From: Alicyclobacillus sacchari
Lineage (GTDB): Bacteria; Bacillota; Bacilli; Alicyclobacillales; Alicyclobacillaceae
NCBI RefSeq assembly: GCF_004366795.1
Contig: NZ_SORF01000001.1
Coordinates: 310,001 to 374,000 of the forward strand
Length of the DNA: 64,000 bases
Direction of reading: 5' to 3'
A program made the translations under genes and the position numbers. The notes under the pieces were generated by a model. That model was not told where the DNA came from, did not search any database, and worked only from the letters and a program-made list of their open reading frames with translations. Shown here in pieces: positions 1 through 64,000 of this stretch. Position 1 is the stretch's first letter; each line of letters begins with the position of its first letter.

Positions 1-1161
1 AAGCATATACAGCGTCATGTTTTCGACCACCATGTCGGCGTGGCGCACGCGCCGCAGACAGACGCGCGCCGCCTCTTGGATGATGGTGGTAAGTGGGCCG
101 CTCGCCAGTGTCCCCCCGCTCGTCGTCATCTGCGGTGTCACCTGCCCACGCAGCAACACCTGTCCCTCACTCGCCTGCACGGCCGCAAAGTCGCGTACCA
201 CCACATCTTCCACCGTCTCCGCCACCTGTGGCTGCCGACTCATAATCTGTAAGGCCCGAATCACGTCTTGCCGCGTCAGAACGCCAACCAGATGGCGATC
301 ACGCACGACCGGCATCATCTCGATGCCCTCAAACGCCATGCGGTGAGATGCCGAAGCAATGGTCGTCTTCGGGGTCACCGTAACCGGATGGCGCGTCATA
401 AAACGCGCGATGGACGCAGATGAATCGGCTTCCGCGACGTCGCGAGGACTGATGATGCCCACCAGCCTTCCATTGCGATCCACCACTGGCACGCGCGAAT
501 GCCCCGTCGCCTCAACCAAGTGGTAGTAATCGCGCACCGAATGCGTCGGTGTCAGCGTCGCAAGCGACTGTTCTTGCACGACGTCCTCGACGTAAAGAAT
601 GTCTTTTTTAATCATTTGATCGTACAACGCTCGATTGATCAGGGCAGCCGTCGTGAACGTGTCATACGAACACGAAATCAGGGGCAACTGATACTCGTTT
701 GCGAGCCGCTCGACCATTGGCGATGCCGTGAAGCCGCCTGTAATAAGAACTGCCGCGCCACTCTTGAGCGACATGCGCTGCACCTGCTCGCGGTTGCCGA
801 CGATCATCAGGCTGCCCGGGTTTAAATAGCGACTGATGGACTCGGTTTTCATCGCACCGATGACCAGTCGGCCGAGGGACTTGTGCAATCCTTCCCGCCC
901 ACCTAGCACCGTACCCTCGACAATGCGCACCACTTCGGCGAACGTCAGGCGCTCGATCTGCGCCTTTTCCTTGCGTTCCACGCGAACCGTTCCAATTCGG
1001 TCCAACGTCGACACGAAACCTTCTCGCTCAGCATCTTTAATCGCTCGGTAAGCCGTACCTTCGGAGACATGCAGGACTCGGGCAATTTTTCGAACAGAAA
1101 TTTGCGTGCCAAGCGGCAACGACCGTATGTAGTCGAGAATTTGTTGGTGCTTGGTAACCAC
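1..1161 (-). CDS. ytoI: YtoI-type CBS/DRTGG-domain regulator (partial, cut by the window edge)
   Basis: The reading frame is open from a GTG at 1161 to the window edge (387 codons, no stop). I chose that start because GAGGGAAG lies just upstream. In order I see an N-terminal winged helix-turn-helix (about 1-60, 'VRKIARVLHVSEGTAYRAIKD'-like), a DRTGG-type domain (about 75-180), two CBS motifs (about 195-310, with 'SRVPVVDRNGRLVGIISPRD' and 'MMPVVRDRHLVGVLTRQD') and the start of a hotdog/thioesterase-like domain. That order matches Bacillus YtoI (about 440 residues), so roughly 50 residues should be missing. CBS pairs in this family bind adenine nucleotides; the regulated genes are unknown. It is divergent from the YitT gene, with about 134 bp between the starts. 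Confidence 0.85.
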   Translation of the reverse strand, partial: MVTKHQQILDYIRSLPLGTQISVRKIARVLHVSEGTAYRAIKDAEREGFVSTLDRIGTVRVERKEKAQIERLTFAEVVRIVEGTVLGGREGLHKSLGRLVIGAMKTESISRYLNPGSLMIVGNREQVQRMSLKSGAAVLITGGFTASPMVERLANEYQLPLISCSYDTFTTAALINRALYDQMIKKDILYVEDVVQEQSLATLTPTHSVRDYYHLVEATGHSRVPVVDRNGRLVGIISPRDVAEADSSASIARFMTRHPVTVTPKTTIASASHRMAFEGIEMMPVVRDRHLVGVLTRQDVIRALQIMSRQPQVAETVEDVVVRDFAAVQASEGQVLLRGQVTPQMTTSGGTLASGPLTTIIQEAARVCLRRVRHADMVVENMTLYML

Positions 1162-1295
1162 GTGTCTTCCCTCGCCCGAGGCCGGACTGCAAGTCCGCCG
1201 ATATCTATCCTCCATATTACCGAAGAAGTTGGAATCGATCACGCCGCACACAGTGTACAATGTGAGGTGAATTCAGGAACAGGAGACGTGGACAC

Positions 1296-2186
1296 ATGAA
1301 CATGTACGACGGCATGCGGCGCGTGGTAGGCATGAAAGGGACGGGGCACCCAGTACTGGACTGGACATGGCGGATTGCCGTCATTCTGTTTTGCGATTTG
1401 ATTGGCGCCATCTCCGTCAACAACTTTTTGACACCTGCCCGTATTTTGGCCGGGGGCGTCACTGGCGTCGCCCAGATCATTCACCATTACGTACACATAC
1501 TTGGCGTCGGCACACTATTCTTTGTCTTCAATATTCCGCTGTTTCTCATTGGCTATAAGTATCTCGGCAGACGGTTTATTTTGCAGACCGGCATCGCCAT
1601 CCTAGGATTCTCGATCATCGCCGACGCCGTTCACATTCACTTTCAGACACCAAAAGATCCACTTCTGATGGGTTTGTACGGCGGCGTCTTAAGCGGTTTG
1701 TCGTCGGGCCTTGTGATTCGCGTGGGCGGCTCGATGGGAGGCACGGATATCCTGAGCCTCGTCATCAACCGGCTGACGGGCCGCAGTGTGGGATCCATCG
1801 GATTTGTGATGAACGCCGTGATCGTCATCCTTTCGATGTTCGTGTTCGGCGTGCCGGCAGGGCTGTATACCTTGGTCAGCATGTATGCGGCATCCCGCGT
1901 GGTCAGCGGCCTGATGCATTTCCAACAGCGCAAGACCGCGCTCATCGTCACCGAAAAGCCGACAGAAGTCAGCAGCGAAATTGGCCACAAACTCGTTCGC
2001 GGCAGCACCATCATGCGCGCGTACGGAGCGTACACGCAGCGTGAACGCGGTGTGCTTTTGTGTGCGATGACACATCTGGAGATGTCCGACCTCCGAGATC
2101 TGGTACAGTCTATCGATCCAAATGCGTTCATCACCATTCTCGATACGACCGAAGTGATTGGCCGTTTTCGGCAGAACAATCCCTAA
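1296..2186 (+). CDS. YitT family membrane protein (DUF161/DUF2179)
   Basis: This 296-residue protein has about five or six hydrophobic segments in residues 25-200, including a Gly-rich stretch 'GLVIRVGGSMGGTDILSL' typical of YitT proteins. A soluble C-terminal DUF2179 domain follows (about 210-290, ending near 'DPNAFITILDTTEVIGRF'). The ATG at 1296 has AGGAG at 1281-1285. A TACAAT at 1256-1261 could be its -10 element. YitT proteins are conserved membrane proteins of Firmicutes without an agreed transport substrate, so only the family is called. Confidence 0.9.
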   Translation: MNMYDGMRRVVGMKGTGHPVLDWTWRIAVILFCDLIGAISVNNFLTPARILAGGVTGVAQIIHHYVHILGVGTLFFVFNIPLFLIGYKYLGRRFILQTGIAILGFSIIADAVHIHFQTPKDPLLMGLYGGVLSGLSSGLVIRVGGSMGGTDILSLVINRLTGRSVGSIGFVMNAVIVILSMFVFGVPAGLYTLVSMYAASRVVSGLMHFQQRKTALIVTEKPTEVSSEIGHKLVRGSTIMRAYGAYTQRERGVLLCAMTHLEMSDLRDLVQSIDPNAFITILDTTEVIGRFRQNNP

Positions 2187-2291
2187 TGATCTATATGTGT
2201 CATGTTGTGCGATAGGTTTAATTGCCGAACAACCTGTCCAAACTTCTTGATAGCGATGAATTTTGCAAGTTGGACAAGGAGTGTAAGATTC

Positions 2292-2522
2292 GTGGCACAA
2301 ATCCCGCTTCCATTGGTATTGGCGATGGTCGCCATCGGCATCGGTGAATGGCCAGGCGTGAGCGCTTGGTCGGAGTTCAACATCCTACACCATGCCCTTG
2401 TGCATGGGCTCTTCGCACTCGCTGGCGCTTTGGCAGGCTTTCAGGCCGCATGGTGGACTCGACGCGCACAAGATTCTGCATTTGCACAGCCGGAAGATCG
2501 CGATGGCGAGGTGATATCGTGA
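2292..2522 (+). CDS. small membrane protein, two transmembrane segments
   Basis: A GTG at 2292 preceded by AAGGAGTG gives 76 residues; an in-frame ATG at 2202 has no ribosome binding site. The product has two hydrophobic stretches ('PLPLVLAMVAIGIG' near the N-terminus and 'ALVHGLFALAGALAGFQAAWW' in the middle) and a charged tail. I do not recognise a family. Its stop overlaps the GTG of the next gene (GTGA at 2519-2522), so the two are probably co-translated and may form one small membrane complex. Confidence 0.6.
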   Translation: MAQIPLPLVLAMVAIGIGEWPGVSAWSEFNILHHALVHGLFALAGALAGFQAAWWTRRAQDSAFAQPEDRDGEVIS

Positions 2523-2719
2523 AGCAAAACCCTGTGATGTACGTTGTCATGCTGTATCTATCGGCAACGGTGGTAGCGCTCGTGTTCCTACCTGGATTGA
2601 TCAACGACGATGGACGAGTCTCGCACTTGATCCAGCATTTGCTGATCATAGCCGGTACAGCCACGTTCGCTTACGCCGCACAGCGCTTGCGGCAGTTGGC
2701 GGTGCAACGCAAGGCGTGA
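2519..2719 (+). CDS. small membrane protein, partner of the preceding gene
   Basis: The GTG at 2519 overlaps the upstream stop and has GGCGAGG in front. The 66-residue product has an N-terminal hydrophobic helix ('VMYVVMLYLSATVVALVFLPG'-like) and a second one ('LIQHLLIIAGTATFAYAA'), ending in a basic tail. It has no family I recognise. The start-stop overlap and the similar two-helix design suggest that both small proteins work together. Confidence 0.55.
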   Translation: MKQNPVMYVVMLYLSATVVALVFLPGLINDDGRVSHLIQHLLIIAGTATFAYAAQRLRQLAVQRKA

Positions 2720-2812
2720 TCGTAAAATAGGATTGCCAGCAGGAAAAGTACCCCCACAGATGACCCTCATCTTGGCGAATGATATGGGTAGCACGCAAAT
2801 GAGGTGAATCCT

Positions 2813-3523
2813 GTGGCAAGAGGCCTGTTTGTCGCACTGTTTTCGGCCGCTGCGGCGCTCGTCGTCACAGCCCATGGACCAAGCGTTCACGCTGCATCGA
2901 ACCCGGTTCCGCTGCTTACTGCGTTCAATAACGCCATAGACAACGGAACCGGAAACGCGACCATGCCATCACGCCCCTCGTCAAACAAGTCCAACAAGTC
3001 GAGTATCAACCACATCATCACAGAGTTTGAACAGGCTATCGCTCCCTATCAGCATATTGAACCGAAAAAAGTCCCACATCCAAATCAAGACAACGACAGC
3101 GCCCCGGCACCTACATCACCAGACGATATCGCCTTGGCCTTGCAACAAACGCTGAGCGCATATCAGACGGCAACACAAAGCGACGGGGCGGCGCAAACTC
3201 AACTGCAAACCGCTGTGAATGCATACATTGCAGCACTGCAAGAGGCTGTTTCAGAATCGCAAACAGACTTGCTGACAGCGCAAGAACCGCAATCGACCAA
3301 CGTCATTTCCTACCTGGAAGATGCCCTCGTCAATCAATACGCGGTAGATGCCGGCCTTAAAGGTCTTCGAAAGGCTGCATCTGACAAAGACGCTTCAACT
3401 ATGCTTTCTGTATTGACGGATATGACGCAAGAAGAAGAGCAAAAGGTTGCTGATATTCGAGCTGCGTCGCGAATCCTGGAGAAAGCCACAAGCGCGTTGC
3501 TTGCTAAACTGTCAAATGAATAG
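2813..3523 (+). CDS. secreted helical protein of unknown function
   Basis: I place the start at the GTG at 2813, because a near-perfect GAGGTGA (2801-2807) sits five bases before it. The longer frame from 2804 would begin inside that site. The 236-residue product opens with a signal peptide (Arg, then 'FVALFSAAAALVVTA', cleavage probably after 'VHAA'). A low-complexity Ser/Asn/Lys/Pro linker follows (about 45-100), then a Gln/Ala-rich amphipathic helical region rich in acidic residues to the end. No catalytic motif is visible. A strong terminator follows it. Confidence 0.65.
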   Translation: MARGLFVALFSAAAALVVTAHGPSVHAASNPVPLLTAFNNAIDNGTGNATMPSRPSSNKSNKSSINHIITEFEQAIAPYQHIEPKKVPHPNQDNDSAPAPTSPDDIALALQQTLSAYQTATQSDGAAQTQLQTAVNAYIAALQEAVSESQTDLLTAQEPQSTNVISYLEDALVNQYAVDAGLKGLRKAASDKDASTMLSVLTDMTQEEEQKVADIRAASRILEKATSALLAKLSNE

Positions 3524-3574
3524 ACCCCGGTTGCACACCTAAGCTGTACCACTATCGACGAAACTATTTCGTTT

Positions 3575-3626
3575 AAGGCCGTTCCAGCATGCGTGAATTC
3601 TTGTTGGAACGGCCTTTGTCATTTTT
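3575..3626 (+). terminator. rho-independent terminator
   Basis: AAGGCCGTTCCA (3575-3586) pairs with TGGAACGGCCTT (3605-3616) and is followed by a T-rich tail. It ends the transcript of the secreted protein gene. Confidence 0.85.
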
Positions 3627-3639
3627 GTGTTATGGGGGA

Positions 3640-4069
3640 TGATAGCGTTTTGGCTGCGCCAACGGTTTTGGCTCCATGCGCGCACACCCGTATCTCACCT
3701 TCGCATCGTTCGGTCGGGTTGACGATACCTCCCGAGTCTCGCTAAGCCCGAGCAACTCGTATGCACTTTTCCACCTTCGATTGGCTTTCGACTCAGAGCG
3801 TGTTCCCACATGTGATTGACGGATAGGCATATGTACACGAACGGATTCGCGGTAAACCTTCACCGTCTTGACAAGTACCATGCAAAAGGTAGCAGCAGCT
3901 TACATGCCCCTCTCTAGTACTCTTGTCACGTTCGACCCCGTGTTCTCACCGTCATGGTAAAGGAAGCAACCTTCAAAGATGCGTTCAAGCAAGGCATGGT
4001 AATGTATCGAAGGATTTACGCGAGCGGTTGCTGAAAGCACGGTTCACGCGAACGAGGGGTTGTAGACAC
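3640..4069. other. gene-free stretch before the GT87 gene
   Basis: About 430 bases hold no convincing gene. The only frames are an 83-codon one on the minus strand (3630-3881) without a ribosome binding site or family features, and the N-terminal extension of the next gene. Parts near 4010-4065 ('GCTGAAAGCACGGTTC' then 'CGAGGGG') are loosely reminiscent of structured RNA segments seen before group II intron reverse transcriptases, but no reverse transcriptase follows. It may be the decayed edge of an insertion. Confidence 0.3.
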
Positions 4070-5425
4070 ATGAAATATCATTTCGCATTTCACAAAGATG
4101 CACTTTGGGGCATTGGAATCCTCGCCTTATTTTTGTACGTAATATCCACCGCAACCGATGAATGGATAGGCCTGTATCATATGAAGTATATAGGCTATGA
4201 TTACGGATATTTTTATTACGCATTCCAGCAAGTCCTATACCATCACACAAGCTGGGGTTTTTTGTATAATCAACACAATCAACTGCGTTTTCTGCATCAG
4301 CAAGGCTTTCCGAATAATCCGAACAACCAATACGTTTATCCACCTCAATTTGCCCTGTTGTTTTGTTGGTTAGCTGTCATTCCATTTTGGACTTCAGTTG
4401 TCTTATGGCAAACAGCCTCCCTTATTTCATGCATTTTGGGCGTATATTGGCTTGTCCGCACGGTGTGGGGACGAATTCGTCGAATTCATTTAATCCTTCT
4501 TCTATCGGCTGCCTTGACACTTACCCCCTTTCAAATGGACATAGGTGTAGGAAATGTAAATAGCATACTCTTCGCTTGTTTCTCATTATCGTTTTTTTTC
4601 ATGTACAGAAAAAACAACGAAGCCATGGCAGCGGTCCCTTTGGCCTTAGCCGTTCTGATTAAGGTCACGCCGTTATTCGTCTTCGTGTTACTCGCTTTGC
4701 AAAAAAAATGGACGACCATGAAGTATACCATTCTCTTTGTAGCTGGTTTCACCGTTTTTTCCTTTCCGTTGACTGGACTATCTACAACCGTTCAGTACAT
4801 AATCCATTTTTTACAGTTCGGGCAGCAAAGCATGAGAAATGGCCCAGCTCCTTACAACCAATCGTTGCTCGGTGTCCTGCAAATGTTTGCACTGCACTCC
4901 AATCATCCGATGCGCCCAACTGAAACGATCATCTTTTCTGCCTACGTGGTCGTTGTGTGTTTCATGATTGCTGTCTCAGTTCTACGATCTACCGCCGACA
5001 AGTGGATTCTGCGTATGGGCATGACGAGTATGATGCCGATTGTGATCTCGCCTCTTGTCGAGCAGCCGCACATGGTATTTACATTTCCGGCTTTGGTGGC
5101 ATTACTTTGTTGCTTGACCCTCAATAGCAACCATGATGGACTTACGCTCCATATCCTCAGGGTAACTGTTATATTGGCATATATCTTCGAATCTTTACCC
5201 TTCACGTTCCTGCTCAATCATGTGACCCATCACTATGCATCCCTGTATTGGATCCATATGCCAATGTTTGCATCGCTTGTGATATTACTGATAGCGCTCA
5301 TGTATATGTTGAACTTGAGACATCCAAAAGAGCAAATTGCTGATAAGCCCAGTTTCCGTGTTGTGTCTCAGGTCTCATTGGATACCACAAAGATCATACA
5401 CTCCAAAACAGGTTCGGCGAGGTGA
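4070..5425 (+). CDS. GT87-like (DUF2029) polyprenyl-phosphate mannose-type glycosyltransferase
   Basis: The ATG at 4070 with GAGGGG at 4054-4059 is preferred over an upstream in-frame start at 3923, which lacks a ribosome binding site. The 451-residue product has about ten hydrophobic segments. An Asp in the first extracytoplasmic loop (D44 in 'YIGYDYGYFYY') fits the catalytic Asp of GT-C enzymes, followed by 'VYPPQFALLF', 'GNVNSILFA' and 'AVLIKVTPLFVF', which are typical of GT87/DUF2029. Such enzymes move a sugar from a polyprenyl-phosphate donor on the outer face of the membrane. The gene stands alone and is clearly AT-richer than the flanks, which suggests acquisition. The acceptor cannot be predicted. 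Confidence 0.7.
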   Translation: MKYHFAFHKDALWGIGILALFLYVISTATDEWIGLYHMKYIGYDYGYFYYAFQQVLYHHTSWGFLYNQHNQLRFLHQQGFPNNPNNQYVYPPQFALLFCWLAVIPFWTSVVLWQTASLISCILGVYWLVRTVWGRIRRIHLILLLSAALTLTPFQMDIGVGNVNSILFACFSLSFFFMYRKNNEAMAAVPLALAVLIKVTPLFVFVLLALQKKWTTMKYTILFVAGFTVFSFPLTGLSTTVQYIIHFLQFGQQSMRNGPAPYNQSLLGVLQMFALHSNHPMRPTETIIFSAYVVVVCFMIAVSVLRSTADKWILRMGMTSMMPIVISPLVEQPHMVFTFPALVALLCCLTLNSNHDGLTLHILRVTVILAYIFESLPFTFLLNHVTHHYASLYWIHMPMFASLVILLIALMYMLNLRHPKEQIADKPSFRVVSQVSLDTTKIIHSKTGSAR

Positions 5426-5697
5426 CCGTGACCAAGGGTCTTCTCGCAGTAAATGGCTTGACACGGAGAAACGGACATGCCCCTGTTAATCGAAAGTGAT
5501 TCCTTGGCCAGATTAACATAGCTGTAGGAATGGGATGTCCGCAAGTTCTCCATATCAACCCACATGACGAGTTAGATATTCCCCGCCGATCCAAGGATCC
5601 GTGATTTTGGGTCTATACCTTGACTGAACCAGCCAACCTCTCCTTCACGGCGGTGCATTTAACTTGCTACGTACACCTGTGCTGTTACCATTGCAGC

Positions 5698-6423
5698 TTA
5701 CAGACCGAGACGCGCTGCGCTGTGACTATCTAGGATAACGGTAACATCCTTGTGAAGTTGCAACATACTCGCTGGAACATCGGTACGAATTCCATCTTTT
5801 AACGCCTCGTAGATAATATCAGCCTTGTGCTCTCCAAATGCCAAGAGCATAATCTGCTTAGCCTGCAATATTGATTGTATGCCCATGGTAATCGCCTGGC
5901 GAGGAACATCATCCTTTCTCGAAAAGAATCTCGCATTCATGTTTATCGTTTCAGGTGTTAAATTCACCACGTGCGTACCCGTGATTAACGTATGAGACGG
6001 TTCATTAAATCCAATGTGTCCGTTTACGCCGATCCCGAGCAGTTGAATATCAATCGGATGATTCCGAATCAAATCGTTGTATCGTTCACATTCGGCCTCA
6101 AGGTCCGGCGCGACTCCGTTAGGTAGATGCGTCGCTTGCATGGGAGTCCCTATTCGCGAAAACAAATGCTCACGCATAAACCAATGATAGCTTTGCGGAT
6201 GATTGGGTGAAAGACCAACGTACTCGTCCAAATTCAACGTCGTTACATGGGAAACATCCAGACCGCAACGAACGAGATTCACCAACGCATCATAGACCGG
6301 CAAGACCGTTTCTCCTGTTGCCAGACCAATGACGGGGCGCTCCGATGAGGTAATAACTCTTTCTACCATCGAAGCGGCATAGATGCCCGCATCGGAAGGT
6401 GTGCGAAACACGCGAATGTTCAT
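5698..6423 (-). CDS. nagB: glucosamine-6-phosphate deaminase
   Basis: This 241-residue protein matches NagB in length and motifs: 'LATGETVLPVYDAL' (phosphate loop), 'LNLDEYVGL' with the catalytic Asp (D66), and 'GIGVNGHIGFNEP' with the catalytic His and Glu (H136, E141). It turns glucosamine-6-phosphate into fructose-6-phosphate and ammonia in the cytosol. It is the last gene of a three-gene operon behind the ROK regulator and the APC permease, with 47 bases to the permease. No nagA (deacetylase) is in the window, so free glucosamine or an external deacetylase may be used. Confidence 0.95.
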   Translation of the reverse strand: MNIRVFRTPSDAGIYAASMVERVITSSERPVIGLATGETVLPVYDALVNLVRCGLDVSHVTTLNLDEYVGLSPNHPQSYHWFMREHLFSRIGTPMQATHLPNGVAPDLEAECERYNDLIRNHPIDIQLLGIGVNGHIGFNEPSHTLITGTHVVNLTPETINMNARFFSRKDDVPRQAITMGIQSILQAKQIMLLAFGEHKADIIYEALKDGIRTDVPASMLQLHKDVTVILDSHSAARLGL

Positions 6424-6470
6424 GTCCTCTCCACCGCCCTTTATATCAAATCGCCATAGCCTATTGCTCT

Positions 6471-7874
6471 CTAGTCCATCGAGAGCGCCTCAGCAGAGTC
6501 AATGCATGCCTCTGTATAAGCTTCTTGAATCACTTTTTGTCCAAATGGCCACTCTTTCTTCCGGTATGCCCATGCCAAGAAGGCGATAATCCCAAGCGCC
6601 GTCCATACAACAGCCAACCGAATAGCTGCCCAACCCGAGGAACAAAACACGTAAGCCCAGCCGATGAACGCTAGAATACTAGGAATCGGATAGAACCACT
6701 GACGGAATGGTCGTTTGAGATTCGGTTGACGCTTTCTAAGAATTGTTAAGGCAACGATCTGACCCATGAATTGAATGACAATCGCCATCGCCATGAGTGC
6801 ATTGATAATGTCTGTGAGGTTGAAAAAACAACAAATTGCCATAATTATCCCCATGACAAGAAGGCCTACATAAGGGAAATTGAGCTTGGGATGCAACTTC
6901 GAAAAGGATCTGAAAAACAGTCCATCACGGGCCGCGTTGTAGGGAAGTCTAGAAGCGCCAAGCAGGCCCGTATACACGGATGCAAAGCAAGTCCAAATAA
7001 TCAATAGCGTAATGATGACCGCACCAGGACGTCCCCAAACGTCTTGAACCAGTTGTGTGCCAATATCCGTACTCTTCATCGCCAACTGCCATGGGATATT
7101 CCCAATCATCCCAATATTCATGCAGAGATATATCATGGCGACGAACAGAATGGACAATAGAATGGAGCGTGGAATGGTTTTCCCAGGATTTGAAATCTCA
7201 TCCCCAAGATACGAGGCGGTATAGTACCCCATGTAATCGTAAATGGAAATCAGCATTCCACCACCGAGACCAAGCAAAAACTTTGAAGGCGCGAATGCGT
7301 TAGGTGGAAACGTGAAAGCCAGATGTGCGTTAAAATGTATCGAGGCTGCCACGATCACCATAACAACCGTCAAGATAGCACCTATCCATAATACGGTTGT
7401 CAATTTTCCAACGGATGTAATCCTTCGCCACAACAGAACCATCGTGATGATGGTGACAAGAACGGCAACTAACTTTGATTCCAGCCCCGTCATATGCGGA
7501 AAGAAATACGCCAAATATTGTGTCAGCCCGATGGCACCAGTGGACATAATGAGTGGTGTGACAATCAGTGTTGACCAGACGAAAAGAAATGGCATAAGCT
7601 TGCCTGTTCTATATTGAAACGCCTCTCTCAAATATACGTAAGTCCCGCCTTCACCCGGCATAGCAGCGCCCAACTCACTCCATACCAATCCGTCAAGAGC
7701 CGCCAAAACAGCGCCAATCATCCATCCAAAAATCGCTTGCGGGCCTCCCATTGCCGACAAAATGATGGGTACCGTGATAAATGGACCAGCTCCCATCATC
7801 TGTGACATATTGGTGGCTGTAGCTTGGAAAAGCCCGATTCCACGCTCCAAGCGTTGTCCTTCTCGAAGCTCCAC
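6471..7874 (-). CDS. APC superfamily permease
   Basis: This 467-residue membrane protein has about twelve hydrophobic segments. The N-terminal APC signature is present ('ATNMSQMMGAGPFITVPIILSAMGG', then 'GWMIGAVLAALDGLVWSELGAAMPGEGGTYVYL'). The family takes up amino acids or amines by proton or sodium coupling. Between a ROK regulator and nagB its substrate may be an amino sugar or a related nitrogen compound rather than a plain amino acid; this is inference from context only. It is 31 bases downstream of the ROK gene, so the two are co-transcribed. Confidence 0.85.
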   Translation of the reverse strand: MELREGQRLERGIGLFQATATNMSQMMGAGPFITVPIILSAMGGPQAIFGWMIGAVLAALDGLVWSELGAAMPGEGGTYVYLREAFQYRTGKLMPFLFVWSTLIVTPLIMSTGAIGLTQYLAYFFPHMTGLESKLVAVLVTIITMVLLWRRITSVGKLTTVLWIGAILTVVMVIVAASIHFNAHLAFTFPPNAFAPSKFLLGLGGGMLISIYDYMGYYTASYLGDEISNPGKTIPRSILLSILFVAMIYLCMNIGMIGNIPWQLAMKSTDIGTQLVQDVWGRPGAVIITLLIIWTCFASVYTGLLGASRLPYNAARDGLFFRSFSKLHPKLNFPYVGLLVMGIIMAICCFFNLTDIINALMAMAIVIQFMGQIVALTILRKRQPNLKRPFRQWFYPIPSILAFIGWAYVFCSSGWAAIRLAVVWTALGIIAFLAWAYRKKEWPFGQKVIQEAYTEACIDSAEALSMD

Positions 7875-7905
7875 GACATGTTCACCTCACGACTATGAGT
7901 TCGTT

Positions 7906-9072
7906 TTACATCCGGTACATCTCAAAAATCGGACTCGCCGCCGCTCCATAGGCACCTGCTAATTCGCCTAGCTGCGCCAATGTTAGATCTGCTTGAATCG
8001 GCATGATTTGTTTCAAACGTTGATCAATGCACTGTACGAGTGTATTTCCAACTCGCATGACACCTCCCCCCAAAATGATCTTTGCAGGGTTTACTAAGGC
8101 AATCATATGAGCTAAAGCAAAAGCCAGGTACTTGACCGTCTTGTTCACGACATATTGCCCAAGTTCATCGCCTTGACGTGCGGCTTCGAAGACATCCTCG
8201 GCACGGATTTCCCTACCTTGAAGACTCGAATGACCAAATTTATTCATATTCGATTGCACTTCCAATCGAATACCAGTGCCTGATGCGACATTCTCAAGGG
8301 CACCGAATCGGGTCACGTCACTTTGAGCATTGGTAAACGGATCGATAGGGACGTATCCGACCTCACCTGCATACCCGGCCGCGCCACGATGAATCTGCCC
8401 TTGGATCATAAGTGCTGCACCGATTCCAGTGCCAATGGCTACAAAGATGACGTCGTCATCGTCACGGCCAGCACCAACCCACTTTTCCCCTATTAACGCC
8501 ATATTCACGTCATTGTCGACAATGATAGGCTCCGGCAAGTACGAGTGAAAAGCCTCTTTGAGATTGACATTCACCCAATCTAAGCCTGGGGCAGCTAAGA
8601 CCGTGCCGTCCATATAGTTGATAAGACCCGGTGCGCCAACCCCGGAACCAACCATTTTGTCCATTGGAACGCCAGACTCCTGGAGAAACCTTTGCGCTTC
8701 CGTACGCAAATGCTCAACTGTATCAACACCTTCTCGGCGTGATGCAATTTTCCGCTGTGCAATCACAGTTCCGGCGAGATCGGTGAGCAAAAACATCGTC
8801 TTGGTTCCGCCAATGTCCATTCCAAATGAATACCGGGCGGTTGGAACAAACTCCAATCGAACAGAAGGGCGTCCTCCTCTGGATGTTGAGCTTCCAGTTC
8901 CCACCTCGCGTACGAAACCTTCCACAAGTAAAGAGTCAACAATGTCTGATACAACCGAACGGCTGAGTTCTAATCGCTTCGCGATATCAGCTCTTGAAAT
9001 GGGTTGATTCAATCTCACCTCCCTCAATACATTGGCACGATTGACGTTGCGCATGACAGTACCCATTCGCAT
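7906..9072 (-). CDS. ROK family transcriptional regulator (NagC/XylR type)
   Basis: I set the start at the ATG at 9072, because GGGGAG lies eight bases upstream; the longer frame to 9168 runs through the operator and promoter. The 388 residues contain an N-terminal winged helix (about 10-65, 'PISRADIAKRLELSRSVVSD') and a ROK kinase-like domain ('GMDIGGTKTMFLL', 'GAPGLINYMDG', 'ILGGGV'). An oddity is that the zinc site usual in ROK proteins is missing: 'GEVGY' replaces the usual GHxxH-like His region, and no CxCGxxGC follows. It probably represses its own operon with permease and nagB, and an amino-sugar ligand is likely. Confidence 0.88.
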   Translation of the reverse strand: MRMGTVMRNVNRANVLREVRLNQPISRADIAKRLELSRSVVSDIVDSLLVEGFVREVGTGSSTSRGGRPSVRLEFVPTARYSFGMDIGGTKTMFLLTDLAGTVIAQRKIASRREGVDTVEHLRTEAQRFLQESGVPMDKMVGSGVGAPGLINYMDGTVLAAPGLDWVNVNLKEAFHSYLPEPIIVDNDVNMALIGEKWVGAGRDDDDVIFVAIGTGIGAALMIQGQIHRGAAGYAGEVGYVPIDPFTNAQSDVTRFGALENVASGTGIRLEVQSNMNKFGHSSLQGREIRAEDVFEAARQGDELGQYVVNKTVKYLAFALAHMIALVNPAKIILGGGVMRVGNTLVQCIDQRLKQIMPIQADLTLAQLGELAGAYGAAASPIFEMYRM

Positions 9073-9091
9073 TCCGTACACTCCCCAGCAG

Positions 9092-9118
9092 GTTTGTTTG
9101 CTCTTACACCAAACAAAC
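9092..9118. promoter_or_regulatory. inverted repeat, likely ROK autoregulatory operator
   Basis: Two perfect 9-base arms, GTTTGTTTG (9092-9100) and CAAACAAAC (9110-9118), are separated by nine bases. The repeat lies between the probable transcription start (near 9124) and the ribosome binding site of the ROK gene, a position where a bound repressor would block the operon. Confidence 0.6.
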
Positions 9119-9130
9119 TTTCTCTTGCGC

Positions 9131-9159
9131 ATTATATCCTCAACTGGCTGTTTTGTAAA
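9131..9159 (-). promoter_or_regulatory. sigma-A-type promoter of the ROK-permease-nagB operon
   Basis: On the minus strand TTTACA (9159-9154) and TATAAT (9136-9131) are 17 bases apart, a near-consensus vegetative promoter about 60 bases before the ROK start. Confidence 0.7.
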
Positions 9160-9265
9160 CGCATTCAAAAAGTCGTACTATCAGTCCTCAAACGATGATT
9201 CGCGGAGACCACCACGTAATCCAGCAACACATGACTTGATTCACATAATTGAGGAAATAGGTACT

Positions 9266-9319
9266 AAAAAAAAAAAAGACCCTCAGCATTAAGCTGATGG
9301 GCCTTCCTGCATACGCAGG
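9266..9319 (-). terminator. terminator of cysK, with a second hairpin ahead of it
   Basis: On the minus strand a hairpin built on CATCAGC/GCTGAGGG-type arms is followed by a run of twelve T (9266-9277). Just before it lies a second short hairpin (CCTGC/GCAGG, 9306-9319). The interval 9320-9478 also holds an exact inverted repeat, GTGTAGA (9339-9345) and TCTACAC (9354-9360), but no gene. Confidence 0.75.
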
Positions 9320-9478
9320 ACACTCGGGTTTAGGTACAGTGTAGAACAGTTCGTCTACACCACACTATGAAGTATACTGAGGTTCCAAGCCTTGCACATG
9401 AGTCCTGAGACCTATCTTTTGCAAAAAACACATTTCCTTTGTGTCATGGTGTCGATCCCGACAGCCAAAAAAGACGAC

Positions 9479-10402
9479 TTACATTTGATACAGATCGGAC
9501 GAAAGATAGCGCTCGCCAGTGTCCGGCGCCAAACACAGGACTCGTGCATCCTTGGGCAGTTTACTGGCCACCTGCAAGCCGTGGAAAACGGAAGCTGCCC
9601 CCGATGCACCAAGTAAAATACCTTCCTCTGCAGCTAAGCGCCGCGCTGTATTTTGTGCGTCTTTGTCCTCGATGAGCAGAATCTCATCGAAAGCTTTGCG
9701 ATTCAAGATGCTCGGCACAAAGCCTGGGCCTGTCCCTGGGATTTTATGAGGTCCAGGTTGCCCACCCGACAAGACCGGCGATCCTTTCGGCTCGACGACA
9801 TAGATTTTGAGTCCAGGAATCCTTTTCTTCAGTTCTTCACCCGTACCAGTGACAGTGCCACCCGTGCCAGCAGTGAGAACAAAAGCATCGAGCTTACCCT
9901 CAAAGTCCTCATAAATTTCAACCGCCGTCGTGCCACGATGGGCGTCTGGGTTCGCCGGATTATCGAACTGTTGCGCGATAAAGCTGTGCGGAATGCTTGC
10001 CGCCAACTCTTCGGCCTCCTTAATCGCCCCTGTCATCCGCTGGGCCTCTGGTGTGAGATGAACTTCTGCTCCGTAGGCTTTGAGCAGCTTGACGCGTTCT
10101 TCGGTCGCGTTTTCCGGCATCGTGATGATACAACGATACCCCCGGGCGGCACACACCATCGCCAAACCAATACCAGTGTTTCCCGATGTCGCTTCGATCA
10201 CGGTGCTCTTTCCTGGAATCAGCTTGCCTTCCTTCTCAGCTTGCAAAATCATGTTCAGGGCTGGCCTGTCCTTCACGCTGCCAGCCGGATTTTTCCCTTC
10301 CAATTTCACATAGACTTGTGCACCATTCGGGTCTGGAAGTCGGTTAAGACGAACTGTGGGCGTATGGCCGACGAGCTCGAGAATCGAATTGTACAATGGC
10401 AT
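9479..10402 (-). CDS. cysK: cysteine synthase (O-acetylserine thiol-lyase)
   Basis: The start at 10402 ('MPLYNSILELVG') has AAGGAG just upstream; the longer frame to 10456 has none. The 307 residues carry the pyridoxal-phosphate Lys (K44 in 'NPAGSVKDRPA'), the phosphate loop 'TSGNTG' (73-78) and the 'GTGGTVTGTGE' loop. It makes cysteine from O-acetylserine and sulfide in the cytosol. The window also holds cysE, cysH and sulfite reductase, which complete most of the route. TATACT near 10486 could be its -10 element. Confidence 0.95.
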   Translation of the reverse strand: MPLYNSILELVGHTPTVRLNRLPDPNGAQVYVKLEGKNPAGSVKDRPALNMILQAEKEGKLIPGKSTVIEATSGNTGIGLAMVCAARGYRCIITMPENATEERVKLLKAYGAEVHLTPEAQRMTGAIKEAEELAASIPHSFIAQQFDNPANPDAHRGTTAVEIYEDFEGKLDAFVLTAGTGGTVTGTGEELKKRIPGLKIYVVEPKGSPVLSGGQPGPHKIPGTGPGFVPSILNRKAFDEILLIEDKDAQNTARRLAAEEGILLGASGAASVFHGLQVASKLPKDARVLCLAPDTGERYLSSDLYQM

Positions 10403-10542
10403 GGCATTTGCTCCTTGTTCGAATTGAGCTAAGGTGCTTGATCGACAGCAGAACACCTAGCACTACAAAATAGATTCAACTCTTATAGTATAACTCGGAA
10501 AAAGTGAAATTTCAGTTGCTGTTTTGAGAATCACCAGCTGAC

Positions 10543-10989
10543 TCAGCCGACGTTCAACACCTCGTTTAACAAGTCGACGGCACTTTGCTCGTCCTGGCAC
10601 ACAAGCAACATGGTATCGTCGCCGCAAATAGTACCTAAAAGGCCAGGCGGGTTCAGCGCGTCCATCAAGGCCCCGATTGCATGCGCGTTTCCCGGTGCCA
10701 CCTTGATGATAATCAGATTGTTGGCACGTGCCTGGGAGATAAATACATCAGCCAGACGCCTGCGCAAAGCGTCAAGCGAAACCGTATTCGTTGCCGTCGG
10801 TATGGCGTATTTGTATTTTCCGTTCGATCCGACAATTTTAATCAACTGTAGTTCCTTAATATCGCGAGAGATAGTCGCCTGAGTCACCTGAAAACCAGCT
10901 GCCTCGAGTGCATGAACCAGTTCTTCCTGCGTTTCGATTTCCTGTTGGCTCACCAGTTCTCGTATACGCAACAACCGCTGTTCTTTCAC
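10543..10989 (-). CDS. argR: arginine repressor ArgR
   Basis: A GTG at 10989 preceded by GGAGG gives 148 residues, the family's normal size. The N-terminal winged helix (about 1-70) has 'TQATISRDIKELQLIKI', the ArgR DNA-recognition helix. The C-terminal hexamerisation domain has 'GLLGTICGDDTMLLVC', where the Asp pair binds arginine. It represses arginine synthesis and activates breakdown in Bacilli. It is divergent from dinB; the starts are 107 bases apart. Confidence 0.95.
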   Translation of the reverse strand: MKEQRLLRIRELVSQQEIETQEELVHALEAAGFQVTQATISRDIKELQLIKIVGSNGKYKYAIPTATNTVSLDALRRRLADVFISQARANNLIIIKVAPGNAHAIGALMDALNPPGLLGTICGDDTMLLVCQDEQSAVDLLNEVLNVG

Positions 10990-11095
10990 GTGTATTGCCT
11001 CCTGCCGTTTGAGTACACCAGGGCAACCATTGGCCTCCCACTGCATTCCCTTTTTGGACGCAGTTCGCTACACTAAGTGTGAGAGGTGGGTCAAG

Positions 11096-12394
11096 ATGGA
11101 CCGGGAGCGACAAATTCTCCACATCGACATGAACGCGTTTTACGCTTCGTGCCATGTTGCCCAGTCACCACACCGCTACGCTGGCAAACCGATTGCCGTG
11201 GCCGGCAATCCAGAAACGCGCCATGGCATCGTCGTCACAGCAAGCTACGAGGCGCGAGCGCGCGGCGTACGGACGACGATGACGGTCGCCGAAGCCTTGC
11301 GGGCATGCCCCGAGCTGCTCGTCATTCGCCCAGACTTCCCACTCTACAGATCATTCGCACGCCAAGTATTTGACACGGTACGCCGTTTTACGCCTGCTGT
11401 CGAGATCGTCAGCATCGACGAATGCTATGCGGACGTGACCGGCAGTTCGCAGTTTGGCGACGACATCGAGATTGCCCGTAGGATTCAATGTATGCTTCGC
11501 GCTGAATTGCAGCTTCCCTGCTCCATCGGCGTTGCGACCAACAAGTTTTTTGCGAAAATGGGCAGTGATCTGCGCAAACCCATGGCAATTACGCGCATTG
11601 ACAAGACAAATTATCAAACTCTGCTTTGGCCGCTACCCGTCTCGGAGATGCACGGTGTAGGACATCGCACCGCGTTGGCCCTGCACAAAGCCGGCATTCG
11701 TACGATTGGCGATCTCGCCGTTGCTCCTATTGAACTTCTTAAGCGGCTCTGCGGCAGTCGCGGCGCCGTGCTTCGCCAGTATGCAAATGGCTTGGATGAA
11801 CGCCCTGTCGTCAGCGGCCGTCCAGATCCCAAAAGTGTAAGCCATTCTGTCACATTGCCCCTCGATACCACAGATCGGGATTTGATCCGACGCACACTCC
11901 TGCAATTAGCGGATCAAGTGGGCAGACGGTTGCGCAAGCACGGCAAGGCTGGCCGTGTCGTTACGCTAATCGTCCGCGACAAGTCCATGCAGACCATCTC
12001 GCGGCAAGCCAAGCGAGCGCTGGCCTCGAATTTGACAGATGACATCTACCGCGACGCCACAGCCTTACTCAATGCGAATTGGCCCGTACAAAAGCCTATC
12101 CGCCTGCTCGGCATCAGCGTCAGCGACTTGATCGACGCAGCGGAGATCGACACCACATGGCAACTTGGGTTGTTCGATAATCCGCGCAGTCAGGCCGCCT
12201 TTGAGAAGCGGTTGCGCCTTCAAAGGTTGACAGAGGTCACCGATACTTTACGCAATCGATTTGGTGAGAATGTCGTCGTCCGCGGCCGGATGATTGAACG
12301 CGACGGCCGGGCCACTCATGATAAGCGGGCTCACGGCACGTCGCTGCAGACAGACAACCTACATGAAGAGGAGTCTAACAAATGGAAGTCATGA
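11096..12394 (+). CDS. dinB: DNA polymerase IV (Y family)
   Basis: The ATG at 11096 follows GAGAGGTGGG. The 432 residues show the catalytic carboxylates of Y-family polymerases: D11 in 'HIDMNAFYASC', and D108/E109 in 'VSIDECYADV'. The thumb ('GVATNKFFAKMGSDLRKP'), the helix-hairpin-helix near 'MHGVGHRTALALHKAGI' and a little-finger domain follow. The end 'LGLFD' may be a clamp-binding motif. The enzyme does error-prone synthesis past DNA lesions. A 32-codon gene overlaps its 3' end. Confidence 0.93.
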   Translation: MDRERQILHIDMNAFYASCHVAQSPHRYAGKPIAVAGNPETRHGIVVTASYEARARGVRTTMTVAEALRACPELLVIRPDFPLYRSFARQVFDTVRRFTPAVEIVSIDECYADVTGSSQFGDDIEIARRIQCMLRAELQLPCSIGVATNKFFAKMGSDLRKPMAITRIDKTNYQTLLWPLPVSEMHGVGHRTALALHKAGIRTIGDLAVAPIELLKRLCGSRGAVLRQYANGLDERPVVSGRPDPKSVSHSVTLPLDTTDRDLIRRTLLQLADQVGRRLRKHGKAGRVVTLIVRDKSMQTISRQAKRALASNLTDDIYRDATALLNANWPVQKPIRLLGISVSDLIDAAEIDTTWQLGLFDNPRSQAAFEKRLRLQRLTEVTDTLRNRFGENVVVRGRMIERDGRATHDKRAHGTSLQTDNLHEEESNKWKS

Positions 12395-12480
12395 ATGGAA
12401 ATCTGGACCCGATTGTTGCAATCTTGACCTGTTTCGCTTTGGCCATTGGCCTGGTCGCTTGGACAAGCAAACGCGAATAG
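12382..12480 (+). CDS. 32-residue single-helix membrane peptide after dinB
   Basis: The ATG at 12382 lies inside the last codons of dinB in another frame and has GAAGAGGAG (12365-12373) at good distance. The peptide is a short Asn/Asp-containing head, one hydrophobic helix ('PIVAILTCFALAIGLVAW') and a basic end ('TSKRE'). Its function is unknown. The overlap implies translational coupling to dinB. Confidence 0.5.
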   Translation: MEVMNGNLDPIVAILTCFALAIGLVAWTSKRE

Positions 12481-12517
12481 GCGCAGACCCTAGCGATGAA
12501 AGGAACCCAGAGCGACC

Positions 12518-12811
12518 TCACCCACGCGCACGTACGCGCGCTTGGGAAACCGGCGCTTCTGCTTCCGCTCGGTACTCCTGCTCTTCAAGAAGCCGTTTAC
12601 GCTCCTTATCGGCTCCGAAAACGAAATACAGATTGGCGCAGATAGACAAGGCTAACACCAACATCCACGCTGCCGTAAATGTACCCGCAATGCCATGCGA
12701 CATCCGCGGCAGCCGTGGGATACCGTAAGCGCCAAGCGCTATTGCGGCGCACGTGTACATGATGGACTGGCGCCGAATTTGGCGTGGAACCCCAACCTTC
12801 CTTCGCACCAC
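12518..12811 (-). CDS. small membrane protein of unknown function
   Basis: I prefer the GTG at 12811, six bases after AAGGAG; a TTG at 12817 touches the ribosome binding site. The product of about 97 residues has a basic N-terminus, two hydrophobic helices ('IMYTCAAIALGAYGI' and 'FTAAWMLVLALSICANLYFVF'), and a charged tail rich in Glu and Arg ('KERKRLLEEQEYRAEAEA'). It converges with dinB and its small downstream gene. Confidence 0.55.
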   Translation of the reverse strand: MVRRKVGVPRQIRRQSIMYTCAAIALGAYGIPRLPRMSHGIAGTFTAAWMLVLALSICANLYFVFGADKERKRLLEEQEYRAEAEAPVSQARVRARG

Positions 12812-12926
12812 AACCAACTCCTTTTTTCCACCTTGTCCACGTATATGTATGCTTTCGAAGAAGTATGACCCGTCGCCGCATGGGGAACATTGAGTCCGAA
12901 ATCACTTATGTGGAGGAGGAGAACGC

Positions 12927-13178
12927 ATGAGCGTACTCGACAGCTTCGACAAGTGGCGGGAGTTTTTGGGGGAACACGTCGACAAGGCCCAAGCGATGGG
13001 ATTCAGTGACGAACAGATCTCGAACGTGGCGAAAAAGATGGGTGAATTCTTGGCGGATAAAGTCGATCCGAAAAACGACGAGCAACGTTTGCTCAAAGAA
13101 ATGTGGGACAGCGCAAACGAGCAAGAACGCAACGCGATTGCCAGCGTCATGGTCAAAATGGCCGACAAGGCTCACTAA
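12927..13178 (+). CDS. DUF3243 family protein (YmfJ-like)
   Basis: This 83-residue, highly charged helical protein ('SFDKWREFLGEHVDKAQAMGFSDEQI' region, then 'IGNYLA'-like 'MGEFLADKVDPKNDEQRLLKEMW') matches the DUF3243 pattern found across Bacilli. GGAGGAGGAG precedes the ATG. No function is established. It has its own terminator. Confidence 0.8.
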   Translation: MSVLDSFDKWREFLGEHVDKAQAMGFSDEQISNVAKKMGEFLADKVDPKNDEQRLLKEMWDSANEQERNAIASVMVKMADKAH

Positions 13179-13187
13179 GAAGCAGCG

Positions 13188-13214
13188 GCGGGCCGCAAGC
13201 GCGGCCCGCTTTTT
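13188..13214 (+). terminator. rho-independent terminator
   Basis: GCGGGCCGC (13188-13196) pairs with GCGGCCCGC (13201-13209), followed by TTTTT. It ends the DUF3243 gene. Confidence 0.88.
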
Positions 13215-13232
13215 CAGTATCACTTCGCACGG

Positions 13233-13916
13233 TTACAGCACGTACGTTTCCCCAATGTTCAACTCGACGCCCTGAATGCCGCGCGCCTTGAGGTCTTTCA
13301 CAAACTGCGCCCCATCTTGGGCAATAAGCGGGAACGTATTATAGTGCATCGGTATCACCGTTTTTGCGTGCAACCACTCGCTTGCAATCAAGGCATCCTC
13401 AGGTCCCATGGTAAAGTTGTCGCCAATCGGGAGCAGGGCGAGATCGATCTGGTTCAATTCGCCGAGAATCTTCATATCGCCAAACAAGCCCGTATCGCCA
13501 GCGTGATAAATCGTCTTTCCTTCGATGGTCAACAAATAGCCGACGGGCGGCCCGACATAGACAAGGCCTTGGTCCGTCTCAACACCAGAGCCATGGAATG
13601 CCAAGGTGACTTTGACGCGGCCAAACGGGAAATCCGCCTTCCCTCCGATGCCGAGCGGATGAATCTGCAACCCTTTGCGAGCATAGTAAACCGCCAGTTC
13701 ATTTGCTGCGATGATCGTCGCATCGTTGTTGCGGGCAATGGCTTCTGCATCAAGGACGTGATCGGCATGGCCATGCGTCAACACAACGTACGAGACCTTG
13801 ACGTCTTCGGGCTTGATAACGGCCTTTTCGTTGCCGCTGAGAAACGGATCAATAATCAGTCGATGTTCCCCGCTCTCGACGATAAAACAGGATTGTCCAT
13901 GATATGTAATCTTCAT
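13233..13916 (-). CDS. UPF0173 metal-dependent hydrolase (metallo-beta-lactamase fold)
   Basis: This 227-residue protein has the metal-binding motif 'LTHGHADH' (H48, H50, D52, H53), 'HAGDTGLFGDMKIL' and a late 'IPMHYNTFPLI', as in the YtkL/UPF0173 family. The family is a stand-alone metallo-beta-lactamase hydrolase of unknown substrate. Its ATG overlaps the stop of the YlbF-family gene by four bases, so the two are translationally coupled. Confidence 0.88.
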   Translation of the reverse strand: MKITYHGQSCFIVESGEHRLIIDPFLSGNEKAVIKPEDVKVSYVVLTHGHADHVLDAEAIARNNDATIIAANELAVYYARKGLQIHPLGIGGKADFPFGRVKVTLAFHGSGVETDQGLVYVGPPVGYLLTIEGKTIYHAGDTGLFGDMKILGELNQIDLALLPIGDNFTMGPEDALIASEWLHAKTVIPMHYNTFPLIAQDGAQFVKDLKARGIQGVELNIGETYVL

Positions 13917-14290
13917 TCGTTGCGCCCCATTTCTTCAAACATCTCTGCCGCAGAAACAACTTGCACGTCAGCCAATGTCTTGGCCAGAATGGCGTGAACA
14001 TCCATCAGTAGCGTCTGCAGTTCTCGATCCGCCTGCAAATACTTGTTGACGTTCACGTTCAACTGTACGACTTCCGCAAGCTTTTGCATCGTGGATACTT
14101 CTTCTTCCGTCAACCGATCCCCACGGAGTTGTTTGGCTTCCATCCTCATTCGCCGTCGAAGGTAATCGATCAACATGTCTTTCGCCGACGGATCCTGATC
14201 TAAGGCGCGTACGGCCTCGCGTGCTCGCAAAAAGGGCTCCCACTCGCGAATCGCCTTAGCCAGCGCGTGCGCATGGTCATACGGATTCAC
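13913..14290 (-). CDS. YlbF/YmcA family protein
   Basis: I set the start at the GTG at 14290, behind GGGAGGGAG; the longer frame runs into the globin promoter. The 125 residues form charged helices ('NPYDHAHALAKAIREWEPFL' then 'DYLRRRMRMEAKQLRGDRL'), the DUF964 pattern. In Bacillus, YlbF, YmcA and YaaT form a complex that guides RNase Y and affects sporulation and competence. This copy sits instead with a UPF0173 hydrolase, so its exact role is open. Confidence 0.78.
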   Translation of the reverse strand: MNPYDHAHALAKAIREWEPFLRAREAVRALDQDPSAKDMLIDYLRRRMRMEAKQLRGDRLTEEEVSTMQKLAEVVQLNVNVNKYLQADRELQTLLMDVHAILAKTLADVQVVSAAEMFEEMGRNE

Positions 14291-14435
14291 CGAACTCCCT
14301 CCCCATAGCATTATAATTCTTGTTGGATGCATCGTCCAAATCCAATCCTGTTCACCAGTTGGGTGTGTGACGAGATCGTACAAGACTTGATATGCCTGTT
14401 TAGTTATACTGTCATCGTGGAAAGGACGTGGACAA

Positions 14436-14840
14436 ATGAGTGCCATGACCGTTTATGAAGCCATTGGCGGCGAGACCACCATGCGCAGACTCGTGGAGTC
14501 ATTCTACGACAAAGTAGCTGCCGACCCACTGCTGCGCCCATTGTTCCCGCCGACCTTCGATGAAGTGAAAGAACGCCAATTTTGGTTTATGACACAACTG
14601 TTCGGTGGCCCCCGCCTCTACACGGAACGCCGCGGACAACCCATGCTGCGCGCCCGCCACCTGCCGTTTCCGATCACGACGCGCCATGCACAGGCGTGGT
14701 TGCGTTGTATGACAGGCGCGATGATCGATGCGGAAATCCCCGCGCCCGCGCGCGAGGCCATGTTGCAGCGATTGACTGCGACAGCCTACCACATGGTCAA
14801 TACGGAACTGGAGGAGGAAACAACTCGACATGAAAGATGA
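14436..14840 (+). CDS. truncated haemoglobin, group II (TrHbO type)
   Basis: This 134-residue globin has a B10 Tyr (Y24 in 'ESFYDKV'), the proximal F8 His (H75 in 'RARHLPFPI') and the G8 Trp (W88 in 'HAQAWLRCM') that marks group II truncated globins such as YjbI. It binds oxygen or nitric oxide on haem and probably serves in oxidative or nitrosative defence. The last 11 bases overlap the following XRE gene, suggesting co-translation. Confidence 0.9.
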   Translation: MSAMTVYEAIGGETTMRRLVESFYDKVAADPLLRPLFPPTFDEVKERQFWFMTQLFGGPRLYTERRGQPMLRARHLPFPITTRHAQAWLRCMTGAMIDAEIPAPAREAMLQRLTATAYHMVNTELEEETTRHER

Positions 14841-15357
14841 AACACCCGTTGGCACACTGGGTGAACGGCTCGCCCAATTGCGCAAACAGCGTGGATTGAC
14901 CCAAGCCAGGCTGGCGGAACGAGCCAACATCTCGACGAGCGCTGTCGCGATGTACGAAACGAATCGGCGACAACCAGACGATGCCACGTTGCTTGCACTC
15001 GCAAAGGCCTTGGAAGTACCGATCACGACGCTAAAACCAGACACCGCAGAGCAACTGACCGCAGGACCGACAACCACCGTGACGCCGCGTGCTCCCGTGA
15101 TGGGGAGCGAACAGACCAGTTCGGTTAGCGTGCAAAGCCCGCAAAATCTGCAAAGTCTGCAAAGCGTCAAGGAGGCCTCCTCCGACGCACAGGGGGTCAC
15201 GCAACTTGCCTTGACCCTTGAAGAGGCAAGGCTCATCCTTTTTGTGCGCATGCACCCGGACGCGATGCCTTTTTTGCAGCAACTTGTAACGGCTGATGCT
15301 GAAAAACGCAAACAGTTGGAAAAAACATGGCGGCTGATTCAAGCCTTTCAAGCTTGA
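14830..15357 (+). CDS. XRE-family transcriptional regulator with C-terminal helical domain
   Basis: The 175 residues start with a helix-turn-helix (about 8-63, 'LAQLRKQRGLTQARLAERANISTSAVAMYE'). A Thr/Ser/Gln-rich linker with repeated 'QSPQNLQSLQS' follows (about 75-120), then a Leu/Glu-rich helical end. It overlaps the globin gene by 11 bases, so it may control it or answer to the same signal. The last codons form one arm of a long terminator hairpin. Confidence 0.8.
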   Translation: MKDETPVGTLGERLAQLRKQRGLTQARLAERANISTSAVAMYETNRRQPDDATLLALAKALEVPITTLKPDTAEQLTAGPTTTVTPRAPVMGSEQTSSVSVQSPQNLQSLQSVKEASSDAQGVTQLALTLEEARLILFVRMHPDAMPFLQQLVTADAEKRKQLEKTWRLIQAFQA

Positions 15358-15374
15358 ACCAGCCGCCATGTTTT
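15322..15374. terminator. bidirectional terminator overlapping the end of the XRE gene
   Basis: AAAACATGGCGGCTG (15322-15336) is perfectly complementary to CAGCCGCCATGTTTT (15360-15374), and a nested repeat TTCAAGC/GCTTGAA lies inside the loop. It serves the convergent XRE and queC genes. The 5' arm is coding sequence. Confidence 0.85.
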
Positions 15375-15401
15375 CGTTCGACGCGCTGCCTTGCGCACAT
15401 A

Positions 15402-16097
15402 TCAGCTTGCCGACACCCGATATGGAATTGGATCGCGTGCTCCGGCCTCCGCAAATCCCTTCAGCCGCAATCGACAGCTGTCACACTCGCCGCAAGCCTC
15501 CTCACCGCCTTGATAACAAGACGTCGTAAGTTCATACGGGACGTTCAAGTCCAGACCATTGCGAATGATTTCGGCTTTCGACCAATGGAGCAAAGGCGTC
15601 TCGATTTGCATCGAACGGCCTTCCACGCCTGCCTTGGTACCAATGCGCAACACGTGCTGGACACCTTCAATGAACTCCGGCCGACAATCCGGATATCCGC
15701 TGTAATCCAGCGCATTCACGCCAATGTAAATCGCTGTTGCCTCGATGACTTCCGCATATGAGGCCGCGATCGACAAAAACAAAAGATTGCGTCCAGGCAC
15801 GTACGTCACAGGAATATCCCGCGACAGGCCAGACACCGGCACCTCGATGGCGTCGTCGGTCAGAGCGCTGCCACCGATTTGCCTCAGGAAGTCGAGGGAG
15901 ACGATACGATGATCGCGAACTCCATAATGCGCCGCCACCTTTTTGGCACACTCAAGCTCTATCCGATGGCGCTGTCCGTAATCAAACGTGATGGGAAACA
16001 ACTCGTACCCGGCGTGCTGTGCGATCCCCATGCAGGTGGTGCTGTCCAGTCCACCGCTTAAAATGACAACTGCCTTGGCCACTTCCATACGCCTCAT
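15402..16097 (-). CDS. queC: 7-cyano-7-deazaguanine synthase
   Basis: The 231 residues have the ATP pyrophosphatase loop 'SGGLDST' (14-20), 'YVPGRNLLFLSIA' and four Cys near the end ('CGECDSC' plus an earlier Cys in 'TTSCYQGG') for zinc. It makes preQ0 for queuosine. No queD, queE or queF is adjacent. Neither the ATG at 16097 nor the one at 16088 has a good ribosome binding site, so the start may be three codons later. Confidence 0.93.
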   Translation of the reverse strand: MRRMEVAKAVVILSGGLDSTTCMGIAQHAGYELFPITFDYGQRHRIELECAKKVAAHYGVRDHRIVSLDFLRQIGGSALTDDAIEVPVSGLSRDIPVTYVPGRNLLFLSIAASYAEVIEATAIYIGVNALDYSGYPDCRPEFIEGVQHVLRIGTKAGVEGRSMQIETPLLHWSKAEIIRNGLDLNVPYELTTSCYQGGEEACGECDSCRLRLKGFAEAGARDPIPYRVSAS

Positions 16098-16136
16098 TTC
16101 TATATGCTTGTCCGCCTGTCCGTTCTATGTCGAGCG

Positions 16137-16457
16137 TTAACACGCCGATGGCGGTGCCTCCGCAAACATGAAGCCATTCTCTCCAAAGTCGACAAGTACG
16201 CCCTCAAGCAATTGCAAACACACCTCGTCGATCACGACGGTGACGCCATCGCCTAGCTCTGCCTGTGTCTGCTCTGCACTCCCGTTCGCTACAGGCACAA
16301 TGCGGTCCAGTCCGGTCATCACATCGTCGACCGTCAGTTGAAACCTTGGTCCCCCGCACTGATACGCGCGGGCAATGCGAATAAATTCTCCCGAACATAA
16401 TTCCTCGCGATGGAACCGCCCGATTTCAGAACACGCTGCACTCGTGAACGTCGGCAT
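16137..16457 (-). CDS. HesB/IscA-like protein with a degenerate cluster site
   Basis: The start at 16457 lies behind GGGAGG/GGAGG; the upstream frame to 16604 runs through the ileS promoter. The 106 residues have the A-type fold pattern ('TSAACSEIGRFHREEL', 'IRIARAYQCGGPRFQL', 'FGENGFMFAE'). Iron-sulfur carriers of this family use a Cys near position 35 and a C-terminal CxC. Here C34 is present, but the C-terminus ends in a single Cys (C106). It may bind a cluster differently or serve another role. Confidence 0.7.
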   Translation of the reverse strand: MPTFTSAACSEIGRFHREELCSGEFIRIARAYQCGGPRFQLTVDDVMTGLDRIVPVANGSAEQTQAELGDGVTVVIDEVCLQLLEGVLVDFGENGFMFAEAPPSAC

Positions 16458-16559
16458 GAGGTGCCTCCCCTCCCAGTTCATTGTAGCGCCTCTCACAATA
16501 CGCGTCACGATGCATATCCAACCATCGGAAAGCCGCCGCTGGACATTTGTGCAAACAAA

Positions 16560-16589
16560 TTTACAATAAGCGATGTCAGTCAGTATACT
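16560..16589 (+). promoter_or_regulatory. promoter of the T-box/ileS transcript
   Basis: TTTACA (16560-16565) and TATACT (16584-16589) are 18 bases apart. This predicts a transcript starting near 16597, directly before stem I of the T-box. Confidence 0.7.
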
Positions 16590-16596
16590 ATACGTC

Positions 16597-16930
16597 AATA
16601 ACAAAAACTGCTACCGCCCATGACGAGGCCGAGTAGCGGCCGCGAGCGTGCCCAAGCGAATCGGGAAGTGGTGTGAGCCCGTGCACGAATCCGCCGCGAA
16701 TATCCCCTCCAAGGCATCTGCTGAACACGCCTGGCGGACTATCGCCCGGCAAAGTAAGCAGAATCGGTTCCCTCCCGTTATCAAGGGCCGAATGGTGGTC
16801 CTCTGTCGCGCCATGCGCGTCGTACCGCGGCCACCTTCGACAGATGGAGCGATCGGCATATGGCAAGCCGAATCGCTAAGTTGGGTGGTACAGCGAGCAA
16901 ACACTCGTCCCTTCGCGGACGGGTGTTTTT
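16597..16930 (+). ncRNA. T-box leader, isoleucine-specific
   Basis: The leader has the distal stem I element GGTGTGAGCCC (16672-16682). The specifier-loop pattern 'GAATATCCCC' carries ATC (Ile) at 16702-16704. The conserved T-box GGGTGGTACAGCGAG lies at 16883-16897. The final terminator pairs ACACTCGTCC (16901-16910) with GGACGGGTGT (16917-16926), followed by T6. Uncharged tRNA-Ile should stabilise the antiterminator and turn on ileS. The specifier agrees with the gene downstream. Confidence 0.92.
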
Positions 16931-16959
16931 TGATGGACAAAGAAGGAGTGGAGTCAGAC

Positions 16960-19900
16960 ATGTCGATCCGCAAAGTCGATGCCAAAGAGCCGGCAAAAGC
17001 GCGTGAGGAACGCGTACTGTCGTTCTGGCGCGATCGCGACGTTTTTCACGCGAGCGAGCAGAACCGCGATGGGCGCCCAGAATGGGTGTTCTACGAAGGC
17101 CCGCCGACGGCAAACGGCCTGCCTCACCCCGGCCATGTGTTGACGCGCGTATTCAAGGATCTATACCCCCGCTATCGGACGATGAAGGGCTATCACGTGA
17201 TGCGCAAAGCGGGCTGGGACACGCACGGGCTGCCCGTCGAAATCGAGATCGAGAAGAAATTTCAGATCAGCGGTAAAAAGCAAATTCAGGAGTTTGGCGT
17301 CGAGAAGTTCGTGCAAGCATGCCGCGAGAGCGTCTTCAAGTACGAACAGACCTGGCGGCAATTGACGGAGCGCCTGGGCTATTGGACCGATCTCGATCAC
17401 CCATACATGACGCTGACCGACGACTATATCGAATCCGTATGGCACTTGCTTAAAACCATTTTCGACAAAGGGTTGTTGGTGCAGGGGCACCGCGTCAGCC
17501 CGTACTGCCCGCATTGCGAGACCACACTCTCGAGCCACGAGGTCGCACAAGGCTATGCGGACGTCAAGGACCTCTCCGTCACCGCGAAGTTCCGCGTCAA
17601 AGACGGCGACGTGGACGGCCGTCCAACGTACATTCTCGCTTGGACGACGACGCCGTGGACCTTGCCGAGCAACGTCGCACTCGCCGTCCACGACGACCTT
17701 ACGTACGTGCTGATTCACAAGGCAGATCTGAATGAAAACATCTGGGTCGCGGAAGGTTTGCAAGAGCGCTTCCTCGCCGCAGGTGACAGCGTGATCGCGA
17801 AAAAGACGGGGCGGGAATTGGTCGGCACCGCATACGAGCCGGTGTTTCCATACGTCGTCCAAGATGGCAAGAAGCACATTGTCATTGCCTCCGATCACGT
17901 CACGGACGACAGTGGGACGGGCATTGTTCACATGGCACCTGCGCACGGCGAAGACGACTACAAAGCCTGCCAGCGCGCTGGCCTCGTCTTCATCAACTTT
18001 GTCGATGAGACCGGTTGCTACACGCCTGATGTTCCGGACTATGTGGGCCGTTTCGTCAAAGATGAGGACTTGAATGTCGATCTCGTCAAGTCCCTTGCGC
18101 ACCGCGGTCTGCTATATGACAAGCACAAGCACGAACACTCATACCCGCACTGCTGGCGCTGTGACACGCCGCTCATCTACTATGCCATTGACTCGTGGTT
18201 CATTCGCACGACCGAGTTCAAAGACGACTTGATGCGCAACTCGCAGTCGGTCAACTGGATTCCCCCGCACGTGCGCGAGGGGCGCATGGGCAACTTCCTG
18301 GAAAACGTGATTGACTGGAACTTGTCACGCAGCCGCTACTGGGGAACCCCTTTGCCAATCTGGCGCTGTGACGTATGCGGGCAGCTCGAATGCATTGGCT
18401 CGAAAGCGGAACTTGAAGACAAAGCTGGCCGCCTGCCGCAGGAATTGCACAAGCCGTACATCGACGATCTGACATGGCCTTGTTCGTGTGGCGACGGAAC
18501 CATGGCTCGGGTCCCCGAAGTGATCGACGTCTGGTTCGATTCGGGATCCATGCCGTTTGCCCAATTGCACTATCCCTTCGAGAATCAGGAGCTATTTGAA
18601 AAACTGTACCCCGCCGACTTTGTCTGCGAGGCCATCGACCAAACGCGGGGATGGTTTTACAGCCTGCTTGCGATCTCGACGGCCGTCACAGGCAAGGCGC
18701 CCTACAAGAACGTGTTGGTGCTTGGCCACGTGCTCGATGAACACGGCAAAAAGATGTCGAAGTCGAAAGGCAACGTGATCGATCCATTCGAGGCGTTCGA
18801 CATGCATGGAGCCGACGCGCTGCGCTTCTATTTTGTCGCGAACACACAGCCGTGGAATTCGCAGTTGTTCTACCACCGCGCAGTGGCCGAGAGCAAAGCG
18901 AAGTTCATCGATTTGTTGCAAAACATTCACCAGTTCTACGCGCTATATGCCGGCATCGACGGGTTCGATCCGCGCACGGCGAAGGAAATTCCGGTGGCAA
19001 TGCGGCCGCTCATGGACCGCTGGCTGCTGGCGCGCCTGCACCAGACGATCGCGACTGTCGACGCGGCATACGAGCGCTATGATGCGACGACGGCAGCACG
19101 CGCTTTGCAAGCGTTTGTCGATGAGCTTTCGACGTGGTACGTGCGGCGCAACCGGGATCGGTTTTGGGCGTCAGGCATGGAGGACGACAAGGTATCGGCA
19201 TATCTGACACTGTACGAGGCACTTTCGACGACAGCGATGCTGGCGGCACCTGTGACACCGTTCTTGGCGGAAGACATCTACCAAAACATCGTACGCTTAA
19301 ACGGCGCTTCAACGGACGTGCCCGAGAGCGTGCATCTGTGCGACTTCCCGGCTGCCAATCCAGGACTGGTCGACGAAGGACTGATCCGCGAAATGGCAAC
19401 CGTCCTCCGCGTGGTCGAAGCAGGGCGTCATCTTCGCAACGAAAGCAAGATCAAGACGCGCCAACCCTTGTCGGCCATGTATGTACCGAAAGCGGAAGAG
19501 GCCGTTCTTGGCAGGTTTACCGAAATCTTGAAAGACGAGTTGAACGTCAAAGACGTGCGGTTTGTCGATCTCGACGACATCGCGAAGCCGGAGTTGTATC
19601 TGCAGTTGGCTGCGGTCGGAAAAAGCTTTGGCAAGAAGACGCAGCAGCTTAACCAGGCGGCAAAAGCAGCCACGGCAGAACAGATTGAGGCGTTTCGCGA
19701 GCATGGTGCTGTCGAACTCGAAGGCGAAACGCTGACGACAGAACACGGTGAAATCCGCTACCGCGCAAACTTCGAAGGCCTCGTCAGCGTCGACCATCGC
19801 GGTTTCGTGGGACTTGTCACGGAATTGACACCAGAGCTCATTGAAGAGGGCTACGTCCGCGAGATCATCTCGAAAATGCAGATGATGCGCAAAGAAGTCG

Positions 19901-20097
19901 ACTACGGCGTGACGCACAAAGTGCGTTTTTACGCCGCCGGGGACCCAGAATTGCTCGGGGTGATCGAGCGCAATCGCGAGCGGATCGAGTCGACGGTGCT
20001 GATCCGTGAATGGGCGTACACACCGCTTGTGGACGCGGATCTCGAGAAGGAATGGGATGTGAATGGAAGAACATTGACGCTTGCCGTGGGGCGCTGA
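16960..20097 (+). CDS. ileS: isoleucyl-tRNA synthetase, long (IleS2-like) form
   Basis: The ATG at 16960 follows AAGGAGTGGAG and the T-box terminator. The 1045 residues exceed the usual bacterial form (about 920) and resemble the eukaryote-like IleS2 type. The class I signatures are HPGH (56-59) and KMSKS (598-602). The editing domain lies between them ('TTTPWTLPSNVALAV', 'VTDDSGTGIVHMAPAHGEDDY'), and the anticodon-binding domain follows ('STWYVRRNRDRFWA'). IleS2 enzymes often tolerate mupirocin. It charges tRNA-Ile in the cytosol. Confidence 0.95.
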   Translation: MSIRKVDAKEPAKAREERVLSFWRDRDVFHASEQNRDGRPEWVFYEGPPTANGLPHPGHVLTRVFKDLYPRYRTMKGYHVMRKAGWDTHGLPVEIEIEKKFQISGKKQIQEFGVEKFVQACRESVFKYEQTWRQLTERLGYWTDLDHPYMTLTDDYIESVWHLLKTIFDKGLLVQGHRVSPYCPHCETTLSSHEVAQGYADVKDLSVTAKFRVKDGDVDGRPTYILAWTTTPWTLPSNVALAVHDDLTYVLIHKADLNENIWVAEGLQERFLAAGDSVIAKKTGRELVGTAYEPVFPYVVQDGKKHIVIASDHVTDDSGTGIVHMAPAHGEDDYKACQRAGLVFINFVDETGCYTPDVPDYVGRFVKDEDLNVDLVKSLAHRGLLYDKHKHEHSYPHCWRCDTPLIYYAIDSWFIRTTEFKDDLMRNSQSVNWIPPHVREGRMGNFLENVIDWNLSRSRYWGTPLPIWRCDVCGQLECIGSKAELEDKAGRLPQELHKPYIDDLTWPCSCGDGTMARVPEVIDVWFDSGSMPFAQLHYPFENQELFEKLYPADFVCEAIDQTRGWFYSLLAISTAVTGKAPYKNVLVLGHVLDEHGKKMSKSKGNVIDPFEAFDMHGADALRFYFVANTQPWNSQLFYHRAVAESKAKFIDLLQNIHQFYALYAGIDGFDPRTAKEIPVAMRPLMDRWLLARLHQTIATVDAAYERYDATTAARALQAFVDELSTWYVRRNRDRFWASGMEDDKVSAYLTLYEALSTTAMLAAPVTPFLAEDIYQNIVRLNGASTDVPESVHLCDFPAANPGLVDEGLIREMATVLRVVEAGRHLRNESKIKTRQPLSAMYVPKAEEAVLGRFTEILKDELNVKDVRFVDLDDIAKPELYLQLAAVGKSFGKKTQQLNQAAKAATAEQIEAFREHGAVELEGETLTTEHGEIRYRANFEGLVSVDHRGFVGLVTELTPELIEEGYVREIISKMQMMRKEVDYGVTHKVRFYAAGDPELLGVIERNRERIESTVLIREWAYTPLVDADLEKEWDVNGRTLTLAVGR

Positions 20098-20103
20098 TGG
20101 GCA

Positions 20104-20415
20104 CTAGAACGTGCCCCAGAGCCCCTGGTATGTTCTCACCAACGCGAGCTTTCGGGCGCGCGGCAGCCGCTTGATGGCTCGTTCGCGCCGTAAAGCCGCA
20201 CATTTGTCGGCATGTGATTCGACGTAAAGCAGACGAACAGGGCCGCGCCCGCGTGTGTACTTCGCGCCGCGGCCTTTGTTGTGCATTGCGATCCGCCGCA
20301 ACACGTCGGTCGCATAGCCGGTATAGAGAGTTCCATCGCCGCACTCGACGATGTACACGAAGTGTCCTTGTCCACGATCGCCATCCGATTCGAGTCGGGC
20401 AACGTCCTTGTTCAT
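20104..20415 (-). CDS. GIY-YIG nuclease domain protein (UPF0213)
   Basis: This 103-residue single-domain protein has 'FVYIVECGDGTLYTGYATD' (the GIY-YIG pair), 'RRIAMHNKGRGAKYTRGRGP' and 'LRRERAIKRLPRARKLAL', the UPF0213/YazA pattern. It is a presumed DNA-acting nuclease of unknown role. Its ATG overlaps the stop of the alpha/beta hydrolase by four bases. Confidence 0.88.
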   Translation of the reverse strand: MNKDVARLESDGDRGQGHFVYIVECGDGTLYTGYATDVLRRIAMHNKGRGAKYTRGRGPVRLLYVESHADKCAALRRERAIKRLPRARKLALVRTYQGLWGTF

Positions 20416-21212
20416 GCTTCGAGAAACGATTCGACGTCGGCCAGTACGTCGCTTGCAGCTTGCAGTGTGAAGCCATGTCCGGTGCCAGGATACTCGCGCA
20501 GGATCGAGTTAGGAAGCCTGCGGTGCAGTGTACGGCCATTTTCCACAGGGATCAACATGTCGTCCGTACCATGCAGCACGAGCGTCTCATGCGTGATGGC
20601 TGGCAGCCTGTCATACGTCCCCGGCCACGTCTGTATGGCATGGAGTTGTCGAAAGTAGTTCTCCCGCGGCATCGGATGGCGCATCAGTGCGCGGAAGCTG
20701 TTTTCGAGCAACGGCAGATTCTCGGCAATAAATGCGTCTGGAAAGAGAAGTCGAATCTGATTTTGCAGCTCTTGCCCCGCATCGCCCGGCTGTCCCACCA
20801 GCATGGCGGCGGCCTCCGCTGTCGGGGGCGTCTGCTCCTTTCCTCCACACGTCGTACACCCAAGAATCAACTTTCGCACGTGCCCAGGGTGGTGCAGGGC
20901 AACCTCCTGGGCAACCATACCACCCATCGAAACGCCAAACACGTCAGCCATCGCGAGACCCAAGTGTTTCATAAGACCGACGACGTCCTCCGCCATATCG
21001 ACCAGCGTAAACGGCTTGTCCCCACGCAACACCGTCCTCGCGGCACCGCGATTGTCGAAGACGATGAGCTGACGCTTAGCGGCAAGCCGCCGAACAAAGC
21101 CACTCCCCCACCAGTCGGCGTTTCCGCCAAGACCCATAATCAAAATAAGTGGCTGGCCTTCTCCATGCACTTCGTAATACAGCTCGACAGCACCCAAGTC
21201 AGCTAGTGGCAC
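20412..21212 (-). CDS. alpha/beta hydrolase
   Basis: A GTG at 21212 behind GGGAGGAAG gives 266 residues; the longer frame begins inside the upstream terminator. It has the oxyanion loop 'MGLGGNADWW', the nucleophile elbow 'GVSMGG' (S95), a late Asp ('HGTDDMLIPVENG') and His ('GTGHGFTLQ'), which make the complete triad. It resembles 3-oxoadipate enol-lactonase-type hydrolases, but the substrate cannot be read from context. Confidence 0.85.
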   Translation of the reverse strand: MPLADLGAVELYYEVHGEGQPLILIMGLGGNADWWGSGFVRRLAAKRQLIVFDNRGAARTVLRGDKPFTLVDMAEDVVGLMKHLGLAMADVFGVSMGGMVAQEVALHHPGHVRKLILGCTTCGGKEQTPPTAEAAAMLVGQPGDAGQELQNQIRLLFPDAFIAENLPLLENSFRALMRHPMPRENYFRQLHAIQTWPGTYDRLPAITHETLVLHGTDDMLIPVENGRTLHRRLPNSILREYPGTGHGFTLQAASDVLADVESFLEA

Positions 21213-21243
21213 CCTCGCTTCCTCCCATCGCACCATCCACAAA

Positions 21244-21278
21244 TATAAAAAAAGAGGCACACCTAAACGCAGGTGGCC
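21244..21278 (-). terminator. terminator of the NCS1 permease gene
   Basis: On the minus strand GGCCACCT and AGGTGTGCC form a stem (21278-21256) followed by seven T. It also lies directly before the hydrolase gene. Confidence 0.8.
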
Positions 21279-21369
21279 CAAATCAGGGGTAAAGGGTTAA
21301 TACAAATGTAGCACAACGGCGGAGATATTTCCATGGCCAAACGGGCAATCCATCGCTACATGGTGTCGG

Positions 21370-23040
21370 TCAATGTGCAGACACAGACGTTTTACACAGG
21401 TCGTGACACGCACTCTCCAAGCTGCAGCAGAGCGAACAGATAGGCGCTTTGTGAAAAGGACAGTACAACACATCGACCTTTTCATACACAAATCCGCACG
21501 ATGCACAAGTCAACTCATCAGGTGAGTCCGAATGTTTGTGGGTCTCGTGATGCCTATCCGAATGTTCGAAGGCATTCTCCCGCGCAATGTAGTATTTGCC
21601 CCGCGTCACAAGGGCAATTACGGGAGCGAGTACGAAGGCCAACACGAAAGATAAGAACGGCGAGTATGCCTGGAGTATCAATCCAAACGCCCCAAAGAAG
21701 GCCGCAATAGACACGCTTGCCGCAATGATCATGGATCCAAATCCAACTGGGTTAAAGTTGTATAAGTGTCCGCGCTTAAATTCGATATAAGAGGGGCTGA
21801 TTTTCAAAAGACCTTTGTTGATGACGAGATCGGAAACCACCGCCCCGATCCAGGCGACCGCAAGATTCGAGTAAAACCCGAGCACTGTGTTCAAGAACCC
21901 AAACACGCCTGCTTCCATCAGACCAAGCGAAATCCCCACGTTCAGGAAAAGCCAGACGATGCGGCCCGGATGCGAGTGGAAGATACGCGAAAAGAAGTTA
22001 GACCATGATAGTGATCCTGAATACGCATTTGTCACGTTGATTTTGATCTGTGATAGCAGTACGAAGAATGTGGCTAATGCAAGCGCTGCATAACCGTTGC
22101 CTATCACTGTATGAAAGGCTTGCGTGTACATTCTGATTGGCTCGTCAGCCGCTTTGCTTCCCATAGCCGGGTCAATCCACGAAGCTAAAAGGGAGCCTCC
22201 CAGTTGTTTGATGGCACCTAAGATGACCCAACCCGGGCCTGCAAACATGACGGCTAACCACCATTTGTTGCGATTTTGGGAAGTGAGGTTTGGCATGAAG
22301 CGCAGATAATCCACCTGCTCTCCAATTTGCACGATTAAGGACAACGTTACACCGGCAGCTAGACCGAACTCCAAAGGGGTAAAGTGGCTGCCGGAAGCCG
22401 AGGCTCCACCAAATTGCATCCAGTGCGAAAACACGGACGGATCCTGAAGCGCGATCGCGACGAACGGGCCGAGCATCAGCACGAGCCAAACAGGTTGGGT
22501 GATCATCTGCAGCTTGGACAAAGCCGTCATGCCAAACATGACAAGTGGGATGACAACCAAGGAACAGATAAGGTATCCGATAGCCAGAGGAATGTGGAAG
22601 AACTCTTGCAACGCCTGCGCCATAACAGAACCTTCAAGTGAAAAATAGATGAATGTAAACGACGCATAGACCAGTGAGGCCAGGGTGGAACCGTAATAGC
22701 CGAAGCCTGCTCCGCGCGTCAACAAATCCATATCAATATTGTGCTTGGCCGAGTAGTATGCGATGGGAATACCAGTAAGGAAAATCATAGCCGCCACCAC
22801 TAGAATGGCGGTCATGGCGTTCGCAAAACCGTACGTTAGCACTACAGAACCACCAATGGCGAAATCAGCCATATAAGCGATCCCGCCAAGAGCTGAATTC
22901 ATCACGGTCCATTCACCCCAACGACGGAATGACTTCGGTGCATAGCGGAGGGCATAGTCCTCCAGCACGGGATTTTGTACCCAACGATTGAATGTACGCT
23001 TGGGCCTCAAGTGCCCTTGTTCTGGCTGCGGATGAGACAT
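21370..23040 (-). CDS. NCS1-family permease (cytosine/purine/allantoin type) with Cys-rich C-terminal tail
   Basis: The ATG at 23040 follows GGGAGGGG. The 556 residues have about twelve transmembrane segments with NCS1 features ('FAIGGSVVLTYGFANAMTAILVVAAMIF' region, 'TRGAGFGYYGS', 'NAYSGSLSWSNFFSRIF'). The family brings in nucleobases, hydantoins, allantoin or thiamine precursors with sodium or protons. Unusually, residues 509-556 form a cytoplasmic tail with eight Cys and two His ('TCASCGF', 'YCPFHKAPICSLCC', 'CHDLC'), likely a zinc or redox site. GlnR/TnrA-like boxes lie upstream, which supports a nitrogen-supply role. Confidence 0.85.
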   Translation of the reverse strand: MSHPQPEQGHLRPKRTFNRWVQNPVLEDYALRYAPKSFRRWGEWTVMNSALGGIAYMADFAIGGSVVLTYGFANAMTAILVVAAMIFLTGIPIAYYSAKHNIDMDLLTRGAGFGYYGSTLASLVYASFTFIYFSLEGSVMAQALQEFFHIPLAIGYLICSLVVIPLVMFGMTALSKLQMITQPVWLVLMLGPFVAIALQDPSVFSHWMQFGGASASGSHFTPLEFGLAAGVTLSLIVQIGEQVDYLRFMPNLTSQNRNKWWLAVMFAGPGWVILGAIKQLGGSLLASWIDPAMGSKAADEPIRMYTQAFHTVIGNGYAALALATFFVLLSQIKINVTNAYSGSLSWSNFFSRIFHSHPGRIVWLFLNVGISLGLMEAGVFGFLNTVLGFYSNLAVAWIGAVVSDLVINKGLLKISPSYIEFKRGHLYNFNPVGFGSMIIAASVSIAAFFGAFGLILQAYSPFLSFVLAFVLAPVIALVTRGKYYIARENAFEHSDRHHETHKHSDSPDELTCASCGFVYEKVDVLYCPFHKAPICSLCCSLESACHDLCKTSVSAH

Positions 23041-23116
23041 CGAAACCCCTCCCAAACCATCTGAACTGTTTGCAAACTCAACCTAACATTCCAAACCGCA
23101 CATTGGCAATCAAAAT

Positions 23117-23133
23117 TGTTATATAAACTAACA
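23117..23133. promoter_or_regulatory. GlnR/TnrA-like box 1
   Basis: TGTTATATAAACTAACA fits the TGTNA-N7-TNACA nitrogen box exactly. It lies about 80 bases upstream of the permease start. Confidence 0.65.
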
Positions 23134-23178
23134 TGTATAATCAATTTTTTAGGAACATCTGAATCGCGATGATATTTA

Positions 23179-23195
23179 TGTTATATAATACAACC
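23179..23195. promoter_or_regulatory. degenerate GlnR/TnrA-like half-box
   Basis: TGTTATATAATACAACC keeps the left half of the nitrogen box but not the right. It lies between two perfect copies. Confidence 0.35.
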
Positions 23196-23243
23196 TTCAT
23201 CTTAGCTCATATCAGGCCAAACTGGAGAATTAACGAGATGATA

Positions 23244-23260
23244 TGTTATATTATTTAACA
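23244..23260. promoter_or_regulatory. GlnR/TnrA-like box 2
   Basis: TGTTATATTATTTAACA is a second exact TGTNA-N7-TNACA match, about 127 bases from box 1 and in the same AT-rich intergenic region. Confidence 0.65.
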
Positions 23261-23587
23261 ATTATACTCCAGAACAAACTGTTCAACCTCTCTGGCCACA
23301 GCCGACGGTATTAGGAGGGACCAACGGTATCGTCGAATTCTCAAACGCCCGCTTGCACCCTGACGCTTTCCACCCAATCTGCAATCGATAGATCGGAAAA
23401 TGAGAATGCATTCCGAATCGTTGGATTATTTGTGAACGTGTGGTGTTTTAGAACCGGAGATGACGAAATAAAGTGGAGAACAATGTGATTATGAAGACAT
23501 TGTGAGCAGCCGTGCTGCCGTAGGGGTCATAATCAATTACAAGATAGAACGTCTACACAGAGCGAGGTCATGAACAAAACAATAATA
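23261..23587. other. gene-free stretch between the permease and cysE
   Basis: About 330 bases hold no open frame with a ribosome binding site. It includes a short GAGAATGCATTC-type inverted repeat near 23400 and ends at the cysE terminator. I see no further assignable element. Confidence 0.4.
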
Positions 23588-23630
23588 CATGCTGACCAGC
23601 CTCGCCCGTAAGCGAGGCTGGTCAGCATGT
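23588..23630 (-). terminator. terminator of cysE
   Basis: ACATGCTGACCAGCCTCGC and its perfect complement form a stem of about 18 base pairs with a five- to six-base loop. On the minus strand it is followed by a T-rich tail. Confidence 0.8.
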
Positions 23631-23645
23631 CATGTCAACCAAGAG

Positions 23646-24512
23646 TCACGACTTTACACCGCGCGGCCGGACGACGCTTTCCGTTTCATACACGACCTTG
23701 CTGTATGGCATCACCGACTGCGTCACCCACGCGTTACTCCCAATTACGCTGTGATGGCCGATAACCGTGTCACCACCCAGTACGGTGGAGTTCGCGTATA
23801 GCACGACGTAATCCTCAACGGTCGGGTGACGCTTAATATGGCGAACCAATTCACCGCCCTCGTCCTTCGGGAAGTACAATGCACCGAGCGTCACACCTTG
23901 GTAAATCTTCACGTGGTTTCCGACGACCGCTGTTTCGCCAACAACAATGCCAGTTGCGTGATCGATCATAATGCCGCGGCCAATGGTCGCACCTGGGTGC
24001 AGATCTACCCCAGTCAAACGGTGCCCGTATTCGGTCATCATCCGTGGAAGCAACGGTACCCCAAAGCGATGCAGCAGATTTGCAGCGCGATAAATCAGGA
24101 GCGCAAGAATGCCCGGGTATGTCAAAATGACCTCGTCGTGACCGGACGCTGCCGGATCTCCATTGAGCGTTTCGACGACGTCTTCATACACAAAGTCCTG
24201 CAGAGTTGGCAGATGTTCGATAAACGCATCCGCTTTGGCCCAAGCGTCCCTGCGGGTGTCCTCCGTACCGCCGCTTGCGAGACAAGATTGATAAGATGCG
24301 CGATGAATCTGCTCCGCAAGTACGGAACGCAAGCGTTCAATTTTATCTGTAAGGCGGCGATCCGCCTCAACCTCAAAGTAATTTGGCAACAAGGATGACC
24401 TGGTCAAGAGGACGATTTCTCGGATGGCCTCCGGCTCTGGATGACAGGTACGCCCTTTAAACATACGGCAACTGTTTTGCAGCAAATGGCTGGCAATGTC
24501 CTGGGTGTTCAT
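23646..24512 (-). CDS. cysE: serine O-acetyltransferase (CysE/EpsC type)
   Basis: The 288 residues have an N-terminal helical domain. A left-handed parallel beta-helix made of hexapeptide repeats follows ('GVDLHPGATIGRGIMIDHATGIVVGETAVVG', 'VVLYANSTVLGGDTVIG'). The catalytic His is in 'MIDHATG', and 'TEYGHRLTGVDLHP' carries the second His region. It makes O-acetylserine from serine and acetyl-CoA, the acceptor used by the CysK found 14 kb away. It is alone, not in the common cysE-cysS arrangement. Confidence 0.92.
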   Translation of the reverse strand: MNTQDIASHLLQNSCRMFKGRTCHPEPEAIREIVLLTRSSLLPNYFEVEADRRLTDKIERLRSVLAEQIHRASYQSCLASGGTEDTRRDAWAKADAFIEHLPTLQDFVYEDVVETLNGDPAASGHDEVILTYPGILALLIYRAANLLHRFGVPLLPRMMTEYGHRLTGVDLHPGATIGRGIMIDHATGIVVGETAVVGNHVKIYQGVTLGALYFPKDEGGELVRHIKRHPTVEDYVVLYANSTVLGGDTVIGHHSVIGSNAWVTQSVMPYSKVVYETESVVRPRGVKS

Positions 24513-24736
24513 CCCGTTTCTCTTCCCCTCTCGCTCCCTTTGCCTGTGCGTCTCTTACGAGTATACATCGCTATAAGTTTGCAAAAAACTCTGTAATCCC
24601 GTGTGTAAAGTGGGATTTTCGCATCGTGCCACATACCCAGGATGGACGCCATTTTCCGTGGGGCCTTTTTACGATATGCTCCTATATGAAACACCTGTCA
24701 GCGACGAAGTGACAGGCAGAGAGGAGTGTGGATCCA

Positions 24737-26116
24737 ATGGACGCTATCGAATCGTATTTGTCCACCAACCGCTCGCGCCACTTGGACGAACTTGTCGACT
24801 TGTTGTCGATTCCAAGTATCAGCGCGCTGAGCGAGCATAAGGCGGACGTTCGCCATGCGGCGGTCTGGATTCAACAGAAGCTGTCCGATGCCGGTTTCGA
24901 GCACGCCACCCTGATGGAAACGGGCGGCCATCCAGTCGTTTATGCGGACTGGCTGCACGCAGAACATGCGCCAACCGTATTGGTTTATGGTCACTATGAC
25001 GTGCAACCCGTTGATCCTGTCTCGTTGTGGAAGACGCCGCCGTTTGAGCCAACCATCCAAGGCAACCAGATCTTTGCGCGCGGTGCCAGTGATGACAAGG
25101 GACCGACACTCATGCACATCCATGCTTTGGGTGCCTTGCTCGCCGTGTCGGGAAAACTCCCGGTCAATATCAAATTCTGCATTGAGGGCGAGGAAGAGAT
25201 TGGATCCGCACATCTGCACTCCTTTATGGAGAAAGAGCGCGAACACTTTGCTGCAGACCTCATTCTCATCTCCGACACGACGATGATCTCGCCGACTCAG
25301 CCAGCCGTCGTCTATGGACTGCGCGGCCTGACCGCTTGTCAAATCGACGTCAGAACAGCGGCAAGCGACCTCCACTCCGGCCTCTATGGCGGTGCCGTTC
25401 CCAATGCGATTCACGCCTTGGTGGAAGTGCTCAACAGTCTCCACAATCCAGACGGATCGGTGGCAGTCGCAGGCTTTTACGACAAGGTGACTCCCCTCGC
25501 ACAAGACGAGAAAGAACAGTACGCAAAGTTGGGTCATGACGACGAATCCTATCGAGCGTCTCTTGGTCTTACTCAGTTGCACGGCGAACCCGGCTACACG
25601 ACCTTGGAGCGGCTTTGGGCGCGTCCAACACTCGAAATCAACGGCATATACGGCGGCTTCCAAGGTGAAGGCACAAAAACCGTGATTCCTTGTGAAGCAC
25701 ACGCGAAGATCACATGCAGGTTGGTGCCAAACCAAGATCCGGGGGAAATTCTCGACCTGATTGAAAACCACCTGGCGACGCATACGCCCACGGGTGCACA
25801 GGTGACGTTGGTTCGCCAGGACGGTGGCAAGCCGTATCTCGCACCATATGACCACCCAGCCATCCAACTGGCTTCTGAGGCATATGCCCACGCATATGGC
25901 ACACCAGCCGTGTTCACGCGCATGGGCGGATCCATTCCCGTGGTTGAGACGTTCGCCAACGTGCTCAATATCCCTGTCGTGATGATGGGCTTCAGCCTTG
26001 GCGATGAGAACTTCCACGCACCAAACGAACACTTTTCACTCGATAACTTTGACAAAGGATTGCGCACCTTGTGTTACTACTACACACACCTGCCCCAAGC
26101 GATGGGTCAGGCTTAA
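24737..26116 (+). CDS. M20 family dipeptidase
   Basis: I prefer the ATG at 24737, ten bases after GAGGAG, over the GTG at 24728. The 459 residues have the di-zinc site of M20 peptidases: His in 'YGHYDVQP', Asp in 'RGASDDKGP', the Glu pair in 'EGEEEIGS', Asp in 'LISDTTM', and a late His in 'APNEHFSLDNF'. A dimerisation domain is inserted in the middle. It is probably a cytosolic dipeptidase or carboxypeptidase that recycles peptides. Confidence 0.9.
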   Translation: MDAIESYLSTNRSRHLDELVDLLSIPSISALSEHKADVRHAAVWIQQKLSDAGFEHATLMETGGHPVVYADWLHAEHAPTVLVYGHYDVQPVDPVSLWKTPPFEPTIQGNQIFARGASDDKGPTLMHIHALGALLAVSGKLPVNIKFCIEGEEEIGSAHLHSFMEKEREHFAADLILISDTTMISPTQPAVVYGLRGLTACQIDVRTAASDLHSGLYGGAVPNAIHALVEVLNSLHNPDGSVAVAGFYDKVTPLAQDEKEQYAKLGHDDESYRASLGLTQLHGEPGYTTLERLWARPTLEINGIYGGFQGEGTKTVIPCEAHAKITCRLVPNQDPGEILDLIENHLATHTPTGAQVTLVRQDGGKPYLAPYDHPAIQLASEAYAHAYGTPAVFTRMGGSIPVVETFANVLNIPVVMMGFSLGDENFHAPNEHFSLDNFDKGLRTLCYYYTHLPQAMGQA

Positions 26117-26133
26117 TGTATCGTCGACACGGC

Positions 26134-26165
26134 AAAGGCCACCCGATTCAAGGGTGGCCTTTTTG
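26134..26165 (+). terminator. rho-independent terminator
   Basis: AAAGGCCACCC (26134-26144) pairs with GGGTGGCCTTT (26152-26162), followed by T. It separates the dipeptidase gene from convergent codY. Confidence 0.85.
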
Positions 26166-26190
26166 TCGTACGAGATGCTAAAACTTGCCG

Positions 26191-26979
26191 TCAACGTTCA
26201 AACTGGCGATTGATTTCATCTTCGACAAACTGGTTCAAGATGCGCAAATGCGTGCCCTTCATGCCAAGTGAGCGGCTCTCAATCGTCCCTGCGCTTTCCA
26301 ACTTGCGAATGCTGTTGACGATGACGGATCTCGTCACACCATGCTCATCGGCAATCTGACTGCTGACCACAATGCCGTCCGGAGAGTTGCGAACAGCGTC
26401 AAGTAAATACTTGGCAGCCTGAAGTTCCGAAAAACTGAGCGATTCGACGGCCAAGTGCGCCAACGCCCGCTGTCTCCCTTCTTCTTCCTTTTGCTGTTGA
26501 CGCGAGTGGACAATTTCAAGCGCGACGATGGTCGCACTGTACTCAGCCAAGATGACGTCATTCTCGTCAAACGGTTGTTCTGATCGCGCAAATACGAGCG
26601 TCCCCTGGCGCTCACGCGCACCAATGACCGGCGTGATGGCAATGTACTTGCTGCGGAACGATTCATTCTCTTCCGGCGAAAAAACGTAAAATGGCTGTTT
26701 CTGTTCATCGGACAGATTGGCAACAGACTGTTCGATGCGCAAGAGATGCTTGTTAAAATCGCCCGGGAAGCGCTGATCTTTGGTCATAATGTTCAGCCAT
26801 TCTTCCGTCAGTGCGTGTTCCGCGACACCGTAACCGAGGATCTTCCCTTTGCGCCCGACAATATACACGTTACTGTGCATGACTTTACTTAAAAATTCTG
26901 CGACTTCGTGAAATTCCACCTGCTCGTGGGATCGATGGAGCAGTTGCCCGAGTTCCTGAACTTGTTCTAACAGCTTCAC
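26191..26979 (-). CDS. codY: GTP- and branched-chain-amino-acid-sensing global repressor CodY
   Basis: I place the start at the GTG at 26979, because it lines up with the CodY N-terminus and follows AAGGTGA; the GTG at 26991 is possible. The 262 residues hold an N-terminal GAF-like sensor (about 1-155) and a C-terminal winged helix with the highly conserved 'ADEHGVTRSVIVNSIRKLESAG' region. CodY represses nutrient scavenging during rich growth. It lies outside the usual codV-clpQY-codY operon. Confidence 0.95.
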   Translation of the reverse strand: MKLLEQVQELGQLLHRSHEQVEFHEVAEFLSKVMHSNVYIVGRKGKILGYGVAEHALTEEWLNIMTKDQRFPGDFNKHLLRIEQSVANLSDEQKQPFYVFSPEENESFRSKYIAITPVIGARERQGTLVFARSEQPFDENDVILAEYSATIVALEIVHSRQQQKEEEGRQRALAHLAVESLSFSELQAAKYLLDAVRNSPDGIVVSSQIADEHGVTRSVIVNSIRKLESAGTIESRSLGMKGTHLRILNQFVEDEINRQFER

Positions 26980-27241
26980 AGCTATCGTCACCTTTTTCCT
27001 TCGTAAAAATCGATCTGTCTCTGCTCAATCACCAAGTGCCATGGCAATCGGTGAATTGTTTCTGTTGTTTAAATTATCCGCATAACACAGACAATTCATC
27101 CGCACCATATGAGATTACAAAGAACGTTGGAGAATGTCAAATGAACAAACTGCGACATTGTGCATTCCAAAGCGGAACGCCCTGCCGCAGTCCTATGGTG
27201 AACGGATTCAGACCCCGTTATAGCTTTGGCCTCTCTACACT

Positions 27242-27553
27242 TCAAGTCTCTGTCGGGTTTTCCGCAAGTCGGTCAAGGATCAGTCGATAACCATCGGCTC
27301 CGTAGTGCAAGCAACGCTTTACGCGGCTGATGGTCGCCGTACTTGCCCCAGTCTCCACTTCGATGGCATGATACGTCGAACCATTGCGCAACATACGCGC
27401 GACAGCCAAGCGCTGTGCTAACGACTGTATTTCCCCGACTGTACACAAATCCTCAAAAAACTGAAAGCATTCCTGTTCGTTTTGCAAGGCCAGAATGGCC
27501 TGAAACAATTGGCGAACGTCGTGCGTATCCAGCCTCTCGAGCGCCATTGCCAT
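27242..27553 (-). CDS. YerC/YecD family TrpR-related protein
   Basis: This 103-residue protein has the TrpR-like helix-turn-helix pattern 'GEIQSLAQRLAVARMLRNGSTY' followed by 'EVETGASTATISRVKRCLHYG'. That is the YerC/YecD family of Firmicutes, probably a small DNA-binding regulator. It may be regulated apart from codY, since 260 gene-free bases lie between them. Confidence 0.88.
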   Translation of the reverse strand: MAMALERLDTHDVRQLFQAILALQNEQECFQFFEDLCTVGEIQSLAQRLAVARMLRNGSTYHAIEVETGASTATISRVKRCLHYGADGYRLILDRLAENPTET

Positions 27554-27620
27554 TCATCCTTTACTACTTTGACGTACGAAAGTAGTGTACCAGACAACCG
27601 CTCAAGATGCCATGTTACAC

Positions 27621-27806
27621 TCAGCGATGCAAGGAGCGAATGACTTGCTGCATATGCGCAAGTTCGTCGAGACGCGCCTTTCGTTCTTCCTCCCCACCGG
27701 GAAACGCGTCCAGAATTTGCTCCTGCAGATGATGCTTGCGATGCTCAAGTGCTCGTTCCACATGCCGTATTGCGTCCTGGTATCCACGCTGTGCATCCGT
27801 CTCCAC
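27621..27806 (-). CDS. 61-residue charged helical protein
   Basis: A GTG at 27806 behind GGGAGG gives 61 residues of Glu/Arg/Gln-rich helix ('RHVERALEHRKHHLQEQILDAF' region). It has no known domain. It is downstream of the XRE-like pair on the same strand and could belong to that operon. Confidence 0.5.
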   Translation of the reverse strand: METDAQRGYQDAIRHVERALEHRKHHLQEQILDAFPGGEEERKARLDELAHMQQVIRSLHR

Positions 27807-27851
27807 GTGATCGCCTCCCATGCCACAGCCGCATCTGTTCATCGCACTACC

Positions 27852-28457
27852 TTACACCCAGTACCGCGGCACCTGCAACTTCAATTCGCAAGCGCGATCT
27901 CGCCAATATGCAGCGGCAGCGTGCCGCCCGCACGACACAGCCAAATCTGCTTCCACCATCGCGAGCACCACAAGCAACCGAGTATCTCCGCGCCCCAACA
28001 TGCTCTTTGGCAGGTAATCCCGCTGTGCAACGACATGGCTACGCAATTCCGCCAAGCCACTTACAGCGGGCGGCTCTGTGAACGTAAGACCGACGTCCGG
28101 TGAAGCGGTGAAAAGCCACGTCCGATAACACAGGATGTCGATGAAAAGGGCATCGTCGGTCAATTGTGCCAGCAAACCGCCCACACCATGTGTATCCTGG
28201 TGCACAAATGCTCGCCAAAGTGCGACTTTCTGTTGCAGCCGCTCCCTGTGAAGCGCACACAACTTCGTAAGCCCTAGAGCGTCCTGCCATCCAACCCGCG
28301 TACAGATTTGTTCAACCTCGGCGTCATCGGGTATCCATACCCCTTGCTCGAACAACGAATACACAGTTTGTGAACAGATGCCTGTGCAGACTTGCATTTG
28401 CGTCAGTCCCTGAGCGCGCCGTGCCTCTGTAATGACCTCCCACGGCTGTTTCACCAT
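27852..28457 (-). CDS. protein with XRE-like N-terminus and helical C-terminus
   Basis: The ATG at 28457 overlaps the stop of the upstream XRE gene (ATGGTGA), so the pair is translationally coupled. The 201 residues begin with a helix-turn-helix-like stretch ('ARRAQGLTQMQVCTGICSQTVYSLFEQG'). A long helical region that could form repeats follows, reminiscent of Rgg/PlcR-like sensors but too short and divergent to assign. It probably acts with the small XRE protein. Confidence 0.6.
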   Translation of the reverse strand: MVKQPWEVITEARRAQGLTQMQVCTGICSQTVYSLFEQGVWIPDDAEVEQICTRVGWQDALGLTKLCALHRERLQQKVALWRAFVHQDTHGVGGLLAQLTDDALFIDILCYRTWLFTASPDVGLTFTEPPAVSGLAELRSHVVAQRDYLPKSMLGRGDTRLLVVLAMVEADLAVSCGRHAAAAYWRDRACELKLQVPRYWV

Positions 28458-28675
28458 GGTCGTTCCGGCGCATCGCCCCATAATTCGCTCAACTGAACTC
28501 CGAGCGCTTCGGCGATCTGCCCCAGTTTCACAACATTGCTCCCGCGAACCCCCGACTCGATGGCGTAAATGTAACTGACACTCACGCCCGCTTTCTCCGC
28601 CAATTCGCGGACTGACATGCCGCGCAATTTGCGATAATATCTTAACCGCTGAGCAAGTTCACCCAACCGAACCAC
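28451..28675 (-). CDS. small XRE-family regulator
   Basis: This 74-residue protein is almost only a helix-turn-helix ('LRYYRKLRGMSVRELAEKAGVSVSYIYAIESG'), as in SinR or phage-type repressors. The GTG at 28675 lies too close to GGAG, so the TTG at 28666 may be the true start. It is divergent from a GNAT gene, and a long imperfect inverted repeat between them is its likely operator. Confidence 0.8.
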   Translation of the reverse strand: MVRLGELAQRLRYYRKLRGMSVRELAEKAGVSVSYIYAIESGVRGSNVVKLGQIAEALGVQLSELWGDAPERPW

Positions 28676-28684
28676 TCCATGACA

Positions 28685-28754
28685 GTTCTACGATTGAGAA
28701 AATCATATCAAACCAAACCCAATTTCGGTAGGTTGATTTTTTCAATTGTAGAAC
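28685..28754. promoter_or_regulatory. long inverted repeat with TTCTACRATTG half-sites
   Basis: The 21-base arms at 28685-28705 and 28734-28754 are complementary except for two bases. Each carries a TTCTAC(G/A)ATTG core pointing inwards. The pair spans the promoter region between the small XRE gene and the GNAT gene. The same core occurs before the XRE gene at 29427. Confidence 0.65.
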
Positions 28755-28792
28755 ACCAACACAATGCATCTGGCTCGGCGGAAGGGACAACG

Positions 28793-29350
28793 ATGCCAAA
28801 TCGATGGGACAACCCTCGCACGCTATTCCAGTTGGACGACTGGAAATCACTGTGGCGCCTCTATCGCACATATTCGAAAGAAGCCGGCTGGCCTGTCGAG
28901 CTGCGAAAGCAAGAGGCATTTGCACAAATGATAGAAATCTGGTCGGCGGCGGCATGGCTTGGCGACGGCCAGGTCGAAGTCGCGATCCGGCAACCAGGCG
29001 CACATCCCATGGGCTATGCGGCACTCACAACGGCATTTTCCGAACATCCGGAACTCGGGCATGCCATGGAAATTGGCACGTATCTAGCACCATCCGCCCG
29101 CGGCACTGGTCTCAATCAAACCCTTAAGCAGCACGCCTGGAACGCGGCCAAACATGGGTTTCGTGCCGATTGGCTGATCGCGGCCATTCCAGTCGCCAAT
29201 CAACGAGCTGCCCGCGCATACGCAAAACTCCCGTTTCCGCACCTTGTGTACACAGGCGAGAAGACGAGTCCCTGGTACCAGTATTGGCGCCGCCGACAGT
29301 TTGCCGCAGGCACCCCGATTGCACTGTATATCACACCATTGCACGATTGA
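28793..29350 (+). CDS. GNAT-family N-acetyltransferase
   Basis: The ATG at 28793 follows GGAAGGGAC; the longer frame from 28679 starts inside the inverted repeat. The 185 residues have the acetyl-CoA loop 'LAPSARGTGLNQTLKQHAWN' (motif A) and 'IPVANQRAARAYAKLPF' (motif B), the normal GNAT order. The substrate is unknown. The shared operator motif links it to the neighbouring XRE regulators. Confidence 0.82.
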   Translation: MPNRWDNPRTLFQLDDWKSLWRLYRTYSKEAGWPVELRKQEAFAQMIEIWSAAAWLGDGQVEVAIRQPGAHPMGYAALTTAFSEHPELGHAMEIGTYLAPSARGTGLNQTLKQHAWNAAKHGFRADWLIAAIPVANQRAARAYAKLPFPHLVYTGEKTSPWYQYWRRRQFAAGTPIALYITPLHD

Positions 29351-29405
29351 TTATACATTTGTGGATTGATTCTCAGATGCATTCATTCTACATTTGTAGA
29401 CAGAA
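29351..29405. promoter_or_regulatory. two further copies of the XRE operator-like motif
   Basis: TTATACATTTG starts at 29351 and TTCTACATTTGTAGA at 29386; the latter is nearly self-palindromic. Both resemble the TTCTACRATTG cores at 28685-28754 and lie before the XRE gene at 29427. Confidence 0.55.
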
Positions 29406-29426
29406 CATCTGGAAGGGAGCTGCGCC

Positions 29427-29858
29427 ATGCAATTAGGACGGCGTTTGCGCCAACTGCGGGAAGAGCGCGGACTCACGTTGGCTGAAGTCGCCGACGCAGC
29501 CGGTATCTCCATCAGCCACTTGAGCGCTATTGAAAACGGAACCCGTCCCAATCCGTCGTTTCTGGTCGTCGCCAAACTGGCGCGGACCTACGGGGTGCCC
29601 ATCGATTCATTTCTCGATTCGGATGCCTTACCCAATGCTCAAGCAACTGCAGATGCTGACGTCAGCCTCGATATGTCCGCCTCTTATGCGGAAATGGCAA
29701 AGCGCCTCGCGGAAGCGGACGCCTTGGACAATCCCGCCGTACTACTCGAGGTGCTCGCAGCCTATCTGCGCGAACGGGAACAACAATACCAATCGGATCC
29801 TGATACAGATGCGGACGGGGCGGAATCGGACAGGAACGCTCAACGCCCGGACCGATAG
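29427..29858 (+). CDS. XRE-family regulator with acidic tail
   Basis: GGAAGGGAG precedes the ATG. The 143 residues start with a helix-turn-helix (about 1-60, 'LRQLREERGLTLAEVADAAGISISHLSAIENG') and end in an acidic Asp/Gln-rich tail. The motif copies upstream suggest autoregulation or cross-control with the small XRE protein at 28675. The last 19 bases overlap the convergent membrane protein gene. Confidence 0.82.
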   Translation: MQLGRRLRQLREERGLTLAEVADAAGISISHLSAIENGTRPNPSFLVVAKLARTYGVPIDSFLDSDALPNAQATADADVSLDMSASYAEMAKRLAEADALDNPAVLLEVLAAYLREREQQYQSDPDTDADGAESDRNAQRPDR

Positions 29859-30913
29859 CCCTTAGGGCTCGCTATGGTCAACCGCATGCGCCGGCCCAAT
29901 CTCTTCCACCCGCCGAGAATGGAACGGCGGACATGCATACTTTGTGCCCGCAGCCCTTCATGGACGAGTACATACGAACCATCTTCGGTAGCTGCCAGAT
30001 CAATGGCCGCACTGAACAGAAGCGTGTCAAAATAGCGAACGCCCGCGTCGGCTAAGCGAACGATGGTCAATTGTCCTTCTTGTTCGAGTCTCGCCACCAA
30101 CATCGGTGTAAACCACGCCATGGCTCGCCCGACTCGGCTGTTCTGCAAGGCGAAGGCCACGGCCGGGGCCGTATCGCTCTCAACCTCCGCCTCTGGCACG
30201 GGTCGCCCGCCCAAGGTAAACGATCCGAACCAGTACCGATGGTGGTTCACAATCACGTACTTGTGTGCCTGCGGGATCGGCAAGAGCATCGGCGTCACGC
30301 GTATTCTGCATGTATCTGCTGCCGTTTGCCCGACGAGGCGAGGCAGTTCCAGGCGCAGTCGACGGAGCAAATACTGGTGCAAAAGAACGCGCCACAATGT
30401 ATAGAAGAGCGCGATCGCGTCCAGTGGAAAAACAAAGCCTGGCAAGGGCAGACCTCGTCGATACAGCACGATACCGATGAGCGCAAGCACGACAAAGATA
30501 GGTTCGCCGACGAAAAGACTGTCGCCGCGAAAACGTTTGCCGGTGATCGGCCACAGTGCTTTGGTGCCATACGTCGTCAGCATGTCTGAGGCGATATGTG
30601 TAAGAACACCGGCGAACGCAAGGGTGACCAACAGGAGCGTGTGTCCCCCTGCCCAAAAACTTAAAGCACCACCGATGATGAAGCTATAAGCAAACCAAAA
30701 TGGCAGACTGTGCGACCATTGCCGGTGTTGGTATAAATAGGTTACTGAATCGCCAAAAAGCCGTGCGAGGATGTCGACATCCGGGGCTTCCGCACCAATC
30801 ACTGCAGCCGCACATGCTGCCGAAGCAACGGCACCGCCTATTGGGTGGCCTGTCGCGGCGATGTATGTGCCATATACACCGAGCCCGAGACAAGCGTGTG
30901 TCAAGTTGTCCAC
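29840..30913 (-). CDS. YfhP/YdjM-type membrane-bound metal-dependent hydrolase (DUF457)
   Basis: A GTG at 30913 behind GGGGG gives 357 residues that begin 'VDNLTHACLGLGVYG'. The His/Asp pattern of the family follows ('LTHACLG', 'APDVDIL', 'HRQWSHSLPFW', 'THIASDMLTTYGTKALWP'), within four or five transmembrane segments. A soluble C-terminal domain of about 150 residues follows. The family is thought to be a zinc-dependent membrane hydrolase without a settled substrate. Confidence 0.85.
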   Translation of the reverse strand: MDNLTHACLGLGVYGTYIAATGHPIGGAVASAACAAAVIGAEAPDVDILARLFGDSVTYLYQHRQWSHSLPFWFAYSFIIGGALSFWAGGHTLLLVTLAFAGVLTHIASDMLTTYGTKALWPITGKRFRGDSLFVGEPIFVVLALIGIVLYRRGLPLPGFVFPLDAIALFYTLWRVLLHQYLLRRLRLELPRLVGQTAADTCRIRVTPMLLPIPQAHKYVIVNHHRYWFGSFTLGGRPVPEAEVESDTAPAVAFALQNSRVGRAMAWFTPMLVARLEQEGQLTIVRLADAGVRYFDTLLFSAAIDLAATEDGSYVLVHEGLRAQSMHVRRSILGGWKRLGRRMRLTIASPKGYRSGR

Positions 30914-31015
30914 AAGCGCTACCCCCGATCCGTTCTGATTCAAAGTATGCTGTAATTGACGCGGATTGTTGCATTCCGTAAGATGGCAAGCAGGAACGTG
31001 CGTAGGAGGGCCGTC

Positions 31016-32467
31016 ATGGCAAAGGAAAACAAATCATTTGTAAAAGAAATCACCCCGCAATCCGAGGACTTTTCCCGTTGGTATTTGGACGTGATTCAAA
31101 AAGCCGACTGGATGGACTATGCGCCTGTGCGCGGTTGCATCGTCTTCAAGCCAGATGCTTATGAAATATGGGAGCGTTGCCAACAGGAGTTGGATCGGGA
31201 ATTCAAACGCACTGGCCACCGCAACGCCTACTTCCCACTCTTTATTCCAGAGAGTTTTTTCGAAAAGGAAAAAGAGCACGTAGAAGGCTTCAACCCGGAA
31301 CTGCCTTGGGTCACCGAAGCGGGCGGCGACATCCTCGAAGAGCGCCTCGCCGTGCGACCGACGTCGGAGACGATGTTCGGACATATGTATGCTCAGTGGA
31401 TTCAATCGTATCGCGATTTGCCTGTACTCTTGAACCAATGGGCGAACGTGGTACGCTGGGAAAAACGCACCTTGCCGTTTTTGCGGACAAGCGAGTTTCT
31501 TTGGCAAGAGGGTCACACGGCCCACGCGACCGAACAAGAAGCGCGCGCAGAAACCATGCAAATGCTCGAGATTTACGCCAATTTCGTCGAGTCATATTTA
31601 GCCATTCCAGTGATTCGCGGCCAAAAAACGCCGAGCGAAAAATTTGCTGGAGCCGTTGACACATATTCGCTCGAATCTCTCATGAAGGATGGCAAAGCCC
31701 TGCAGACGGCGACATCGCACTATCTTGGGCAAAACTTCGCAAAAGGATTCGAAATTCAGTACTTGGACAAGGACAATCAGCGCAAATATGTGTACACGAC
31801 GTCATGGGGCATCACAACGCGCTTGCTTGGTGCCATCGTCATGGTGCACGGCGACGACAGAGGTTTAATCATTCCACCGAAAGTCGCACCAACCCAAGTC
31901 GTCGTGATTCCTATCGGGCCAGCCAAAGCGCGAGAAATGGTCGTTCCAGCTGCCGAGCAAGTGGTCACATCGCTGCAAAGTGCAAGTGTTCGCGTAAAGA
32001 TGGACGCCCGCGACGACGTTAGCCCAGGCTGGAAGTTCAACGAATACGAGATGCGCGGCATTCCCATCCGCATCGAAATCGGACCGCGCGACTTGGAAAG
32101 TGGCCACGCCGTTCTCGTTCGTCGCGACACGGGCGAGAAGCTGTCCGTACCATTGGCGCAAGTGACTGAGACGGTGACGCAACTATTGGCGACCATTCAA
32201 TCCGACATGTTCAAAGCGGCAAAAGAACGGATGCAGGAGCACTCGTATGTCGCTGACGATCTCGCTGCCCTAGTCAACTACATCCAAAACGAGCGCGGCC
32301 TGGTTCTCGCCGGTTGGTGTGGTGCCGAAGCTTGCGAACGCGCCGTAAAGGATGCGTGCTCGGCTACGAGTCGAAACATCCCATTTGATCCACCGGCGCG
32401 ACCAGAGCGCTGCGTCACGTGCGGCAAGCCAGCAACATATGCGGTTTGGTTTGCCAAAGCGTATTGA
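31016..32467 (+). CDS. proS: prolyl-tRNA synthetase, archaeal/eukaryote-like (ProS3) form
   Basis: The ATG at 31016 follows TAGGAGGG; the frame from 30956 has no such site. The 483 residues match the short ProRS type without an editing insertion. They have class II motif 2 ('RWEKRTLPFLRTSEFLWQEGHTAHAT'), motif 3 ('GDDRGLIIPPKVAPTQVVVIPI' region), the anticodon-binding domain and a C-terminal zinc-binding part ('PERCVTCGKPATYAVWFAKAY'). No T-box is visible upstream. Confidence 0.94.
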   Translation: MAKENKSFVKEITPQSEDFSRWYLDVIQKADWMDYAPVRGCIVFKPDAYEIWERCQQELDREFKRTGHRNAYFPLFIPESFFEKEKEHVEGFNPELPWVTEAGGDILEERLAVRPTSETMFGHMYAQWIQSYRDLPVLLNQWANVVRWEKRTLPFLRTSEFLWQEGHTAHATEQEARAETMQMLEIYANFVESYLAIPVIRGQKTPSEKFAGAVDTYSLESLMKDGKALQTATSHYLGQNFAKGFEIQYLDKDNQRKYVYTTSWGITTRLLGAIVMVHGDDRGLIIPPKVAPTQVVVIPIGPAKAREMVVPAAEQVVTSLQSASVRVKMDARDDVSPGWKFNEYEMRGIPIRIEIGPRDLESGHAVLVRRDTGEKLSVPLAQVTETVTQLLATIQSDMFKAAKERMQEHSYVADDLAALVNYIQNERGLVLAGWCGAEACERAVKDACSATSRNIPFDPPARPERCVTCGKPATYAVWFAKAY

Positions 32468-32485
32468 ATACCGTTGCAATATCAC

Positions 32486-32531
32486 ACACAAACAGCCATC
32501 TCGCACGCGTGCGAAATGGCTGTTTGTGTTT
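32486..32531. terminator. bidirectional terminator between proS and tlp
   Basis: ACACAAACAGCCAT (32486-32499) pairs with ATGGCTGTTTGTGT (32516-32529), with a GC-rich inner palindrome. It serves both convergent genes. Confidence 0.85.
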
Positions 32532-32541
32532 CCATAACAAC

Positions 32542-32772
32542 TTAATGCTGTTTGCGCTGGTGCGCCGCTTCGTCCTTGATTTCTTCGCGAAAGCCCGAAA
32601 TGGCCTGGCGGCGCCTTTCATTTTTTTGTTCGAGCGCCGCTACGTCCTTCGGGTTCATATCGTCCGCATGCGCAGCCAAAAATGTCCCTGCTTCTCGGAT
32701 ATTTTCCATCGTGTGGTTTAATGCTTGTTGCAAATGCTCGACGTTGTCCGCGCGGTTGTCCGGCTTTGCCAT
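32542..32772 (-). CDS. tlp: small acid-soluble spore protein, Tlp family
   Basis: The ATG at 32772 lies nine bases after GGAGGG. The 76 residues 'AKPDNRADNVEHLQQALNHT' onward, with 'KNERRRQAISGFREEIKDEAA', match the Tlp family. Tlp is made in the forespore under sigma-G control and found in the spore core. It is the clearest sporulation marker in the window. Confidence 0.9.
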   Translation of the reverse strand: MAKPDNRADNVEHLQQALNHTMENIREAGTFLAAHADDMNPKDVAALEQKNERRRQAISGFREEIKDEAAHQRKQH

Positions 32773-32864
32773 CGCGTTCATCCCTCCATCCAGGTGATGT
32801 TCACCCGCTAGGATGTTACGCGCTCACGAGTTCTATGAGATCGATTTATTGGCGATTCATTCGC

Positions 32865-33095
32865 TCAGCGCCGCCGTTTATCGCTGCCGTTCCCGCGGTC
32901 AGGCTTCCCGTCCTGTTTCGCAAACGCCGCCATTGCCGCCAACAACAGACAGACAAAGCCCACGACATAACCGACAATGGAAATGCCCGAATCAATGTGG
33001 TTGACCACAACACTAAAGATGACAATCACAGCGCCCAAGCCGCCTAAAGCATAGAGCCAGCGCCGCGCTTTCTGGATATTCGGCTCGCGTTCCAC
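32865..33095 (-). CDS. small membrane protein, two transmembrane helices
   Basis: A GTG at 33095 behind GGAGGAGG gives 76 residues. There is a basic N-terminal stretch, two helices ('WLYALGGLGAVIVIFSVVV' and 'ISIVGYVVGFVCLLLAAMAAF') and a basic tail. It may be a YqhV-like or other two-helix conserved protein, but I do not recognise it. It lies downstream of the hypothetical gene at 33125. Confidence 0.6.
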   Translation of the reverse strand: MEREPNIQKARRWLYALGGLGAVIVIFSVVVNHIDSGISIVGYVVGFVCLLLAAMAAFAKQDGKPDRGNGSDKRRR

Positions 33096-33124
33096 GCTGC
33101 CGCCTCCTCCGTACCGATGCTTCC

Positions 33125-33751
33125 CTAGTGACTTTCCGCCAGCCAACGATACGCGATGTACTCACCATTGTCAAAGCGCACCGCCAGCCGTTCTGCGTGC
33201 ATCCACTCGACGTCGTAGCCACTGTTCGTCTGACGCATCCGCGCCATTACTTCCGCGCGCGGACGTATCTCCCACGCCAGCGTCAAACCGTTCCCACCGA
33301 TATCGCGTACACGAAACTGCCACCATGCATTCTCATGCCAAAACCAAGCGATCCGCCAGCGGTCCGCGCGCCAGTAATACGAACTGGCCAGCATTGTATC
33401 TGGATGGGCAAGCAACAGTTGGTGCATGCGCGATCGGGCCTTTGCCGGATCGCGCAAAATCAGATCCAGCCAGTCATGTCTGTGGGCTGCAGACAGATGG
33501 GGCTTAAACGCGTCAAATACGTGGAACAACGCGTTTCTCACACCATGGAGTACAATCGGTTCGTCCGCCTCGACGCGCAACAACTCGACGAGCCATTGCC
33601 GCAACTTGTCCTCCCCATTTGCTGCGTGTTCCAGATTCTGTGCAAAATGTTCTGGCCAAACATGCGAACGCTCGTACAACGGCAAGCGCACGTCGTGATA
33701 CAACATCTCACACGCCTTGCGAAGCATTGCAATGCGTTCTTCGTCGTGCAT
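33125..33751 (-). CDS. hypothetical protein, Trp-rich
   Basis: The ATG at 33751 follows GGAGG. The 208 residues are soluble. The first half is helical ('RKACEMLYHDVRLPLYERSHVWP'). The second half is a Trp-rich beta-like stretch ('YYWRADRWRIAWFWHENAWWQFRVRDIGG' in pieces). I recognise no family. It lies 28 bases after the end of the fatty-acid cluster's MDR gene on the same strand, and may be read through from it. Confidence 0.55.
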   Translation of the reverse strand: MHDEERIAMLRKACEMLYHDVRLPLYERSHVWPEHFAQNLEHAANGEDKLRQWLVELLRVEADEPIVLHGVRNALFHVFDAFKPHLSAAHRHDWLDLILRDPAKARSRMHQLLLAHPDTMLASSYYWRADRWRIAWFWHENAWWQFRVRDIGGNGLTLAWEIRPRAEVMARMRQTNSGYDVEWMHAERLAVRFDNGEYIAYRWLAESH

Positions 33752-33778
33752 GCCATCGCCTCCGTCCCGCACCGGGGC

Positions 33779-34801
33779 TCACCTCTGCGGCAGGACGACG
33801 TCGCGCCCACCGCTTTGCGTCGCCAACGCCAATGGCGCATCCTGTAGGGCAACGCTTCGCCCGAGCAGGGCCGCCGGGTCGATCCGCTCGTCTGCCGCAA
33901 GGTTGACGACCGCCGTGACGTCGGCCAATTGCGAACCGTAACTGCCGATACAATGAACGCCACGGCGCACCAGCCTCGCCATCGGCAGGGCCACGTCGCC
34001 CGCGGGCATCCCTACGATCACGACGGTACCGCCCGGGCGCAGCGCATCGAGAGCGAAGGCGAGCGATTGCCCATCGCCAATCGTGTCGAGCACGAGATCG
34101 ACCCCACCCGCACCAGCAAAACGCCGGATGGTACGGGCGGCACCACGCGCGTCTGCAAGCAGAGCGGCGACATCTGCACCTGCGGCATGCGCCGCCGCGA
34201 GCCCGGCCTCGCGCCGGCTTGCACTCGCGACGCGGTCAACCTGACTGGCCTTGAGCAACTGAATGGCAGCCAGGCCCAATCCTCCCGTACCGATGACCAG
34301 GGCCGTCGATGCCACGTCCGCTCCTGCCGCCACGAGGGCTCGCTGTGGAGTCGCGTAGGCATCGACCAGGATGGCTGCTGCTGCCGGATCGAGATCGACT
34401 GGGCGACGGACGAGTTGGTCGTGTGGTACAGCCACATACTCCGCAAACCCACCCTGGCGCGTGAAGCCAATGCACCCCTGTTGTGCACAAAGGTTCGACT
34501 CCCCCCTGCGGCACACCGCACACGTTCCACACGGGCGAAACGGGTGTACGATTACCGGATCGCCCACGTTCCAGCCGGCTGCGTCGTCGCCGACAGATAC
34601 GATGGTACCGGCAATTTCATGCCCCAAAACGAGAGGAAACTGCGTGCCAAACGGCGGCGTCTCACCGCGTACAATTTGCCGGTCGCTGCCACACACACCA
34701 CAGGCATCGACCTGCAACAACACCTCATCTGCCGCCGGCACTGGTACAGGTAGTTCGACCACGCCTATGCCGCGATCCGGCGCGAATTGCAACGCCCGCA
34801 T
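33779..34801 (-). CDS. zinc-dependent MDR alcohol dehydrogenase, cluster member
   Basis: The ATG at 34801 starts one base after the stop of the acyl-CoA dehydrogenase, so the two are translationally coupled. The 340 residues show the catalytic zinc site (C37, H61, E62 in 'GVCGSD' and 'LGHE'), four structural zinc Cys (91, 94, 97, 105) and a Rossmann motif ('VIGTGGLGLAAIQLL'). In the cyclohexanecarboxylate route it may oxidise or reduce a ring hydroxyl, in the way of 6-hydroxycyclohex-1-ene-1-carbonyl-CoA dehydrogenase. That role is inferred from context. Confidence 0.88.
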   Translation of the reverse strand: MRALQFAPDRGIGVVELPVPVPAADEVLLQVDACGVCGSDRQIVRGETPPFGTQFPLVLGHEIAGTIVSVGDDAAGWNVGDPVIVHPFRPCGTCAVCRRGESNLCAQQGCIGFTRQGGFAEYVAVPHDQLVRRPVDLDPAAAAILVDAYATPQRALVAAGADVASTALVIGTGGLGLAAIQLLKASQVDRVASASRREAGLAAAHAAGADVAALLADARGAARTIRRFAGAGGVDLVLDTIGDGQSLAFALDALRPGGTVVIVGMPAGDVALPMARLVRRGVHCIGSYGSQLADVTAVVNLAADERIDPAALLGRSVALQDAPLALATQSGGRDVVLPQR

Positions 34802-34802
34802 C

Positions 34803-36029
34803 TCATTCCGCCCGCTTTGCTTCGCGCTCACGACGGCGTGCGTTGGTCAAAAGCGCCTCGGCAATGGTCATCTTCTGCATTTCGATGGTACCTTCCTCAA
34901 ACCAGAGCGACCGCGCATCGCGGTACAGCCGCTCCACCGGGCTGGTCACCGCGTAGCCGATCCCTCCAAATAAGCTCAGTGCGCCGTCCGTGACATCGCC
35001 GACCATGCGAATCGCATTCGCTTTCGCAATCGAGGCTTCCAGCGCAATGTCCTGGCCGAGATCGTACTTATAAGCGACGTCAAGACACAACAGGCGCGCC
35101 GCCTGGACGGCAATCTGCATTTCAGCCAAACGCATCTGCACGGCCTGCCGGCTTGCCAGTGCCTTGCCGAACGTCGTCCGCTGCCGCACGAAATCGAGTG
35201 TCCTGTCCAGCGATTCCTGTGCCAAGCCGACTGCACTTTGCGCAATGCATCCCCGGCTCTGATCGAGAAAACCGCGCACCGCCACGCCAAACCCTTCGCC
35301 AATCTCGCCAAGAATCTCGTCTTCGCCGACCTCGCAGTTGTCGAACTCGATCACGGCGTGCGAGCAGCCTTTGTCGCCCATCATGTGCGGCATCGGGATT
35401 AACTTCATGCCTTTGCGGCCCTGCGGTACAAGGAATGCGGTCAATCCGCCACGGCCGGCCCCGCCTTCCATCTTGGCGATCACGGCGAGAACAGCGGCTT
35501 CCTCCGCAAACGTGATGAGATGTTTACGCCCGTTGAGAATGAATTTGCCATTCTCGTAGGTCGCTGTGGTCCGCAGATCGATCCCGGTGCCATTGTCCGG
35601 TTCCGTCAGCGCGAAGGCGACAAGCGCACCTTCGTCGACCAACTTCTTCAGCCAGTACTCCTGTTGTTCGCGCGTGCCTTGACCGACGGTTCGCCAGATG
35701 CTGTTATACGCGTGGAACACCATGCGAATCGAACCGTGGCAGTGGGCAATTTCTTCGAGAATCGGAAAGTACAGGCCAAGTGGCAGACCTTCACCGCCAA
35801 CCCAAGTCGGCTGTGTCAACTTGTGAAAGCCTAATTCGCGCACCCGCGCCCACAGCGCAGCGGGGATCTTTTCGTCGCGTTCGATCTGCGCGCCCCATTC
35901 TGCCGCCTCCTCCTGGCGGAACTGAATGACGCGGTTGCGAATCTCGTTTGCCCTCTGCACCAGCGCTTCGTCATAGTGCGGCAACTGTGGGCGAATCGCG
36001 TCGGGCATGGAAGGGTTAAGAATGCTCAT
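34803..36029 (-). CDS. acyl-CoA dehydrogenase-like flavoprotein 1
   Basis: This 408-residue member of the acyl-CoA dehydrogenase family follows AGGAGG. It has the FAD signatures 'ALTEPDNGTGIDLRTTA' and 'DKGCSHAVIEFDNCEV', and keeps the catalytic-Glu loop ('WFEEGTIEMQKM'). Such enzymes add or remove a double bond next to a thioester. In this cluster it could desaturate or reduce ring intermediates on the path from shikimate. It is paralogous to the copy at 42782. Confidence 0.9.
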   Translation of the reverse strand: MSILNPSMPDAIRPQLPHYDEALVQRANEIRNRVIQFRQEEAAEWGAQIERDEKIPAALWARVRELGFHKLTQPTWVGGEGLPLGLYFPILEEIAHCHGSIRMVFHAYNSIWRTVGQGTREQQEYWLKKLVDEGALVAFALTEPDNGTGIDLRTTATYENGKFILNGRKHLITFAEEAAVLAVIAKMEGGAGRGGLTAFLVPQGRKGMKLIPMPHMMGDKGCSHAVIEFDNCEVGEDEILGEIGEGFGVAVRGFLDQSRGCIAQSAVGLAQESLDRTLDFVRQRTTFGKALASRQAVQMRLAEMQIAVQAARLLCLDVAYKYDLGQDIALEASIAKANAIRMVGDVTDGALSLFGGIGYAVTSPVERLYRDARSLWFEEGTIEMQKMTIAEALLTNARRREREAKRAE

Positions 36030-36040
36030 GACAAGTCCTC

Positions 36041-37699
36041 CTAGCGGCCGTTTGCCTGACCTTCCGCTTCAAGGCGGAAACGCTCACGCAAATCTTTCTT
36101 TTTGATTTTTCCAGAGTGTGTCTGCGGAAACTCCGTCATCAATTCGAGCCGATCCGGAAATTGGAACTTCGCAAGTCCTTGCTCAGCGAGAAATTCCCGT
36201 AGTTCTTTCAATGACAACGCCGCGTGCCCTTCGCGCAAGATCACGCAGGCAACTGTGTGCTGGCCCAGCGTTGCGTCTGGAGCCCCGACCACGGCGACGT
36301 TTTCCACAGACGGATGCTTGGAAATAGCGTCCTCGACAGTCTTCGGGTCGATCTTGGTGCCGCCTCGGTTAATGATGTCGTCCGCACGGGCGATGAACAC
36401 GTAGCGCCCGTTCTCGTCTTGGCGCAGGACGTCCCCTGAGTGGAACCAGCCATCGGCGTCCCATTGCTTGTGCGCCGCCGTCGGATTTTGGTAATAGCCC
36501 GCACTAAAGTTCGGGCCTCGCGACCACATCTCCCCAGGTTCGCCCGGCTTCACGTCATGGCCATCCTCATCGACCAGACGCACCTCTGTACCAGGAATGG
36601 CAAAACCGACAGTCGACGACAGAGCCTCAAGCGGATCGTCAGGGCGCGTTGCCGTCGCCAAGAATCCTTCCGACCAGCCAAACATACAGCCGACCTTGAT
36701 ACCACTGTCGGCCTGGAGTTGCACGAGCACAGCGCTCGGCACAGGCGCACCCGCGTAGATGAACAACTTGACACTCGACGTATCGGTCGCTTTCAGGTTG
36801 GGCGCATTCGCCACGTGAATGACGTGCGGTGGCGCGCCCACCAGGTAGGTCGGTCGATATTCCTCGATCCACTTCAAGACGCGCGCCGCCGAGAAACGCT
36901 CGAGCAACATGATCCGTCCACCCTTGGCGACGGTCATCATCACACCGGCAAGCATGCCTGTCTGATGGCAGATGGGCGCGAGACAGAGCACACCTTCTCC
37001 AGGTTCGTACCCAAAATTCTTCGCGTAGGCGCGCGCGGCCCATAGGTAGTTGGCGTGATAGTGGACGACGCCCTTGGGAGAACCTGTCGTACCGGACGTA
37101 AACACCATGAGGAAGGCGTCGAGCGCCCCCGGGCGGTTTGCGGCGAGTTCCGTGTCTCCCAACTTCTTGCCGGAATCGCGGAGGCTCGCAAACGTCAGGG
37201 CCCCTTCCGGAGCCCGTTGCGGATCGCCCTGCAGGACAATCTCCTTGAGATCCGGCAATTCAGCCTTCAGTGAAACCGCCATATCGTAAAGAGGCTGGCC
37301 GCGGAAGTAGTCCGCAATGATCCAGACTTTTGCGCGCGATGTTTGGAGACTCGTCAACAGCGCCTGCCGCCCTAGATCAATTTGAAGGGACACGCCAATG
37401 GCACCAATCCGCGCTGCTGCAAATACACCGACCACGTAATCGAGCGCATTTGGCAACTGCAAGGCCACGGTATCGCCCTTGCGGACCCCCATTTCGTACA
37501 GAGTTGCCGCAACCGCTTCGATCTCGTTCCAAAGTTGCTCATAGCTCGCTTCCCGTTCTTCATCTCGATGGACAAAGTTCGGATATTGCTTGACGTCGTT
37601 GTAGAACACGTCGACAAACGACTCTTCTGTCCAGTAGCCTTTGTCGATATATAATTGAGCGCGCTCACGTGTCAGGGTCCTGCCCTCAAAATCAAACAT
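36041..37699 (-). CDS. AMP-forming acid:CoA/ACP ligase 1, dihydroxybenzoate-ligase-like
   Basis: The 552 residues carry the ANL motifs 'FTSGTTGSPKGVVHYH' (A3), 'GWSEGFLAT' (A5), 'SGDVLRQDENGRYVFIARADDIINRGG' region (A7-A8) and the late catalytic Lys ('HSGKIKKKDL'). It is most like ligases that activate cyclic or aromatic acids such as 2,3-dihydroxybenzoate. The natural candidate here is shikimate or a reduced relative, loaded on CoA or on the neighbouring ACP. A terminator-like hairpin separates it from the ACP gene. Confidence 0.88.
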   Translation of the reverse strand: MFDFEGRTLTRERAQLYIDKGYWTEESFVDVFYNDVKQYPNFVHRDEEREASYEQLWNEIEAVAATLYEMGVRKGDTVALQLPNALDYVVGVFAAARIGAIGVSLQIDLGRQALLTSLQTSRAKVWIIADYFRGQPLYDMAVSLKAELPDLKEIVLQGDPQRAPEGALTFASLRDSGKKLGDTELAANRPGALDAFLMVFTSGTTGSPKGVVHYHANYLWAARAYAKNFGYEPGEGVLCLAPICHQTGMLAGVMMTVAKGGRIMLLERFSAARVLKWIEEYRPTYLVGAPPHVIHVANAPNLKATDTSSVKLFIYAGAPVPSAVLVQLQADSGIKVGCMFGWSEGFLATATRPDDPLEALSSTVGFAIPGTEVRLVDEDGHDVKPGEPGEMWSRGPNFSAGYYQNPTAAHKQWDADGWFHSGDVLRQDENGRYVFIARADDIINRGGTKIDPKTVEDAISKHPSVENVAVVGAPDATLGQHTVACVILREGHAALSLKELREFLAEQGLAKFQFPDRLELMTEFPQTHSGKIKKKDLRERFRLEAEGQANGR

Positions 37700-37792
37700 C
37701 CGAGTACCTCCTCATGTACATGGTTGGTGCGACACAATTCATTCGGATGTCAAATCGTGCTGTCGATTCGCGCGATCCGCCCTAGCAGGGGA

Positions 37793-37817
37793 AAAGGGCA
37801 GCCATTGGCCGCCCTTT
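37793..37817 (-). terminator. terminator-like hairpin between ACP and ligase genes
   Basis: On the minus strand AAAGGGC (37817-37811) pairs with GCCCTTT (37799-37793), followed by TTCC. It lies inside the cluster operon and may let only part of transcription pass on to the ligase. Confidence 0.6.
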
Positions 37818-37824
37818 GTCTTTG

Positions 37825-38082
37825 TCAGTGTGCTAAGCGCCCGCTGATGTATTGAACGACACCTTCAACCGTCGAAAGTTGACCAAAATCGGCCTCTGGA
37901 ATCTCGATGTCGAACTCGTCCTCAAAGGCGACCGCGAGTTCCGTCAGATCGAGCGAATCGGCACCAAGATCATCGACAAACAGACTGTCCGGCTTGACTT
38001 GGTCCGCGTCCACCTGCAATTGGTTCACCACCACTTTGCGCACGCGTTCTTCGATCTGTTGCTTATTCAATGCCTCTGCCAT
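37825..38082 (-). CDS. acyl carrier protein, cluster-specific
   Basis: The 85 residues carry the phosphopantetheine site 'DDLGADSLDLTEL' (S43) and the acidic helix II typical of fatty-acid ACP. AAGGAG precedes the ATG. A dedicated ACP next to the ligase suggests that some ring intermediates are carried on ACP rather than CoA, or that the finished starter is handed on this protein to fatty acid synthesis. Confidence 0.93.
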   Translation of the reverse strand: MAEALNKQQIEERVRKVVVNQLQVDADQVKPDSLFVDDLGADSLDLTELAVAFEDEFDIEIPEADFGQLSTVEGVVQYISGRLAH

Positions 38083-38158
38083 CTGTCTTCTCCTTTTCTA
38101 TTGGCTTGATGTTGCTGCCACAAACCTGATACACGGCTTGAAAACCCCGTTGCATCTC

Positions 38159-38938
38159 TTAAAAGCTCTCAAATCCGCCTGTCAAAAGCGTTAAACCGCC
38201 ATCGACGCGAATCACCTGACCTGTGATAAATCGGGACAGATCACTCGCCAGAAAGACAGCTGTGTCTGCGACATCTTCAGGAGTCGCCAAGCGGCCTAGC
38301 GGCGTATGCGCAATGACGTCCTGTCGATACGCATCATAGTTGTCTCCACCGTAATAGCGGGCCGATTCGGTGTCGACGACACCTGGATTGATGGAATTGA
38401 CCGTGATTCCCTTGTCGCCCACTTCCGACGCGAGATAACGCGTCATCGCTTCGAGTGCCGCTTTCGCGGACCCAAGCGTCGCGTAGCGCGGCAACGTGTA
38501 TGTGCTGCCCATGCTCGACATCGTGATGATTCGCCCGCCACCGCGGTTTTCCATCAGCGGTACACAGCGCTGTGCGGCGAAGACGAAACTGTGGATATTC
38601 ACGCGATACGTGCGATCGATATGGTAGTCTTTCAGACTATCGATGGGCTTGAATGCACTGGCCGCAGCATTTGCGACAAAGATATCAAGGCCTCCGAAGA
38701 CTCGTTCAATCTCGTCAAACGCAGCGTTCAATTCCTCCTGGCTCTCCATCTCCGCTTTGACGACCAAGGCCTCACGCCCCAGTTCGCGCACAGCAGCCGC
38801 CGTCGCCTCCGCCTGTTCCGGCTCGCGCCGATAGTGGATGACGACATCTGCGCCCTCGCGTGCCATCGCGATGGCAACAGCGCGTCCGATGCCGCGACTG
38901 CTGCCGGTTACAAACGCCTTTTTCCCTGCCAACAACAT
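38159..38938 (-). CDS. SDR with enoyl-reductase signature (FabL/ChcA-like) 1
   Basis: This 259-residue short-chain dehydrogenase has the NADPH loop 'TGSSRGIGRA' (11-20). Tyr and Lys are spaced Y-x6-K (Y152, K159), the pattern of enoyl reductases such as FabI and FabL rather than the Y-x3-K of ketoreductases. The end 'ITGQVIRVDGGLTLL' is also FabL-like. It is a good candidate for a cyclohexenylcarbonyl thioester reductase. GGAGG precedes the ATG. Confidence 0.88.
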   Translation of the reverse strand: MLLAGKKAFVTGSSRGIGRAVAIAMAREGADVVIHYRREPEQAEATAAAVRELGREALVVKAEMESQEELNAAFDEIERVFGGLDIFVANAAASAFKPIDSLKDYHIDRTYRVNIHSFVFAAQRCVPLMENRGGGRIITMSSMGSTYTLPRYATLGSAKAALEAMTRYLASEVGDKGITVNSINPGVVDTESARYYGGDNYDAYRQDVIAHTPLGRLATPEDVADTAVFLASDLSRFITGQVIRVDGGLTLLTGGFESF

Positions 38939-38990
38939 TCAGTCATGCCTCCTTGCGACCAACAGAACGCCGCTATGTCCAAGCGCCTCT

Positions 38991-40997
38991 TTACTCGATT
39001 CGATACGCCGCCGCAAACGCCTCGCGAATGGCTCGCGCGGCGTTGATGCCGCGGCTCTCGCGCGCACCGCCGACGACGTGGACACGTGCCTTTGCGGCCA
39101 ACTCGTCCAGCCAGTCGACGCGCGCTGACTCCTGCCCAGTGCACAACACGACCTGATCCGCGGCCACGACCTTTTCCTGCCCATCGTGATCGATCACGAC
39201 GGTATCCGGGCGAATGTCGCGCACTGAGGCCCCGGTCAGCACATCGACACCAAGGCGTTGCAGCTCCTGCTTGACAACCCAGCGGGTGCTGCGACCGATG
39301 CCGTGTCCATAGCGTTCGCTGCGCGCCAGCACCGTGATGTTGCGAGCGAGCGAAGCAGGCTCCACCAGCCGTTGCGCCCGGAAAAACGACGCCGCCTCAG
39401 GCGAGGCATGCCGATGCTCGGCGAGATATGTCGCGACGTCACAACCAATTCCCCCGGCTCCGACAATCACGATGTTTCGTCCAACCTGCACTTGTCCATT
39501 CAAGATCTGCGCATACGTCACCACATGCGGCAGGTCTTCGCCAGGAAGGCTAGGTCTTTTCGGCTCGACACCGACAGCGACAATCACATCCTCGAACGAA
39601 GCCAGTTCGTCCACCGTGGGCTCTGTCTGCATTGTAACAGTCACAGCAAGCCGTTCAAGCATCTCTTCGTAATAACGGATGGTCTCGTAAAACTCCGCTT
39701 TCCCAGGAATGCGGGCAGCCATGCGGAATTGCCCGCCCAATTCGCGATCGCGCTCGTACAGTGTCACCTCGTGCCCGCGCATCGCCGCCGCCACAGCGGC
39801 AGCCAAACCGGCCGGACCGCCGCCGACCACAGCAACACGTCGGCGCACGCCCGCCTTGACGAGCGGCCATTCCGACTCTTGTCCAGCGCGCGGATTGACC
39901 AAGCAACTCACTGGCTGATACGGCTTGACGAGCGTGTGATCCAAACACGACTGGTTACAGGCGATGCAAACGTTGAGCCCTTGCCGATCCCCTTTAAGTA
40001 TTTTCCGTGCAAAATCCGGATCGGCCAACCAAGGACGCGCGGGCGCGATGAAGTCGAGATAACCGTCGGCCACCAACTGGTCTGCCAACTCGGGCACGTT
40101 CAAACGGTTGGCGCCCAGTATCGGCACCGTCACATGCTGACGGATGCGGCCGGCGACGGCCGCAAAGCCTCCGCGCGGAACGACCTGTTGCACCGTCGGC
40201 ACGCGCGACTCGTGCCAGCCAATCCCGATGTTCAGCGCATCGACGCCAGTTTTCACCAAAGCCTGCGCGAAGCGAATGGTCTCCTCGTCGGTCGTGCTGT
40301 CCGGCATCAGATCAGCGCCCGACATCCGGTAGATCATGGGGTATTCGGCGCCGACGGCCGCACGCACCGCCTTTACCACTTCCAGCGGCATGCGCATGCG
40401 GCGCTCAAAATCGCCACCATACTCGTCGTCGCGCACATTGGTGAGCGGCGACAAGAACTGGTTGAGGAGATAGCCTTCCGACCCCATGATTTCCACGGCG
40501 TCAAAGCCGAGCCGCTTCGCCGTGATCGCAGCATTGGCGAAGCCCTCAATGGTGCGCGCGATGTCTTCCGCCGTCATCGCGCGCGGCGTCTCGCGCGTCA
40601 GCCGCGATGGTATCGCGCTCGGCGCCACCGGCTGCGTGCCGATCTCTTCCGAAAACGCATATCGACCCGCGTGAAACAACTGCAAGGCAATGCGACCTCC
40701 GCCAGCATGGACGGCTTCCGGCAACTTCGCGAGCATCTCGATGTGCCCAGGATTCGTGAGCACGTACATCTCGCCGCCGCCCTCCGGCAGCACCACGGCG
40801 CCGCCCGTGATGATCAGCGCAGCCATGCCCTCTGCGCGATCGCGATAAAATGTACAAAGCCGATCCATATATTCCGGGTTGCGCTCCAGCCCCATGTGCA
40901 TGGAACCCATCAAAATGCGATGAGGCAGAGCGAGCGAGCCAATTCGCCCGGGTTGGCTTAAGGCCTGGAACTGGCGCAATACGTTTTGCGGTGCCAC
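38991..40997 (-). CDS. 2,4-dienoyl-CoA reductase-like flavoprotein (FadH/Old Yellow Enzyme type)
   Basis: I prefer the GTG at 40997, preceded by GAGGTG at good distance; the ATG at 41045 has no such site and nearly touches the promoter. The 668 residues have an FMN TIM barrel, then four Cys for a 4Fe-4S cluster ('CIACNQSC', next Cys in 'PVSCLVNP'; about 340-365). FAD and NADH domains follow ('VAVVGGGPAGLAAA', 'IVGAGGIGCDVATYLAEH'). It would reduce conjugated dienes formed when ring hydroxyls are lost. Confidence 0.92.
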   Translation of the reverse strand: MAPQNVLRQFQALSQPGRIGSLALPHRILMGSMHMGLERNPEYMDRLCTFYRDRAEGMAALIITGGAVVLPEGGGEMYVLTNPGHIEMLAKLPEAVHAGGGRIALQLFHAGRYAFSEEIGTQPVAPSAIPSRLTRETPRAMTAEDIARTIEGFANAAITAKRLGFDAVEIMGSEGYLLNQFLSPLTNVRDDEYGGDFERRMRMPLEVVKAVRAAVGAEYPMIYRMSGADLMPDSTTDEETIRFAQALVKTGVDALNIGIGWHESRVPTVQQVVPRGGFAAVAGRIRQHVTVPILGANRLNVPELADQLVADGYLDFIAPARPWLADPDFARKILKGDRQGLNVCIACNQSCLDHTLVKPYQPVSCLVNPRAGQESEWPLVKAGVRRRVAVVGGGPAGLAAAVAAAMRGHEVTLYERDRELGGQFRMAARIPGKAEFYETIRYYEEMLERLAVTVTMQTEPTVDELASFEDVIVAVGVEPKRPSLPGEDLPHVVTYAQILNGQVQVGRNIVIVGAGGIGCDVATYLAEHRHASPEAASFFRAQRLVEPASLARNITVLARSERYGHGIGRSTRWVVKQELQRLGVDVLTGASVRDIRPDTVVIDHDGQEKVVAADQVVLCTGQESARVDWLDELAAKARVHVVGGARESRGINAARAIREAFAAAYRIE

Positions 40998-41070
40998 ATT
41001 CAACACCTCTTCACCACTGGCTTGCGAGGCAACATCCTCGCGCATATTCCCAAGCCGTTTTTATAATCTG

Positions 41071-41138
41071 ATATTAGCACCTGGTATTGAATTCGTCGAC
41101 AAGCGTGCTAGAATGTTTTATAACCAGGTACGAATTTC
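41071..41138. promoter_or_regulatory. divergent promoter with two facing FapR-like boxes
   Basis: Box 1 is TTAGCACCTGGTATTGAA at 41074-41091 on the plus strand. Box 2 is TTCGTACCTGGTTATAAA on the minus strand (41134-41117). They resemble the FapR operator consensus (TTAGTACC then GT and TTAA). A plus-strand promoter TTGAAT (41087-41092) and TAGAAT (41109-41114) lies between them, with box 2 just downstream of the -10. On the minus strand TTATAA near 41065 is a likely -10 for the FadH-like operon. FapR itself is not in the window. Confidence 0.65.
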
Positions 41139-41161
41139 GGAATGAAAGGGGCGGCGCCACT

Positions 41162-42760
41162 GTGAGCGCTCCGCTGTTTCTCGACAAATTTGACATGTTC
41201 CGGGCGCAGAGCCCGAATCAATTGGCTGTTATCGATCTCGCTGCCTCATCTCCCATTCAGCTGACGTATGCGCAAGTGGATGAACTATCCACTCGCGCTG
41301 CCATCGGCCTTTTACAACGCGGCGTCCAACCGGGCGACGCCGTCGCCTACCAGTTGCCAAGCGGCTGGCCGTTTATTGTCATCACCCTCGGCCTCTGGAA
41401 ACTTGGTGCCGTTCCCTGCCCCCTGCTGCCTTCATTGCGGGAACGGGAAGTGACGTTCATCATGCAGTCGTCCGGGAGCCGTTTGCTGATTGTGCCGGAC
41501 GAGTTTCGCCGATTCACGTACGCCCAGCTTGTCGATAGAATCCGGCCAGAACTCCCCGCGCTTGAACACGTTATTGTGATCGACCATTTGCAGTACGATC
41601 CCGCCGCAACCGACCTCGGCGGCATCGTTTGGCAAGGCGAGATGCCCGACGACATGCTGGCGGATGTGGCACGCCGGCGCGCGACAGCGACGTCCTACTC
41701 GCAACTGCTCTACACGTCCGGGACAACCGGCGAGCCCAAGGGCGTCCTGCACACGCATCAGAGCCTGTCAAACGCTTTGCTCGCACACACGACGACATTG
41801 GGGCTGACGGCGAACGACCGCATCTGGGTGCCATCCCCGCTTGCTCACCAAACAGGATTTCTCTATGGAATGCTCGTTTCCTTCTACATCGGCGGCACGG
41901 GGATTTACCAAGCGGTTTGGGATGTCGACACGGCCCGTGCCGCCATCGAGATCCATGGCGCGACATTCGTGCAGGCCGCCATGCCTTTCTTATCCGACAT
42001 GACGCGCAGCGAGCAACCGCCGAAGGGACTGCGTCTCTTTATTGCAACGGGCGCAGCTATCCCTCGCCAATTGGCTCAAGAAGCCCGCGAAAAATTGGCC
42101 TGCTCCATCGTCGGCGCTTGGGGATCCACGGAAGCCTGCCTGGTCACCGTCGGTCGTCCCAACGATCCGCCAGAAAAACTTTGGGGCACGGACGGCCGTG
42201 CCATCGACGGCATGCAGATCCGCGTCGTCGACGACGAAGGTCATGTTTTGCCACCGGGGCGAGAAGGAAACTATCAAATCAAGACGCCAGCGATGTTCGC
42301 CACCTACTTGCACCATCATGAGTGGTACGAAGCAGGATTCACGAACGATGGATTTTTTGACACTGGTGATCTCGCCGTGATCGACGAGGACGGTTATTTG
42401 AAGATCACCGGCCGCAAAAAGGACGTCGTCAACCGCGGCGGTGAGAAGATCCCGGTGGTCGAGATTGAGGACTTGCTTTATCAGCATCCCGCCATCGCGG
42501 ACGCCGCGGTCGTGGCAATGCCTGACGAACGGTTGGGCGAACGGGCATGCGCATACGTCGTGCTGCAGCCAGGGCACACCGCCATCGACCTCTCGCACAT
42601 CACCGACTTTCTAGGTGAGCGCGGCATGGCAAAGATCTATTGGCCGGAGCGCGTGGAGATCATCGACGAGATGCCGCGTACCGCAAGCGGCAAGATTCAA
42701 AAGTACGTCCTGCGCAACGATATCGCAAACAAACTGCAGCAGGAACGAGCCCAAGCCTAA
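41162..42760 (+). CDS. AMP-forming acid:CoA ligase 2, cyclohexanecarboxylate-ligase-like
   Basis: A GTG at 41162 behind AAGGGG gives 532 residues; the frame from 41087 starts inside the operator. The ANL motifs are 'LYTSGTTGEPKGVLHTH' (A3), 'GAWGSTEAC' (A5), 'DTGDLAVIDEDGYLKITGRKKD' in pieces (A7-A8) and the catalytic Lys ('TASGKIQKYVL'). It resembles the AliA-type cyclohexanecarboxylate and short-acid ligases. It may make the CoA starter directly or recycle the free acid. It is the second ligase of the cluster. Confidence 0.88.
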   Translation: MSAPLFLDKFDMFRAQSPNQLAVIDLAASSPIQLTYAQVDELSTRAAIGLLQRGVQPGDAVAYQLPSGWPFIVITLGLWKLGAVPCPLLPSLREREVTFIMQSSGSRLLIVPDEFRRFTYAQLVDRIRPELPALEHVIVIDHLQYDPAATDLGGIVWQGEMPDDMLADVARRRATATSYSQLLYTSGTTGEPKGVLHTHQSLSNALLAHTTTLGLTANDRIWVPSPLAHQTGFLYGMLVSFYIGGTGIYQAVWDVDTARAAIEIHGATFVQAAMPFLSDMTRSEQPPKGLRLFIATGAAIPRQLAQEAREKLACSIVGAWGSTEACLVTVGRPNDPPEKLWGTDGRAIDGMQIRVVDDEGHVLPPGREGNYQIKTPAMFATYLHHHEWYEAGFTNDGFFDTGDLAVIDEDGYLKITGRKKDVVNRGGEKIPVVEIEDLLYQHPAIADAAVVAMPDERLGERACAYVVLQPGHTAIDLSHITDFLGERGMAKIYWPERVEIIDEMPRTASGKIQKYVLRNDIANKLQQERAQA

Positions 42761-42781
42761 AGCGAAGAAGGGGGATGAACG

Positions 42782-43945
42782 ATGCAGACGCGAACATTTG
42801 CCGAGTGGATGGCGGACGTCGACGCTTATGTCGCAGGCCCTGCTGCCGCGTGGGCGCAACAGATTGAAACAACGGGCGCTGTGCCACAAGCGGTATGGCA
42901 GGAACTGAACGACCGCGGTTACCTGCGCCTCGCGGCCCCGCGCGATTTCGGCGGCTTCGGTTTGACATTTGTTGAATACCTGCGCCTGCTCGAACGATTT
43001 GCTGCGATGCATGGTTCGATGCGCGTCATCGTCCACGTCATGAACAGCTTGTGGCGCTCCTTGGCCAGCAAAGCGTCGCTCGGACAAATGGAACGCTTTG
43101 TCAAACCGTTTATCGCGGGTCAGCTGCGGGCGACGTTCACCTTAACGGAACCGAATTCAGGATCCGGCGCGGATATCAAGACTACCGCTCGTCGTGAAGG
43201 CGATGAATATGTCGTAAATGGCGAAAAATGGATGATTATCTTCAGTGATGTCGCGGATTACTTCCTGCTGTTCTGCCGACTCGAGGGGACGAGCGGCGGT
43301 GAAGGCACCTTGGCACTCATGGTACCAAGGGATGCGATGGGACTTCAGATTGAATATATGGCTCCGGCCATGGGCGTCACCGGTACACAGCACGGTCACT
43401 TGCGCCTTAGCAATTGTCGCGTGCCTGTCGCCAATCGTTTGGGCGAAGAGGGGGATGGTCTGGAAGTTGCTTTTCGCGGCTTTCTGGATCCCTCGCGCAC
43501 CGCGATCGGTATGACATGTGTGGGTGCGGCACAGCGCAGCTTGGATCTTGCGACCGAACACGCGCTCACCCGCGTGACATTTGGGCAACCACTCGCCAAA
43601 CGGCAAGTGATTCAGATGTGGCTTGCCGAGATGGCGACTGACATTGCAGCCGCGCGTCAGCTCGTGTTGCATGCTGCGCGCAAGTTGGACGAGGGACATT
43701 CGATTACAGTTGACGCGAGCATGGCGAAGATGTTCGCGACGGAGATGTTGCAGCGGGTCACCGATAAGGCCCTGCAAATCCACGGTGGGCCAGGTTACTT
43801 TCAATCCAGCGAGATCGAACGCTTGTATCGCGACGCGCGAATGCAACGGTTTGAGGAAGGAACATCAGAAATTCAGAAGATGGTGATTGCGCGCGACGTG
43901 CTGGACAAGGCGAAAGCGGCGCGTGAAAGGAGAAATCGCGGATGA
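42782..43945 (+). CDS. acyl-CoA dehydrogenase-like flavoprotein 2
   Basis: The 387 residues have 'TLTEPNSGSGADIKTTA', 'HGHLRLSNCRVP', 'VTFGQPLAKRQVIQMWLAEM' and the catalytic-Glu loop 'RFEEGTSEIQKMV'. It follows the ligase by 21 bases and overlaps the DAHP synthase start by four bases (ATGA). It is paralogous to the copy at 34803. Having both implies two distinct oxidation or reduction steps at the thioester-activated ring. Confidence 0.9.
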   Translation: MQTRTFAEWMADVDAYVAGPAAAWAQQIETTGAVPQAVWQELNDRGYLRLAAPRDFGGFGLTFVEYLRLLERFAAMHGSMRVIVHVMNSLWRSLASKASLGQMERFVKPFIAGQLRATFTLTEPNSGSGADIKTTARREGDEYVVNGEKWMIIFSDVADYFLLFCRLEGTSGGEGTLALMVPRDAMGLQIEYMAPAMGVTGTQHGHLRLSNCRVPVANRLGEEGDGLEVAFRGFLDPSRTAIGMTCVGAAQRSLDLATEHALTRVTFGQPLAKRQVIQMWLAEMATDIAAARQLVLHAARKLDEGHSITVDASMAKMFATEMLQRVTDKALQIHGGPGYFQSSEIERLYRDARMQRFEEGTSEIQKMVIARDVLDKAKAARERRNRG

Positions 43946-44955
43946 TTGTCATGCTGAACCCAAAGCTCAACCAGCAACAGTTGGCGCAATTCTTGGCCGA
44001 ACTCGGCGTGACCGCCTACCCTGCGGGCGCAAACCGGGTCATGATCCCTGGAAACGACGCCGACCTGGCAAATCGCCTGTCACAGCTGCCCGAAGTCGTG
44101 GAAGTCGTCCCCGTTGCGCGCCCGTACCCGCTCGCAAGTCGCGAGTTTCAACAGGAAGACACCGTCATTCAGGTACGCGACATCCTCATTGGCGGCTCGC
44201 AACCAGTTGTCATGGCGGGACCGTGCTCTGTCGAGTCGGTGGAGAATATCATCGACATCGCGAAAGCTGTCAAGCGCTTGGGGGGCCACGTCTTGCGCGG
44301 CGGAGCGTTCAAACCGCGGTCAAGCCCCTATTCCTTCCAAGGCCACGGCGAAGAAGGACTCAAGATGATGGCCATGGCACGGGACATCACAGGGCTCGCC
44401 ATCGTCTCGGAAGTCATGGAACCCAATAAGGTCGAGCTCGTGGCAGAGTACGTCGACATTCTCCAAATTGGTGCACGCAACATGCAGAACTATCCTTTGT
44501 TGCGAGAAGCGGGTCAGTCGATGAAACCTGTGCTTCTCAAGCGCGGTCTATCCGGAACCATTGAGGAGTGGCTGATGGCCGCAGAGTACATTCTGGCACA
44601 AGGCAATCCGAACGTCATTCTCTGTGAGCGCGGTATCCGCACGTTTGAAACGGCGACGCGCAACACGCTCGATTTGAACGCCGTGCCAGTGATCAAAAGC
44701 CTGTCGCACTTGCCTGTCATTGTCGATCCGTCGCACGGCGTCGGCAAACGAGCCTTTGTTCGACCGATGGCACGCGCCGGCGTAGCGGCAGGAGCCGACG
44801 GCGTGATCGTGGAAATTCACCCGACGCCAGATCAAGCGATGTCTGATGCGGCACAAACGATTGATTATCAGGAGTTTGGGCTGATGGTAGAAGAAGTGAA
44901 CCTGATCGCTGACGTCTTACATGGCACTCGTAAAAAGGCGTTTGTAGGCGTTTGA
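43942..44955 (+). CDS. aroF: 3-deoxy-7-phosphoheptulonate (DAHP) synthase, type I-beta with regulatory domain
   Basis: The 337 residues start with a ferredoxin-like regulatory domain (about 1-70, as in Thermotoga-type DAHP synthases). The TIM barrel follows, with '[15 protein letters not shown]', '[17 protein letters not shown]', '[14 protein letters not shown]' and '[12 protein letters not shown]'. It is the entry step of the shikimate pathway. It is translationally coupled to acyl-CoA dehydrogenase 2, away from other aro genes, which strongly suggests dedicated shikimate supply for the cluster. Confidence 0.95.
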
Positions 44956-44984
44956 CAAGATCAGAAGGCTTGAAACTTTACTTC

Positions 44985-45022
44985 AGGGCACGCTGCGAAA
45001 TGACGGGCAGCGGCCCTTTTTC
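44985..45022 (+). terminator. terminator of the ligase-dehydrogenase-DAHP synthase operon
   Basis: AGGGC-CGCTGC (44985-44996) pairs with GCAGCG-GCCCT (45007-45017), followed by T5. Confidence 0.8.
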
Positions 45023-45077
45023 CATGTTCGGCACGTCGAGAACGTCGATGGGTGCGTCAACGCCGGATACACATTAC

Positions 45078-45106
45078 CCTCCGTGACCACAATAAGGCCA
45101 CGGAGG
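45078..45106 (+). promoter_or_regulatory. hairpin that covers the ribosome binding site of the ABM gene
   Basis: CCTCCGTG (45078-45085) is exactly complementary to CACGGAGG (45099-45106), and GGAGG (45102-45106) is the Shine-Dalgarno sequence of the following gene. The 13-base loop makes an 8-pair stem plausible, so translation could be gated by temperature or a ligand. Confidence 0.55.
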
Positions 45107-45113
45107 AATGGAT

Positions 45114-45428
45114 ATGACCAACTCAGAGACCATTGGCGCACCCCTTCCCCACTACGCTGTCATCTTAACCGTTGTGCCCGGTGACGATCTCGACGGCTAC
45201 CGCGAGATGTGTCAGCACCTCGTTGCAAAGGCCAAAACACACCCCGGTTTTCTGGGAATCGAAATGGCTGAATCCGACATCGGGATCGTCGTCTCGTACT
45301 GGGAGTCCATCGACGCCATCCGCATTTGGAGTGCGGACTCATTTCACCAAGCAGCGAAACATGAAGCGAAGCAACGTTGGTACAAGTCGTTTCGCACGCG
45401 CATCTGCAAGGTGGAACTGAATTACTGA
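45114..45428 (+). CDS. antibiotic biosynthesis monooxygenase (ABM) domain protein
   Basis: The ATG at 45114 is seven bases after GGAGG and preferred over the ATG at 45108. The 104 residues have the ABM ferredoxin-like pattern ('HYAVILTVVPGDDLDGYREMC', 'HPGFLGIEMAESDIGIVVSYWES', 'SFHQAAKHEAKQRWY'). Such proteins include small cofactor-free oxygenases and many with unknown roles. It is in the middle of the cluster, but its part in the pathway cannot be told from sequence. Confidence 0.8.
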   Translation: MTNSETIGAPLPHYAVILTVVPGDDLDGYREMCQHLVAKAKTHPGFLGIEMAESDIGIVVSYWESIDAIRIWSADSFHQAAKHEAKQRWYKSFRTRICKVELNY

Positions 45429-45487
45429 TGTGACGACGAGAGTGGAGACATGCGGTGTGACACCTTTTTCTCATGCGCAAAACTTCA

Positions 45488-45507
45488 GGCGGGCTCCATC
45501 GCCCGCC
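45488..45507 (-). terminator. terminator of the SDR-thioesterase-SDR operon
   Basis: GGCGGGC (45488-45494) pairs with GCCCGCC (45501-45507). On the minus strand a short T-run follows. Confidence 0.6.
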
Positions 45508-45514
45508 CTCACGC

Positions 45515-46276
45515 CTATCGCTTGAACGACGCAGCGCCGTCGTCGACAAAGTAGGCGTGTCCATTGAGAAAAGACGCCTCGTCGCTGGCGAGAAACGCCA
45601 CGACTTGCGCGACCTGCTCCGGCGTGCCCATTTGCCGCCGCATATGCGCCTTTTGGATCGTGTTCCACACGCGCTCGTCGGCCCGCCAAGCATCGACCAG
45701 CCCCGTGTCGATCATCCCTGGCGCAATGGCCACGACCCTGATGTTGTAGCGCGCAAGCTCTAAAGCAGCCGCCTTCGTCATGCCGACAACCGCCGCCTTG
45801 CTCGCGTGATACGGAAACTGGTTCTTATCCGCAATATAGGCGTAAATCGATGCCGTGTTGATGATGACTCCGCCGCGCTCGCGCATCTGTGCCGCTGCCG
45901 CCCGGATCCCGTAGTAAACGCCGTGCTGATTGATGGCAATGGTTCGATGATAGGTTTCTATTGGCATGTCGATCACGTTTTGCGATCCGTCCCCAAACAC
46001 ACCGGCGTTGTTAAACATGATATCGACCTGGCCAAAGGTCTCCACGGCAAATTGCACGAGGTCCTCGACGCTCTCGTAAGCGGTCACGTCGACGCGGTGA
46101 AACGATGCTTCGCCGCCCGCTTCACGAATCTCAGCGGCCACGCGCTCACCAGCCTCAGCGTCGATATCCGCAACGACGACCCTGGCCCCTTGTTCGGCGA
46201 ATAGCCGCGCACTCGCGCCGCCGATGCCTCCCGCTCCACCTGTTACAATGGCGACGCGCCCGTCGAATCGATTCAC
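45515..46276 (-). CDS. SDR dehydrogenase with classical Y-x3-K site
   Basis: A GTG at 46276 overlapping the thioesterase stop, with AGGGGGAAG upstream, gives 253 residues. The cofactor loop is 'TGGAGGIGG' (12-20), and the acidic D37 after the second strand suggests NAD. The catalytic residues are S143, Y156 and K160, a normal dehydrogenase/ketoreductase set unlike the Y-x6-K of the two FabL-like SDRs. It probably oxidises or reduces a ring hydroxyl or a 3-keto group. It is the last gene of a three-gene operon. Confidence 0.85.
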   Translation of the reverse strand: MNRFDGRVAIVTGGAGGIGGASARLFAEQGARVVVADIDAEAGERVAAEIREAGGEASFHRVDVTAYESVEDLVQFAVETFGQVDIMFNNAGVFGDGSQNVIDMPIETYHRTIAINQHGVYYGIRAAAAQMRERGGVIINTASIYAYIADKNQFPYHASKAAVVGMTKAAALELARYNIRVVAIAPGMIDTGLVDAWRADERVWNTIQKAHMRRQMGTPEQVAQVVAFLASDEASFLNGHAYFVDDGAASFKR

Positions 46277-46680
46277 ACCGCTTCCCCCTGTTCGTAGCCT
46301 GTCAACGCCGCTCGCCAATCATCCGGCACTGGGCTCGGAGTCCCGGCGCCATCGACGTGGACGTAGATGGATTGCGCTTCAAAAATCAGTTCATCCTGCC
46401 TCGTGATCGCAAAATCGAGCACGATACTCGTGTTGCCGATGCGATTTGTCCGCACCCAAATCGACAAATCGTCCTCAAACCGCGCCGACTTGTGATACTG
46501 CAATGTCGTTTTGGCGAGCACGGTCGTGGGCACCTCGCCGTATAGCTTGAGTTCATGCCGAAAGAACTCTTGAAACGCGAGATCGAGATACATGAGATAG
46601 TTTGCGTTGTAGACGATTAACTGGCCATCGACCTCTGGCCAGCGCACGCGAATGTCGTAGTGAAACCGAAAGCCTTCCAC
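46273..46680 (-). CDS. hotdog-fold acyl-CoA/ACP thioesterase (YbgC/4HBT type)
   Basis: A GTG at 46680 behind GGAGAGG gives 135 residues. The hotdog pattern 'YDIRVRWPEVDGQLIVYNANYLMYLDLAFQEFF' (in pieces) puts the catalytic Asp where 4HBT enzymes have it, followed by 'SIVLDFAITRQDELIFEAQSIYVHVD'. It would hydrolyse an acyl or ring thioester, perhaps clearing dead-end intermediates or releasing an acid. Confidence 0.82.
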   Translation of the reverse strand: MEGFRFHYDIRVRWPEVDGQLIVYNANYLMYLDLAFQEFFRHELKLYGEVPTTVLAKTTLQYHKSARFEDDLSIWVRTNRIGNTSIVLDFAITRQDELIFEAQSIYVHVDGAGTPSPVPDDWRAALTGYEQGEAV

Positions 46681-46717
46681 CTTAACCTCTCCTTCGCCAG
46701 AACTCACAAATGGCCGC

Positions 46718-47491
46718 TCAGGGTATTGGCAGGGTGATGCCACCGTCGATGCGAATGGTCTGCCCGCGAATCATCTCAGCTTCTGACGAACAGAGGAATA
46801 AGGCCAGATTCGCGATGTCGTCCGGCGTCACCATGCGGTGATACGGCATCTTCTCTTCCACTGCGGCCAACGTCTTGTCCATCTCCGGAAAATGACCGAG
46901 CGCATCCGTCAACACCGCCCCCGCCGAGATGGCGTTCACATTGATCCGCCTTGGCGCCAATTCGATGGCGAAATAACGGACAATGGACTCCAGAGCCGCT
47001 TTGCTCGATCCCACAGACACGTAATACGGAAATACGCGATCCGCCCCAAAGGACGACAAGGCCAGCATCGCACCACCTGTTTCCGGCATCAAATTCGCGG
47101 CCTGCTGCGCTCCGATGAGAAATGCCCGCGTGTTGACCTGCATCGTCCAATCCCAGCCCTTGGTGTCAACCTCCATGGCGAAGCGGTTGCGCCCGGAAGC
47201 CGCGTTATGGACGAAGACGTCGATCCGCCCAAAAACCTCGCGAATCTGTTCAAACATGGCGACGATCTTTTCCTCCTGCGCCATATTGGCGCGAACCAGC
47301 AAGGCCTTGCGCCCCAATGCCTCGACTTCAGCTGCCACCTCGCGGGCTTGATCCCCGTTTCGAAAATAGTTGATGACGACGTCTGCGCCCTCCTCCGCAA
47401 AGCGCACAGCAAGCCTGCGGCCAATCCCGCGCGAACTTCCCGTGACGCAGACGACTTGATTCTGATAACGATTGCCTGACGCTTGTCCCAT
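46718..47491 (-). CDS. SDR with enoyl-reductase signature (FabL-like) 2
   Basis: The 257 residues have the loop 'TGSSRGIGRRLAV' and 'NAASGRNRFAMEVDTKGWDWTM', very like FabL, with Y157 and K164 spaced Y-x6-K. The end is 'IRGQTIRIDGGITLP'. FabL reduces enoyl-ACP with NADPH. Here it is a second candidate for reducing a cyclohexenyl thioester, or an extra enoyl reductase for the elongation cycle. GGAGG precedes the ATG. Confidence 0.88.
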   Translation of the reverse strand: MGQASGNRYQNQVVCVTGSSRGIGRRLAVRFAEEGADVVINYFRNGDQAREVAAEVEALGRKALLVRANMAQEEKIVAMFEQIREVFGRIDVFVHNAASGRNRFAMEVDTKGWDWTMQVNTRAFLIGAQQAANLMPETGGAMLALSSFGADRVFPYYVSVGSSKAALESIVRYFAIELAPRRINVNAISAGAVLTDALGHFPEMDKTLAAVEEKMPYHRMVTPDDIANLALFLCSSEAEMIRGQTIRIDGGITLPIP

Positions 47492-47554
47492 TCTCAGTGC
47501 CTCCTGTAGCCGCGCTAGGGCCTAACTTCGTTCATCATAGCAAACTCCAACAGG

Positions 47555-47632
47555 CTTTAGCACCTGATTGTCATCGCAGCAAGTCCAACGACGTGGTATC
47601 ATAGAATCAGTTCTATGACCAAGTCATAAATT
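47555..47632. promoter_or_regulatory. second divergent promoter with two FapR-like boxes
   Basis: Box 3 is TTAGCACCTGATTGTCAT at 47557-47574 on the plus strand. Box 4 is TTATGACTTGGTCATAGA on the minus strand (47629-47612), with the palindrome TATGAC-CAA-GTCATA. A TAGAAT -10 element at 47602-47607 precedes box 4 by four bases, the same arrangement as at the first divergent promoter (41071-41138). Confidence 0.6.
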
Positions 47633-47681
47633 CACCGGCAAGTTGGGCGCATTTGCGATCCAGCACGAGAGGAGAACATAC

Positions 47682-48941
47682 ATGGCGGAAAAGACGCGCA
47701 TCGTCGTCACCGGAATGGGTGCCGTTACGCCATTCGGGGTCGGGGTAACCACGTTCTGGGATGGCATTGTAGGTGGCAAATCGGCCGTGCGGCAAACGGA
47801 AGACGAATATCTTCGCGGCTGGGCCCCCGTCGTCGCCGCAGCGCACGATTTCGATCCAGCGCTGTACCTTGATAAAAAGCAGGTTCAAAACAGTGACAGA
47901 TTCACGCAAATGGGGCTTGTTGCCGCCATGGAAGCTATCCGTGACGCAGGTTTTGGCGAGAGCGGCGATTTCGGATCGTATGCCATGGATCGCATCGGCA
48001 TATCCGTTGGCTGCGCATTCGGTGGCGTTCAGACTTTGGAAGACGGTGCCGCACGTTTGTCATCCGGGAGATCGTCACGCGTCGGTCCACGCCTTGTGCC
48101 CAAATCCATACCGAACGCTGCGGCGGCCAGCATCGCCATGCGCTATGGAATTCGCGGCCCGGTGATGACCTATTCGACCGCCTGTGCATCGTCGGCCAAC
48201 GCCATTGGCGAGGCTAGCTATTGGTTGCGTTTAGGCGAGGTCGACATGGTGCTGGCAGGTGGCGCCGAATGTCTGTTCAGTCCGGCCATTTTAGCGGGAC
48301 TGCGAGCGGCCGGGGCGCTTGCGACAGAAGGACCGGCGTCATTTGCCGCCTGGTCGCGTCCGTTTGACAAGGCGCGAACGGGTATGGTGATGGGCGAAGG
48401 TGCGGCGATGCTAGTGCTTGAGACGCTGGAGAGCGCACAGGCTCGCGGGGCTCATATTTACGCAGAGTTAACCGGTTATGGCTCGTCAAACGACGCCTAT
48501 CATGAAACCTCACCCGATCCGACTGGCCGCGGCGCGAAGTTGGCCATGGAGCGCGCGCTTAAAAGCGCGGGGCTCAAACCAGATGACATTGACTATATCA
48601 ACGCTCACGCGACGGCAACACCCGCTGGCGATCTCGCTGAATCCACCGCCTTGCGCGACATGTTCGGAGATCACATCGACGCCATTCCGGTGAGCTCCAT
48701 CAAGGGTGCGGTTGGGCACATGCTTGGCACGGCTGGCGCGATCGAAAGTATCGCGTGTATTCAGGCCTTAGAGACCGGCATGCTCCCGCCGACGCTCAAC
48801 TGCGATGACAAGGAAGATGTCGCGCCCCGCGACGTCGTTGCCAACGAGAGCCGCGCAGCCGACATTGCAACGGCACTGAGTTCGTCTTTCGGTTTCGGCG
48901 GCCAGAACGGTGTCCTTATCTGGCAGAAAACATCGTTCTAA
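47682..48941 (+). CDS. beta-ketoacyl-ACP synthase II-like (FabF family)
   Basis: The ATG at 47682 follows AGGAG. The 419 residues have the Cys-His-His triad of elongating ketosynthases: C168 ('YSTACASSANA'), H309 ('INAHATATPAGD') and H346 ('GAVGHMLGTAG'). It condenses acyl-ACP with malonyl-ACP. Its place in the cluster suggests a version tuned to bulky omega-cyclohexyl chains. No FabH-type starter enzyme is in the window. Confidence 0.92.
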   Translation: MAEKTRIVVTGMGAVTPFGVGVTTFWDGIVGGKSAVRQTEDEYLRGWAPVVAAAHDFDPALYLDKKQVQNSDRFTQMGLVAAMEAIRDAGFGESGDFGSYAMDRIGISVGCAFGGVQTLEDGAARLSSGRSSRVGPRLVPKSIPNAAAASIAMRYGIRGPVMTYSTACASSANAIGEASYWLRLGEVDMVLAGGAECLFSPAILAGLRAAGALATEGPASFAAWSRPFDKARTGMVMGEGAAMLVLETLESAQARGAHIYAELTGYGSSNDAYHETSPDPTGRGAKLAMERALKSAGLKPDDIDYINAHATATPAGDLAESTALRDMFGDHIDAIPVSSIKGAVGHMLGTAGAIESIACIQALETGMLPPTLNCDDKEDVAPRDVVANESRAADIATALSSSFGFGGQNGVLIWQKTSF

Positions 48942-48955
48942 ACATCCCGTCACAA

Positions 48956-48991
48956 AACATACAAAATCCCCTATGGACGTTTTTGTATGTT
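48956..48991 (+). terminator. hairpin after the FabF-like gene
   Basis: AACATACAAAA (48956-48966) pairs with TTTTGTATGTT (48981-48991). It is AT-rich and lies directly after the stop; it is probably part of the end of the transcript. Confidence 0.5.
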
Positions 48992-49036
48992 CATGTTAAA
49001 ATTCGGGATGAGAGATAAAAGGTACAGTGTGGAAAG

Positions 49037-49064
49037 AAAGAGCGGGGCGCGTGCCCCGCTCTTT
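49037..49064. terminator. bidirectional terminator
   Basis: AAAGAGCGGGGC (49037-49048) pairs with GCCCCGCTCTTT (49053-49064). It separates the FabF-like gene from the convergent aldo/keto reductase. Confidence 0.85.
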
Positions 49065-49090
49065 CGCGTTTGTGAACCCTTTCTATAGCA

Positions 49091-49981
49091 TCAGGTTTGC
49101 CCCATCCAGCCCGGCTCGGCGGCTCGTCGCCATGCGTCGCGGATGGCTTCGTACTCACTGGTCGGCAACGATCCCGCATCGACATAAGCCGCGTTCTGTT
49201 GCCACCGCCCCGGATTTTGCGTGCCGACAATCGCCGTAGATACCCCGGGGGTCGACAGGGTGAAACGAAGTGCAACCCCGACCGCCTCCGAAACGGGCAA
49301 CTTGGTGAACGGAAATTGTAACTTCGTAAACCTCCGCCAGTACTCGACGTAGTAGTCGACTTCCGGCATCGTCTGATACTGCCACGCGACATTCGCGATT
49401 GGCCGTTTGGCGATCACGCCCATACCGCGCGCCACAGCCAGTGGTAAAACCTCATCGAGGACGCTTTGGTCCGCGACATTGATGGACGTCTGCAGACTAT
49501 CAAAGACACCCAACTCTACCGCGGAACGAGCCGCCTCTCGATCCCCACTGTACCCCAAGAAACGAATCTTCCCCGCCTGCTTTGCCTTTTGCAATTCCTC
49601 AATTACGCTGCCCTCTTGGAGCACGTCGACGCCACAACTGTGGAGTTGCATCAAATCGACATAATCCGTCTTCAGCCGCTTCAGGCTGCGGTCGATGCTA
49701 TCGCGAACGGTGCGTGGATCCCAATCGGGTGTAGACAAGCCCGACGCATGCCCGCACTTGCTGAATACAAAGTAATCTGAGCGACGATGCGACACCGCCT
49801 TGCCAATCAACTCTTCACTGTCGCCATAGCACGCTGCCGTGTCGATGACGTTCAGACCCGCATCAAGCGCACTGCCAAGCAACCGATCGACGGTCCCAAC
49901 GTCGACGCCGCGGATTTCCGATCCGCCAAAACCCAAAGCGCTGACCTTCATGCCTGTCTTGCCAAATTCGCGATATTCCAT
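49091..49981 (-). CDS. aldo/keto reductase
   Basis: The ATG at 49981 follows GAGGAGG. The 296 residues have the family's tetrad region 'VIDTAACYGDSEELIGKAV' (Asp and Tyr), 'FSKCG' in place of the usual Lys motif, and 'VDLMQLHSCGVD' (His). The NADPH-binding end is 'STAIVGTQNPGRWQQN'. It reduces aldehydes or ketones; the substrate is not evident. It lies 32 bases downstream of the HAD gene and may share its transcript. Confidence 0.88.
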   Translation of the reverse strand: MEYREFGKTGMKVSALGFGGSEIRGVDVGTVDRLLGSALDAGLNVIDTAACYGDSEELIGKAVSHRRSDYFVFSKCGHASGLSTPDWDPRTVRDSIDRSLKRLKTDYVDLMQLHSCGVDVLQEGSVIEELQKAKQAGKIRFLGYSGDREAARSAVELGVFDSLQTSINVADQSVLDEVLPLAVARGMGVIAKRPIANVAWQYQTMPEVDYYVEYWRRFTKLQFPFTKLPVSEAVGVALRFTLSTPGVSTAIVGTQNPGRWQQNAAYVDAGSLPTSEYEAIRDAWRRAAEPGWMGQT

Positions 49982-50013
49982 GCCATCTGCCTCCTCAATA
50001 CATTGCGAAGAAC

Positions 50014-50796
50014 CTATTTTGCGCCAGACACGCAACGGCGCAACACATCAGCGAGTTCTCCCGGATGCCGAAGCTGCAGAGTGACGTCAGAGCGAGGCTG
50101 ACCTATGTAGCGATCAATGTAAATGGTGTTCATACCAAGCTTGATCGCAGGGCGCATTTCGTTGCGATAGTGATCGCCAACGCTGACCGCCTGGGCAGGA
50201 GGAATGTCGTATGCCGTGAGCCAGCGCGTGAAGTGTTCGGCTGTCCGATACGGCTTGCGCGCCTGAAACACGTAGTCCTCCAAGACGTCTTCAAGCTCCA
50301 GTTTGCGCAAAATCGCGCGACTGTCCGGTTCCGGACTGTTGGTTGCCATCACGACGTGTCGGCCCTCTCTGCGCAAGGCCACCATCGCGTCCCGCAAACC
50401 AGCGAGCGGCATCATCGCAAACGCGCCTGCCATAAAGTCGCGCGTCCGCAAAAACGCCTTATCTCGATCCGTCACAGAGACGCCATGCCGAGCGGCCACC
50501 GCCTGCAGGACGCCCCAGGGATCGTCGACATGCAGGTGTTGTTCGCTCGGTTCATCCTCCAGGGCGACTGGTTCGCCCGTCGCCCGTGTAAACGCACGCC
50601 CATAAAACGCACCATCATCCTCCGCGATGCCCGCCCGCGCCTCGCGTAGGAACGCCGCACGCTGCTCTTCGCCGACAAAGGTCGCCAACTGTTGCAGATA
50701 ATGCTCGAAATGCTCGGTCTCCGCGTACACGGTGCCATCGAGATCGAAAATAAACAACTTACAATTTGCCAACCGAGTGTATACGTCTTGGTTCAT
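50014..50796 (-). CDS. HAD-family hydrolase
   Basis: The 260 residues have motif I 'FDLDGTVY' (nucleophile and acid Asp), motif II 'VMATNSP', a Lys motif ('QARKPYRTAEHF') and motif IV 'VSVGDHYRNEM'. A helical cap sits between motifs I and II. It is a magnesium-dependent phosphatase of unknown substrate. It lies 30 bases before the MCP gene end, on the same strand. Confidence 0.88.
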   Translation of the reverse strand: MNQDVYTRLANCKLFIFDLDGTVYAETEHFEHYLQQLATFVGEEQRAAFLREARAGIAEDDGAFYGRAFTRATGEPVALEDEPSEQHLHVDDPWGVLQAVAARHGVSVTDRDKAFLRTRDFMAGAFAMMPLAGLRDAMVALRREGRHVVMATNSPEPDSRAILRKLELEDVLEDYVFQARKPYRTAEHFTRWLTAYDIPPAQAVSVGDHYRNEMRPAIKLGMNTIYIDRYIGQPRSDVTLQLRHPGELADVLRRCVSGAK

Positions 50797-50826
50797 CCTG
50801 CAGAATCCCCTTTGCTTCTATGTCCC

Positions 50827-52161
50827 TCACCTGTCTGTATCGACTGACGTGTAGCGAAATGTGCCGACAAGCGACTGCAACCGCTCCGCCATTTGCGTCA
50901 ATGTCGTACTGGAAGCCGTGATCTCCTCCATGGAAGCGAGTTGTTCCTCGGTCGAGGCGGCCACCGTCTGCATCCCGGCGTTGGTCATGCTGGAGACGCG
51001 CGTTAGCTCTTTGATACCGTCCTGCAGCTGCTGAGTACCACTCGAAATCCGGTCCATAAAACCGGATACCTCGCTGATATGATCCGTTACATTGTGCACG
51101 GACGCCTCAATGTCGGCAAACGACCTTTCGGTGCTGCGCACAATATCCATGCCTGCCGCCACTTCCTCGGTGGAAGCCGCCATTGACGCAACGACCACGT
51201 TGGTCTCAGACTGAATGGACTCGATCAAGCCCGCAATTTGCGTCGCCTGATCCGCCGACTGCTCCGCCAATTTGCGCACCTCATCGGCAACGACCGCAAA
51301 GCCGCGTCCGCTCTCGCCTGCCCTGGCCGCCTCGATCGCGGCGTTGAGCGAAAGTAGGTGGGTTTGCCGCGCGATGCGCGTCATCACGTCGACAATGGCG
51401 CCAATCTCGGCAGAGCGTTCGCCGAGCCCTTGCACGACGTCAGCCAACGACGCAACCGACTGCTGTATCGAAGCCATCTGCTCCATCGCCTTGCGAACCG
51501 ATGAACCGCCCGCTGTAGCCAAGTCGGTGGCCGCCGCAACCGACTGCGAAACGGCGCGGAACCGATTGGCAATGTCCGCAATGCCCCCCGCAATGGCGGT
51601 GAAGACATCAGTGCTGCTCTCGATTCGTTCCTCCTGGCGCCCGACGCCCGCCGATACTTCTTGCACCGTCACGGCGATTTGTTCCGACGCCTTGCCTGTC
51701 TGTTCAGCGCTGGCTGCTAGTTCCTCGGCAGCCGCAGCAAGTTGCTCGGCGGCACTGCCGACCTCGCTCACCAAGCGATTCAGGTTTTCTGCCATCGCAT
51801 TCATTTCATGTGCGAGCTGGCCGATTTCATCTCGGGATCGATGGCTGGAGCGCGCGGTCAAATTGCCCGCCGCAATATCCCGCAACACATCCATCACCCC
51901 GTGCAAAGGGCGGATTGCAAGTATTTGCACGAGCCACGTGATAATCAGGGCCGATACGATAATACTGATGGCGGTGTTGATATAGACCCCGTAATGCGTG
52001 TTTGGAAGGGCGCGGCGCACCAACCGATTGAGATAATTGGCGATGGGCGCACTGACGAGCAGGCTCAACACCACAATGAGGATGATCTTCGTCCGCAGAC
52101 TGAAGGATACGAGCCACTGTCCTGACCTTTTTTGATCTCCTGGGACCGATTCATTGTCCAT
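50827..52161 (-). CDS. methyl-accepting chemotaxis protein with minimal sensor region
   Basis: The ATG at 52161 follows GAGGAG. The 444 residues have two transmembrane helices (about 22-42 and 58-79) separated by only about 15 residues. A HAMP domain follows (about 80-133), then a long coiled signalling domain with the conserved tip '[26 protein letters not shown]' (in pieces). Most chemoreceptors have an external ligand domain of 100 residues or more. This one may sense membrane state, energy or an internal signal. Confidence 0.9.
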
Positions 52162-52253
52162 TCGGCACACTCCTCGCGAAATCACTTACGCATCCTCATC
52201 TTACTACAAATACCGCCCTTTCTCTGCAGCATGATGGGACAAGTTTCACGCCG

Positions 52254-52277
52254 AAAAAAACGGAGGCGTTGCCCTCC
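52254..52277 (-). terminator. terminator-like hairpin upstream of the MCP gene
   Basis: On the minus strand GGAGG (52277-52273) pairs with CCTCC (52266-52262) and is followed by G and seven T. No minus-strand gene lies before it within the window, so it may be an attenuator in the MCP leader. It lies about 90 bases before the start. Confidence 0.45.
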
Positions 52278-52352
52278 TCCCCTCATGACATTCATAATAG
52301 AAACGGCTTGACTGCGCCCTGTGCCAGATTCGGGGCGATGGGAGGTGTCTGG

Positions 52353-52775
52353 ATGGGGTTCGACTACTGTTTCGTGTGCGGTGAGAACAATCCGCACGGC
52401 CTGCACATTCATTTTGAAAGGGACGGCGACGGGGTCGTCGGCTATTTTCAAACGGAACGGCATCACATGGGATGGCCCAACGTACAGCACGGCGGCATCA
52501 CGAGCTCATTGCTCGACGAGGCCTCGGCATACGTGCCACTCAACCTCGGCCTCGTAACTGTGACCGCACAACTGAATATTTCATTTAAGAAACCTATCCG
52601 CGTAGGTGAACGCGTCCGGATCGAAGCTCACCCGACGAAGGTATCGTCGCGGCTATTGCTGGTCGAGGCGAGAATCACGGGAGAAGACGGCGAGGAAAAG
52701 GCGTCTTCGAACGCCAAAATGATTGTTCTGACGAAAGCACAGAAAGAAGAATTGGGGATTGGAGAGTTGTCATAA
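52353..52775 (+). CDS. hotdog-fold PaaI-type thioesterase
   Basis: The ATG at 52353 follows GGAGGTG. The 140 residues start 'MGFDYCFVCGENNPHGLHI'. They carry the hotdog catalytic stretch 'NVQHGGITSSLLDEASAYV', with the HGG and acidic residues of PaaI-type thioesterases. Its TAA overlaps the ATG of purU, so the two are coupled. The substrate is unknown. Confidence 0.85.
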   Translation: MGFDYCFVCGENNPHGLHIHFERDGDGVVGYFQTERHHMGWPNVQHGGITSSLLDEASAYVPLNLGLVTVTAQLNISFKKPIRVGERVRIEAHPTKVSSRLLLVEARITGEDGEEKASSNAKMIVLTKAQKEELGIGELS

Positions 52776-53638
52776 TGGCAGCAAGGGACAATCGGGGCAG
52801 GCTCTTGATTTCATGCCCGGACAGACTGGGCATCGTCGCAGCCATAGGCCAGTTTCTCTCCGCGCATGGTGCGAATATTGCAGAATCCGCCCAGTATTCA
52901 ACCGAACCGCAGGGCGGCGACTTTTTCATGCGGATCGAGTTCGAGCTGGATGACCTTGCCGGAAAGGAGGACAGGCTCTGCGAAGGCTTCGCGCAACTGG
53001 CGAACGACTACGGAATGCGTTGGCGCTATGCCCCGGCGCGTGCCAAAAAGCGCATGGCGATCTTTGTTTCACGGGAACTTCACTGCTTGCAGGAACTGCT
53101 GTGGGACTGGCAAGACGGTTTGCTCGACGCCGACGTCAGGATGGTCGTCAGCAATCATCCGGATGCCCGCCCGCTCGTCGAAAGCCTCGGCATCCCCTTC
53201 CACCACATCCCGGTGACGGCCGAGACCAAGGCACACGCGGAACAGCGGCAATTGGAATTGCTCGCCGACGACATTGACGTCATCGTACTGGCACGCTACA
53301 TGCAAATCTTGAGTCCATCGTTTCTCGAACGGTTTCCGCAGCGGATCATCAATATCCACCACTCGTTCTTGCCAGCGTTTATTGGTCGCAATCCATACCA
53401 ACGCGCGTATGATCGCGGTGTCAAACTGATTGGCGCAACGGCGCACTACGTGACCGAAGAATTGGACGAAGGCCCCATCATTGAGCAGGATGTGACGCGC
53501 GTAGATCATCGCTTTGACGCTTCCGACCTGCGCATTGCAGGGCGCCAAGTGGAGCGCGCAGTGCTCAGCCGCGCCGTCAAGTGGCATCTCGAAGACAAAG
53601 TCATTGTGCACGGCAACAAGACCATCGTCTTTGCCTGA
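52775..53638 (+). CDS. purU: formyltetrahydrofolate deformylase
   Basis: The 287 residues have an N-terminal ACT domain ('LISCPDRLGIVAAIGQFLSAHGANI') and a formyl-transferase-like hydrolase domain with 'INIHHSFLPAFIGRNPYQ' (Asn, His) and 'DEGPIIEQDVTRVDH' (Asp). It releases formate from 10-formyl-tetrahydrofolate and balances the one-carbon pool. Translational coupling to a hotdog thioesterase is unusual. Confidence 0.95.
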   Translation: MAARDNRGRLLISCPDRLGIVAAIGQFLSAHGANIAESAQYSTEPQGGDFFMRIEFELDDLAGKEDRLCEGFAQLANDYGMRWRYAPARAKKRMAIFVSRELHCLQELLWDWQDGLLDADVRMVVSNHPDARPLVESLGIPFHHIPVTAETKAHAEQRQLELLADDIDVIVLARYMQILSPSFLERFPQRIINIHHSFLPAFIGRNPYQRAYDRGVKLIGATAHYVTEELDEGPIIEQDVTRVDHRFDASDLRIAGRQVERAVLSRAVKWHLEDKVIVHGNKTIVFA

Positions 53639-53727
53639 CGAGGGCCCTATGCCCAATCCCCGGGCACGTGTACGCTTCGGCCATTTGCCGAGAGGCATAC
53701 GCTGAAGCGAAAGGAGGGGAATGCAGC

Positions 53728-54048
53728 ATGGCACATCCGTTGTACCCTGTTGCGCGGCGCCTCGTGGGCCGTCACGTCATCGCCCATCACATCAATGGTC
53801 GATCATACCCTGGCATTTTACACAGCGTTTACGATCACGGCATTTACCTGATCCACGCAACGCCAGCGTCGTCCGACAAAGAAGCGTCATTCATCACCCT
53901 GAGCGAAACGCCGTCCGGCGATACCGTGGATCACGTCTATGCGCCTGCGAGCTATTTCGCCTTTGGCGCCTTAACCGGACTTACACTTGGTGCGCTGGCC
54001 CGCCCGTATTATGGGTATGGGTACGGCTATCCAGGGTATTGGTGGTAA
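53728..54048 (+). CDS. small protein with SH3-like core and Gly/Tyr-rich end
   Basis: The ATG at 53728 follows AGGAGGGG. The 106 residues have 'RRLVGRHVIAHHINGRSYPGILHSVYDHGIYLIHA', which looks like a small beta-barrel. A hydrophobic stretch rich in Phe, Gly and Leu follows, and the end is 'YYGYGYGYPGYWW'. Such tails occur in spore-coat and surface proteins of Bacilli. The role is unknown. Confidence 0.6.
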   Translation: MAHPLYPVARRLVGRHVIAHHINGRSYPGILHSVYDHGIYLIHATPASSDKEASFITLSETPSGDTVDHVYAPASYFAFGALTGLTLGALARPYYGYGYGYPGYWW

Positions 54049-54082
54049 GCACATCAACCATCGAATCCCTAAGGCATATCAA

Positions 54083-54118
54083 AACGCCGATCCCACTCAG
54101 CGGATCGGCGTTGCTTTT
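54083..54118. terminator. bidirectional terminator
   Basis: AACGCCGATCC (54083-54093) pairs with GGATCGGCGTT (54102-54112), with T-rich tails on both strands. It overlaps the last codons of the SirB-like gene. Confidence 0.82.
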
Positions 54119-54876
54119 GCCTGCATATAGGCTTGTACCCGCCTTGCCACAGCCTTGACCAACAGCGAATGGCCGCCGAGATGGCTGCCGATGCGAATGT
54201 CGACGCCCGGATGTGCGTGAGCCCACGTTTCAACCCGCGTCGGCAACGTATCTGTGAGCCACCCGGAAAACCAGAGGAACGGCACGACAGCCACAGTCCG
54301 CACACCCTGCGTCCACATTTCGTCCAGCGCCTGTTCGAGTGACCGCCCGGTACCCGCGAGATAAGCCGTTTCGATCCGCCGCCGTGGAAACCGTTGTGCC
54401 ACGTTCCTCACAACCTGCGCAAAGGCCTGTTGCGCCTTGAACTCGCGATTACCACGCCCAATGAGTACAATGGCGGAGTTACAGGGCGGTATATGCCATG
54501 TGGCCAAGGTTTGCCGAATGCGCAACGATGCGACATCGACAAACTCAGGCTCCTCACCAAACGGCTCCAACAAGCGGACAGGCACACCATGCAAATCATT
54601 CTCTGCTGCAGCAAACGCCCGTGGAATGTCTGTGTGCATATGGCCCGCGGCAAAGAGGAGAAGCGGCACCGCGACCACCTCATCCGCCCCTGCGGCCACG
54701 AGTTGACGCAGGGCATCCTCGATGGCCGGCGGTTCGATCTCGACAAACGCGCAAGTCAGCAGCGAGCTTCCAGCCGGCCGCAGGCACGCCGCCACGTGTC
54801 GTACAAACGTGAGCCACTCGATCATGCCATGGCGCCGCCGCGTTCCGTGCCCGATAAACAGCACACCGCGATTCAC
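54097..54876 (-). CDS. sirB: sirohydrochlorin ferrochelatase-like protein (SirB/CbiX type)
   Basis: A GTG at 54876, behind GGAGGT, gives 259 residues. The first domain has 'VLFIGHGTRRRHG' (metal-binding His) and 'AVPLLLFAAGHMHTDIP'. The second repeats the fold with 'IGRGNREFKAQQAF' and 'VVPFLWFSGWLTDTLP'. This two-domain size matches SirB. It inserts iron into sirohydrochlorin to make the sirohaem needed by the sulfite reductase in the same operon. It starts six bases after the end of the CobA-HemD fusion. Confidence 0.88.
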   Translation of the reverse strand: MNRGVLFIGHGTRRRHGMIEWLTFVRHVAACLRPAGSSLLTCAFVEIEPPAIEDALRQLVAAGADEVVAVPLLLFAAGHMHTDIPRAFAAAENDLHGVPVRLLEPFGEEPEFVDVASLRIRQTLATWHIPPCNSAIVLIGRGNREFKAQQAFAQVVRNVAQRFPRRRIETAYLAGTGRSLEQALDEMWTQGVRTVAVVPFLWFSGWLTDTLPTRVETWAHAHPGVDIRIGSHLGGHSLLVKAVARRVQAYMQAKATPIR

Positions 54877-54881
54877 CGGTC

Positions 54882-56336
54882 TTACCTCCACTCTGACGCC
54901 AAGGCGTAAGGCAAACGATTGCCGGGGCGAGCATTCACCTGTAGCGTACGTGTCATGACAGGGACATCTCCAAGCAAGTCCGTGTAGAGCGGTGCAAGCG
55001 CGTTGGGATCGCCCACGATATGGACGGCGTCGGGATGCCCTTCGCGTACCCAGCCAGCAAGCACATCGGTCCACGTGTGACGAAGCGTCGAAGGTTCCAT
55101 ACTTCCATCAAAAAAGGGCTCCTTCAACCCGACAAACGTCCTGACTGGTCCGCCAAAGGCCTCCACAGCCGCACGGAGTTCCGCACGCACAGACGAATAA
55201 GGCAGGTCTTCCACCCACCAGGCATCGACGTTCGCACGCGCAATTTCGCCCAAACTTGTGAAGTCCGGCTCGATCCCGCAACGTCGCAGCTGTGCCGCCA
55301 CCGCTTCATCGAGCGCGGCAAAACGCACACGTGAAAGACGGCGAAAATCGGTTTGCGATGCTTGAAGCGCCTGCCAAAAGGCACTCACAACGAGTGACGT
55401 TCGAAAGAGAATCCCGACCGCACTCCCATTCGCGGCGGCCACAGCGACTGCTTCCACTTGTTCTCGTTCTGGACGCCAGCGTTGCTCAAGCGTAGTCACG
55501 CACGTCTCCGCGCCTTCGCTTTCGAGTTGTTCGGCGACCGCCAGGGCTTCCGCATTCGTACCCGCAACGACAAGGATGCGCTGGCCAAAACGCGGCAGAC
55601 GCTCGAACCAGTGCAGTCGCTCCTGTGACTGCACCACATCACCAACGACGATCACGGCTGGCGACGAAAGCGCCACCCGGCGCGCAAGCGCAGGGAGGCT
55701 AGCCAAAGTCCCCGTCACCGAACGCTGGCGCGATCGCGTCCCCCATTCAATCGCAGCTGCCGGCGTATTGGGCGAACGGCCCACAGCGATGATCTCATCC
55801 GTCAGCGCCGCGAGCTGACCGACCCCCATCAGAATGACCAAAGTACCATGTACATTCGCGGCGCCGCGGACATCTCCGAACGTACCGTCGGCACGGTGGC
55901 CTGTGACGACGGCAAATCCGGGTGCCGCATTGCGTAACGTCACCGGAATGCCCGCAAAGGCCGGCACAGCCACAGCGGATGAAATGCCGGGGACGACTTC
56001 CCAAGCGATGCCTCGCTCCTCGAGCCGCATCGCTTCTTCCGCACCGCGGCCGAAGACAAAAGGATCGCCGCCCTTGAGCCGAACGACAAACAGCCCGCGT
56101 TCTGCGAGCTGAATCAGCAGATCTTCAATCTCCTGTTGAGGCAATGTGTGGCATTTTGCTTCCTTGCCCGCATACATCAATGCCGCATCAGGCCGGGCAT
56201 AGGCCAGAATGCGCGGCGAGACGAGCCGGTCAAAAACAATGGCGTCCGCCTCACCGAGCACCTGCCTGCCGCGCTCCGTAAGGAGCCCCGGATGACCTGG
56301 CCCGGCACCGACCAGCGCAACTTTCCCCGCTGCCAT
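54882..56336 (-). CDS. uroporphyrinogen-III C-methyltransferase fused to uroporphyrinogen-III synthase
   Basis: The 484 residues have an N-terminal SUMT domain (about 1-245: 'VALVGAGPGHPGLLTERG', 'VRLKGGDPFVFGRG', 'VVPGISSAVAVPAFAGIPVT'). A C-terminal HemD domain follows (about 250-484). Fusion makes uroporphyrinogen III and methylates it to precorrin-2 in one chain, and diverts tetrapyrrole flux to sirohaem. The ATG at 56336 is eight bases after GGAGGT; GTG at 56339 is possible. Confidence 0.9.
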   Translation of the reverse strand: MAAGKVALVGAGPGHPGLLTERGRQVLGEADAIVFDRLVSPRILAYARPDAALMYAGKEAKCHTLPQQEIEDLLIQLAERGLFVVRLKGGDPFVFGRGAEEAMRLEERGIAWEVVPGISSAVAVPAFAGIPVTLRNAAPGFAVVTGHRADGTFGDVRGAANVHGTLVILMGVGQLAALTDEIIAVGRSPNTPAAAIEWGTRSRQRSVTGTLASLPALARRVALSSPAVIVVGDVVQSQERLHWFERLPRFGQRILVVAGTNAEALAVAEQLESEGAETCVTTLEQRWRPEREQVEAVAVAAANGSAVGILFRTSLVVSAFWQALQASQTDFRRLSRVRFAALDEAVAAQLRRCGIEPDFTSLGEIARANVDAWWVEDLPYSSVRAELRAAVEAFGGPVRTFVGLKEPFFDGSMEPSTLRHTWTDVLAGWVREGHPDAVHIVGDPNALAPLYTDLLGDVPVMTRTLQVNARPGNRLPYALASEWR

Positions 56337-56362
56337 CACCGCGCACCTCCGCTCACGACATG

Positions 56363-58051
56363 TTATGAAACAGGGACAAACCGATCCTGCAATTGCTCAA
56401 TTCCGACACGTTCACAATAATCGCCAAATGTTTCGGCCGGCTTGCGCTCATCGCGGTACGCCTGGAGCAGTGGATACAGTGTCGGCACAAGTTCGGCAAG
56501 CGGCACCATTTCGCGGAACACGCGGTTCGTGCGCGTCCCGACGAGGTTGGCACCAAGCAAAATGTCATACTTGCCGATCACGCGGCCGACAAACCCAATT
56601 TCCGCAATATATGGCCGCGCACAGCCGTTCGCGCAACCTGTCATGCGCACCGTGATGGGCTCATCCTGCAATCCAAGCTCCTGCAATGCCTTTTCGAAGT
56701 CAGCGATGACGCCAGGCAACACACGTTCCGACTCTGCAATGGCCAAACCGCAAGTCGGCAACGCCGGGCAGGCCATCGAACGCACCTTCACAGGCGTATA
56801 CGACGAAGCCAACTTCACGCCCGCTTCCTCAAGTTTCGCAGTAACTTCAGTCGCCTGTTCACGCGTGAGGTCCGTCAATATCAAGTTTTGCTGCGTCGTC
56901 AAGCGGACACCGGGCCGGTACGCCATCATAATCTCCCGCAAGACAGATTTGAGCGCCATGCCGGGCTTGTCAGCAATGCGGCCATTTTCGATGAACAATC
57001 CCAGGTGCACCTTATCACCTTGTACCATCTCGCCCAGGTGATCGTCCGCCGAGTGCCACACGAGTTCACGTGGTTCGTCAAGGGGATAGCCAAGCCGCTT
57101 TTCCGCCTCCCCGCGGAACCAAGGAATGCCACGTTCCAGTACAAGGTACTTCATTCGCGCAAATTTCCGATTTTCACGATTGCCAAAATCGCGTTGAATG
57201 GAAATCACAGTGCGGCACACATCGATAAGCTTATCCGGTGTCACAAAACAAAACGGTTTTGCCAAATGCGGCGCCGTTTGCTTGTCGCTTGCGGTGCGAC
57301 CCATGCCCCCACCGATGACAAGCGTATAGCCGGCAACTTGATCGCCATTTCGATGTGCGATGAGGCCGATATCATTGGAGTAAATATCGGCGCAGTTATC
57401 GCCTTCATACGCAAAGGCAATCTTGAACTTACGCGGCAAATACGTTTCGCCGTAAAGGGTCTCGCGCTCGCGATCGACTTCGGGATCGACCCGTTCACCA
57501 TCGAGCCAAATTTCGTGATAGGCATTGGTCTTGGCCGATACCGAATCGACCAACGCCAGGATATCTCGACGCACAGCATCGTAAAATGGCCCTTCGTGAG
57601 GGAAGGCACATCCAACCGTGTTGCGAACCTGGTCACCGCACCCGCCAAGCGTTGTGATCAGCACATCGTTAATGGCGCGAATCGTGGCTTTCAGGTTCCC
57701 CTTGAGCACGCCATGCAACTGGAACGTCTGCCGCGTGGTAATGCGCATCGTGCCGTTGCCATACTCGTCAGAGAGCCTGTCAAATTGCAGATATTGATCT
57801 GCGTTCAGGACACCGCCCGGGATCCGAGCGCGGATCATCATCGTGTAATGACGCTCTTTGCCCTCTTTGGTCAATTGCTTGCGCAAGTCGCGGTCATCTT
57901 GCTGATAGGTACCATGGAATTTCAATACCTGGATATTCTCTTCGCTGAAGTGGCTGGAGCCGTCCTCCAGCGCTTCTTGGATGGAACCGCGCAAAAAACG
58001 ACTATCGCGTTTGATATGCTCAATTTTTGAAAGCTTCCGTTCCTGCTCCAC
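56363..58051 (-). CDS. cysI: assimilatory sulfite reductase, haemoprotein subunit
   Basis: I set the start at the GTG at 58051, behind GAGGCGAGGT; the longer frame to 58285 runs through cysH. The 562 residues carry both sirohaem/4Fe-4S Cys pairs: C428 and C434 ('CPALPTC'), and C473 and C477 ('TGCANGC'). Earlier parts match the paired sulfite/nitrite reductase domains ('RITTRQTFQLHG', 'NTVGCAFPHEGPFYD'). It reduces sulfite to sulfide. No flavoprotein subunit (cysJ) is next to it, so the electron donor may be ferredoxin or a distant gene. Confidence 0.92.
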   Translation of the reverse strand: MEQERKLSKIEHIKRDSRFLRGSIQEALEDGSSHFSEENIQVLKFHGTYQQDDRDLRKQLTKEGKERHYTMMIRARIPGGVLNADQYLQFDRLSDEYGNGTMRITTRQTFQLHGVLKGNLKATIRAINDVLITTLGGCGDQVRNTVGCAFPHEGPFYDAVRRDILALVDSVSAKTNAYHEIWLDGERVDPEVDRERETLYGETYLPRKFKIAFAYEGDNCADIYSNDIGLIAHRNGDQVAGYTLVIGGGMGRTASDKQTAPHLAKPFCFVTPDKLIDVCRTVISIQRDFGNRENRKFARMKYLVLERGIPWFRGEAEKRLGYPLDEPRELVWHSADDHLGEMVQGDKVHLGLFIENGRIADKPGMALKSVLREIMMAYRPGVRLTTQQNLILTDLTREQATEVTAKLEEAGVKLASSYTPVKVRSMACPALPTCGLAIAESERVLPGVIADFEKALQELGLQDEPITVRMTGCANGCARPYIAEIGFVGRVIGKYDILLGANLVGTRTNRVFREMVPLAELVPTLYPLLQAYRDERKPAETFGDYCERVGIEQLQDRFVPVS

Positions 58052-58088
58052 GCTGCGACCTCGCCTCACTTTCGACTCAACTCGGGTA

Positions 58089-58793
58089 TCACGCGCTCGG
58101 ATGCAAACCGCACTCGGTCTTGTTGAAGCCTGCCCAACGGCCGCTGCGCGGATCTTCTCCTGGCTTAACCGGACGCGTGCAGTGGAGGCAACCGATGCTT
58201 GGATAGTTTTGATCGTGCAACGGATTGTATGGTACCTCATGTTGCTTGATGTAGCGCCAAACCTGCCCTTCTGTCCAACGAACAAGTGGGTTGACCTTAA
58301 TCAGATTGAATTTGCCGTCCCACTCGAACACCTTGGCGTTCGCGCGTGTCGGCGCTTGCTCGCGGCGAATGCCGGTAATCCAGCCGTCGTACTCTTTCAA
58401 CACATTGGTCAAGGGCTGCACCTTGCGAATGTTGCAGCACTGGTTCGGATCGCGCCCCCAAAGGGCTTCCCCGTACTGTTCCTCCTGTTGTTCCAGTGTG
58501 AGCGCCGGCAATACTTGCCGCAGATTGGGGATTCCGTACTTTTCAATGGCGCGATCGCGCAGGTCATATGTCTCTTGGAAGAGCACGTTCGTATCGAGGT
58601 AGAACACGTTCGCCTCTGGATCGATGTTCATCAGCATATCCAGAAGGACCATATCCTCCGCACCAAACGAGCACGCAAACGTGAGATTGGGCACACGCTT
58701 GAGCGCCTCTTCTATGATTTTCTCTGGACTCGCTTCTTCAAATTCATCAGCAAGCCGTTCAATCCAACCAAGTTCCTTCTCGGTCGTGGACAT
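58089..58793 (-). CDS. cysH: adenylyl-sulfate reductase (thioredoxin-dependent), CysH family
   Basis: The 234 residues have the PP-loop 'FACSFGAEDMVLLD', the Cys pair C119-C120, 'CLHC' (C202, C205) and 'TECGLH' (C228). The four Cys that bind a 4Fe-4S cluster mark the enzyme as an APS reductase rather than a cluster-free PAPS reductase. It makes sulfite for the next gene. No sulfate adenylyltransferase or APS kinase is in the window. It leads the operon cysH-cysI-CobA/HemD-sirB. Confidence 0.92.
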   Translation of the reverse strand: MSTTEKELGWIERLADEFEEASPEKIIEEALKRVPNLTFACSFGAEDMVLLDMLMNIDPEANVFYLDTNVLFQETYDLRDRAIEKYGIPNLRQVLPALTLEQQEEQYGEALWGRDPNQCCNIRKVQPLTNVLKEYDGWITGIRREQAPTRANAKVFEWDGKFNLIKVNPLVRWTEGQVWRYIKQHEVPYNPLHDQNYPSIGCLHCTRPVKPGEDPRSGRWAGFNKTECGLHPSA

Positions 58794-58905
58794 GCGCCTT
58801 TCACCTCATATTCCGATAAACATATCTGGAATTAATCCTAGTGTAACTGTAAACTTGTATAACGAGAAAGTCAACGTGAAATCGGAGCGGATCGGCAAAG
58901 GAGAG

Positions 58906-59412
58906 ATGGTTGTGCTATATCCAGTGTGGCTGAAAGTTACGCAGGCCAAATGCCTCGTGGTGGGCGGCGGACAGATCGCGCTGCGGCGGGCGACGACGCT
59001 CCTGAGCTGCGGTGCGCACGTCGTGGTCGTAAGTCCAGAACTGTGTCCCGAACTGGCAGCCATGCATGAATGCGGCGACATTGCGTATATCCCCGCCCGC
59101 TATGATCCATCGCACGTGACCGACAGCAAACTGGTCATCGCGGCAACGGACAGCCGCGACGTGAATGCTGCGATAGGACGCGACGCCCGGAAACAGGGCA
59201 TCCTTTGCAACATGGCAGACAGCCAAGCGGAAAGTGACTTTTTCTTGCCGAGTGTCGTCGCCTGCGGCTCTGTACAAGTGGCCATTTCCACAGGCGGCTC
59301 CTCGCCTGCGACCGCCAAGGCGTTGCGCCTGGCGCTTGCGGCCGATATGGAAGACGGCGGCAACCGCTTTGTGTCCATGCTACGGTCCTTGCCCGACTCG
59401 CTTTCACGTTGA
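58906..59412 (+). CDS. precorrin-2 dehydrogenase (SirC/CysG N-terminal type)
   Basis: The ATG at 58906 follows AAAGGAG. The 168 residues have the Rossmann start 'VWLKVTQAKCLVVGGGQIALRR' and 'IAATDSRDVNAAIGRDARKQGILCNMAD', the pattern of YlnF/SirC. It oxidises precorrin-2 to sirohydrochlorin, the step missing from the divergent operon. It and cysH start 112 bases apart and probably share control. Confidence 0.9.
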   Translation: MVVLYPVWLKVTQAKCLVVGGGQIALRRATTLLSCGAHVVVVSPELCPELAAMHECGDIAYIPARYDPSHVTDSKLVIAATDSRDVNAAIGRDARKQGILCNMADSQAESDFFLPSVVACGSVQVAISTGGSSPATAKALRLALAADMEDGGNRFVSMLRSLPDSLSR

Positions 59413-59541
59413 TCGTCCCGACATCGTATGTACAGGTCTGGCTGGCTGTTCACACCTCTTGACTCGATGGCATCCGAAACTGGCGCTGTTGGGCTTACGT
59501 GATCGATCTCGCCTGACCCATTGCCATCTGACAACGCAAAC

Positions 59542-59584
59542 AAGGGGCGTCTGACCGCCCATCGAGGTCGGTGCGACGCCCCTT
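59542..59584. terminator. hairpin between the SirC-like and MFS genes
   Basis: AAGGGGCGTC (59542-59551) pairs with GACGCCCCTT (59575-59584), with GACC/GGTC nested inside. It sits between convergent genes and is a likely bidirectional terminator with weak T-runs. Confidence 0.6.
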
Positions 59585-59612
59585 CATGTGCACATGATGG
59601 CTGGATATTGCG

Positions 59613-61313
59613 CTATTCGGGGCGCGGCGTGAGCGTGCGCCGCACCACGACCGCGCGACGCGTACGGCTGTTCGCAAGAGCCCGCTGCTCCCCATCATCC
59701 GCCGGCTGGCCCTGTTGGGTCGCTGGAGCCAGCCGCTTGGCATTGCGTAAAAAGAGCGACAAGATCAGCGCAAAGAGCGAAATGCCGGCTGCGACCAAAT
59801 AGGCGTCGTCGACACCTTGAACAGACGCAACGATCTGTGCTTGTCCATACATAAGATACGTCACAATCTCGTGCGCGACCGCCAAAGGCTGCGACATCAT
59901 GCGTGCCAACATGGCTGTCAACTCGGACATGGTCGCCGACAGCTGCGGATTCGTGGTGAGAACACTGTTGACCAATTGGTTATAATGCATGTTCGAACGA
60001 TCCGTCATCACGGTAATCAGGAGTGATGTGCCGAGTGACCCGGCGATGGTTCGCACGGTATTCGCCGCTGCGGTGCCGTGGCTGTTGAACTGCCGCGGCA
60101 AATGATTGAGACCGGATGTCATGATGGTCATCATGATAAATCCCATGCCAAACATGCGAATGGTGTAAACCCACATAATGTGGCGCAGCGGCGTATCCGA
60201 CGTCAAGTGCCCTAAGTCCCACGTCGTGATCACCGTGATGATAAGGCCGATGATCGCTAGTGGCCGAATGCCAATTTTGTCGAGGAGGGCACCCGATATA
60301 GGCGACATCACGCCCATAAGGATGGCTCCGGGCAGCAGGATCAGGCCCGAATCGAGCGCCGAGTAGCCACGAATGTTTTGCACGTACATCGGCGTGAGCA
60401 GCGCGCCGCCAAACATCGCCATGTTGACCACGCAGCTGACACCTGCCGCGATCGAAAAGCCAGGGTAGCGAAAGACGCGAAGGTTAAGAAGCGGATGATC
60501 CGATGTCAACTCCCGGGCCACGAAGACAATCAGAAATACGACCCCGACGGCGATGCTGCCAAGCACCTCGCCTGCGTGCCACCCTTTGTTCCCCGCTTCG
60601 CTAAAGCCGTAGAGCAGAGCCCCAAGTCCGATTGTCGACGCGACGAAACTGACGCCTTCGAACTTTGGAAACGTTCGCTCGGTCACGTTCTTGAGAAAAA
60701 TAGACGCCACGATGATGTCGATCACGGCGACCGGAATCACAATGTAGAACAGAACGCGCCAGGAAAATTGTTGAATGATCCACCCGGACAACGTGGGACC
60801 GACGGCCGGGGCAAAAAACATGGCGATCCCGATCGTGCCCATCGCCTTGCCTCGTGTTTCCGGTGGATACAGGTTCAAAATCACCGTCATCATCAACGGC
60901 ATCATGATACCGGCACCCGCTGCCTGAACGATACGGCCAATCAGCATGACCGGAAAATCCGGGGCCGCAGCACAAAAGAGCGTGCCGATGCCAAAGCAGA
61001 ACATGGCCCCGAGAAACAGCTGCCTCGTCGTGAAGGTGCCAATCAGAAACGCGGTCAGGGGAATGACGATACCATTGGTCAACATGTAGCCTGTCGACAG
61101 CCATTGAATGGTGCTCGCCGAGACGTTGAACTCTGTCATGAGTTTAGGCACTGCGACGTTTAGCAAAGTTTGGTTAAGGATTGCGGCAAACGCCCCCAAA
61201 ATCAACGAAATGAGAATCGGGGCTTTGTGTGCAATCGGCTCGCCTGTCGGGCCGCCTGGCCCTGGGGCCTTCGGTGCGGCGACCTGCTTTGGGGCGTCGT
61301 TCTCCACACTCAC
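59613..61313 (-). CDS. MFS efflux transporter, DHA2 family (EmrB type)
   Basis: The 566 residues have about fourteen transmembrane helices. Family motifs are 'LNQTLLNVAVPKLMTEFNVSASTIQWLSTGYML' (in pieces) and the A-motif-like 'GRIVQAAGAGIMMPLMMTVI'. A GTG start follows GAGGAGG. It is 12 bases downstream of the HlyD/EmrA-like gene, the usual EmrAB order. It would expel lipophilic drugs or acids with proton exchange. Confidence 0.92.
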   Translation of the reverse strand: MSVENDAPKQVAAPKAPGPGGPTGEPIAHKAPILISLILGAFAAILNQTLLNVAVPKLMTEFNVSASTIQWLSTGYMLTNGIVIPLTAFLIGTFTTRQLFLGAMFCFGIGTLFCAAAPDFPVMLIGRIVQAAGAGIMMPLMMTVILNLYPPETRGKAMGTIGIAMFFAPAVGPTLSGWIIQQFSWRVLFYIVIPVAVIDIIVASIFLKNVTERTFPKFEGVSFVASTIGLGALLYGFSEAGNKGWHAGEVLGSIAVGVVFLIVFVARELTSDHPLLNLRVFRYPGFSIAAGVSCVVNMAMFGGALLTPMYVQNIRGYSALDSGLILLPGAILMGVMSPISGALLDKIGIRPLAIIGLIITVITTWDLGHLTSDTPLRHIMWVYTIRMFGMGFIMMTIMTSGLNHLPRQFNSHGTAAANTVRTIAGSLGTSLLITVMTDRSNMHYNQLVNSVLTTNPQLSATMSELTAMLARMMSQPLAVAHEIVTYLMYGQAQIVASVQGVDDAYLVAAGISLFALILSLFLRNAKRLAPATQQGQPADDGEQRALANSRTRRAVVVRRTLTPRPE

Positions 61314-61325
61314 GGCTGCCCCTCC

Positions 61326-61973
61326 TCACTTATGAATGCGCACGGTCGCACTCATGCCTGGCGCCAACTGCCCAGTGTACGTCTGCAAGCGGATCGTCAC
61401 CGGAATGACCTGTGTCACCTTGGTGAAATTTGCGTTTGTGTTCGTCTGCGGGAGCAGCGAAAACGTCGAAGCGGTAGCTAAACCGATTTGCTGGACCACA
61501 CCAGAGAACGATGTTCCCGGATAAGCGTCGACATACACATCGACCGCCTGCCCCACGTGGACATCATTGATCTGTGTCTCCTTGATGTTAGCGGTGACCC
61601 ACAGGTTGTTCAGATTGTACGCGTAAGCAAGCGGCGTGCCCGCCGCGACAAACTCCCGATCCACCGCCGAGTTCTGCACAATGGTCGACGTCTGTGGCGC
61701 CGTGATGTTCACTGTCGCGGTACGCGTACCAGATGGCACCGAAATCGTTCCGATCACGTCGCCCGTGGCAAACTGTGTGCCTTCTGTACCATTCCACGAC
61801 GACAACTGACCGCTGGCTGGCGCCGCAATGACGATCTGTTGGCCCGTTACTTGGGCATCGTCGGTGCGCAGGTACTGGGTGGATTGGTGATAAAAGTAGT
61901 ACCCGACGAAACCAGCGGCGACGACGACCACGATGATGATGACTTGGATTAAAAGCAATCGCTTCGCGTTCAC
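61326..61973 (-). CDS. HlyD/EmrA-type membrane fusion protein
   Basis: The GTG at 61973 follows GAGGAGG. The 215 residues have a single N-terminal membrane helix (about 7-28), a biotinyl-lipoyl-like domain ('VIAAPASGQLSSWNGTEGTQF') and a beta-barrel part ('YVDAYPGTSFSGVVQQIGL'). It is short for the family, lacking most of the coiled-coil hairpin, as expected in a single-membrane cell. It works with the MFS protein next to it. Confidence 0.9.
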   Translation of the reverse strand: MNAKRLLLIQVIIIVVVVAAGFVGYYFYHQSTQYLRTDDAQVTGQQIVIAAPASGQLSSWNGTEGTQFATGDVIGTISVPSGTRTATVNITAPQTSTIVQNSAVDREFVAAGTPLAYAYNLNNLWVTANIKETQINDVHVGQAVDVYVDAYPGTSFSGVVQQIGLATASTFSLLPQTNTNANFTKVTQVIPVTIRLQTYTGQLAPGMSATVRIHK

Positions 61974-62077
61974 CCAAGATGCCTCCTCGTTTCCATGCTC
62001 TCAAGGCTAGGGTGTCCAAACGATACGAAAATTGATCGGCCGCTAAAACGAATTCGCTCTAGAACAATATGGAATGC

Positions 62078-62105
62078 AAAACCCACGGCGAATCGCCGTG
62101 GGTTT
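62078..62105 (-). terminator. terminator of the threonine aldolase gene
   Basis: AAACCCACGGCG and CGCCGTGGGTTT form a near-perfect stem with a three-base loop. On the minus strand it is followed by TTTT. Confidence 0.85.
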
Positions 62106-62142
62106 GTTGTGTAGCACCGGCCAAAAGCAGCAGTTGCTGCCG

Positions 62143-63192
62143 TCAGGCTGCGCCAAACTCCTTGATTGTCTCGTGGATTCTGTCGACCGCCGTCTCGACC
62201 TCGGCTTGACTGACGTCTTTGTGCGTCACAAAGCGTACGGTGCGAGGGCCGAAAGCGGTAGCCAACACGCCGTTTTTGGCGAGCTCCGCAATGAACGCAT
62301 CGGCCGTCGTGTGCGCATCGGTGAGCTCAGCAAGGACAATATTCGTTTGAACTGTATCCAACTTGACCGCGATCCCTTGCATATTGGCGAGTCGCTCCGC
62401 CAACAACTTCGCATTCGCATGATCTTCCGCCAGGCGTTCCACCATATTCGTCAAAGCCCAGATGCAAGGTGCAGCCAATACACCCGCCTGCCGCAACCCA
62501 CCGCCAAGGCGCTTTCGCCAGACCCGAGCGCGATCGATCATGCTCCACGAACCGACCACAACCGACCCAACAGGTGCGCCCAACCCTTTGGACAAACAGA
62601 ACTGCAACGAATCGACGTGGCTGGCCCACGTTCGTTCATCAATTCCGGACGCGACAACCGCGTTCCAGATACGCGCACCATCCATATGCAGCGGCACCCC
62701 TGCCTCGCGCGCAACGCTCGCCGTCGCCTGCAGAATCTCGATTGGCAACACCGTGCCTCCTGCCCGATTATGCGTGTTCTCGACGCAGATGAGTCCTGTC
62801 CTAGGTTGATGAATGTCGCGGGGACGGATGGCCCTGCGCACCTCCTCCGGATCCATGGCCCCCATGCGTCCGGCGATGGGCCGTGCCTGCGCCCCTGCGA
62901 TCACGCTGATCCCTGCGACCTCATAGTAAAATACGTGCGATTCGGCCTCGACAATGACCTCATCACCGCGTTCCGCCCATGCGGCAATGGCGACCTGGTT
63001 GCCTTGTGTGCCACTTGTGACAAACAGGGCCGCTTCCTTTCCGAATATGTCTGCGGCCAATTCTTCCAGCCTGCGAACCGTCGGGTCTTCTCCGTATACG
63101 TCATCGCCCACCTCGGCCTTGGCCATGAGCCGGCGCATCTGCTCGGTAGGCTGTGTCACCGTGTCGCTCCGCAAATCGATTCGCTTTCCCAT
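62143..63192 (-). CDS. ltaE: low-specificity L-threonine aldolase
   Basis: I take the ATG at 63192, ten bases after GGAG; a GTG two codons earlier is possible. The 349 residues have 'IDLRSDTVTQPTEQM', the His in 'VEAESHVFYYEVAG', 'HMDGARIWNA' and the pyridoxal-phosphate Lys K202 ('FCLSKGLGAPVGS'). It splits threonine or allo-threonine to glycine and acetaldehyde. It may be transcribed with the penicillin-binding protein upstream, since only 35 bases separate them. Confidence 0.92.
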   Translation of the reverse strand: MGKRIDLRSDTVTQPTEQMRRLMAKAEVGDDVYGEDPTVRRLEELAADIFGKEAALFVTSGTQGNQVAIAAWAERGDEVIVEAESHVFYYEVAGISVIAGAQARPIAGRMGAMDPEEVRRAIRPRDIHQPRTGLICVENTHNRAGGTVLPIEILQATASVAREAGVPLHMDGARIWNAVVASGIDERTWASHVDSLQFCLSKGLGAPVGSVVVGSWSMIDRARVWRKRLGGGLRQAGVLAAPCIWALTNMVERLAEDHANAKLLAERLANMQGIAVKLDTVQTNIVLAELTDAHTTADAFIAELAKNGVLATAFGPRTVRFVTHKDVSQAEVETAVDRIHETIKEFGAA

Positions 63193-63227
63193 CCTCACAT
63201 CACTCCGTATTGATCTTGTTCCCTTGA

Positions 63228-64000
63228 TCAGTGACTCTGCTCCGGCAACGTGTAAGCCGACGAAGATTTCCAATTTGCTGGGATCGCCGTACTCGTCCAG
63301 CCGCTCTTTGGCATGAACGGTTCGTGGTGTTCATTGAAGTAAGCATCGAGCATCTGCCGAGCGATGACGGCTGAAAACTGAGCGCCATAACCACCGCCTG
63401 GAGCCATCACGGCAATGGCGACTTGCGGATCATCGAGTGGCGCATAGCATATAAACACCGAGTTGTCGGTCGGCTTACCGCCCAGATAAATCTGCGCCGT
63501 GCCCGTCTTTCCGGCCACCTGGTATGGTGCACCAGCAAATGCAGAATACGCTGTTCCACTTGGGTTGGACGTCACACCATACATGCCCTGCTTAACCAAG
63601 TTCCACTGCCAACTGGCCGCCTGCACTTTCCCCTGAACTTGCGGTTTTACCGACTGCAATGGCTTCGCCCCAGAACTCGGCGTGCCGTTTTCCGTAAAGA
63701 CGTTTTCGAGCAAATGCGGCTTCAAGCGCAGCCCCTGATCCGCCAACGTCATCGCGTACTCCGCAAGCTGCATGGGCGTGAACTGCTGCGACTGGCCGAT
63801 GGCGGCGTCTGCCAAGCTGGCTGGCGATCCGTAGTTGACATACTTCCCGGTCTTCGCCACCGAAGCCTCACTTGCCTTCAGGTTGTACGGCACTTGACTA
63901 TTTCCCTGTGTATAGTCCTCGACATAGAACCGTCCAGCTGCTTCATATGGCAAGTCTACGCCTGTCGGATAGCCGAGCCCAAAGTCGACCTCACCCTGAA
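63228..64000 (-). CDS. penicillin-binding protein, transpeptidase domain (partial, 5' end outside the window)
   Basis: The frame is open to the window edge; a TTG at 63953 would be a false start, because coding continues upstream as 'DFGLGYPTGVDLPYEAAGRF', a typical class B stretch. About 257 residues are visible, with the KTG box 'VAGKTGTAQIYLGG' and 'GQSQQFTPMQLAEYAMTLAD'. The SxxK and SxN motifs lie outside. It cross-links peptidoglycan; PbpA/MrdA-like rod-shape or spore versions are possible. Confidence 0.88.
   Translation of the reverse strand, partial: QGEVDFGLGYPTGVDLPYEAAGRFYVEDYTQGNSQVPYNLKASEASVAKTGKYVNYGSPASLADAAIGQSQQFTPMQLAEYAMTLADQGLRLKPHLLENVFTENGTPSSGAKPLQSVKPQVQGKVQAASWQWNLVKQGMYGVTSNPSGTAYSAFAGAPYQVAGKTGTAQIYLGGKPTDNSVFICYAPLDDPQVAIAVMAPGGGYGAQFSAVIARQMLDAYFNEHHEPFMPKSGWTSTAIPANWKSSSAYTLPEQSH

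Follow-up and report, generated by a model that had tools for sequence, protein, structure and literature searches.

The 64,000-nucleotide stretch of Alicyclobacillus sacchari DNA analysed here (the window) encodes a 556-residue membrane protein that ends in a conserved module of eight cysteines. In a large group of relatives, the same module joins the same kind of transporter to histidine kinases or to PAS-GGDEF-EAL proteins. In the best explanation, to which we give an even chance, the protein is an amide permease of predicted NCS1 fold, and its two-site metal module would read the state of the transporter and, in the fusions, relay that state to the outputs.

The permease gene (21370..23040, minus strand) reads from an ATG at 23040 to a stop codon at 21370-21372, as given by its open reading frame and translation. 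The sequence GGGAGGGG precedes the ATG and is a likely ribosome-binding site. Numbered from the start methionine, the nine cysteines of the protein lie at residues 159, 512, 515, 527, 535, 538, 539, 545 and 549. Eight of them fall within the last 45 residues and form the motif C-x2-C-x11-C-x7-C-x2-CC-x5-C-x3-C (residues 512-549). The initial annotation had described an eight-cysteine tail on a permease, and both its coordinates and its cysteine count proved right. It had also put the extra tail at about 48 residues past the last helix; the tail is real but longer, with about 78 residues beyond the last predicted helix (residue 478), divided between a variable linker and a 39-residue cysteine module. 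On the minus strand, the transporter core thus takes up residues 1-487 (21580..23040), the His-rich linker residues 488-511 (21508..21579) and the module residues 512-550 (21391..21507). The linker is mostly gapped in relatives. Compared with the nearest relative, dN (NG86, with dS near saturation) is 0.177 in the linker, 0.075 in the 40-residue tail and 0.052 over the whole protein.

The predicted structure of the permease, built on 46 alignment rows, has a mean pLDDT of 85.0 and a pTM of 0.87, with the blocks of the tail at 63-78. CodB (7qoa) and Mhp1 (2jln, 2x79, 4d1a) are its best rows in both Foldseek and VIA-align. The VIA-align Z-scores are 34.0 for CodB, 26.8-29.1 for Mhp1 and 23.3 for the next row, in rows that mostly cover residues 30-487 and barely compare the tail. 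SLC5-type rows fall far below CodB (CHT1, Z 22.0 vs 34.0). A Pfam scan of the permease found no family up to E 10, a PF02133 search of the genome returned two other genes and not the permease gene, and the NCBIfam CodB model gave a partial match of 27.8 bits against a cut-off of 326. The accessible text of a review names N-x-D/S-hydrophobic-x-P before helix 1 as an NCS1 (TC 2.A.39) trait (PMC6597760). The permease lacks this N-terminal pattern, but so, as searched here, do the genome's two PF02133-positive proteins. Because neither the Pfam scan nor the PF02133 search matched it, the permease is named NCS1-fold here rather than a Pfam NCS1 member. By its predicted structure it is an NCS1 fold beyond what Pfam recognises as NCS1, and its NCS1 kinship is remote. 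Of the earlier label, NCS1 permease, the fold stands as a prediction. The predicted structure of a fusion protein had a mean pLDDT of 49.4, too low for use.

Conservation of the tail and its fusions

A scan for the tail pattern in one genome per species (84,980 species) gave at least 593 matches, at least 591 of which are relatives of the permease; the best 80 loci were kept. Each of the eight cysteines is present in 47 of 47 sequences found by this pattern and sharing less than 85% identity. C535, C538 and C539 lie inside the search pattern, which biases their counts; the other five are unbiased. A tail-free query made from the core matched 44 of 299 Pseudomonadota genomes. All 42 matches with E < 1e-100 have the exact eight-cysteine spacing, and L175 was the one examined among the remainder. 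The same query matched 16 of 246 Actinomycetota genomes, with eight matches at E < 1e-100, three carrying the full tail and five a shorter one. Each sample was built around a genome that had first been identified through its tail. The tail that had been singled out as special is therefore a conserved module, recurring with exact spacing in matches found without it. A chance cluster of cysteines is ruled out by these counts and by the dN values above.

Closer to the window, 25 of 41 genomes (its own and 40 relatives) match the permease, and in 17 the match includes the tail. These 17 take in two paralogues at 36% identity and two broken copies, one in G040 and one in G027, where an intact paralogue accompanies it. 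In the remaining eight genomes the matches are distant, tail-less in two (G007 and G012) and ending before the tail in six. Absence or loss of conservation of the tail in close homologues was looked for and not found: orthologues at 57-91% identity keep it, except for one broken copy (L017/L029), the tail of which lies in another frame. A profile of the tail matched 2 of 398 genomes in the window's phylum, one of them the window's own. Frame-broken permease copies were seen in G040 (L017/L029) and in G027 (L030/L217), and the one in G027 adjoins urease genes.

No Pfam or NCBIfam model reaches its cut-off on the tail. The Cys-rich peptide family TIGR04165 was considered and rejected; its match covers 25 residues and scores 20.6 bits where 60 are required. 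Some relatives share the fold and have no tail (L020/L224, L021 and L225 at about 31-39% identity, L175 at 26-30%), so the module is unnecessary for the fold. In a 572-residue frame from Actinomycetota (L190, 28% identity), the terminal motif is CxxC...CxxC followed by a single further residue. What looks like a hydantoinase B-type protein is encoded on that stretch of contig as well.

The module is followed by a long extension in most of the loci kept. In 72 of these 80 (the best of at least 591 relatives), the frame extends 197 residues or more beyond the motif; in the other eight it ends within 23 residues. Seven fusions were scanned in Pfam: five carry HisKA and HATPase domains, three of these also with a receiver domain, and two carry PAS-GGDEF-EAL. 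The 42 strong Pseudomonadota matches are open frames of 894-1247 residues with a long C-terminal part after the tail. In six aligned fusions, inspected by eye, the module is followed by two hydrophobic segments, the first of them after about 25-30 residues, then by a coiled-coil-like stretch and HisKA. Standing before kinases as well as before GGDEF-EAL, the module thus serves as a junction to outputs of two kinds. The initial annotation had pointed to Cys-rich linkers in transporter-kinase fusions and proposed a search for the tail motif in other transporters and kinases. Such linkers do occur, as the 72 long frames and the five HisKA-HATPase proteins attest, and the search found the module joining a transporter to either a kinase or PAS-GGDEF-EAL. 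The window's permease ends at residue 556, with no histidine kinase in its chain.

The transporter and module are fused to PAS-GGDEF-EAL in a Helicobacteraceae MAG (L035) and in Sulfurimonas (L046), which implies a c-di-GMP output. A standalone tailed permease adjoins a transporter-kinase fusion in Salinisphaera (L176, divergent) and in Methylovirgula (L118, in a row). This arrangement suggests that the sensor fusion controls the adjoining permease in these two loci.

Neighbouring genes and the putative substrate

Hydrolase genes (formamidase, amidase or urease at 45% identity or more) lie beside 20 of 26 standalone loci and beside none of 20 control regions. The control regions, each of 19 kb, come from 14 genomes that all have a standalone permease, and they are a weaker control for the fused loci. 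The set of 26 excludes same-genome duplicates (L059, L176, L178 and shorter loci), half-tail loci and the deep relatives L213-L215. Seven of the 26 belong to one genus, and one (L118) supplied the AmiE query, without which the count is 19 of 25. Six, the window included, have no matching hydrolase.

Among the best 80 loci of the tail scan, homologues of urease, formamidase or aliphatic amidase flank all eight standalone loci. Beside the 72 fused loci are a response regulator (59 of 72), a UrtA homologue (47 of 72) and FmdA (5 of 72); the control regions have neither UrtA nor a response regulator (0 of 20 for each). None of the amide/urea genes is present in the flanks of 20 of the 72. In Methylovirgula, a formamidase, the fusion, a response regulator, the standalone permease and an amidase share one stretch. 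An earlier analysis, in the part of it available, took such a cluster of ABC transporter, FmdA and amidase genes as one for amide, rather than urea, uptake (PMC3098086). From the neighbours we infer that the substrate in the window's genus is formamide or acetamide, and that the wider family takes urea or amides.

Fusions also occur on plasmids, with urtABCDE and formamidase annotated beside them on a Klebsiella and a Paraburkholderia plasmid. The Klebsiella plasmid is conjugative, and its transporter-module-kinase fusion lies at 8992-12372 of locus L115. Plasmid records that match the window protein number 549, of which 342 are from Klebsiella. In such records the fusions are often annotated as 'ATP-binding protein', and permeases with half a tail as 'allantoin permease'. 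A paper on urinary CG307 Klebsiella discusses urea transporter genes, and its accessible text contains neither 'histidine kinase' nor 'sensor' (PMC13060141).

The window has lost the hydrolase genes that its relatives keep. In all seven relatives retrieved from the genus, the permease gene and fmdA-amiE are divergently oriented. The nearest relative (L200) has the order ileS, hydrolase, permease, fmdA, amiE, cysE, M20 peptidase, codY, and the order in the window equals it minus fmdA and amiE. Where L200 has 2.8 kb with both genes, the window has a scar of about 0.6 kb (a 590-base gap at 23056..23645, with no strand assigned). Within the scar, at 23479..23527 on the plus strand, is a relic of the start of amiE, which matches L200 at 77.6% in a 49-column alignment (E 2.6e-4); it scores 36.5 bits, and the highest score among 200 shuffles was 31.0. 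In the rest of the window's genome, no urease alpha subunit was found, the FmdA-like protein shares 29% identity with FmdA, and the single CN-hydrolase, at an E threshold of 1e-3, matches neither AmiE nor AmiF. The permease itself is intact and constrained and shows no sign of decay. Its dN/dS to the nearest relative is about 0.025 (dS is close to saturation); on the window's branch, counted at sites with concordant outgroups, there are 2 non-synonymous against 18 synonymous changes. The loss of fmdA-amiE is possibly recent, so no strong conclusion is drawn from the intact permease beside it. An alpha/beta hydrolase gene at 20412-21281 was considered as a partner and rejected; it adjoins the permease in L200 and was not found in L201-L206.

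Putative metal sites and the proposed role of the module

All eight cysteines, counted C1 to C8 from residue 512 to 549, are kept in 111 of 121 distinct tails, and losses are confined to ten. Nine of the ten keep C1, C2, C4 and C5 but lack C6, C7 and C8 altogether; six of the nine also have C3. The tenth (L028) keeps C1, C3, C4, C6, C7 and C8 and has Asp at positions 2 and 5. C1, C2, C4 and C5 are thus all kept in 120 of the 121, L028 being the exception. These complementary losses fit a pairing into two Cys4 sites, and suggest a site I made of C1, C2, C4 and C5 (C512, C515, C535, C538) and a site II made of C3, C6, C7 and C8 (C527, C539, C545, C549). The tail is modelled as strands and helices in the order CxxC knuckle, hairpin and helix starting with CxxC (block pLDDT 63-78). 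Treble clefs have their elements in this order, and the predicted arrangement agrees with site I. In the best explanation, itself evenly poised, site I would consist of the treble-clef knuckle and the first turn of the helix.

By analogy, the metal is probably zinc. Two histidines vary among members and are therefore unlikely as required ligands: the one labelled H535 is Tyr in 35 of 47 sequences, and the one labelled H551 is kept in 44 of 47. The zinc treble-clef family PF23475 matched one of 28 tails, at a non-significant E of 0.16. PDB sequence searches found no convincing relative of the tail; the best E of a profile search was 0.0096, over the first knuckle only, with no single stretch passing. 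A ferredoxin-type iron-sulfur site was also considered. Its spacing is CxxCxxCxxxCP, from which that of the tail differs, and the predicted elements are finger-like, so such a site is disfavoured. Permeases with a half-length tail (C1, C2, C4 and C5) form a clade (L116, L119, L177, L117 and L185-L189). Urease genes lie beside L116 and L177 and fmdA beside L119, and no such gene is annotated around L117. A half-tail permease precedes a urease operon in Acinetobacter and stands beside fmdA in Moraxella.

NCS1 transporters have a cytoplasmic C-terminus. Zinc binding and a sensor or docking role, both among the possibilities first raised for this tail, are plausible. In the best explanation, the permease would import a short-chain amide, which in this genus would be formamide or acetamide and in some relatives urea. 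The cytoplasmic module would hold two Cys4 metal sites, most likely for zinc, sit beneath the transporter and sense its alternating-access state. In standalone permeases, it would tune the state of the transporter itself or report it to a partner. In the fusions, putative sensors that often adjoin amide/urea ABC transporter genes, the state would pass through the module, the two further hydrophobic segments and the coiled coil to a histidine kinase or PAS-GGDEF-EAL. Conformation sensing would at first have helped the permease to regulate itself, and would later have been taken over as a relay to fused outputs, in line with the coupling proposed for STAC in CbrA (PMC13022988). The module is nearly unchanged whichever hydrolase adjoins it and whichever output follows it. 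The explanation draws on the exact spacing in 42 of 42 strong matches, the two kinds of output, the tailed standalones outside one fused clade, the complementary cysteine losses, the modelled order of elements in the tail, and the hydrolase, UrtA and response regulator genes nearby. The tail, its conservation, the fusions, the neighbouring genes and the single fused clade are read directly from sequence, the fold and the site pairing are predictions, and zinc, the substrate and the relay are inferred. Counting against the explanation are the tail-less relatives, the six standalone loci with no matching hydrolase (the window having lost its own), the 20 fused loci with no amide/urea genes in their flanks, the lack of a fused output in the standalone permease and a tail model of moderate confidence.

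The main alternative, which we consider possible if doubtful, is a structural cap. The metal module would stabilise the C-terminus or a dimer interface, carry no signal and be an inherited spacer in the fusions. It would then be natural for permeases without any output domain to keep it, for nine tails to persist with one site only and for the tail to predate the fusion. A spacer could drift, however, and the exact spacing holds in 42 of 42 fusions found without the tail, despite the hydrophobic segments and long linkers that come after it. The tail-less relatives also argue against a cap, as their fold has no need of the module.

It is unlikely that the tail is a docking site for a cytoplasmic hydrolase (formamidase, amidase or urease), to which the amide would be handed over on entry. 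The hydrolase genes adjoining 20 of 26 standalone loci are what such docking would predict, but the hydrolases are mutually unrelated, whereas the tail is nearly constant and is kept in fusions beside ABC transporters. In the window, moreover, the neighbouring hydrolases are gone and the tail is intact and constrained, although the loss may be recent. Less likely again is a metal or redox sensor, in which zinc loss or cysteine oxidation would shut or open the permease or the fused kinase. Eight nearly invariant cytoplasmic cysteines would suit this role, as would the fact that urease and formamidase are metalloenzymes. However, no metal or redox gene recurs among the neighbours viewed in annotated regions, and the half tails retain a full site I, as for a structural site.

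Order of events and comparison with known systems

Trees of the core without the tail were built from 90 rows, and from 87 after the three longest outgroup rows were dropped. The rows were thinned by shared 5-mers, L017, L029, L113 and L191 were left out, and a quick tree type without bootstrap was used. In both trees, a branch with an SH-aLRT of 100 separates the 65 fused rows from the others; among these 65, one is truncated at the end of its contig and three ('fused_other') are unrecognised by the kinase/GGDEF pattern. The standalones fall outside this clade, as do the outgroup and L018/L019, which are deep tailed relatives (standalone, about 32-36% identity); the GGDEF-EAL fusions are nested within it. 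The basal branching order of the standalones is weakly supported (58-89), so the claim is restricted to standalones being underived from fusions. Since tailed standalones branch apart from the one fused clade, the tail seems to have arisen earlier than the fusion. The simplest history, as read from the sequences, would be tail first, one fusion and then an exchange of outputs. That the window's permease broke away from a transporter-kinase fusion, the origin that the initial annotation suspected, would explain a linker sequence common to both but is very improbable and unsupported by the single fused clade in two trees, by the standalone state of L018/L019 and by standalone frames that stop within 23 residues of the motif end.

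The preferred reading, a module that senses transporter conformation, can be extended to a fuller history, which we hold tentatively and at somewhat less than an even chance. The two-site module would have arisen on amide/urea permeases as a conformation read-out and been fused once to outputs, which were then exchanged (kinases, c-di-GMP enzymes). This would have given rise to widespread amide/urea transceptors, at hundreds of loci and also on conjugative plasmids, with a coupling independent of STAC. Standalones of the ancestral type, the window's permease among them, would employ the module to this day, either in direct feedback or in signalling to a separate partner. If true, this would be a second, independent route from transporter to receptor, with seeming pre-fusion forms still alive in Bacillota, and the pre-kinase role of a coupling domain would become directly testable. 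It would also name a common, poorly labelled protein group and make the fusion a likely regulator of urea/formamide genes on a Klebsiella plasmid. A literature search, conducted largely outside subscription papers, found no recognisable report of the cysteine module or of an NCS1-type transporter-kinase fusion.

The permease has, by prediction, a fold in common with CodB (7qoa) and Mhp1 (2jln, 2x79, 4d1a). It shares 14-18% identity with them over the aligned parts, and differs in having no PF02133 match and in its conserved eight-cysteine tail. According to the accessible text of the NCS1 review, the C-tail of this family has no ubiquitously conserved motif, and tails matter in fungal NCS1 proteins (PMC6597760). 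Zinc treble-clef fingers, such as PF23475, are like the tail in its predicted knuckle, hairpin and CxxC-led helix. The tail differs from them in its proposed second, interleaved Cys4 set, and its match to PF23475 is non-significant.

The ammonium sensor KsAmt5, an Amt-histidine kinase, has a transporter fold unrelated to that of the permease. Like the fusions described here, it combines a transporter with a kinase for a nitrogen compound (PMC8534201 and PMC5764959, in their accessible parts), and no such cysteine module is mentioned in the accessible text of the former (PMC8534201). Transporter-kinase fusions of the SLC5-STAC and Amt types were thus already known, as the available portions of PMC13022988 and PMC8534201 describe. 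The SLC5-STAC histidine kinases (CbrA, CrbS and RpuS), as far as the accessible sources describe them, are built alike, from a transporter, a small cytoplasmic module and a sensor kinase. In CbrA, the STAC domain holds an analogous position, and a coupling role has been proposed for it (PMC13022988, partial text). The parts themselves differ: the SLC5-STAC proteins join an SLC5 transporter to a four-helix bundle, whereas the fusions described here join an NCS1-like transporter to a Cys-rich module. Unlike SLC5-STAC, the eight-cysteine family also includes GGDEF-EAL fusions, and standalone tailed permeases are common in it.
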